A stretch of DNA of 29,174 nt from a virus, in the IMG/VR virus record IMGVR_UViG_3300050821_003139, positions 1 to 29,174 of that record, one strand, 5' to 3'. The notes under the pieces are model-generated. The model ran no database searches, was not told where the DNA came from, and was given only the letters and a program-made list of their open reading frames with translations. Below are positions 1-29,174 of the stretch, piece after piece. Position numbers and translations under genes: made by a program. Every line of letters begins with the position of its first letter. The stretch's first letter is position 1.

Positions 1-554
1 ACCGCGCGTTTGCGGCGCTGCCCGAAATTGGCGATCAGCTCGTAAATGTCGCGCTCGTCGGTCAAGAGATAGCCGCCCTGGCGGGTGTCGCGCCAATGTC
101 TGATCTGGAATTGGCGCTCGTCGTAAAAGCCGGTTTCGAGATCCCAAGCGTAGGCGACGCACTCGGAATATTCGCCGTGGCGCGAGATTTCCTTGATGCC
201 GGAAGCGATGTTGCCCCAGCGCTGCGCGAGCGCCTCGGCGAGCCGGATCGATGGTCCCCTGATATCGGTCCCGCCGCGCGCGTACTGATAGACCGCGCCC
301 TTCGCGAGTGTCGGTCGGGTGCAATCGTTGAGGATCAAATCCATCGCGCGGGTCGCGTCGCGCGGATTGGCGCGGGCGATCATCATCCGCGCCTGGACTT
401 CCGCGACGGCGCGCTGGCTCTCGATCGAGACGATGCCGCCGGGCCGATCGGCGCCGGCGGAAATCTCGCCGGCGGCGAAGGGGTTCGCCTCGCGCGCCGG
501 CGTCGCAGTATCGCGCGCCGGCAATAGCCGGGGACGCGGTTCGGGTGCGGCCAT
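1..554 (-). CDS. Putative single-strand annealing (RecT-like) recombination protein, partial
   Basis: The reading frame is open for 184 codons and leaves the window at its left edge, so the C-terminus is not seen. It starts at ATG 554, with GGAAGG (564-569) nine bases upstream. After a low-complexity N-terminus of about 40 residues comes a conserved-looking block including ARANPRDATRAMD, GPSIRLAEALAQRWGN, AYAWDLETG and TDERDIYELIANFGQRRKRA. I recall this pattern from phage proteins, often annotated as hypothetical, that sit beside PD-(D/E)XK exonucleases and are thought to act as single-strand annealing proteins. It lies 64 bases downstream of such a nuclease in the same operon, which supports a Red/RecET-like pair. 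The annealing role is inferred from recall and context, not from a recognised catalytic motif. Confidence 0.6.
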   Translation of the reverse strand, partial: MAAPEPRPRLLPARDTATPAREANPFAAGEISAGADRPGGIVSIESQRAVAEVQARMMIARANPRDATRAMDLILNDCTRPTLAKGAVYQYARGGTDIRGPSIRLAEALAQRWGNIASGIKEISRHGEYSECVAYAWDLETGFYDERQFQIRHWRDTRQGGYLLTDERDIYELIANFGQRRKRA

Positions 555-618
555 ATTTCAAATCCTTCCGTTGGTCATTAACTTCCTCACGCAAACCGCC
601 AAAGGTGAAGTTCTGGTG

Positions 619-1479
619 TCATTTGCCGACGCCTCCCTCGCGACACCACGGCGTGCCAAACGCCCGGCAATATTTCGGGCTGCAGAGCGTGCAACTCGGA
701 TTGGCCACAAAGGCCCACGGGTCGCCCGGCTTAATGCCGCGCCCCTGGTCACCCTCGCGGAAGGTTTTGAGGTCGGCCGCGATATGCTTCAAGATAGACG
801 CCGCGGCGGTCTCGGCCTGATTTATTTCGGCGCTGACAACAACGGGGTCCGGCTGCGGTTTGTGCACTGACACGCTGCGGACAAAGTCGATATTGACGTG
901 CTGGATGTCGATCCCATTGGAGCGGCACAGCAACGAATAGGAGCCAAGCTGTGGGGCGAAACTGGCCGGCTGACGCTGGCCGGTTTTTAGATCGCGAATT
1001 GCATGGGGTTCACGGCAGACGAGATCGGTCTGGCCCGACAGCACGAGGCCCGGCTCGATTTCCGCCTCTAGGCGCTCCTCGACGATGACGGGGTCGACAA
1101 ACTGCGCGATCTTGTTCTCGTAGACTGCCACCATCGATGCGACCTGGCGCATCGCTTGGTTCTGGTTGTGCGTCACCCCGCTTGGGCCGTCAAATTCGAC
1201 CTCGCCTTGACGGAAGGACTCGGCGAGGTGATCGCGCGCGACGTCGAGCAAGACGCTGATCGGGGTCAGCGTGCCTGTCTGCGCCTTTTCGGTATAACCG
1301 TGGGCCACGGCGTGATGACATGTCGTGCCTTTAAGCGCACCGACGCCCGTGCGTGATCGCGGAAACCTGATCCCCAGCAGTGCCTCGATTTCGCGGCCGA
1401 TGGCGCTCGCCGCCCATCGTCGCGCGCATATTGCGTAATTGGTGGTGCCCGACGCGCGGATGACGGTCGGTTCGGTCAT
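619..1479 (-). CDS. PD-(D/E)XK nuclease, Cas4/RecB-like, with Fe-S cysteines
   Basis: This 286-residue protein is probably the DNA exonuclease of a phage recombination pair. The nuclease core is visible as GQTDLV (Asp152) followed by IRDLKTG (Asp163-X-Lys165), the (D/E)XK signature, with upstream acidic residues around 135-140. Cys18 in YAIC and the C-terminal Cys263-X2-Cys266-X4-Cys271 match the four-cysteine layout of Cas4/AddB-type 4Fe-4S nucleases. The start at ATG 1479 was chosen over a longer frame beginning at 1737 because it overlaps the stop of the preceding small gene (ATGA, 1476-1479) and begins where the protein starts to look conserved. It lies between a small helical protein and the putative annealing protein in a leftward operon. 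The fold is well supported; the exact substrate is inferred. Confidence 0.8.
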   Translation of the reverse strand: MTEPTVIRASGTTNYAICARRWAASAIGREIEALLGIRFPRSRTGVGALKGTTCHHAVAHGYTEKAQTGTLTPISVLLDVARDHLAESFRQGEVEFDGPSGVTHNQNQAMRQVASMVAVYENKIAQFVDPVIVEERLEAEIEPGLVLSGQTDLVCREPHAIRDLKTGQRQPASFAPQLGSYSLLCRSNGIDIQHVNIDFVRSVSVHKPQPDPVVVSAEINQAETAAASILKHIAADLKTFREGDQGRGIKPGDPWAFVANPSCTLCSPKYCRAFGTPWCREGGVGK

Positions 1480-1679
1480 CGCGCGCGCCCCACCAGTTCC
1501 TCGAGTTTCGTCACCGCGGTCCGCAGCCGGACCTCGCCGTTGCTCCGCTGGTACCAGGCGAGGACGACCTCGCGGCTTGCGGCGATTAGCTCGTCGCCGA
1601 GCTTGCGCGAGATCGAGCCGACGACGGCCGACTGCGCGATCGCGGTGCGGATTTCCGCGCGCTCGATCGGGTCCGCCAT
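1476..1679 (-). CDS. Small hypothetical protein (67 aa), recombination operon
   Basis: This 67-residue, mostly helical soluble protein begins MADPIERAEIRTAIAQ and ends TKLEELVGRAR. ATG 1679 is the preferred start because it overlaps the stop of the upstream gene (ATGA); ATG 1682 and a start at 1709 are possible. Its stop overlaps the nuclease start in the same way, so translation is probably coupled across the operon. I recognise no family. Position suggests an accessory of the recombination module, but nothing in the residues shows a function. Confidence 0.6.
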   Translation of the reverse strand: MADPIERAEIRTAIAQSAVVGSISRKLGDELIAASREVVLAWYQRSNGEVRLRTAVTKLEELVGRAR

Positions 1680-1828
1680 CATCGAATGATCGAATAAAGA
1701 CCGAACCAAAGAAGGCCCGAGACAACGCAGCAGACAATCAGCACGATCCTCGCTCGTCGCGATGCGAAGCCTTGCGGCCGGCCGCTCGCGGCGACGGTAT
1801 TGCGGACGTTATTCCAGCCCGGCGTCAT
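1679..1828 (-). CDS. Small single-pass membrane protein (49 aa)
   Basis: This 49-residue protein has a polar, basic N-terminus (MTPGWNNVRNTVAASGRPQG, then RRAR) followed by one hydrophobic segment (IVLIVCCVVSGLLWFGLYSI) that runs almost to the end. It should be a single-pass inner-membrane protein, probably with the positive N-terminus inside. ATG 1828 overlaps the stop of the upstream regulator and its own stop overlaps the next start, both by four bases, which is the main reason to treat it as a gene. No family is recognised. Small membrane proteins in early phage operons can have exclusion or toxic roles, but that is only a possibility here. Confidence 0.5.
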   Translation of the reverse strand: MTPGWNNVRNTVAASGRPQGFASRRARIVLIVCCVVSGLLWFGLYSIIR

Positions 1829-2202
1829 CACTTCGCTCCGCGCGACGATGAGCGCATGTCGACCGGCACGCCGCGCGCCATGATCCGCTCGACGGTTTTG
1901 CGGTTCGGGATGGCCGTTCCGTTGAACCAATTCGACAGGGTTTGCCGGCATACCCCGATATGCTCGGCGAATTTGTCGCGCGTTTCCCAGCCGCCGGTCT
2001 CAAAGAGCGCGAGCAGCTGGCGGACGCCGGGGTTGCTCGGAACGCCTCGCGGCGGCGGCCGGCGCATAGCTCTCGCCGGCACGAGCTTTAACCGGGCGTG
2101 ATGTGGAGCAAGAGGTTGGGCGATCCCTTGGCCGGGCGGCGCGTAAACCACCGACTCCGTGAGGTCAAAATTCGCGGCTTCTGCATTGCGTGATGCCTTC
2201 AC
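1828..2202 (-). CDS. XRE/Cro-type helix-turn-helix regulator
   Basis: This 124-residue protein has a C-terminal DNA-binding domain. Residues 61-110 read as an XRE-like helix bundle, with the helix-turn-helix in DKFAEHIGVCRQTLSNWFNG and a following IPNRKTVERIMARG helix. The first 50 residues are low in conserved features. The start is taken as GTG 2202, preceded by GAGGGG at about ten bases; an internal ATG at 2067 (Met46) would keep the whole HTH. It is the first gene of the leftward operon and faces the control region 2203-2837, so it probably autoregulates this operon and may repress the rightward genes. It lacks a LexA/CI-type protease domain. Repressor versus Cro-like role is not decided by the sequence. 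Confidence 0.7.
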   Translation of the reverse strand: MKASRNAEAANFDLTESVVYAPPGQGIAQPLAPHHARLKLVPARAMRRPPPRGVPSNPGVRQLLALFETGGWETRDKFAEHIGVCRQTLSNWFNGTAIPNRKTVERIMARGVPVDMRSSSRGAK

Positions 2203-2291
2203 GGTCTAAGCCCCTCGCGAATTTTTTTGTTTGTTGCGGACGCGCCGCCGGTGAACGCGGCGTGAATGTCCTGCGGGCTCCTCCGTGTGTC

Positions 2292-2321
2292 ATAAAAATT
2301 TCTTCCGACCGAATAAGTCAA
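2292..2321 (-). promoter_or_regulatory. Candidate leftward promoter
   Basis: On the minus strand, TTGACT (2316-2321) is followed after 18 bases by TTTTAT (2292-2297). This gives five of six matches at -35 and four of six at -10 to the sigma-70 consensus. It would produce a leader of about 85 bases before GTG 2202, containing a GC-rich hairpin (about 2245-2264). It is the best promoter-like match found upstream of the leftward operon. Confidence 0.4.
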
Positions 2322-2385
2322 CACGGAAAATTCGGGCGGCCGCGCAATGTTAAGAAAGTGAAAACCTAACACGTTTCAAAAACGC

Positions 2386-2396
2386 GATACTGTATC
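2386..2396. promoter_or_regulatory. Palindrome GATACTGTATC, candidate operator
   Basis: This is a perfect 5-base inverted repeat around a single central T in the AT-rich part of the control region, about 65 bases upstream of the candidate leftward -35 element. It lies between two direct copies of ATGTTAAG. Its symmetry fits binding by a dimeric HTH protein such as the adjacent regulator. A palindrome this short can arise by chance. Confidence 0.3.
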
Positions 2397-2677
2397 AGGC
2401 GGTTGCGCGATCTCATGTTAAGTAATTTTGATCGCGAAAAATTTTAGATACCAAACGGGCGCGCAGAAGCGCGGCTCGTCACTTTGGCGAAGGCGGATAA
2501 AAGGGGGGTTGACCGAGCTAGTTACCTGGGAAATTCTTTGCCCCTCAAACCGAGCGCGGCGGTAGGGGGCACCAGGATGGCTTCTTCAGCCGGTGATATT
2601 TTCCAAAAAGTTCGGGGCCGGGGGGCACCTACGAAACGGGTTGTCAATCCGAAAATTAACTATGCCGACTGCGACGA

Positions 2678-2833
2678 ATGCGCGCAAGCGTACAGAGCCG
2701 CCGATCACGGTCTGGTTACTTACTCCGTAAGCATTTTCGTAAGCATTCGCCCGGACATAGCGCGGTGAGCGCGACCGCGCCCGAAAGCCCCACCGCGCCA
2801 AAACTTAGCCGGCGCAAGCCGATGGCGGCGTGA
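2678..2833 (+). CDS. Possible small basic protein (51 aa), low support
   Basis: An ATG-started frame of 51 residues begins MRASVQSRRSRSG and ends SRRKPMAA, just before the DUF1376 gene. The direct repeat CGTAAGCATT falls inside it and gives an RKHF-RKHS duplication in the peptide. A shorter version from GTG 2765 (22 residues) shares the same end. There is no clear ribosome-binding site and no recognised domain, so the DNA may instead be purely regulatory. Confidence 0.2.
   Translation: MRASVQSRRSRSGYLLRKHFRKHSPGHSAVSATAPESPTAPKLSRRKPMAA
2726..2747 (+). repeat. Tandem 12-base-period repeat CGTAAGCATT
   Basis: CGTAAGCATT occurs at 2726-2735 and again at 2738-2747, a 12-base period that is close to one helical turn. 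Two adjacent sites on one face of the DNA would suit cooperative protein binding upstream of the first rightward gene, but the repeat also lies in a weakly supported ORF. Confidence 0.4.
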
Positions 2834-2837
2834 TGGG

Positions 2838-3464
2838 ATGGCGGCGCCTCTCGTCCCGCCCGATGTCTCGCTGCCCCGGCTTCCGTGGGTACCGATCCAC
2901 GGGATGCGCCTGTTCGACTCGACCTTCTTCGCCGTCGCGACGCCGGCCGAATTTCGCGCCGGGTTCTGCCTGTGGATCAAATCGTGGTCACAGTCACCGC
3001 CGGGAAGCCTGCCAAACAACGACCGCGAGCTGTGCCGTCTTGCAGAATTGGGCGGCGATCTCGGCGCGTGGAAAAAGGTGAAGCGGATGGCCCTACGCCA
3101 TTGGGAACGCTGCGATGACGGACGGCTTTATCATCCCGTCGTCGCCGAGCTTGTCATCGATAGCTGGCAGCAACTCGAAAGACGGCGGCAGCGCACCGAA
3201 AAGGCGACAACCGCATCATTGATCGCGCGAACTGGAAGTGACCGCCGAAAACGTAACGTTCAACGTGACGTTAACCACCTTGATCTTGATCTAGAACAGA
3301 CCCCCCCTAAATCCCCCCCGAGACGCGGGGGGGACCCTCTCGCCATGAACGGGGTTAGGGGTGCCCCGGCGCCGATCGACCCGAAAATCCTCGGCCACGC
3401 TGAGCCTTGCCATTGCGCCAATTGCGTGCGGTGGGCCGCTCTGCATCGCGGGGACAGACCATGA
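2838..3464 (+). CDS. DUF1376 family protein (replication-associated)
   Basis: This 208-residue protein carries a DUF1376 domain at about residues 15-115, recognisable from PWVPIHGMRLFDSTFFAVAT, a GFCLWIKSWSQSPPGSLPNN segment, and later WERCDDGRLYHPVVAE. DUF1376 proteins are common in phage early regions, often near replication genes; no biochemical activity is firmly known. The C-terminal third is low-complexity and basic, then ends in a CHCANC pair of cysteines. ATG 2838 is the first start after an in-frame stop at 2766 and has only a weak ribosome-binding site. The gene contains runs of seven C, seven C and seven G (3301-3333) that could form a hairpin. Its stop overlaps the HNH gene start (ATGA). 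Confidence 0.75.
   Translation: MAAPLVPPDVSLPRLPWVPIHGMRLFDSTFFAVATPAEFRAGFCLWIKSWSQSPPGSLPNNDRELCRLAELGGDLGAWKKVKRMALRHWERCDDGRLYHPVVAELVIDSWQQLERRRQRTEKATTASLIARTGSDRRKRNVQRDVNHLDLDLEQTPPKSPPRRGGDPLAMNGVRGAPAPIDPKILGHAEPCHCANCVRWAALHRGDRP
3301..3333 (+). repeat. C7/C7/G7 homopolymer runs with hairpin potential inside CDS
   Basis: Two runs of seven C (3301-3307, 3313-3319) and a run of seven G (3327-3333) lie close together in the DUF1376 gene. The second C run and the G run can pair as a 7-base stem around a 7-base loop. Such runs are prone to slippage in replication, translation and sequencing, so the reading frame downstream deserves care, although it stays open to the stop that overlaps the next gene. 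Confidence 0.5.
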
Positions 3465-4048
3465 AAACAATTCGCCGCAAGAAATGCAGCCGCTGTGGTT
3501 ACGAAGGTGACGAGGAAGCGTTTTTTCGTGGCAATAAAGAAGTTCGACGGAGTGGTCAGGTATACTTGACCACTCGCGCAATCTGCATTGGCTGCGAACT
3601 GTCAGCGCGGAACGATCCGACACCGGAAGCGCGTGCATTGCGGAAAGCCCGCAACAGCCTCGCTCATCACGCTGACAAATACGAAATGCCGCCAAAAGAC
3701 TTCGCCCGCCGCTACGGATGGGATGCGGAGCGCATGGCGCATGATCTAACTCACGCGCTCGAAAACACCTGCGTCTATTGCTGGGAGCCCTATGGCGCGA
3801 TGGCGCACGGTCTTGATGACATCACGCTCGACGTGATCGACCCGACAAAGGAGCCCTATTACCACACCAACGTTCAATGGTGCTGCCGGACCTGCAACCA
3901 AGAGAAGTCGACTTTGGCACCTGAAATTTGGGCGCGGCGACTGATCGAATGGAGACGGTGGCAGGAGTGGCATCGATCGATCGAAAAGGCGCCTTTACAT
4001 GGTCTCCCGCTTTTTTCACCTCAACCGGAGTTTCCATATGGACGGTGA
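3461..4048 (+). CDS. HNH-type endonuclease with N-terminal zinc finger
   Basis: This 195-residue protein has two cysteine-pair regions. An N-terminal finger uses Cys9/Cys12 and Cys42/Cys45. The C-terminal HNH-like fold uses Cys104-X2-Cys107 (CVYC) and WCCRTCNQEKS (Cys142-X2-Cys145), with the intervening ITLDVIDPTKEPYYHTNVQW being the usual beta-hairpin/Asn segment of HNH and endonuclease VII-like enzymes. The general-base position has Asp (LDVID) rather than the classic His, as in several phage HNH families. The start at ATG 3461 overlaps the DUF1376 stop by four bases and was chosen over a longer frame from 3407. It is likely a DNA endonuclease for recombination or processing; cutting specificity is unknown. 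Confidence 0.7.
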   Translation: MKTIRRKKCSRCGYEGDEEAFFRGNKEVRRSGQVYLTTRAICIGCELSARNDPTPEARALRKARNSLAHHADKYEMPPKDFARRYGWDAERMAHDLTHALENTCVYCWEPYGAMAHGLDDITLDVIDPTKEPYYHTNVQWCCRTCNQEKSTLAPEIWARRLIEWRRWQEWHRSIEKAPLHGLPLFSPQPEFPYGR

Positions 4049-4475
4049 TCACATCAACGTGGCGCTGCGCAGCTATGCCCAGCGCATCGAAAACCTGCAC
4101 GACGACCGCGACGCGGTGAACGGTGACATCCGCGAGGTCTATGCGGAAGCGAAGGAGGCGGGTTTCGACACCACGATCCTCCGCGAGATTGTCCGCGAAC
4201 GGCGGATGGAACCCGAGGCGCGCAAGTCGCGCTACCAGCTGTTGGACGAGTACCGTCACGCGTTGGGAATGCTGGTCGACACCCCGCTGGGCGAAGCCGC
4301 GATCGAGGCGGCCGCCAAGCCCAAGCCGTTCGCCGAGCAGCCGGTGAAACGCACGCGCGGCCGACCGCGCAAATCGTCTGCGGTCGATGACGCCCTTGCC
4401 GCGGCGCGCGCCCATCTGGGCGGCGACACCGAGCTATGGCGCGACCAAGCGGACGCGACGATCGGCACCGCGTGA
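4038..4475 (+). CDS. gapR: GapR/DUF2312 family DNA-binding protein with C-terminal AT-hook
   Basis: Residues 6-77 form a GapR (DUF2312) domain: a helical stretch NVALRSYAQRIENLHDDRD, then DIREVYAEAKEAGFDTTILR and an EYRHALG helix. In alphaproteobacteria GapR binds overtwisted, AT-rich DNA and supports replication and chromosome organisation. Unlike typical host GapR of about 90 residues, this 145-residue version continues into a Lys/Pro/Ala-rich linker and KRTRGRPRKS (104-113), a good match to an AT-hook (core GRP), followed by an acidic helical tail. ATG 4038 follows CCGGAG at about nine bases and overlaps the HNH gene by 11 bases. It probably organises or protects phage DNA during replication; the extra AT-hook role is inferred. 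Confidence 0.85.
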   Translation: MDGDHINVALRSYAQRIENLHDDRDAVNGDIREVYAEAKEAGFDTTILREIVRERRMEPEARKSRYQLLDEYRHALGMLVDTPLGEAAIEAAAKPKPFAEQPVKRTRGRPRKSSAVDDALAAARAHLGGDTELWRDQADATIGTA

Positions 4476-4509
4476 TGTTGCCGTTCGCCGCATAACGCGC
4501 GATGTCGGC

Positions 4510-4956
4510 ATGACCGCTGCCGCCGACCGCTTCCGCCTCACCGCGCCCGAACCGAGCGAGCGCGAGCTACACGAGGCGGTGGCGGACGCGCTTAACGCAC
4601 TTCTTTTGGACCCGGCGTTCTGGTGCGCCTATCCCGCTGGGGTGGTGCAACTGTCACCACAACAGGCCGCGGCCTATTCCCGCTTCGGTCTGAAAACCGG
4701 AATGCCGGACATCCTGATCTGGTGGAAAGGGATCTGGATCGTCGAGCTAAAGCGACGTGGCGGCCAATTATCGAGGACGCGGATCGTCAAGACCAAACAC
4801 GGCGCGTTGCGCGAGATCGTGGGGCAAGTCGAGCGGTTCGAACAACTGTGCAAGACCGGCGCGGTGCGCGATCTCTCGGTCTGCTACTCGGTCGACGACG
4901 TCCTCAACCAGCTTGGAGTCTGGGGCATCCCGTTGCGCGGGAGGATCGCCGCATGA
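4510..4956 (+). CDS. VRR-NUC domain nuclease (PD-(D/E)XK)
   Basis: This 148-residue protein has the compact VRR-NUC nuclease core: an N-terminal helix with a conserved Glu (ELHEAVADAL), GLKTGMPDILIWWKG with Asp67, then WIVELKRRGG with Glu79-X-Lys81, and a C-terminal helix with GQVERFEQLCKTGA. VRR-NUC domains cut branched or flapped DNA in repair and occur widely in phages as stand-alone proteins. ATG 4510 is the only sensible start; the 34-base gap after gapR has no clear ribosome-binding site. Together with the HNH and Cas4-like proteins it gives this phage three DNA nucleases outside the virion genes. Function in recombination intermediate processing is inferred. Confidence 0.8.
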   Translation: MTAAADRFRLTAPEPSERELHEAVADALNALLLDPAFWCAYPAGVVQLSPQQAAAYSRFGLKTGMPDILIWWKGIWIVELKRRGGQLSRTRIVKTKHGALREIVGQVERFEQLCKTGAVRDLSVCYSVDDVLNQLGVWGIPLRGRIAA

Positions 4957-4973
4957 GAACCGGAGGTATCGCC

Positions 4974-5129
4974 ATGCTCGGTTTAATTCTGCTAATTGCG
5001 GCCTTCGTCTTGGCCTTGATCGAGGCCTTTCAGCCGTGGCAACGGCCGTGGGGTCGGCCGCATCTCGGCTGGCTGGCGATCGCCTTGTGGCTGTTGGTGC
5101 AAATCTTGGCGACCGGCGGCTTGCGATGA
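4974..5129 (+). CDS. Small two-pass membrane protein (51 aa)
   Basis: The protein has two hydrophobic segments: LGLILLIAAFVLALIEAF at the N-terminus and LGWLAIALWLLVQILA near the C-terminus, joined by a short Trp/Pro/Arg-rich turn (QPWQRPWGRPH). ATG 4974 is preferred because GGAGG lies eight bases upstream; ATG 4953, which overlaps the previous stop, would add seven residues. The size and layout resemble many small phage membrane proteins of unknown role. It has no lysis partner nearby, so I do not call it a holin. Confidence 0.65.
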   Translation: MLGLILLIAAFVLALIEAFQPWQRPWGRPHLGWLAIALWLLVQILATGGLR

Positions 5130-6526
5130 TGATCGACACCCCTCGGGGTGCCGCAGCTCGAACAGTGGCAAATCCCGGTGCGCCGCCGGGTCAGCCTATG
5201 AAAAGCGCGGTCCTGGCGCACGCTGTCGCGAAGGCACTCGCGCACCCGCAACGGTTTTATTTGGGTGTCGACAGCTCGATTAACGACCTCACCGACCTCA
5301 TTCAAGGTCGCTACAATATCCAATTGAACAGTGGCAACTTCTACAAAGAACTCGAACAGGATTCGCGGCCCATCCTCGCGACCCTCAACCGCGCGCATAA
5401 GTTCGTTTTGGCCGATGACTTCAACGCTATCTCGACGCGGTGGATGGATCAGCCGCCACCGGTCTTAGAACAGCTTCTCGCGACCGCGCGCCTGCCGTTT
5501 GACCCTATGTGGATCGAGACGCGCTCGCGGGGCTTCCTGATGCAGTCTTTTGTCAGGAAGGAAGAACGCGGCAAATACCCGACGTTGGGCGGCGTCGAAT
5601 TGCCCGATTTCCGGTGCTCCACCGATGACGCCTGGTTTCAGGTGCAAATCTTCTATTGGAAAAGGGGCGACCAGCCCGTCATCGGGGCTTATCCGATGGC
5701 GACATTGTTCAGCCCGACCGGCATGAAAACCCGCGCCTTTAGAAATCCGATAGAAAGTTTCACCCAGGAGAAAACAAAGTACCGAGATATTCTGCATCAC
5801 GCCTTCGGGTATGACTATTTCCGCAAGCACAAGCGGCGCTACGCCGGCCTTTTGACTGACCTCGGCGACCATGTGCACTTTATTTCGATGCCGCCCGGTA
5901 ATTTTCATATTCACACGTGCATGGAAGCCGCGCGATATTTTGGTCACCTCGACGATATTCGGGTCACAAAAGCCTTTAGCGACTATTCCGATTGGGCGGT
6001 CGGGTCGGTCGGGCCGGGATTCCGCTTTAGCGCCGCCGTGCTCGCGATGCTGTCGACCCATATCGGCGGCGGTCCCTTGCTGAATTATCGCCCCGAGCGC
6101 GCGCCGCCGGTTTTCATCAGGGGCCGATACCTCCCGGCTTATGAGTTCAAGGTCGTCACGCTGACCCGCCCGATGTCCGCGCCGCGCCTGCTGCGCCGCG
6201 CGTTCCCGCCGCGCCTCGCGCACGCCGAGGGGATGCGCTGGCACGAGGTAGCGGGCGCGTGGCACCACCGGCGCGCGGCCAACGCGATTTGCGCGCAACA
6301 CCCGCGCGCCTGCCCGACCGCCGCCTGGGCCGCGCTCTACGGTGACGACGGCAAACGCCTCGGGGCCGATCAGCAGGCGTGCGAGGTCTGCCAGCGCAAA
6401 CGCTGGCGCATCGAGCAGCACCCGCGCGGCGACAAGAACCTCGGCATCGTCGAGAAGGGGTTCGAGGTCCGAGGCTCGCGTCACGCTCGATTGCCGCCCG
6501 ACCACCAGCAGGGGGCCAGCGCATGA
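5126..6526 (+). CDS. Conserved-type phage protein of unknown function (466 aa) with C-terminal Cys/His region
   Basis: This large soluble protein has no domain I can name with certainty. Visible features are an aromatic-rich central region (LLATARLPFDPMWIE, RCSTDDAWFQVQIFYWKRG) and a C-terminal segment with RWHEVAGAWHHRR, CAQHPRAC, CEVCQRKRW and HPRGDKNLGIVEKGFEV. That last pattern, a His/Cys cluster followed by RGD and V-K-x-F/Y-x-V, is one I recall from uncharacterised proteins of many phages and suggests a zinc-binding tail. ATG 5126 overlaps the previous stop; ATG 5129 and ATG 5198 (Met25, start of the denser sequence) are alternatives. The length and early-region position suggest a DNA- or host-directed role, but none is shown. 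Confidence 0.7.
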   Translation: MMIDTPRGAAARTVANPGAPPGQPMKSAVLAHAVAKALAHPQRFYLGVDSSINDLTDLIQGRYNIQLNSGNFYKELEQDSRPILATLNRAHKFVLADDFNAISTRWMDQPPPVLEQLLATARLPFDPMWIETRSRGFLMQSFVRKEERGKYPTLGGVELPDFRCSTDDAWFQVQIFYWKRGDQPVIGAYPMATLFSPTGMKTRAFRNPIESFTQEKTKYRDILHHAFGYDYFRKHKRRYAGLLTDLGDHVHFISMPPGNFHIHTCMEAARYFGHLDDIRVTKAFSDYSDWAVGSVGPGFRFSAAVLAMLSTHIGGGPLLNYRPERAPPVFIRGRYLPAYEFKVVTLTRPMSAPRLLRRAFPPRLAHAEGMRWHEVAGAWHHRRAANAICAQHPRACPTAAWAALYGDDGKRLGADQQACEVCQRKRWRIEQHPRGDKNLGIVEKGFEVRGSRHARLPPDHQQGASA

Positions 6527-6768
6527 CGACGCTTGCCGCCGCCGCGATCGCGCGGGTCGTTCAGCGAGGCTATTCGCTCGATTACGCCGAGGTAATGGTC
6601 GATGGCGTCATCGACGCTCTGAAAGACCCCGATCGCGAGATGCTCGACGCCGGCCTCGCCGAATTAAACCTCGCGATGGGTCCGAAGCCCGACCCCAAAC
6701 ACGGCGACGCCTATCGCCGCGAACTCGCCCGCGTCATCTGGGCGGCAATGCTCGACCGGGTACGGTGA
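6523..6768 (+). CDS. Small helical hypothetical protein (81 aa)
   Basis: This 81-residue protein begins MTTLAAAAIARVVQRGYSLD and is predicted by eye to be mostly alpha-helical, with an acidic middle (VDGVIDALKDPDREMLDAG) and a final RRELARVIWAAMLDRVR helix. The ATG overlaps the stop of the large upstream gene by four bases. No family recognised. It is the first of a run of small, tightly packed genes that are likely co-transcribed up to the terminator at 9642. Confidence 0.6.
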   Translation: MTTLAAAAIARVVQRGYSLDYAEVMVDGVIDALKDPDREMLDAGLAELNLAMGPKPDPKHGDAYRRELARVIWAAMLDRVR

Positions 6769-6771
6769 ACG

Positions 6772-6933
6772 ATGGCGGATAACGGACTGACCGAATCTCA
6801 GCTTCGGAACATCAAGGCGATACTGACGCAGATCAAACAATGGTGGCTCGCCTCGGGCGGATCGGAGGAAGAGCAACAGCACCTCGATGCGGCGCTGACG
6901 AAGCTCGTCGAGTTGTCACGCGACCCGCGGTGA
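6772..6933 (+). CDS. Small hypothetical protein (53 aa)
   Basis: This 53-residue soluble protein begins MADNGLTESQLRNIKAILTQ and contains an acidic, Gln-rich middle (GGSEEEQQHLDAALTK). It is short and likely helical. It starts three bases after the preceding stop and its own TGA overlaps the GTG of the next gene, so it fits the compact operon. No function can be assigned. Confidence 0.5.
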   Translation: MADNGLTESQLRNIKAILTQIKQWWLASGGSEEEQQHLDAALTKLVELSRDPR

Positions 6934-7043
6934 AGACATGGGCGTGGTTGCTCATCGGCTGGGTGATCGTCGTCGTGATCGTCGCGCCGCTGCTCGATCG
7001 CGATTGCACCGACGACTCGGAATTTGATGACGATTGGCCGTGA
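6930..7043 (+). CDS. Small single-pass membrane protein (37 aa)
   Basis: This 37-residue frame starts at GTG 6930 and has one membrane segment (WAWLLIGWVIVVVIVAPLL) followed by a strongly acidic tail (DRDCTDDSEFDDDWP). GTG overlaps the previous TGA, and the stop overlaps the GTG of the next gene, so both junctions are GTGA. The hydrophobic/acidic layout suggests a real small membrane protein with the tail on one face. No family recognised. Confidence 0.5.
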   Translation: MKTWAWLLIGWVIVVVIVAPLLDRDCTDDSEFDDDWP

Positions 7044-7504
7044 GCGAACCGACAAAATACTTCCAGCAACACCACGCGGTCGAGGCGCCGGCGATCGGCG
7101 AACATTCGTTCCGACCGTTCTGGCGCGTCCGGACCCGGCTCGATCAGCTCTTGATCGATGGCGCGATCAGCTTTCCGGTCTGGCGCGCCGCCGCGTTGTT
7201 CCGGACCTTGTCAGAGATCGTCATCGCCGACGATTGGCCGGCGACGTCGATGACATTTAGTGAAGGTGGCGCCCTCGGGTTTGATGTCTCCTCGATCCGC
7301 CGCATCGATGCGCTCAACCGGCTACACGCGATCCGGAACTGCGTCGGCCGGACGGTTTTTGCGATGATCGAGCGACACGTCGTCGAGGATCAATCCTGGA
7401 CGCAGCTCGCCGGCTATTACGGCGTGCACCCCAAAACCGTGCGGAGTTGGACGATCGCCGCGCTGCAGGCGCTCGCGGCCATTATCTGGGGGGAAATGTC
7501 ATGA
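7040..7504 (+). CDS. Putative HTH transcription regulator (sigma-region-4-like)
   Basis: This 154-residue protein begins at GTG 7040 (VSEPTKYFQQ). Its C-terminal third, AMIERHVVEDQSWTQLAGYYGVHPKTVRSWTIAALQALA, has the shape of a sigma-70 region-4 helix-turn-helix: a helix, QLAGYYGV, then PKTVRSW as recognition helix and a trailing helix. Phage proteins of this size and design near the end of the early region often control late transcription or antitermination, and the candidate late promoter lies about 2.4 kb downstream. That regulatory role is inferred; the N-terminal half is unassigned. Both ends overlap neighbours by four bases. Confidence 0.6.
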   Translation: MSEPTKYFQQHHAVEAPAIGEHSFRPFWRVRTRLDQLLIDGAISFPVWRAAALFRTLSEIVIADDWPATSMTFSEGGALGFDVSSIRRIDALNRLHAIRNCVGRTVFAMIERHVVEDQSWTQLAGYYGVHPKTVRSWTIAALQALAAIIWGEMS

Positions 7505-7770
7505 TGATGATCGAAGCGCCGGGCTATTGGCGAAACGAGACGACCGGCGTGCTGGCGCCAGCGGTCGAAGCCTATCTGCAACACCGGCTGATGTCCGACG
7601 AGCAGATCGCCGCGATGCGCGCCTATCTGCGCCAGTGGATCATGGCGGGAGACTGGCTCGGGGGCGCTGACATCGACGCGCTGCGCGCCGATATCGACGG
7701 GCTGACAACCCGCGCCGCGCTCGATCGCTGGCTCGACCGCGCGCTCGATATCGGGATCGATCCGCTATGA
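7501..7770 (+). CDS. Small hypothetical protein (89 aa)
   Basis: The protein starts MMMIEAPGYWRNETTGVLAP, continues with a helical segment (AVEAYLQHRLMSDEQIAAMR) and ends RWLDRALDIGIDPL. ATG 7501 overlaps the previous stop (ATGA), and three consecutive ATG codons make the exact start uncertain by up to six bases. The GYWxNETTGVLxPAVxAYL pattern looks like a defined small domain, but I cannot name it. Confidence 0.6.
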   Translation: MMMIEAPGYWRNETTGVLAPAVEAYLQHRLMSDEQIAAMRAYLRQWIMAGDWLGGADIDALRADIDGLTTRAALDRWLDRALDIGIDPL

Positions 7771-8180
7771 GCCGCGGCCTGCCGTTTTTCTACGAGTACG
7801 GGCGTGGTGGCGTGTCGTATCGCTATGTGTGCCATCGCGTTGCAAACGAAAACCGCGTGGTGCGTATCCGCGCGGAACCGGGAACGCCGGAATTCACCGC
7901 GGCCTATGAAGCGGCGATCGATGCGGTCGGCGCACGCGAAAAGCTGATTATGCGATCGCGGCCGACGGAGCCGGACGATCACAACGACGCACGCTGGCTC
8001 GACGTGACCTGGGTCGACGCGTGGCCCTATCGATTGCCCTGCGCAGGCTCGCGGTTCCATCCCGGCTGGTATGTCCGGCGCATCTGCCCGTGCCATTACG
8101 ACCACTTGGTCACGCGCGCCTATGACAGCCGTGCGCAGGCCGAGCGCGTCATGCGGATACTGATCGAGGTGGGAGCATGA
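7767..8180 (+). CDS. Hypothetical protein (137 aa) with an integrase-N-terminus-like segment
   Basis: Residues about 10-51 (YEYGRGGVSYRYVCHR then VRIRAEPGTPEFTAAYEAAI) resemble the short N-terminal segment of many alphaproteobacterial tyrosine integrases, where a basic strand leads into R-x-x-G-x-P-G-x-P/E-E-F-x-A-A-Y. The rest of the protein is different, with a Trp-rich middle (WLDVTWVDAWPYRLPCAG) and a Cys/His cluster (CPCHYDH); no catalytic Arg/His/Tyr set is present, so it is not an integrase. The start overlaps the previous stop (ATGA) and the stop overlaps the next ATG. Function unknown; a DNA-contacting role is only a suggestion. Confidence 0.6.
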   Translation: MSRGLPFFYEYGRGGVSYRYVCHRVANENRVVRIRAEPGTPEFTAAYEAAIDAVGAREKLIMRSRPTEPDDHNDARWLDVTWVDAWPYRLPCAGSRFHPGWYVRRICPCHYDHLVTRAYDSRAQAERVMRILIEVGA

Positions 8181-8503
8181 CCGATCGCCCGACCTATTTC
8201 GTGGTCTCGAAGGTGCTCGGCCGCGAGGTCCCCGCGATCTATTGGGACGAGCTTCCGCGCGCGCCGATCCGCAACCTCGAATATGTGCTGCGCCTCGACG
8301 TGCTGCCCAATGCCGACCGGCTGGTCGCCGCCAGTCTCAAGGAGCTATTTGCGGTCTATCTCGCGCTGAAACGACGCGGGAAATTGCCGCCGCGATACGA
8401 GCCGCCGCGCAGGCCACCGGCCGAGAAACCGGAAATCCTCATGGGTCACCGCGAGAGCCAACGCGAGGTGATCGAACGCGCGCGGCATATCCCCGATGCC
8501 TGA
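8177..8503 (+). CDS. Hypothetical protein (108 aa)
   Basis: This 108-residue protein begins MTDRPTYFVVSKVLGREVPA, has a helical centre (RLVAASLKELFAVYLALKRR) and a proline/arginine-rich section (PPRYEPPRRPPAEKPE) before a last helix. The ATG overlaps the stop of the preceding gene. The Pro/Arg linker separates two short ordered parts. I recognise no family. Confidence 0.6.
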   Translation: MTDRPTYFVVSKVLGREVPAIYWDELPRAPIRNLEYVLRLDVLPNADRLVAASLKELFAVYLALKRRGKLPPRYEPPRRPPAEKPEILMGHRESQREVIERARHIPDA

Positions 8504-8735
8504 ACACCCCGATATAGTCATCGAACTCTTCGCGATGTTCGCGGCCCGCCTCAGTCGCTACGGGCTGGAGCCGGACCACCCGGCCGTTGGTGAAGTCGTC
8601 ACGGTGATGCTGGGGGCGTACTACGCGGGGCGCGGCCCCAGCGCGAGCTTGCGGGCGGAACTGCTCGATCGGGCAGCCACGGAGATGGACGATGCTGAGC
8701 TGCGGCTGAAGAGGCGCGGCCTTGTTCCCGAGTGA
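8496..8735 (+). CDS. Small helical hypothetical protein (79 aa)
   Basis: This 79-residue protein (start MPEHPDIVIELFAMFAARLS, end LRLKRRGLVPE) overlaps the previous gene by eight bases. It reads as three helices with a Gly/Ala turn (LGAYYAGRGPSASLRAE). The stop is followed, in overlapping frames, by the start region of the Acb2-like gene. No family recognised and no function assigned. Confidence 0.55.
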   Translation: MPEHPDIVIELFAMFAARLSRYGLEPDHPAVGEVVTVMLGAYYAGRGPSASLRAELLDRAATEMDDAELRLKRRGLVPE

Positions 8736-8862
8736 CGATGATGTCTTCACCTTCATCGCGCCGTGGGGGCTGTTGGCGCTGTGGTTGGCCTGGGTCTTTG
8801 CCGATCGCACGCCGCTACTCGACCAATCGCGCTTACTGGCAATTCGTAACGGAGGATTGAGC
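8722..8862 (+). other. In-frame membrane-segment extension upstream of the Acb2-like gene
   Basis: The frame of the gene at 8863 is open upstream to TTG 8722, which is preceded by GAAGAGG at seven bases. The extra 47 residues contain a hydrophobic stretch (FTFIAPWGLLALWLAWVFA) and would make a 116-residue membrane-anchored form of the downstream protein. A competing 42-residue frame from GTG 8732, overlapping the previous TGA, ends just before ATG 8863 but looks less protein-like. Either the long form is made, or both forms are made, or this is a leader; the sequence does not decide. Confidence 0.4.
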
Positions 8863-9072
8863 ATGGATGACACCGACCCGATGCTGCAGTTTTTTGCCTT
8901 CGCCCATTTGCGCGACGACTTGCAAGTCGTCAGTCGGCCGTTTGGCGATCTTGCCGACTGGCTGGCGCAGACGCTGCCGCGCAACCCGGAACGGACGGTC
9001 GCGCTGCGCAAGTTGCTCGAAGCGAAGGACTGTGCGGTTCGCGCCAAACTCTACATCCCGACCCCGCCATGA
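8863..9072 (+). CDS. Acb2/Tad1-hairpin-like protein (putative cyclic-nucleotide sponge)
   Basis: The 69-residue protein reads as two or three helices. It opens with a LQFFAFAHL motif, then LQVVSRPFGDLADWLA, then the loop LPRNPERTVALRKLLEAKD and a final CAVRAKL helix. The order 'F-x-Y/F-x-H-L ... P-x-x-x-E-R-T-x-A-x-x-K-L-x-E-A-K-x-x-A-V-R' matches my memory of the Acb2/Tad1 hairpin family, in which small helical proteins form oligomers that bind cyclic oligonucleotides or gcADPR signals and so block CBASS or Thoeris defence. ATG 8863 is supported by GGAGGA nine bases upstream; a longer TTG-started form is possible. Family assignment is from motif recall only and ligand binding is inferred. 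Confidence 0.6.
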   Translation: MDDTDPMLQFFAFAHLRDDLQVVSRPFGDLADWLAQTLPRNPERTVALRKLLEAKDCAVRAKLYIPTPP

Positions 9073-9131
9073 TCGCGCAACATGGCGGGTAAATACTCCA
9101 CCGCGCACAAGTGTCACTAAAGGAGCACACG

Positions 9132-9623
9132 ATGGCTGAACAACTCTATTACGGTCACCTCGTGCCGGTTGAACGACCGGAGCGACCGGACCGTCCGGCC
9201 GGCGGCTGGGGCGGAAGGCCACCCGATCGGCCGCATCCCGGCGAACCGGACCATCCCGAGCACGGTCTACCGCCAGGGATCGGTCACCCGCTGCCGCCCG
9301 ATCCCCCGGGTGTCTGGCCGCCGCTTGAGGGGCCGTCCTTTCCGATCTTCCCGGTGCCGCCGGGCGGTGAGGGCGAAGGGCCGTGGGAGCCGGGCGAGGT
9401 CTGGCCGCCGATCCGGCCGCCGCTCGGTGAGCTGCTGCCGCCGACAGCCGGTCATCCGCTGCCGAAGAACCTCTGCTTTGCCGCCTGCTACCTGACCGGC
9501 TACGGCTGGCGCTGGATCGTCGTCGACCTCAACGCGATCCATCGTCCGGAACCGCCGGCCGGTGGCTGGGTCGGCCGCCCGCCAGACACCCGCCCGCTGC
9601 CGCCACGCGAGCCGAAAGTCTAA
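9132..9623 (+). CDS. Proline/glycine-rich protein with duplicated end motif
   Basis: This 163-residue protein is very rich in Pro, Gly and Trp (PPG, WPP, HPLP), so most of it is probably extended or disordered. A short ordered-looking island, NLCFAACYLTGYGWRWIVVD, lies near residue 120. The motif PAGGWxGRPPD occurs twice, near residue 22 and near residue 148, so the ends look duplicated. AAGGAG lies eight bases upstream of ATG 9132. It is the last gene before the terminator at 9642. I recall similar Pro-rich proteins in Rhizobiales phages; their function is not known to me, and a structural or surface role is only a guess. Confidence 0.7.
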   Translation: MAEQLYYGHLVPVERPERPDRPAGGWGGRPPDRPHPGEPDHPEHGLPPGIGHPLPPDPPGVWPPLEGPSFPIFPVPPGGEGEGPWEPGEVWPPIRPPLGELLPPTAGHPLPKNLCFAACYLTGYGWRWIVVDLNAIHRPEPPAGGWVGRPPDTRPLPPREPKV

Positions 9624-9641
9624 GGCAGCCTCCCTAACCTT

Positions 9642-9677
9642 GGCCCGGCTCACCTCCCGAGCCGGGCCGCTTTTTTT
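9642..9677 (+). terminator. Rho-independent terminator ending the early/middle block
   Basis: A perfect 10-base stem, GGCCCGGCTC (9642-9651) with GAGCCGGGCC (9659-9668), a 7-base loop and then GC followed by seven T (9671-9677). It lies 18 bases after the proline-rich gene and should end plus-strand transcription before the virion genes. Confidence 0.92.
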
Positions 9678-9792
9678 GACACTGAACGCAAGAGCGCCGC
9701 ACCAACCGATCCAACTTGCGCGGAGGATCGATTGACGCGGCGCCTGTCCCCAAGGAGGCAGTAGGTAGCTTGCACGGGGGGAGTGCCCGCTC

Positions 9793-9817
9793 CCGCCGCG
9801 AATATAAATTGCGGCGG
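9793..9817. repeat. GC stem with AT-rich loop
   Basis: CCGCCGC (9793-9799) and GCGGCGG (9811-9817) pair perfectly around GAATATAAATT. There is no T-run after it on either strand, so it is not a standard terminator; it could be a structured RNA element or a protein-binding site. Confidence 0.4.
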
Positions 9818-9835
9818 CTATCGACACAAGCTGAC

Positions 9836-9864
9836 ACAAAAAACCCGGCACCCGAAGGCGCCGG
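9836..9864 (-). terminator. Minus-strand rho-independent terminator with UUCG loop
   Basis: Read on the minus strand, CCGGCGCC-TTCG-GGTGCCGG forms an 8-base stem (one G-U pair) capped by the very stable UUCG tetraloop, followed by GTTTTTTGTG. No minus-strand gene is visible to its right within several kilobases, so it may end an unannotated leftward or antisense transcript. Confidence 0.75.
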
Positions 9865-9925
9865 ATTCAAGTTCAGGGTATTAGACCGCCCGCACCATAA
9901 GCCGCTCTCCGCGCGATCACAAGCG

Positions 9926-9955
9926 TTGACAAAAAATGCGCGTTAGCTGTATGGG
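9926..9955 (+). promoter_or_regulatory. Candidate promoter for virion genes
   Basis: A perfect TTGACA (9926-9931) is followed by TATGGG (9950-9955) at 18 bases, or GTATGG at 17 bases. The -35 is ideal and the -10 is weak, which would suit a promoter needing an activator. It lies between the terminators and the first head gene. Transcription from about 9962 would give a leader of about 115 bases before ATG 10077. Confidence 0.45.
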
Positions 9956-9969
9956 CGAAGGTACAGTCG

Positions 9970-10080
9970 ATGAATTGCGTTCGCGGCTGTCTCAATCACG
10001 GCGAATCAGTCGACCACAACACCGAGCGATCGGCGTTGCGAGGCTATGTCGACCGACCGCTAACGAGGGCGAGAAAATGA
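9970..10080 (+). CDS. Possible 36-residue leader ORF
   Basis: An ATG at 9970 has GAAGG eight bases upstream and opens a frame encoding MNCVRGCLNHGESVDHNTER and 16 more residues. Its TGA overlaps the ATG of the next gene (ATGA, 10077-10080), the junction style used throughout this genome. No family is recognised. If transcription starts from the candidate promoter here, the ribosome-binding site would lie at or before the first transcribed base, which argues against translation from that promoter. Confidence 0.3.
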   Translation: MNCVRGCLNHGESVDHNTERSALRGYVDRPLTRARK

Positions 10081-10466
10081 ACACACCCGCACCGCGCATC
10101 TACACCCGCGACCTGAGCACTACCGACCGCGAATTCACCCGCGCTATGGTATCGCCGACCGGCGGCGCACCCGCTTCGCCCGCTGGCGACGACTGGCGTG
10201 GCATCCACGGACTCCGCGCCGCCGACTACATCCTCAAAACCATCGTTTCGCCCGACATGGAAAACGGCAACGCCACCGTCGGCGACGGCTCGCCCGAGCA
10301 GATGATGGAGCCGCTCGACCCGACGATCTCGCCGAAGGCAATGGACGACGAGGAAGACGAGGAAAAAGCCGAGGACGAGGAAGACGACGAGGAAAAATCG
10401 GTCGAGATCATCGCCGTCGAGGTCGATACCGGCGACGAGGAAGAGGAATACCCGGAGGCGGTGTGA
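10077..10466 (+). CDS. Acidic hypothetical protein at start of head module (129 aa)
   Basis: The first 80 residues are mixed (MNTPAPRIYTRDLSTTDREF..., HGLRAADYILKTIVSPDMEN), and the last 45 are extremely acidic, with a partly duplicated Asp/Glu run (DDEEDEEKA, EDEEDDEEKS) and DTGDEEEEYPEAV at the end. The start is ATG 10077 after GAGGGCGAG; an in-frame upstream extension to 9951 exists but passes through the candidate promoter. Its place just before the prohead protease suggests a capsid-assembly helper or minor head protein; the acidic tail could also imitate DNA. None of these roles is shown directly. Confidence 0.65.
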   Translation: MNTPAPRIYTRDLSTTDREFTRAMVSPTGGAPASPAGDDWRGIHGLRAADYILKTIVSPDMENGNATVGDGSPEQMMEPLDPTISPKAMDDEEDEEKAEDEEDDEEKSVEIIAVEVDTGDEEEEYPEAV

Positions 10467-11095
10467 TGCCTCCTCCCAGCTACGTCGTCAAACAGGCCGA
10501 GCTCGAGGTCGGCGATGACCGTTTCGGCCGCTTTGTCGCCTCGTCCAACCGCGAGGACCGCTACGGCGACATCATCGAGCAGTCCTGGGAACTCGCCGAC
10601 TTCTGGCGCAATCCGGTGTTCCTCTGGGGGCATCAATCGTCGCAGACGCCGATCGGCTGGGTGCGCGAGTTCGCGCCCAATCACGAACAGACCCGAACCG
10701 TCGCCCGCGTCGAGTTCTTGCCCGAGGGCACCGACGCGTTTGTCGATAAGCTGTTCCGCCTCACCCAGATCAAGGCGCTGCGCGCGGTCTCGGTCGGCTT
10801 TGTCCCGCTCGAAGCCGAGGACCGCTACGACGACGATCGCCACTGGATCGGCTACCGGTTTTTGCGCTCGCAGCTGATCGAGCTCAGCTTGTGCACGGTG
10901 CCGGCCAATCCCGACGCGGTGAGCCTGGCGCGCTCGATCGACGCGCACCCGGCGTTCCTGCGCCACGTCTGTCCCGAATACCGCCCAGATCGGGCGAGCC
11001 CGTCCCCTGCGGCCCCGGAGCTTGTGGGCCACTTTATCCGGCGGACGATCCGGCTCGACGAATTGGCGCGGTTCAAGGCCGGTCCGCCGGCCTGA
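10466..11095 (+). CDS. HK97-family prohead protease
   Basis: This 209-residue serine protease matures the capsid by cutting the N-terminal delta domain of the major capsid protein. The family signature is clear: FLWGHQSSQTPIGWV with catalytic His56, RAVSVGF with catalytic Ser109, and LIELSLCTVPANPDAVS with the usual acidic/Pro-Ala-Asn segment. ATG 10466 is preferred because GGAGG lies seven bases upstream; GTG 10463 would add one residue and overlaps the previous stop. The gene directly precedes the major capsid gene, whose long helical N-terminus fits a cleavable delta domain. Confidence 0.92.
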   Translation: MPPPSYVVKQAELEVGDDRFGRFVASSNREDRYGDIIEQSWELADFWRNPVFLWGHQSSQTPIGWVREFAPNHEQTRTVARVEFLPEGTDAFVDKLFRLTQIKALRAVSVGFVPLEAEDRYDDDRHWIGYRFLRSQLIELSLCTVPANPDAVSLARSIDAHPAFLRHVCPEYRPDRASPSPAAPELVGHFIRRTIRLDELARFKAGPPA

Positions 11096-11159
11096 TTTGC
11101 CCGGTGTAACGGGTTCCTCAACGACCCACCCGAAAGCTCCGATCCGAGGAACCTAAGCC

Positions 11160-12620
11160 ATGTCAACGCTTTCTCAGCGTATCGCTGCGCTGCAGTCTGA
11201 GCGCGGTCATCTCGTCGCCAATTTCGAGGCGGCGCTGCAGCCCTCGCTTGCCGAAAATCGCGACCTCGACGACACCGAAAACCTGGCGCTCGACGATGTG
11301 CGCGAGCGCATTACCGGGGTCGATCATCAACTCGAACGGCTGACCGCCGCCGAGGCCTTGCTTGCCCAGCGAGCCCACCCGGTGACGCATACCATCCCCG
11401 ATGCACGACCGGGGACCGCGCTCGCCGTTATCCCGCCGCGCCACCCCGTCACGGCCCGCGAGATGACCCGGCTCGACGACTACAAGGGAGCCGGGTTCAC
11501 CCGCTTGGCGATCGCCATGTGCGTTGCCGGTCGCCACGGCGCGGCCGAATATGCGGCCTGGCGCTGGGGCGACGAGCAGCTCACCGAGGTCATTCGCTAC
11601 TGCGCGTGGAACGGCTGGATGACCCGCGCGCCCAACACCCCGCCGATGGCGTCAAACGAAGGTCCGGCCAATGCCGGGGCGCTGGTGCGCCTTGAGCATC
11701 TCGGCCAGGAATTTATCGAGATGCTGCGCCCGATGCTGATCGTCGCGCGGCTCCCCTCGATGCGCCAGCTGCAGTTCAACAACGCCGGCACCTTGCTGAT
11801 CCCGCGGCAGCAAGGCGGTGTCGCCGGCGGCTATGTCGGAGAGGGCGGATCGATCCGCGTCCAGCGGCTCGACTTTGCTCAGCTGCAGCTCACGCCGTCA
11901 AAGCTGGCGGTCATCGTGCCGACCACCAACGAACTGCTAACCCGGTCCGATCCGGGGATCGAGCAGATGATCCGCGACGACATGACGGCGGGGACCGCGC
12001 GCACCATCGACAGCGTGTTTTTCTCGATCCAACCGGCGGGCGCCGGGCCGGCGGGCATCCTGCTCGGACGCGGTCCGCTCGGCGGCGTCGTAGCGGGTCC
12101 CGGCAGCGGTTATATCCCGGCGCACGACGACGATACCGCGGTGCCGGCGGTCACCGTGGCGCTGCGCAACATGATCTACGAGCTGCGCCGAATGAACGTG
12201 CCGATGCGGGCGCCGGTCTGGATCATGAACGCGCGGACCAAGGAGTACCTCCGCTTGCTGCGCACCAATCAGCAAATCTTCGCGTTCAAGGCCGAGGTCG
12301 ACGCCGGCACCTTGCTCGGCTACCCGATTGTCGACACGACCAACATCCCGATTCCGTTCCTGCCGGCGGCGTTGCCGAACACCGCCTACGCGCTGATGGA
12401 TGCGTCGCAACTGATCTGGGCCGAGGACATGCTGCCGATGATCGATGCGTCAGAGCACGCCTCGATCGAGTCGGACGCCAACCCGGCGACCCCGCCCGAC
12501 GCGACGAACAACTTCTTCAGCGCGTTCCAGAACGACATGGTTTTTATGCGCATCCGTATGCGGCACACCTGGGCGCGTCGCCACGACGTTGCTGTGGTTT
12601 TCGCGTACACCGCCGAATGA
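11160..12620 (+). CDS. HK97-type major capsid protein
   Basis: This 486-residue protein has the two-part layout of HK97-fold capsid proteins made as precursors. Residues 1-80 are a charged helical delta domain (ERGHLVANFEAALQ, DDVRERITGVDHQLERLTAAE). The rest is a shell domain with LLIPRQQGGVAGGYVGEGGS, LTPSKLAVIVPTTNELL and VWIMNARTKEYLRLLR as typical core strands and spine helix. ATG 11160 follows GAGGA at nine bases. It lies 64 bases after the protease gene and is followed by a strong terminator, as is common for highly expressed capsid genes. The cleavage site is probably near residue 85-110 but cannot be fixed by eye. Confidence 0.93.
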   Translation: MSTLSQRIAALQSERGHLVANFEAALQPSLAENRDLDDTENLALDDVRERITGVDHQLERLTAAEALLAQRAHPVTHTIPDARPGTALAVIPPRHPVTAREMTRLDDYKGAGFTRLAIAMCVAGRHGAAEYAAWRWGDEQLTEVIRYCAWNGWMTRAPNTPPMASNEGPANAGALVRLEHLGQEFIEMLRPMLIVARLPSMRQLQFNNAGTLLIPRQQGGVAGGYVGEGGSIRVQRLDFAQLQLTPSKLAVIVPTTNELLTRSDPGIEQMIRDDMTAGTARTIDSVFFSIQPAGAGPAGILLGRGPLGGVVAGPGSGYIPAHDDDTAVPAVTVALRNMIYELRRMNVPMRAPVWIMNARTKEYLRLLRTNQQIFAFKAEVDAGTLLGYPIVDTTNIPIPFLPAALPNTAYALMDASQLIWAEDMLPMIDASEHASIESDANPATPPDATNNFFSAFQNDMVFMRIRMRHTWARRHDVAVVFAYTAE

Positions 12621-12643
12621 ACCACCGGGGACTGTGGCAACTG

Positions 12644-12674
12644 GGGGCGGCCGGTTTCGGCCGCTCCTTTTTTT
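12644..12674 (+). terminator. Rho-independent terminator after the major capsid gene
   Basis: Stem GCGGCCG (12647-12653) with CGGCCGC (12658-12664) around GTTT, extendable by three further pairs (one G-U) to 12644/12667, followed by seven T (12668-12674). It should partly or fully stop transcription so that capsid mRNA exceeds portal and tail mRNA. Confidence 0.9.
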
Positions 12675-12693
12675 GTGTGCGGAGGGCCGCATT

Positions 12694-12966
12694 ATGAAAC
12701 TCAGATGCCTTTATCCCGACGTCGTCTGGCAGGGGGAGACGCTTAGCGAGGGTGACATCATCACCGTCGAGAGCGAGGAAGAAATCGCCGCGTATGAGCA
12801 CCTGGCGCTGTTCGGTTTCTTCACCCGCGTCCCCGACGAGCCGCCGTCCTCGGCAAAGCGGGATCACCACCGGCACGTCGAGAGCGAGCCGGCGGCTGAA
12901 ACCAAGACCGCGCCGATGACCAGCCACGCCGCGCCAACGACGGTCGGACGGCGGGTGCGCCGCTAA
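12694..12966 (+). CDS. Small hypothetical head-module protein (90 aa)
   Basis: The N-terminal half (MKLRCLYPDVVWQGETLSEG, then DIITVESEEEIAAYEHLALFGFFTRV) looks like a compact beta-rich domain; the second half is a charged, Ala/Thr/His-rich disordered tail ending VGRRVRR. ATG 12694 has GGAGG at about nine bases, and the stop shares one base with the portal start. Small proteins in this position may be head decoration or neck components, but no family is recognised. Confidence 0.65.
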   Translation: MKLRCLYPDVVWQGETLSEGDIITVESEEEIAAYEHLALFGFFTRVPDEPPSSAKRDHHRHVESEPAAETKTAPMTSHAAPTTVGRRVRR

Positions 12967-14384
12967 TGCTCGGCGGCGCGATCCTCACCCGCATGACCAA
13001 TTGGGTGCAGCGCCAGCTCGGCGGTATCGGTGGCGTCAATCTGCGCCTGGTCTGGCCCGAACACTCGTGGCAATCGGGCCGCGACATGCCCGGCGCCGGA
13101 TTGGGCGGGCTCAGCTTCCCGCCGCTCTACACCGCGATCGACGTCATTTCGAGCGACATTGCGCGATTGCCGCTACGCCACTGGCGCGATGACGGCGAGA
13201 GCCGCAACGAGGTCCGCGATTCCTGGGCGGTCTCGGTGCTCGACGACCCGAACGACTACCAGACCGGGTTCGACCTCATCAAACAGCTCACGGCCTCGGT
13301 GCTCTATCGCGGCAACGGCTACCTCTACCCGATCCGCAACGGGCGCCACCAGATCGAGAAATTGCACTGCCTTTTTCCCGACTATGTCTGGGTGAGCCGG
13401 CTGAGCGGTCAGGCCGATTACTTCTACCAGGTCGGCCCGCAACCGCTCGCCGATCTCGACACCACGGTGATGGTCCCGCCGCGCAATATGTTTCACCACC
13501 GGATTTTGACCCTCAACGATCCGCTGTTTGGTGTTTCGCCGCTAATCGCCGCCGCCGCCAGCTGCAGCGCCGGGCTGGCGATCCTGCGCAGCTCCGACCG
13601 GTTCTTTAACCGCATGGCCCGGCCGAGCGGCGTCTTGTCGACCGACAAATTGCTCGACGAGAAAGCGGCCGAGCGGGTCAAGGAACGGTTTCAGCGGCTC
13701 TTTTCCGGCGAGGAAGGCGCTGGCGACGTCGCGGTGCTCGAACAGGGTCTCAAATGGGAAGCGCTGACGATGAGCGCGGTCGACGCGCAACTGATCGAGC
13801 AATTGCGCTGGACCGTCGAGGATGTCGCGCGGGTCTACCGCGTGCCGGGGTTCATGATCGGCGACCTGAAAAACGTCAGCTACAACTCGTCGGAACAGCT
13901 CACCCGGCAATACTGGAACGGCTGCCTATCGTCGCATATGCGCGCGCTCGAACAGCGCCTGTCGCAATTTTTCGGCATGGACGGCCGCACCGAATATCTC
14001 GAATTCGACCTCGACCAGATGTTCCGCGCCGAGCTTACCCAGCGCACCGAGGCGCTAACCAAATCGGTGCAAGGCGGCTTGCGTACTCCGAACGAGGCGC
14101 GCCGCATCGAGGGCCTCAACGCGCTTCCCGGCGGCGATCAAATCTTCATGCAGCAGCAGATGGTCCCGGTCGAGCAATTGGCGAGCCGCACCGATCTCAA
14201 CCCGAAACCGCAGCCGATGCCGGCGCAGACCCCGCCGCAACGCGAATTGCTGCCGCCGGCGCCGCCGCTCAACACCACCGAACTCGCCGACGCCTTGATG
14301 GCCGAGGTCTTCGGCGGCGCACCGCCGCCGCGCTTACCACCGCGACAACTCACCTATGGACGGAGCGGACGGACCTATCACTGA
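12966..14384 (+). CDS. HK97-type portal protein
   Basis: This 472-residue protein forms the dodecameric DNA entry ring. Typical portal features are present in order: an N-terminal clip with PPLYTAIDVISSDIARLPL, SVLYRGNGYLYPIRNG, then DRFFNRMARPSGVLSTD, the RFQRLFSGEEGAGDVAVLEQG wing/stem region, and the ARVYRVPGFMIGDLKNVSYN helix-loop followed by YWNGCLSSHMRALEQRLS. A proline-rich tail ends the protein. ATG 12966 is used; ATG 12993 is an alternative. Unusually, the portal comes after the protease and capsid genes; the common HK97 order is portal, protease, capsid. Confidence 0.92.
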   Translation: MLGGAILTRMTNWVQRQLGGIGGVNLRLVWPEHSWQSGRDMPGAGLGGLSFPPLYTAIDVISSDIARLPLRHWRDDGESRNEVRDSWAVSVLDDPNDYQTGFDLIKQLTASVLYRGNGYLYPIRNGRHQIEKLHCLFPDYVWVSRLSGQADYFYQVGPQPLADLDTTVMVPPRNMFHHRILTLNDPLFGVSPLIAAAASCSAGLAILRSSDRFFNRMARPSGVLSTDKLLDEKAAERVKERFQRLFSGEEGAGDVAVLEQGLKWEALTMSAVDAQLIEQLRWTVEDVARVYRVPGFMIGDLKNVSYNSSEQLTRQYWNGCLSSHMRALEQRLSQFFGMDGRTEYLEFDLDQMFRAELTQRTEALTKSVQGGLRTPNEARRIEGLNALPGGDQIFMQQQMVPVEQLASRTDLNPKPQPMPAQTPPQRELLPPAPPLNTTELADALMAEVFGGAPPPRLPPRQLTYGRSGRTYH

Positions 14385-17300
14385 CCTCGTCGGCGCGATC
14401 GCGCCGGTCCTGACCCGGCTGCGCGCCGAGGTCGACGAGCGCCTCGCCGCGCTCGAGGCGGAGTTTGGCGCGCGCATGGTCGAGGCGACCGAACGGATGC
14501 GCGAGCTCGTCGACGCCAATCTGCGGCGCGCCGAGGATGCGATGCGCCAAAGCGCCGAGGCGGTCCGGCAACTCGCCGCCGAGGTCACCAGCGAAACCCA
14601 CGCGATCCCCGATCGCATCATTCAGCAAACCGCGCTGATCCCGCGGCCGCGCGACGGCAAGGACGGCACCCTGCCGGCGGCCGGTCTCTACATTCCGGGG
14701 AGGGTCTATGACGCCGGTGAGTGCGTTACGGCGCATGGTGGGCTTTGGCAGGCGGTCCAACGCACCGACACCGCGCCCGGCCCCGACGATCGCGCCTGGC
14801 GCGTCCTCGCCGATGGTACCGAAAGCTATGTCGGCGAAGTTGACGACGACGACCCGCGTGCCTTTTCCCTCAGTAACCGGCTTTCCTCGGGGACCGTCCA
14901 CGAGGCCGCGTTCCGCCTCGCGGTTCCGCTTCATCGCGGCCATTATCAATCGGATACGACCTACGAGTTAAACGATGTCGTCGCGCTCGACGGGTCGAGC
15001 TGGATATGCGTCGTCGATCTAGCCGCGACGGCGCCGCCCTCGGCCGAATGGAAACTGGCCGCACAGCGCGGCGGGCGCGGCAAGACCGGCCCGCGCGGCG
15101 AGCGCGGGGAACGCGGCGAACGGGGATCGCCGGGCGCTCAAGGCGAGCCGGGGATCGGCCAGAAAGGCGATCCAGGACCACCCGGTGCTGGCCTCGCTGG
15201 CTTCGAGGAGGTCGGTCCGGGGGTCATCCGGCTGCAGTACGACGATGGCGACGTCTCCCCGCCGATCGCGCTGCCGGGGATGCGCTTTATCGGCGTCTAC
15301 ACCCCCGGCGAGACCTACGACCGGGGCGACCTGGTACGCTTTGGCTATCACCTGTTTGTCTGCCAATCGCGCACCGACAGCATGCCCACGGCGACCAGCG
15401 AAGAATGGGCGCTGCTCATCCCCGGCAACGAGCCGGGTCCGGCCGGCGGCACCGCGCAAGTGCCGCTTCGCTTCATCGGGCTCTGGCAAGTCGCCGCCAA
15501 TAACCCCGACCTGATCGGCAACACGAATTTCGATCCCGGCGATCTCTTTACTTGCGTGACCACCGATCCCGCCCTGCCCGAGATCGCACCCGTCGGCGTC
15601 CCCGGCATCGCGGGTGAGTCGATCACCAACGGCGACTGGATCATCTGGAACGGCGACAGCGATAGCTGGAATCACTTCACCGGCCACGGGCTCACCCGGC
15701 CCGAGGCCGACACGCTCTACGTCTTCAAGTCCGGCGACACGATGACCGGCGATCTGCATGTTACCGTTCCGCCCGTTGTTCCCGGTCTAGCGGTCGGCGA
15801 GGTGGTTCTTACCGGTGCGCTCGGCGACGCCGCGATCGCTTTGCGCGGCTTTGGTAGTTCAGCAGTGCGCTTTGAGGCGGATCAACTCCACCGCTGGGTG
15901 ATCGGCACCACCGGCCTACTGCAAGGCAACTATGATCTCAGCTTTATCCGTTATGACGCGGCCGGCGTTCGGGCGGATGTGCCGATCCGGTTTCAGGCGA
16001 GCGACGGCGCGCTGCAGATCAATCACTCGGTCTTTATGCATAAGGAGGGCGATCAGAGCGGCGCCGCACCGCCGATCATTTGGGCCGATGATCTCGGCGG
16101 CCTTGCGCGGATTTACGCTACCCGATCGGACGTCGTTAACGGGCCGAGCCTCCTTTTCCGGGTCGAGAATCCCGGCGTGCTACAGGGTGCCGAGACGCTC
16201 ATGCGCTCGCGCCCGCCGGACGCACTGGGCGAGCCGCCGCATCTCGAATTGAGTATCGATCCAGTCGAGCCGCAGGACGCGGCGACCAAACGCTACGTCG
16301 ACAACATCGGCGACTCGCTCGTCGACTTCGTGCGCAAGGCCGGCGACGAAATGACCGGCTCGCTCAGCATTACCGGCAATAGCCGCCTGCTGATCCAATC
16401 GATCTTTGGGCCAAATCTGGGCACCGGCACGATCCGGCTGGAAGGCGGCCAAGCGAACACGATCCAGTTTGCCGACGCCGGCGGGATGCGCTGGCAATTC
16501 CTTGAGCAACACTACGTGTCGGCTTCGGGGCCGCTTGACGATTTTGTCCTGATCAGGGGCGCGGCTCCGGATACCATATCGCTGATCGCGTCATGGGCCG
16601 ATGGTCACATCGCGCTGCGCCAGCCCTCGACGATGACCGGCGATCCCATCGGCGCCGACGATCTCACGCGCAAGGCCTATGTCGATCAGGCCGTGGCTGG
16701 CGCCGTGCCGGAACCGATCGGCCCCGGCCTCTGGGGCCGTACCGCACTCGGCGTATGGGAACGCTCGGTCGCGGTCAGCGGCGACACGATGACAGGCGGA
16801 CTGACGATCAATGGAGGGCCGCTCCGGCTGGGTGGTACGAATCCGCTAGGTGGCGGCTGGTCGCAAGTCGATTTGCATGGCGACGACGGCTCAAGGATTT
16901 ACTTCCACACAGCCGACCAAAGCCGTTGGCTGATGTCTAATATGAGTTTAGGGGTGTTACCAAATCTCGACGCCAACGACTTCGCGATTGCACGTACAGA
17001 TACGGTCGGCAACCCCCAATACAGCGCCCTCACGCTACGCTACACCGATGGCGCGTTGCTGGTGCGGGATGTTGCGGGTCAACGGTTTACCACAAGTGCC
17101 GGCGATCCGGTCGACGCCGACGATCTCGCGCGCAAGGCCTATGTCGATCGCCTGGTAACCGGCGGCGCCCTGGTGATCGGGATCTTCGAGGCGCCAACCG
17201 ATAGCTGTCATTACAACCCGACGACCGGCTTTCCGGATGGTCCGCTCGTGCCGGCCGCCGATGCCGGCGAGGGCCGTTATCTGGTCTGCGACGAAGCCGG

Positions 17301-19443
17301 AATCATGCCGCCCGGTAGCGAAGCCGCCGGCCTCGATTTTGCCGTTGGCGACTGGGTGTTGTCGAACGGCACTGACTGGATTCGCTTGCGCGTCGGCGCC
17401 GCCGGGGCGACCGCGCGCGGCGTCTCGCTGGTCCCGCCGATCTTCGGCGCCGACAACGTGCAGGACGGCCTGCAAGCCGCCGAAACCGCGCTTGGCGATT
17501 ATCTGCCGCTCGCCGGCGGAACCTTGACCGGAGCGCTGACGCTGTCCGGCGATCCGCTCGCCGCGCTCGAAGCGGTTCCGCGCCGCTATGTCGACGCGCG
17601 CGGCCTCTTCCCCTGGACGACGACAGCGAACTACACCGCGGGTCAAGCGGTGCTCTACGACAATCGCTCATTCCGGACGCTGGTGGCGATCGACAACGCG
17701 CCGGCCACCCCGGATTTTTCGACGATCCAGCCGCTCGGCTACGGCCAAAGCGATTACTGGCATGGCGATCGCCCTACCGCGAATTGGGCGGTGGGCAATT
17801 GGGTGCATATCTGCACCCTGCCGGCTTACGGCACCTACAACGTGCAAATCTCTGATCTGCACACCGGTCAAGACTCGTCGATGACGATCGCGGTCGTTAC
17901 CTCCTTTAACCAGGCATCGGCGACTTTAGCGGCGGCGCATCAAGGCGTCGGGTCATGGAGAGAGTTGCGGCTGTCGCAGACCGCAGCTGGTCAGCCGATA
18001 CGGCTCGAATTGCAGATCGCCGCGGTCGGCGCTAGCCAAAATTTCAAGATCATGGTGACCGGCGAGACCCGCGGCCTGACCGCCAATCAAGTCGCGATCC
18101 TGAAACCGCCGGTCGCGATCGCTGGTGGTTTGTCACTCGGCGGCACCATGCTCGCCGCCATCAGAGATTTGCAGGAAGCCGGCTTTGCGGTCAGCAATGC
18201 GATGATCGTCAGCAACGGCAACTTCCTCAAGTTCTACCACACGCAACCGACCGACGCGAATGACGGCCGGATCGGCGCGCGCGTGTTCGGTCGCGGCCTC
18301 AATCTCATCGGTGTCGCTACCGAGCCGGCACCCGACAATTTCCGCATTATCCGGCTTTGGGGCCAGGTCGAGATGGGGCAAGCGTTTAGCTTTGTCACCG
18401 ATTTCGACGGTCACGGGCTGGTCACATTTAGCGGCGGCCGGTTCTACAAGGCGACCGGCAGCGGCATGGTCATCCGCTGTTCAAGCGGCAATCAACAGCC
18501 GCAGATCGAGAACAACGACGGCGGCAACCGTCGCGCCATCATCGATGCCGCCACCAATCAGACCATTGGCGGCGTGAAGTCGTTTTCGAGCGGGATCAAC
18601 TTCGGCTCGGTAGCGCAGGCCGACGCCCGCGACGTCTCGCGGCACATTGCCTTGTGGGGCGGCGGCACGGCCGGGTTTGGGCTGAATATCACCGGCGGGC
18701 ATCTCAATCTCATCGCCGCCGCCAATGCGACCAACCGCATCGGGTTTATGGCCGGTACCAGCACCACACCGATCGCGGAAATTCACAATGGTGGGCTGCA
18801 ACTGCTCAGCAACGTGCTGAAGACGATCTCATTCACCCGCAGCGACAACACGCAGCGCTGGTGGATTGACACCGGCAACGACGCCGACGACGTGCTGCGG
18901 ATCGGCGCGCGCACCAATGCCGGTACGAACGGCACGATAATGAGTATCAACCGGCAAAGCTGGATGGTCTCAGTTTGGGGCGATCCGACCGGCGATCTCG
19001 ACGTCGCGACCAAGCGCTACGTCGACACCCGCCGTGGAATAACCCGCGTTATCGAACCAGGCGGGACAGCGATCACTCAGAATTGGATCACGCTATGGTC
19101 GGGGACGTTCAGTATTCCGCGCGGTGGTAATTCATTCGTTTCCATCATCATTGTTCCGGGTTTGTCATCGACCGCAGGAACCGGCAGCAGTTGGTTATTT
19201 CAATGGGGCGTGAACGGTAGCGTTGCCCGCGTGCGGCAGAGTCTACATCAAAAAACCACCGCCATTGCGCAGGATATCAGCGGCGGTCAGATCGCGTTCA
19301 CTGCGGCGGTCTCTGGCACCAATCCAACGATCTCGGTGCAGGTCCGCAGTCTGTCCGGTCCGGCGATCACGATGATCGGCGTCGGCACTGGATTCGACGA
19401 TCATCGCACGCAGATTTATCTATCCGACCAGGGGCCGCAGTAG
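14356..19443 (+). CDS. Giant fibre-like protein with collagen-type repeats (1695 aa)
   Basis: This 1695-residue protein starts inside the portal gene (29-base overlap). It has an N-terminal coiled coil (about 10-85); a GGLWQA-type module with PLHRGHY; a collagen-like Gly-X-Y stretch (about 236-278); a VGPGVIRLQYDDGD and [20 protein letters not shown] module that looks like a carbohydrate-binding beta domain; then a long shaft with SGDTMTGxL motifs and at least five KxYVD-type hinges (near 645, 770, 925, 1075 and 1550). The C-terminal 120 residues (WSGTFSIPRGGNSFVS... to YLSDQGPQ) form a beta-rich tip. This is fibre architecture, probably trimeric and involved in surface or receptor binding. 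It is the first of three tandem relatives. A head-fibre, collar-fibre or tail-fibre location cannot be decided from sequence. Confidence 0.8.
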   Translation: MDGADGPITDLVGAIAPVLTRLRAEVDERLAALEAEFGARMVEATERMRELVDANLRRAEDAMRQSAEAVRQLAAEVTSETHAIPDRIIQQTALIPRPRDGKDGTLPAAGLYIPGRVYDAGECVTAHGGLWQAVQRTDTAPGPDDRAWRVLADGTESYVGEVDDDDPRAFSLSNRLSSGTVHEAAFRLAVPLHRGHYQSDTTYELNDVVALDGSSWICVVDLAATAPPSAEWKLAAQRGGRGKTGPRGERGERGERGSPGAQGEPGIGQKGDPGPPGAGLAGFEEVGPGVIRLQYDDGDVSPPIALPGMRFIGVYTPGETYDRGDLVRFGYHLFVCQSRTDSMPTATSEEWALLIPGNEPGPAGGTAQVPLRFIGLWQVAANNPDLIGNTNFDPGDLFTCVTTDPALPEIAPVGVPGIAGESITNGDWIIWNGDSDSWNHFTGHGLTRPEADTLYVFKSGDTMTGDLHVTVPPVVPGLAVGEVVLTGALGDAAIALRGFGSSAVRFEADQLHRWVIGTTGLLQGNYDLSFIRYDAAGVRADVPIRFQASDGALQINHSVFMHKEGDQSGAAPPIIWADDLGGLARIYATRSDVVNGPSLLFRVENPGVLQGAETLMRSRPPDALGEPPHLELSIDPVEPQDAATKRYVDNIGDSLVDFVRKAGDEMTGSLSITGNSRLLIQSIFGPNLGTGTIRLEGGQANTIQFADAGGMRWQFLEQHYVSASGPLDDFVLIRGAAPDTISLIASWADGHIALRQPSTMTGDPIGADDLTRKAYVDQAVAGAVPEPIGPGLWGRTALGVWERSVAVSGDTMTGGLTINGGPLRLGGTNPLGGGWSQVDLHGDDGSRIYFHTADQSRWLMSNMSLGVLPNLDANDFAIARTDTVGNPQYSALTLRYTDGALLVRDVAGQRFTTSAGDPVDADDLARKAYVDRLVTGGALVIGIFEAPTDSCHYNPTTGFPDGPLVPAADAGEGRYLVCDEAGIMPPGSEAAGLDFAVGDWVLSNGTDWIRLRVGAAGATARGVSLVPPIFGADNVQDGLQAAETALGDYLPLAGGTLTGALTLSGDPLAALEAVPRRYVDARGLFPWTTTANYTAGQAVLYDNRSFRTLVAIDNAPATPDFSTIQPLGYGQSDYWHGDRPTANWAVGNWVHICTLPAYGTYNVQISDLHTGQDSSMTIAVVTSFNQASATLAAAHQGVGSWRELRLSQTAAGQPIRLELQIAAVGASQNFKIMVTGETRGLTANQVAILKPPVAIAGGLSLGGTMLAAIRDLQEAGFAVSNAMIVSNGNFLKFYHTQPTDANDGRIGARVFGRGLNLIGVATEPAPDNFRIIRLWGQVEMGQAFSFVTDFDGHGLVTFSGGRFYKATGSGMVIRCSSGNQQPQIENNDGGNRRAIIDAATNQTIGGVKSFSSGINFGSVAQADARDVSRHIALWGGGTAGFGLNITGGHLNLIAAANATNRIGFMAGTSTTPIAEIHNGGLQLLSNVLKTISFTRSDNTQRWWIDTGNDADDVLRIGARTNAGTNGTIMSINRQSWMVSVWGDPTGDLDVATKRYVDTRRGITRVIEPGGTAITQNWITLWSGTFSIPRGGNSFVSIIIVPGLSSTAGTGSSWLFQWGVNGSVARVRQSLHQKTTAIAQDISGGQIAFTAAVSGTNPTISVQVRSLSGPAITMIGVGTGFDDHRTQIYLSDQGPQ
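15061..15190 (+). repeat. Collagen-like Gly-X-Y segment in fibre protein A
   Basis: Codons here give successive Gly-X-Y triplets such as GPRGERGERGERGSPG and GQKGDPGPPG, about 14 triplets with a short break. Such repeats in phage fibres form trimeric rigid stalks. The DNA is correspondingly repetitive (GGCGAGCGC-type units), which can cause recombination or assembly errors. Confidence 0.85.
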
Positions 19444-22017
19444 GTGCCTGACGGCCAGTCGCCCGATCTCGCGCGGGTCTTTCGTCACGGCGTCATCTAC
19501 GGCCACGGCATGGTCGTGCGCTACTCGGGCGGGCTCTGGCAGGCGCAGTGCGAGACCCGATCGCCGCCGGGCGCGTCACCGGGCGAGTGGCTGTGCTTGA
19601 CCGATGGCATCCGCCGCATCGTCGCCACCCAAGGGCCGGGTGACGACCCGCGGCTGCATTCGATTATCGTCGGCCTGTCGAGCGGCACCGATATCGATCT
19701 CAAGTTCCGCCTGCCGCTGCCGCTGCACCGCGGCGCCTTCGAATACGGCTCGTTTTACGTCGCCGGCGACGAGGTCGAATATAGCGGCGCGACCTATCGC
19801 GCGATGAATGACTCGCCTGGCGTACCGCCCAACGAAGGTTGGACGCTAGTCTCGGCGCACGGCCCGCGTGGCGACGAGGGACCCTGCGGCATCCAGGGCG
19901 AGCGCGGCGATCGTGGCCCGCGCGGTGATCCCGGCATCCAGGGCGAGCGTGGCGAACGCGGCCCGCGTGGCGAGCGCGGCACCAAGGGCGACCAAGGCGA
20001 ACGCGGCATCGGCATCGGCAAGGTCGAGCTCGTCGGTCCCGGCATCATCCAGCTGCAGTACGAGGACGGCACGCTTAGCCAGCCGCTTGCGGTCTCGGCG
20101 ATCCGCTATGTCGGCGTCTACGTCCCCGGCGACACCTACGCGCGCGGCGATCTCGTCCGCTTCGGCTATCACCTTTGGGTCGCGATGCGCGACACCCAGG
20201 ATGTGCCCAGCACCGCGACCGATGCCTGGGAGCTCTTTCTCACCGGGGTCGATCCTTCGGGCACCGGCGGCACCGCGAGCGGCGGCGGCGGACCCGATCT
20301 GCCGACGCTCGATCAGCGCTATATCCGCAAGGCCGGCGATCTCGTCAGCGGCAACCTGCAATTCGATCAACTGCAAATTGGCGCGCAATGGCCGCTCAAC
20401 GGCGCCGCGATTTACAGCAGCGATAGTGCCGCGTTTCCCGGTTTGATCCTGCGCCGCGGCGCCCTTCAGGACGCGGTCTGGACCGAAAACGATCAAGGGC
20501 TGGGGCGGGTGCGGATGCTGGTCGAGGGCGATGTCCCCGACTTGCCGACCGCCGATGCGCGCTATTTGCGTCTCGCCGGCGACACGATGACCGGCACGAT
20601 CAACTTCCAGGGTACCGACCAGGGCGTGCAATGGAGCCGCAGCGCGGCGATCTACGAGGCGGCGGCTGGCCTCATTATCCGCCAGGCGCAGGGCGATGCC
20701 GGCATCTTTATGGAAAACAGCGCCGGCGGCACGGCCTCGCGGCGGCGGCTCCTGACCGAAGACGACATTGGCGGCGGCGGCGGTCCGTTCCTGCCATTGA
20801 GCGGCGGGCAGATGACTGGTGTGATTAGTTTCGGCCCCGGTCAGGGCTTCGTATTCCAGCCTGGGACCTCAGTAATTTATGAAACGCCCGCGCCGCACGG
20901 TCTCACCTTGCGACAGGCGGCGGGCAATAACGGCGTCTTCATCGAAAATAGCGATGGCGCGGCGGCGTCGCGCAGCCCGATCATCACCCAGGCGACCGGC
21001 GACGACCGCTACCTCAATCTCGATTTCGGCCAGATGCGCGGCAATCTGATCTGCCGGACCGGCGGCGGTCTTACCAATCTTGGGCTCGGGTTCGGCGACC
21101 CCGCGACCGGCTTCTATCGTTCCGGCAACGTCCTCGTCGCGGTCAACGGCGGCGCGTCAATGATGCAATTCATGGTCGGGACGACGGCATTCTTTCTGCC
21201 GATCAACATGGGTAGTCAGCAGATCAATTTTCTCGCCGACGCGACGGCGGCACAAGACGCGCTCAACCTGCGTACCGGCGACGGCCGTTATCTGCGATCC
21301 GGCGTCACCATCGTCACGCCGCCCGGCAACCCCCCCAACGACCTGGGACTGGCGATCGGCGATCCTCAGACCGGTTTTTACCGTGGCGTGACCGGCGGGG
21401 CCGGCGCTGATCTGATCATGGCGGCGGCCGGCTATCCGCTCCTGTTGCTGACCGGCACGCGCGAGGTGGTCTCTACCGGCCCGCTGGGCATGAGCCTACA
21501 GCGCATTTTTAACCTCGGTGCGCCCACTCAGCCCAACGACGCGGTGCCGAAACAGTACGTCGATGACGCGGTTGCTGCGGTCGCGGCGCCGAGCGCCTTC
21601 CGCACCATCGCCTACATGCCAAACGAGCTGTCGCTCACCACCGCGGCGCAGACGTTTCTCGATGTCAATTTCCCGATACCCGCGACCGGGCTGCGCAGCA
21701 TCCTCGTTACGATCACCCCGGCCTTCGCCTCGGCCGATCCGCCGGGCACTCAGCCCTGGCAGGTGATCTATGCGACGGGGCTCATCGCGTTCGAATCGAG
21801 CGTCGTCGCCTACAAGTTCACCAACGACGCGACCTCGTTGCTCCGCTCGACGGCGCAGTTTACCGCTGCGGTCGACGCCACCCCCGGCCAGGTTCGCGTG
21901 CTGCTGACCGCGCGCCTGGCGGCGGCGAGCGGCAGTCTCATCCAGATCGGCGAGGGCGGCACCATCGCGCCGAATATGCGGACCATCGTCACCGTGCAGG
22001 ATTTGGGACCGGTCTAA
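19444..22017 (+). CDS. Fibre-like protein B with collagen-type repeats (857 aa)
   Basis: This 857-residue protein begins at GTG 19444 immediately after the previous stop. It shares with protein A the same order of parts: a GGLWQAQ module, [20 protein letters not shown], a collagen-like stretch (about 140-193), [18 protein letters not shown] and [20 protein letters not shown], then VDPSGTGGT linker. The shaft is shorter and has [21 protein letters not shown]-type motifs and a [14 protein letters not shown] hinge. Its C-terminal 120 residues ([17 protein letters not shown]... to VTVQDLGPV) resemble the tip of protein A. It is a paralogue of A and C, likely trimeric, with a receptor- or surface-binding role inferred. 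Confidence 0.78.
19861..20020 (+). repeat. Collagen-like Gly-X-Y segment in fibre protein B
   Basis: About 17 Gly-X-Y triplets, including [16 protein letters not shown] and a near-exact second [16 protein letters not shown] unit, so the segment seems to have grown by internal duplication. Confidence 0.85.
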
Positions 22018-23120
22018 TGGACGATCGAGAACTCGCGCGCCGCTACCCCGGACAGCTCGATGGCGACGATCCGCTGCCGACTGCACCCGTCGATTTTTCG
22101 GCGCAGGCGCGCCATTGGCGCGAGGGCGAAATCTACGAGCAGCACGCGGCGGTACACTATGCAGGCGGCTTGTGGCAGGCGCGCAACCGCGCCGCCTCGC
22201 GCCCGCCCGGCCGGATCGGCGAATGGCTGCTGATCGCCGATGGCATCCAAACCATCCAGGCATTTCAGACCGTCGGCGACCCGCGCTCGATCGGCCTCGT
22301 CGTCAAGCTCGCCTCGGACCTGATCACGCGCAAGGACCGCACGTTTTTTCTCAATCTGCCGATCCCCATTCATCGCGGCCCCTGGCAGCCCGGTGTCTAT
22401 GTCGAGGGCGACGAGGTCGAGCACGACGGGATCACCTTCCGGGCGCAGCGCACCACGCGCGAGCCGCCGGGTTGCGACGACTGGCTTATTGCTTCGGCGC
22501 GTGGGGAGAAGGGCGACCAGGGGGAACGCGGCGACCAAGGCGAGCGCGGCGACCACGGTGCGCCCGGCGATCGCGGACCACCTGGCGACAAGGGCGACAA
22601 GGGCGATCCCGGCGAGCGCGGCGCCACCGGGCTCGGCATTGCCGGTGTCGAGCCGGTAAAGGGCTACCCTGGCTTGGTGCGCATCGTCCTCGAAGACGGC
22701 ACCATCACCGAACCGATCCCGATCACCTCGATCAACTTTCTCGGCATGTACGAGCCCGGCCGCAATTACCAGTACGGCGACCTGGTGCGGCACGGCTACG
22801 TGCTGTGGATCGCCAACGAGCCGACCGGCGATGTCCCCTCGGTCAATTCACCGGCCTGGCAGGTGTTTCTCCCCGGCGTCGATCCTTCGGGTACGGGCGG
22901 CACCGGTGGCGGTGGCGGGCTCACCGAGGGCCAAGCCGACGCGCGCTATCTGCAGCTCGCCGCCGGCGGCATCGTCGCCGGGCCGGTGCAAATTCTCACC
23001 GTGCCGGTTGTTCCCAACGACGCCGCAAACAAGGCTTATGTCGATGGCCTCATCGCCGGGGTCAACGCCGCGATTGCCGCGCTCGCGCAACGGGTGACCG
23101 ACTTGGAGAACGCGCCTTGA
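22017..23120 (+). CDS. Short fibre-like protein C with collagen-type repeats (367 aa)
   Basis: This 367-residue protein shares one base with the previous stop. It repeats the order of A and B: GGLWQARN module, [20 protein letters not shown], collagen-like stretch (about 163-209), then [35 protein letters not shown] and a [14 protein letters not shown] linker. Instead of a long shaft it ends quickly with [14 protein letters not shown] and a short heptad-like coiled coil ([17 protein letters not shown]), a usual trimerisation end. It has no distal tip domain, so it could be a stalk, whisker or a partner for A and B. It is followed directly by the head-tail connector gene. Confidence 0.78.
22503..22645 (+). 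repeat. Collagen-like Gly-X-Y segment in fibre protein C
   Basis: About 14 Gly-X-Y triplets, including [16 protein letters not shown] and [16 protein letters not shown], in the same relative place as in the two upstream paralogues. Confidence 0.85.
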
Positions 23121-23788
23121 GCGGCAATCCCGGCTGGGCATGGGGCTGGAACTATCCGCTCATCGGCGACCCGGCGCGCTCGATCTGGGCGCCGCCGCGC
23201 TCGCGCCTGGTCTGCACCCGGCGGCCGGATCGACAGCCGATCACCCGCGAGCAGGCGATCCTTCATCTGCGGCTCGACCCCGATACCGCTACGACGGGAC
23301 CGGAAGTCGTGTTGATCGACATGCTGATCGCCACCGCGACCCAGGCGCTTGAGGACTACGCCGGCGTCGCGCTGATGTCGCAGGAATGGCGTCTCACCAT
23401 GCGGCATCTGCCGCCCGTTTGGGGCGACGCGCTCGACATCCCGCTGCCGCCGCTCGACGAGCTGCTCAAGGTGACGATCAACGAGGTCGACCAGGACCTC
23501 GACGAATTTGAGATCGAGCGCGACGACAAGCGCCCGGCGCGGCTCTACCCGACGCGGCGCTACTGGCCGGCGGTCTCGCCGCGCAAGCAGGCAGCGGTCA
23601 TCATCGAGTTCCGCTGCGGCGTCACCAACCCGACCGACGTCTCGCCGGCGCTGCGCCAGGCGCTCTTGATGGCGATCGCGTTCTGGTACGAACAAAGAGA
23701 GTCGACGGCGGCGTTCAGCCTGACCCCGGTCCTCGAATTGGGCTGGCAATCGCTGATCAGCCCCTATCGCGCGGTCGGCATCGCATGA
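23117..23788 (+). CDS. gp6-like head-tail connector protein
   Basis: This 223-residue protein matches the phage gp6-like connector family: [16 protein letters not shown], then [21 protein letters not shown] and an EWRLTM strand, [14 protein letters not shown], and later [20 protein letters not shown]. These proteins form a ring under the portal. The start is TTG 23117, which overlaps the previous stop (TTGA) and has TTGGAG at eight bases; no ATG exists in frame before the conserved region. The last residues overlap the next start by four bases. The presence of a rare TTG start may lower its expression relative to neighbours. Confidence 0.82.
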
Positions 23789-24231
23789 CCTGGTGGACCC
23801 ACGGCAAGGCGCCGCCGATCGGTCAGCTGCGCAACTTCGCCCGCGTCTACGAGTGGCAGGATATCCCGGTCAGCGGCGGTCCCAGCGTCAACCCCGGCTA
23901 TGCGCCGATCGGCAGCTGCTGGTGCTCGCTCAAGCCGCGCATCGGCGAACAGATGCTACTCGGCGCGCAGATCGACGAGGCCTCGGGGCCGCGCGGCACG
24001 CACATCATCCGCACCCGCTTCCGCGCCGAGTGGACGGTGCGTCATATGCTCGAAATCGCCCGGCGCCGCTACAAAGTGGTCTCGGTCAACAACGACGATG
24101 CGCGCCGCTTCAGCAGCCTTGAGGTCGAGGAATTTGGTGATCTCACCATCATCGCCGCGCTGCCGCCGCGCACGATCTGGGATGAGGGCGACTCACACTG
24201 GGACGATTTAAGGACGCAATGGGATGCCTGA
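23785..24231 (+). CDS. Head-closure / head-tail joining protein
   Basis: This 148-residue protein is of the size and type of phage head-tail joining (head-closure) proteins: a small beta-barrel core with RNFARVYEWQDIP at the start, GSCWCSLKPRIGEQ, a HIIRTRFRAEWTVRHMLE strand pair and RRRYKVVSVNNDDARR. Such proteins sit under the connector ring and seal the portal after packaging. Start ATG 23785 overlaps the connector stop. Position between the gp6-like and gp10-like genes is the classical neck order. Confidence 0.75.
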   Translation: MTWWTHGKAPPIGQLRNFARVYEWQDIPVSGGPSVNPGYAPIGSCWCSLKPRIGEQMLLGAQIDEASGPRGTHIIRTRFRAEWTVRHMLEIARRRYKVVSVNNDDARRFSSLEVEEFGDLTIIAALPPRTIWDEGDSHWDDLRTQWDA

Positions 24232-24454
24232 CATGAACCAGCCAATGGAAGTCGAGCCGTCACTGCCGCTACCGGTAACGCTCACCGCGCAGCAGTGGAA
24301 CCAAATCATCAACATCTTGACCGACGCGCCCTATCGGATCGCCGCACCGCTCTTGGCGACGATCGTCCGGCAGACCCAGAGCGGCGCCACCACCGCGCTA
24401 ACGCGCAACGGCAACGGCCAGGTGGGCGACCACCACCATGCTGATCAAAGTTAA
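24224..24454 (+). CDS. Small hypothetical neck-region protein (76 aa)
   Basis: This 76-residue protein begins MPDMNQPMEVEPSLPLPVTL and has one amphipathic helix, TAQQWNQIINILTDAPYRIA followed by APLLATIVRQTQ. AAGGA lies nine bases before ATG 24224; ATG 24233 is a second choice. A similar LTxQQWNxxxxxL pattern is one I recall from small phage proteins near neck genes, without known function. It overlaps both neighbours. Confidence 0.6.
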   Translation: MPDMNQPMEVEPSLPLPVTLTAQQWNQIINILTDAPYRIAAPLLATIVRQTQSGATTALTRNGNGQVGDHHHADQS

Positions 24455-24890
24455 GTTCGCCGAGCTTTCCTATAGCCAGTTCGACCGGCGCCAGGTGCGT
24501 AGCGCCTTTGGCAAGGCGTCGCGCGCGATGGCGGCTCGGTTGAAAACGACGGTCGGCGGCGGCGGCTCGGGCGCGGTGTACCGTGTTCGGGGACGCACCT
24601 ACACCGCGTCCGGGCCTGGCTCGCCGCCGGTCAAGTTCACCGGCAATCTGCTCAAATCGATGCGCGGCCGTGCCTCGCGCCGCGGTTATGCGCTGGTCGT
24701 CTCGGCGGTCGCGCCGCACGCGGCGCTACTCGAACTCGGCACCGCGCGCATGGAGCCGCGCCCCTATTTCGAGCCGACCTTTAGCGATACCGAGATGATC
24801 GTCGGGCTACTGCGCGCCGCCTATGCCACCGCTCCGGTCGCAACGCCGGGCTCCCCCGGCTCGCCGCCGGCGACGGTCGAGATCAACTGA
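24438..24890 (+). CDS. HK97 gp10-like neck/tail completion protein
   Basis: This 150-residue protein has the hallmark of the HK97 gp10 family: PHAALLELGTARMEPRPYFEP near residue 100-120, preceded by GNLLKSMRGRASRRGYALVV. These proteins act in joining the tail to the head. The N-terminal region includes a Gly-rich loop (VGGGGSGAVYRVRG), and the C-terminal 20 residues are Pro/Gly rich. Start ATG 24438 overlaps the previous gene by 17 bases. Confidence 0.8.
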   Translation: MLIKVKFAELSYSQFDRRQVRSAFGKASRAMAARLKTTVGGGGSGAVYRVRGRTYTASGPGSPPVKFTGNLLKSMRGRASRRGYALVVSAVAPHAALLELGTARMEPRPYFEPTFSDTEMIVGLLRAAYATAPVATPGSPGSPPATVEIN

Positions 24891-24891
24891 G

Positions 24892-25554
24892 ATGATGTCC
24901 GACATCATCATGAAGCTGCGCCGCTCGCGGCACACCGCGCCGATCTTTGGCGATCGCGTCACCGGGGTCGCCGAGGCGTCGCGCGCCTTTGACTACCAGG
25001 CGCTCACTTTCCCCGCCGCCTTTGTCTGCTATCTCTCCGACCAGGCCGAGCCGCAAGAGCCGTTCACCACCGATAACAAGCAGCGCTGCACCCAACGCTG
25101 GGGCGTCATCGTCGCACTGCAGGCGACCGAGGATATCCGCGGTCAGGACCCAACCCAGCAGATTGACGACGTGCGCCAGGAAATCTTCGGCGCGATCTAC
25201 AACTGGTCGCCGAGAAAGCCCTACAGCAACCTCTGGTACGACAGCACCAAGCTCCTGGCGATCAACCGCGCGGTGACGTTCTGGCTGCTGACCTTTGGCA
25301 CCTACCACTACGTTTGCGACGACGACGGCGAGCTCGAAGAACAGTTTGAGCCGCTCCCCGACTTCTACGGCGTCAACGCTCTCATCGATTGGAAGAAGCC
25401 GCATGACCCTGGGCTACCTCCCTCCGAAGAGTACGATCCGCGCCGCGGTCCGGCGCCGTGGCCAACCGGACCCGAAGGACGCATCGAAACCGCCGTCCGC
25501 ATCGACGTCGAGCAACCACCACCCGGAGCACCCCGCAATGGCAAACCCAACTGA
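24892..25554 (+). CDS. Putative tail terminator protein (Mu gp37-like position)
   Basis: This 220-residue protein has an N-terminal alpha/beta domain (MMSDIIMKLRRSRHTAPIFG, then TQRWGVIVALQATEDIRG, DDVRQEIFGAIYNWSP, TFWLLTFGTYHYVCDDDGEL) and a Pro-rich, less ordered C-terminus. The fold pattern and place just before the DUF2635 and sheath genes match the tail terminator slot of Mu-like tail modules. ATG 24892 or 24895 are both possible starts, one base after the preceding stop. The assignment is mostly from gene order and pattern, not from a strict motif. Confidence 0.6.
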   Translation: MMSDIIMKLRRSRHTAPIFGDRVTGVAEASRAFDYQALTFPAAFVCYLSDQAEPQEPFTTDNKQRCTQRWGVIVALQATEDIRGQDPTQQIDDVRQEIFGAIYNWSPRKPYSNLWYDSTKLLAINRAVTFWLLTFGTYHYVCDDDGELEEQFEPLPDFYGVNALIDWKKPHDPGLPPSEEYDPRRGPAPWPTGPEGRIETAVRIDVEQPPPGAPRNGKPN

Positions 25555-25744
25555 GCGTGAACGCCTTTTCGTCAAGCCGGCGCCAAATCGGCTGATCCGT
25601 CACCCGCGCACCATGCGTCCGCTCCCCCCCGAGGGCGCCGATGTCACCGCCGAGCGCGGTTACTTCCACCGAATGCTGCGCACCGGGGATGTGGTTCTCG
25701 CGCCGCAACCGACCCGCAAAGGCCCGCCCGCCAAAAAGGAGTAA
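25538..25744 (+). CDS. DUF2635 family tail protein (Mu gp38-like)
   Basis: This 68-residue protein reads MANPTERERLFVKPAPNRLI, then RHPRTMRPLPPEGADV and a VVLAPQPTRKG end. The VKPA...R.P....LP..G..V.....Y..R.L..GDV pattern is that of DUF2635, a small protein found directly before sheath genes in Mu-like phages; its role is not known to me. ATG 25538 has GGAG nine bases upstream and overlaps the preceding gene by 17 bases. Confidence 0.8.
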   Translation: MANPTERERLFVKPAPNRLIRHPRTMRPLPPEGADVTAERGYFHRMLRTGDVVLAPQPTRKGPPAKKE

Positions 25745-25750
25745 CGCGCC

Positions 25751-27268
25751 ATGCCGATCTCGTTCCGCAACATCCCGCAAGGCCTGCGCGTCCCGCTCGC
25801 CTATTTCGAGTTCGACCCGTCGATGGCGGGGACCTCAAGCGCGCTGCAAAAAGCGGTGCTGCTCGGCACCGTGCCGGCGACGGCGGCGCTCGAAATCGAA
25901 ACGCTGACCCCGGTCTTCTCGGCCGACCAGGTGCGCGCCTTGTGCGGTCCCGGTTCCGCCTTCGGGCGTCAGGCCGACGCGTGGTTCCGCAACAACGCCT
26001 CGGTGCCGCTCTATCTGCTCGCCGCAGCGGAGACCACGTTCACCGCCGCCACCGGCTCGATCGAATGGGCCGGCGTCGCGACCGACAGCGGCACCATCCC
26101 GCTCTATATCGGCGGCCGGCTGGTGCGGATCGTCATCAACAACGGCGACGACGCCGAAGCCGTCGCCGAAGCCGCGCGCGACCAGATCAACGCCGATCCG
26201 CGCCTCGGGGTCGTCGCCACCATCGTTGCGGCCGATCCCGAGATCGTAGTCCTGACCGCCCGGCAGCTCGGGCGCTTGGGGCGCTTGCGGATCGATCTCG
26301 CCCTCGCCGGCGTGATCGGTGGCGAGATGATGCCGCCCGGTATCACCGCGACAATCACCCAGATGCTCACCGGCGGCGCCGGCTCGCCCAATGTCCTCGA
26401 CCTCTTGTCGACGATCGGCGATGCGCCCTTCGACTTTGTGCTCTGCCCCTATAACCAGGCGCAGGATTTGCTCGACCTCGACGAGTTCTTTAACGATACC
26501 ACCGGCCGCTGGTCGTGGGCGCTGCAGCTGTATGGGCACGGCTTTACCGCGATGCACGGGACGGTCGGAGAGCTGTCGATTTTTGGCAACACCCGCAACG
26601 GCCAGCATGTCTCGGTGTTCGGTTTCTTCGACTCGGCGACCCCGCACGACGAGTGGATGTGCGCCTATGTCGGCCAGGCGGCCGGGTCGCTGATCATCGA
26701 TCCGGCGCGCCCGGTGCAGGCCTTGCCGCTCAACGGCGTGCGCGCCCCGCCGGCGGATTCGCGCTTCAGCATCTTGCAGCGCCAGGTGCTCTATTACGAC
26801 GGGATCAGCTCTTACTACACGACCGACGACGGTACGGTTTACATCGACCGTGTCATCACCAGCTACCGCGTCAACGTGTGGAACGCGCCCGACGACAGCT
26901 ATCTCGACGTCGAGACGATGTTCACCGGGCAATTCTACGCGCGGGATACCAAAAACCGCATCCTGCGCAAGTTCCCCCGGCACAAGCTGGCGAGTGACGG
27001 AACCCGGTTCGGCGCCGGGCAGACGATCGTCACCCCTCGGATCATCCGCGCCGAGCTGATCGCGCACTATGGCGAGCTCGAGGAACGCGGCTACGTCGAG
27101 GATCTCAACGGCTTTGAGCAGGCGCTGATCGTCGAGCGCAACGCGACCGATCCCAACCGGGTCGACGCGCTACTCAGCCCGAGCTTCGTCAACCAGCTGC
27201 GCATCTTCGCCGCCCTGGTTCAGTTCCGTCTACACGGCAGCGAGCGCGCCGTTTCCGTCGCGGCTTAA
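25751..27268 (+). CDS. Contractile tail sheath protein (Mu gpL-like)
   Basis: This 505-residue protein is the tail sheath. It starts MPISFRNIPQGLRVPLAYFE, as in Mu-type sheaths, has a middle alpha/beta region (LYIGGRLVRIVINNGDDAEA, DRITSYR) and a C-terminal handshake region (ERGYVEDLNGFEQALIVERN, RVDALLSPSFVNQLRIFAAL). AAGGAG lies upstream at a good distance. Sheath subunits contract to drive the tube through the host envelope, so this gene shows that the virion is a myovirus. No frameshift or truncation is seen. Confidence 0.92.
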   Translation: MPISFRNIPQGLRVPLAYFEFDPSMAGTSSALQKAVLLGTVPATAALEIETLTPVFSADQVRALCGPGSAFGRQADAWFRNNASVPLYLLAAAETTFTAATGSIEWAGVATDSGTIPLYIGGRLVRIVINNGDDAEAVAEAARDQINADPRLGVVATIVAADPEIVVLTARQLGRLGRLRIDLALAGVIGGEMMPPGITATITQMLTGGAGSPNVLDLLSTIGDAPFDFVLCPYNQAQDLLDLDEFFNDTTGRWSWALQLYGHGFTAMHGTVGELSIFGNTRNGQHVSVFGFFDSATPHDEWMCAYVGQAAGSLIIDPARPVQALPLNGVRAPPADSRFSILQRQVLYYDGISSYYTTDDGTVYIDRVITSYRVNVWNAPDDSYLDVETMFTGQFYARDTKNRILRKFPRHKLASDGTRFGAGQTIVTPRIIRAELIAHYGELEERGYVEDLNGFEQALIVERNATDPNRVDALLSPSFVNQLRIFAALVQFRLHGSERAVSVAA

Positions 27269-27283
27269 CAAGAGAGGTGACCT

Positions 27284-27649
27284 ATGGCTGATTGCGTAGC
27301 GGGCGAGGCCTTCGTCAAGGTCGACGGCCGGCAACTAAGCGTGCGCGGCACGCTGACGATTTCACCCAACCACCGGACCCGCACGGCGGTCGCCGGGCTC
27401 GACGGCCCGCACGGCTTCCAGGCGGTGCACCGGATGCCCTACATCGAGATCGAGATCACCAACCGGACGCAGTTCCCGCTGACCGATCTTGAGGGCATTA
27501 CCGACAGCACGGTCACCGCCGAACTGGAAACCGGCGAGGTCTGGGTGCTGCGCAACGCCTTCCAGTCGGGCGACCTCGAACTCAACGCCGCGGACGGCAC
27601 CGCCACTGTCCGGTTTGACGGCATGGATATGCGGCGGCAGGCGGCCTAG
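27284..27649 (+). CDS. Tail tube protein (Mu gpM-like)
   Basis: This 121-residue beta-rich protein forms the inner tube. It begins MADCVAGEAFVKVDGRQLSV, with GTLTISPNHRTRTAVAG and later EIEITNRTQFPLTDL and VWVLRNAFQSGDLELNAADG, the pattern of Mu-like tube proteins. AGAGAGGTG precedes ATG 27284. It follows the sheath gene by 15 bases, the normal order. Confidence 0.88.
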   Translation: MADCVAGEAFVKVDGRQLSVRGTLTISPNHRTRTAVAGLDGPHGFQAVHRMPYIEIEITNRTQFPLTDLEGITDSTVTAELETGEVWVLRNAFQSGDLELNAADGTATVRFDGMDMRRQAA

Positions 27650-27651
27650 GC

Positions 27652-27975
27652 ATGGACGACCCTATTCTTCGCTTCAAAATGGCGCTCAAGGTGCCAATCA
27701 AGCACGGCGACGAGATCATCACCGATATCGAACTGATCGAGCCGACCCTCGAAGGCCTGATGATGATCGATCGCGCCAATGGCGATATCGAGCGCACGAT
27801 CTTTACCATCGCCGCTTGCACCGGTTTGCCGCCATCAGTGGTCAAACAGATACGTCACCGCGACATGGTCCGGATCAATGCGGAGTCGGGCAAAATCATG
27901 GGGGAAGACCGAGAGACTGGCGAGAGTTTGCCGCCTGGCTCGCTTATCAATTCCACTGGCCACCGAGTGAATTGA
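27652..27975 (+). CDS. Tail assembly chaperone, short form (Mu gp41-like)
   Basis: This 107-residue protein (MDDPILRFKMALKVPIKHGD, IELIEPTLEGLMMIDRANGD, FTIAACTGLPPSVVKQIRHR) is of the Mu gp41-like tail assembly chaperone type. The last ~22 residues (after IMGED) look unlike a conserved end. The stop at 27975 is inside a longer open frame, consistent with the short product of a programmed frameshift pair. It lies between the tube and tape measure genes, where tail chaperones are always found. Confidence 0.8.
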   Translation: MDDPILRFKMALKVPIKHGDEIITDIELIEPTLEGLMMIDRANGDIERTIFTIAACTGLPPSVVKQIRHRDMVRINAESGKIMGEDRETGESLPPGSLINSTGHRVN

Positions 27976-28064
27976 AGTCTCTGACCATGTCTGAATTGCG
28001 GTGGTGGGGTGCGCGTCTCGACTACCTGGCGCGCGAATTAGAGCGGATGAGGCGGCGGCAATGA
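27652..28064 (+). CDS. Tail assembly chaperone, -1 frameshift extended form
   Basis: The -1 frame after the run of five G at 27900-27904 is open to the stop at 28062-28064 and encodes GRPRDWREFAAWLAYQFHWP and SELRWWGARLDYLARELERM, a tryptophan-rich helical segment like the GpE/T-type extensions of phage tail chaperones. The fusion would be about 137 residues. Slippage by one base on GGG is favourable because GGG re-pairs exactly, though the next codon does not. The short and long forms would together chaperone the tape measure protein. The shift is inferred from frame content, position and precedent, not measured; the exact slip site is uncertain. Confidence 0.7.
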
Positions 28065-28267
28065 GACCTGCCGGGGAAGGATCAACCAGGGTTAGCCGGT
28101 TGACCCCTCCCGACCGCTTAACGCATGATCTTGACGTAAACGCGCAAGATCAATACGATCCGCAGTCGGAGCTTGCGATGGTAGCTCATCGTTTGCTCCC
28201 TTGCAGGTGCCGGTCGTCACGCGGCCGGCATTTGCATTCTAGCCGGAATTTCTTGCGAAATGGCTAG
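28061..28267 (+). CDS. Possible small ORF (68 aa) before tape measure gene, low support
   Basis: The frame starts with ATGA overlapping the frameshift stop and ends eight bases inside the tape measure gene, so its junctions fit the operon. However, the peptide (MRPAGEGSTRVSRLTPPDRL ... CRCRSSRGRHLHSSRNFLRN) is arginine-rich and patternless, and its third codon positions are much less GC-rich than those of the neighbouring genes. It is more likely a structured non-coding spacer. Confidence 0.2.
   Translation: MRPAGEGSTRVSRLTPPDRLTHDLDVNAQDQYDPQSELAMVAHRLLPCRCRSSRGRHLHSSRNFLRNG
28065..28259 (+). other. Structured spacer before the tape measure gene
   Basis: This 195-base gap is unusual in a module where genes otherwise touch or overlap. 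It holds a perfect 7-base inverted repeat (GATCTTG 28127-28133, CAAGATC 28145-28151) and a 12-pair RNA hairpin, TGCAGGTGCCGG (28202-28213) with CCGGCATTTGCA (28225-28236), which needs two G-U pairs. The second hairpin ends 23 bases before the tape measure ATG. No T-run follows, so neither is a standard terminator. They might tune tape measure translation. Confidence 0.45.
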
Positions 28268-29174
28268 AGGGCGTGACCCCGGTTTCCGGGTCATTGTCAG
28301 TCTCGCCGACCAGTTCACCCGCCCGATCAACACGCTCAACCAGAAGATCGCGCAATCGACTTCGCGCATCCGTGCGATGGCGGCGGTGCCCGGTGCGGTG
28401 TTCAAAGCGACCGGGCTTAGCAACATCGGTAGCGCGATGGGCCGGGTCGGCGGCAGCGTCCTGCAGCTGCGCAACGCGGTCACCGGGCTCTTGGGGCCGT
28501 TCGCCCGCATGGGTGCGATCGTCGGCGGCATCGGTCTCGGCAAATTCGTTTATGACGCGGTGTCGGCCGGCAGCGAACTGGTCAAGCTCAACCGCTCGAC
28601 CGGTGTCGGCATCGAGCGACTGCAGGAACTGCAATATGCCGCCAAGCAATCGAGCGTCGAGACCGAGGCGCTAACCGGCGGGCTCGCCAAGCTCAACAAA
28701 TCGCTGGTCGACGCCACCAAACCGGCGAAGAAGCTGACCGAGGCGCAAAAAGGCCTGGCCGCGCTCGGCTTCAGCCAGCAGCAAATCCGCCAGGGCGTCG
28801 CCGCCGAGGACGCGTTCAACCGGATCGCCGACGCCGTCGCCCGGGCGAGGGACCACACGACGGCGCTGCGCATCGCGACGACGTTCTTTGGCAAGAGCGG
28901 CGCGCAGATGCTGCCGGTCTTGAAAGAGGGCAGTGCCGGGCTCGACGCCTTCGCCGCGGCGGCGCGCGAGCTCGGCATCGTCATGTCGACCGACACCGCC
29001 AAGAGCGCCAAGGCCTTTGACGACACGATGACGACCTTGGGCGCGCACATTAAAGGCATCGCCTACTCGGTGCTCGGCGAACTCCTGCCGAGTATGAACA
29101 AGGCCGCGGGCGGCATGGATGAGTGGCTCACGACAAATAAGGAATGGATCAAAACCAACGTCGTCGAGGTCGTG
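28260..29174 (+). CDS. Tail tape measure protein, partial
   Basis: The frame from ATG 28260 is open to the window end (305 codons seen), so the C-terminus is missing. The protein has the helical, Ala/Gly/Lys-rich makeup of tape measure proteins: GFRVIVSLADQFTRPINTLN at the start, then SIVGGIGLGKFVYDAVSAG-like glycine-rich segments, and the repeated family region SELVKLNRSTGVGIERLQEL, GGLAKLNKSLVDATK and FGKSGAQMLPVLKEGSAGLD. It sets tail length and is ejected with the DNA. The ribosome-binding site is weak, and a structured 195-base gap precedes it. It follows the chaperone genes, as expected. Confidence 0.9.
   Translation, partial: MARGRDPGFRVIVSLADQFTRPINTLNQKIAQSTSRIRAMAAVPGAVFKATGLSNIGSAMGRVGGSVLQLRNAVTGLLGPFARMGAIVGGIGLGKFVYDAVSAGSELVKLNRSTGVGIERLQELQYAAKQSSVETEALTGGLAKLNKSLVDATKPAKKLTEAQKGLAALGFSQQQIRQGVAAEDAFNRIADAVARARDHTTALRIATTFFGKSGAQMLPVLKEGSAGLDAFAAAARELGIVMSTDTAKSAKAFDDTMTTLGAHIKGIAYSVLGELLPSMNKAAGGMDEWLTTNKEWIKTNVVEVV

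Follow-up and report, generated by a model that had tools for sequence, protein, structure and literature searches.

Description of the locus

The window is the whole stretch of viral DNA analysed, 29,174 nucleotides in length. Candidate hairpin gene at 8863..9072 on the plus strand, encoding 69 amino acids plus a stop codon, with an ATG start. A GGAGG, Shine-Dalgarno-like site (8850..8855, plus strand), a consensus match only, lies a few nucleotides 5' of the ATG at 8863. Third-position GC of the frame is 0.77, similar to that of the neighbouring genes. The same frame is also readable, in a longer form, from a TTG at 8722; relatives begin near 8863. The translation contains LQFFAFAHL, then LQVVSRPFGDLA, then LPRNPERTVALRKLLEAKDCAVRA, in the order given in a sequence-only reading of the same DNA. 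Confirmed as a real gene.

Located upstream of the head protease; head maturation genes follow from about 10463 (assigned by eye). The upstream small ORFs 7767-8180 and 8496-8735 (plus strand) are orphans in a search of 50,697 phage records, and their earlier designation as anti-defence candidates is unsupported. An alphaproteobacterial host, also proposed earlier, was not borne out: the best phage matches of the capsid protein are about 26% identical and belong mostly to enterobacterial phages. The ORF directly downstream (9126-9623, plus strand) is very rich in proline and glycine, carries repeated 'RPERPDRPAGGWGGRPPD'-like segments and has no PHROG or Pfam match. Three consecutive large ORFs (14356-19443, 19444-22017 and 22017-23120, plus strand) all contain collagen-like Gly-X-Y runs (GPRGERGERG) between flanking modules that resemble one another, and are apparently paralogous fibre-type proteins.

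Predicted structure

Helical protein, in agreement with the sequence-only reading. The AlphaFold2 model (62 sequences) has a mean pLDDT of 93.7 and a pTM of 0.78, supporting a predicted fold of one short and two long antiparallel helices. Short N-terminal helix at residues 6-11 (8878..8895, plus strand), containing the invariant F11 and followed by the invariant H15-L16. First long helix at residues 18-37 (8914..8973, plus strand). Second long helix at residues 42-63 (8986..9051, plus strand), bearing the signature ALRKLLEAKDxAVRA. This is the layout of the protomer of Acb2 (p26 gp24; T4 Vs.4; PF24729), likewise a small phage protein with one short N-terminal and two long antiparallel helices (PMC12043709, PMC10419184); the interhelix loop is shorter in the 69-aa protein than in Acb2.

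A Foldseek search against viral models lists members of the protein's own family first; below them come many proteins with the name 'Acb2/Tad1 hairpin domain-containing', which make up about 10 of the top 22 matches. Against the PDB, Foldseek retrieved neither Acb2 nor Tad1 and nothing significant with the 69-aa protein model; the fold matches obtained there (Foldseek/VIA-align) were common helical bundles alone, with Z ≤6, and were discarded. In a control, the model of a PF24729-type protein had Vs.4 and Acb2 as its top PDB matches, followed by Tad1. Since the control finds Acb2 and the window model does not, the window family has probably diverged more from Acb2 than typical PF24729 proteins have.

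Family, distribution and conservation

Direct member, by score, of phrog_1761 (6e-27) and phrog_5120 (7e-19), from which it does not differ and which so far carry neither an assigned function nor a functional name. The family is supported by relatives in 313 of 50,697 phage records (tblastn, best E 2e-22), in at least 579 viral contigs (best E 4e-28) and in 195 genome contigs of Pseudomonadota, Actinomycetota, Bacteroidota, Planctomycetota and other phyla. Plasmids hold relatives in just 24 of 72,556 records, and by these counts the family is phage-centred. Close relatives of Acb2 occupy 220 records of the same phage collection, against the 313 of this family.

Strongly conserved motifs are QFFxYxHL and ALRKLLEAKDxAVRA. 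Residues F11, H15, L16, R49-K50-L51-L52-E53-A54-K55 and R60 are invariant or nearly so across 138 alignment rows; the apparent invariance of the second helix arises in part because the search patterns contained RKLLEAKD, the pattern by which the genome contig set was retrieved, so that conservation of that stretch is inflated. LRKLLE[AS]KDxxVR is kept in six phage members collected by tblastn without that pattern.

Some relatives carry additional N-terminal segments. In the member from Ochrobactrum phage OH (L304, 765-1133), annotated as anti-TRAP, the segment is zinc-finger-like (CPACGGTG...CNICEGHG). Other segments are present in L033 and L216, that of L216 being beta-rich in appearance. A Tad1-like two-domain form, suspected from L216, was rejected: among the viral contigs just two relatives of the L216 N-terminal segment were detected, and one of these lacks the hairpin.

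Relationship to the Acb2/Tad1 hairpin superfamily

No match to PF24729, the Pfam model of the Acb2/Tad1 hairpin, is given by the 69-aa protein or by any of 61 relatives, even at E 10; the profile match expected under the earlier identification is thus missing. The curated Pfam cut-off is 27 bits, and the positive controls T4 Vs.4 and Pseudomonas phage p26 reach 71 and 66 bits, respectively. Scans of the 69-aa protein against Pfam, NCBIfam and PADLOC gave no meaningful match, weak similarities to DPS and TetR_C_11 being taken as chance helical resemblance. Searches of the PDB with the single sequence and with the profile of the 69-aa protein returned no Acb2 and no Tad1. Direct scores are weak, 2.5 bits for T4 Vs.4 and 1.3 bits for p26, with 4/200 and 5/200 shuffles equally high. 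Comparison by hhalign with Vs.4 or p26 alone was unconvincing, and a wider sequence set was required.

Homology to the wider superfamily is detectable through intermediates. The 69-aa protein (E 0.0017) and its relatives (5e-4 to 0.02) match phrog_1454, which holds the PF24729 proteins of phages Saintus, ISF9 and 1706 (E 1e-17 to 2e-24) and also attracts T4 Vs.4/Acb2 (7e-4). The reciprocal match of Saintus gp45 to phrog_1761 is weak (0.039) and falls in the same register. When stop-to-stop frames were scored with the family profile, the PF24729 protein ranked first of 747 in Saintus, first of 378 in 1706 and second of 734 in ISF9. Scored singly, these three proteins, which were picked from the Foldseek list and are neither a random nor an unbiased sample, reached 9.0 to 13.2 bits; the maximum among about 9,260 unrelated ORFs used as decoys was 8.1 bits.

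PDB entry 9PTQ, 'Acb2 homolog 43', located via a wide PF24729-type profile, is the closest solved relative by profile. Its score against the profile of the family, 12.8 bits, is reached by 0 of 1974 shuffles (maximum 8.1), and its gapless alignment with LPRNPERTVALRKLLEAKDCAVRA has 10 of 24 positions identical. In the part seen, 9PTQ and its mycobacteriophage relatives differ from the family in lacking the QFFxYxHL segment; the phage hosts differ as well. A literature search found no paper on 9PTQ. Its relative StellaBean gp101 (Mycobacterium phage; L312, 493-690) is annotated as 'cyclic nucleotide sequestering protein', the listed close relatives being called hypothetical. As a sole link, StellaBean gp101 was set aside as too weak (5.5 bits with the family profile, 6/967 shuffles equally high).

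Profile-profile comparison gave a P of 0.0059 and a probability of 6%; column-shuffled decoys reached the real score in 0/150 and 1/150 cases. A single register is found throughout, nPERtvALRKLLEAKDcAVRa aligning with sREtSiAkTKleEAvMWAvr. Resemblance of short amphipathic hairpins, arising without common ancestry, is an improbable explanation of these results. It would suit the low profile-profile probability, the commonness and shortness of helical hairpins, and the failure of Pfam and of PDB fold searches to give a match; against it, decoys from real ORFs always score below the PF24729 proteins of Saintus and 1706 and below 9PTQ, and several routes converge on one register. Distant homology to the Acb2/Tad1 hairpin superfamily, with a consistent register and outside the PF24729 criterion of Pfam, is supported. 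Of the earlier identification as an Acb2/Tad1-like protein, superfamily membership at a distance is supported by sensitive profiles, intermediate sequences and structure search; a match to PF24729 itself is missing.

Genomic context of relatives

When shadows of the gene on the opposite strand or in overlapping frames are excluded, no neighbour is shared by more than a few of the 160 loci compared. Among large neighbours, the commonest PHROG accounts for 4 of 75 downstream and 3 of 75 upstream. Neighbour families are scattered over integrase, terminase, tail, recombination and nuclease functions. The want of a conserved neighbour fits a stand-alone, self-sufficient gene.

In Vibrio phage martha 12B12 the family member sits between the terminase subunits, an arrangement that suggests an auxiliary role in packaging DNA or assembling heads. 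Some neighbour clusters are terminase-like, and in the window itself head maturation genes follow the 69-aa gene. Such a role is nevertheless very improbable: terminase families are a small minority of the 75 + 75 neighbours, beside integrases, exonucleases, tail sheath proteins, methyltransferases and HNH nucleases, and relatives lie in unrelated modules, e.g. in jumbo phages and replication regions. The neighbour counts (75 downstream and 75 upstream) speak against an obligate packaging component, and the idea was set aside on them.

Comparison with characterised sponges

Shared with Acb2 are an aromatic residue by the N-terminal segment (Y/F-x-x-L) and the last-helix pattern A....[LE]....A..RA, in gapless register. 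The family differs in having its own signature, QFFxYxHLPxxLQxVSxPF..LA..LPxNPERxxALRKLLEAKDxAVRA. Ligand contacts of Acb2 are presumably Y11 and K26, with R67 for trinucleotides. In a distant, hand-made gapless mapping these fall on F/Y13 (Y11), S24 (K26) and P42 beside E43-R44 (R67), so that the letters of K26 and R67 are not kept in the 69-aa protein. Tad1 (CbTad1) shares the C-terminal two-helix hairpin, the superfamily (it is named in PF24729) and the hexamer logic; the 69-aa protein, all-helical, differs in lacking the N-terminal antiparallel beta-sheet domain.

Proposed function

Putative divergent, stand-alone hairpin protein of the Acb2/Tad1 type, which, with a likelihood put at about one half, acts as a homo-oligomer sequestering a nucleotide second messenger. 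By analogy with Acb2, the protein would form a small homo-oligomer, possibly a hexamer. Composite pockets may be lined by the N-terminal aromatic/His segment F10-F11-x-F/Y-x-H15-L16 and by R49, K50, E53, K55, D56 and R60 of the charged C-terminal helix. The pockets would bind a nucleotide second messenger of CBASS, Thoeris or a related defence and sequester it without degradation. Signal sponging, argued from this analogy, is given roughly even chances.

A fast-evolving anti-defence gene would not usually be conserved so strongly across many phyla, which counts against a sponge. The near-invariance of the second helix over many phyla, more constant than an arms-race gene would suggest, leaves room for a superfamily oligomer with a conserved housekeeping role in the phage, such as binding of a host protein, a nucleic acid or a common nucleotide. 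Such a role, for which the probability is well under one half, would also accord with the presumed Acb2 contact residues not being kept and with the fused N-terminal segments, zinc-finger-like in L304 and beta-rich-looking in L216. On the other side, there is no conserved genomic partner, the invariance is partly an effect of the RKLLEAKD search pattern, and the superfamily structures returned by the PDB search are Acb2, one Acb2 homolog and Tad1, of which Acb2 and Tad1 are characterised sponges (PMC12043709).

A sponge function would mean that current annotation misses an anti-signalling protein in hundreds of phages across many bacterial phyla, because the Pfam hairpin model does not extend to the family. 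More tentatively, the large family may be a separate sponge class with a different ligand pocket, possibly for a signal that Acb2 and Tad1 do not sequester; this is a minority expectation. The family would be a new, unannotated branch of the Acb2/Tad1 kind, and an unpublished survey behind 9PTQ might already cover it. The 69-aa protein is a compact, highly conserved target, the ligand of which is directly testable.

In one bacterial genome, that of Falsigemmobacter intermedius, a window-family member occurs together with a PF24729 protein, each on its own contig (L207 and L284).
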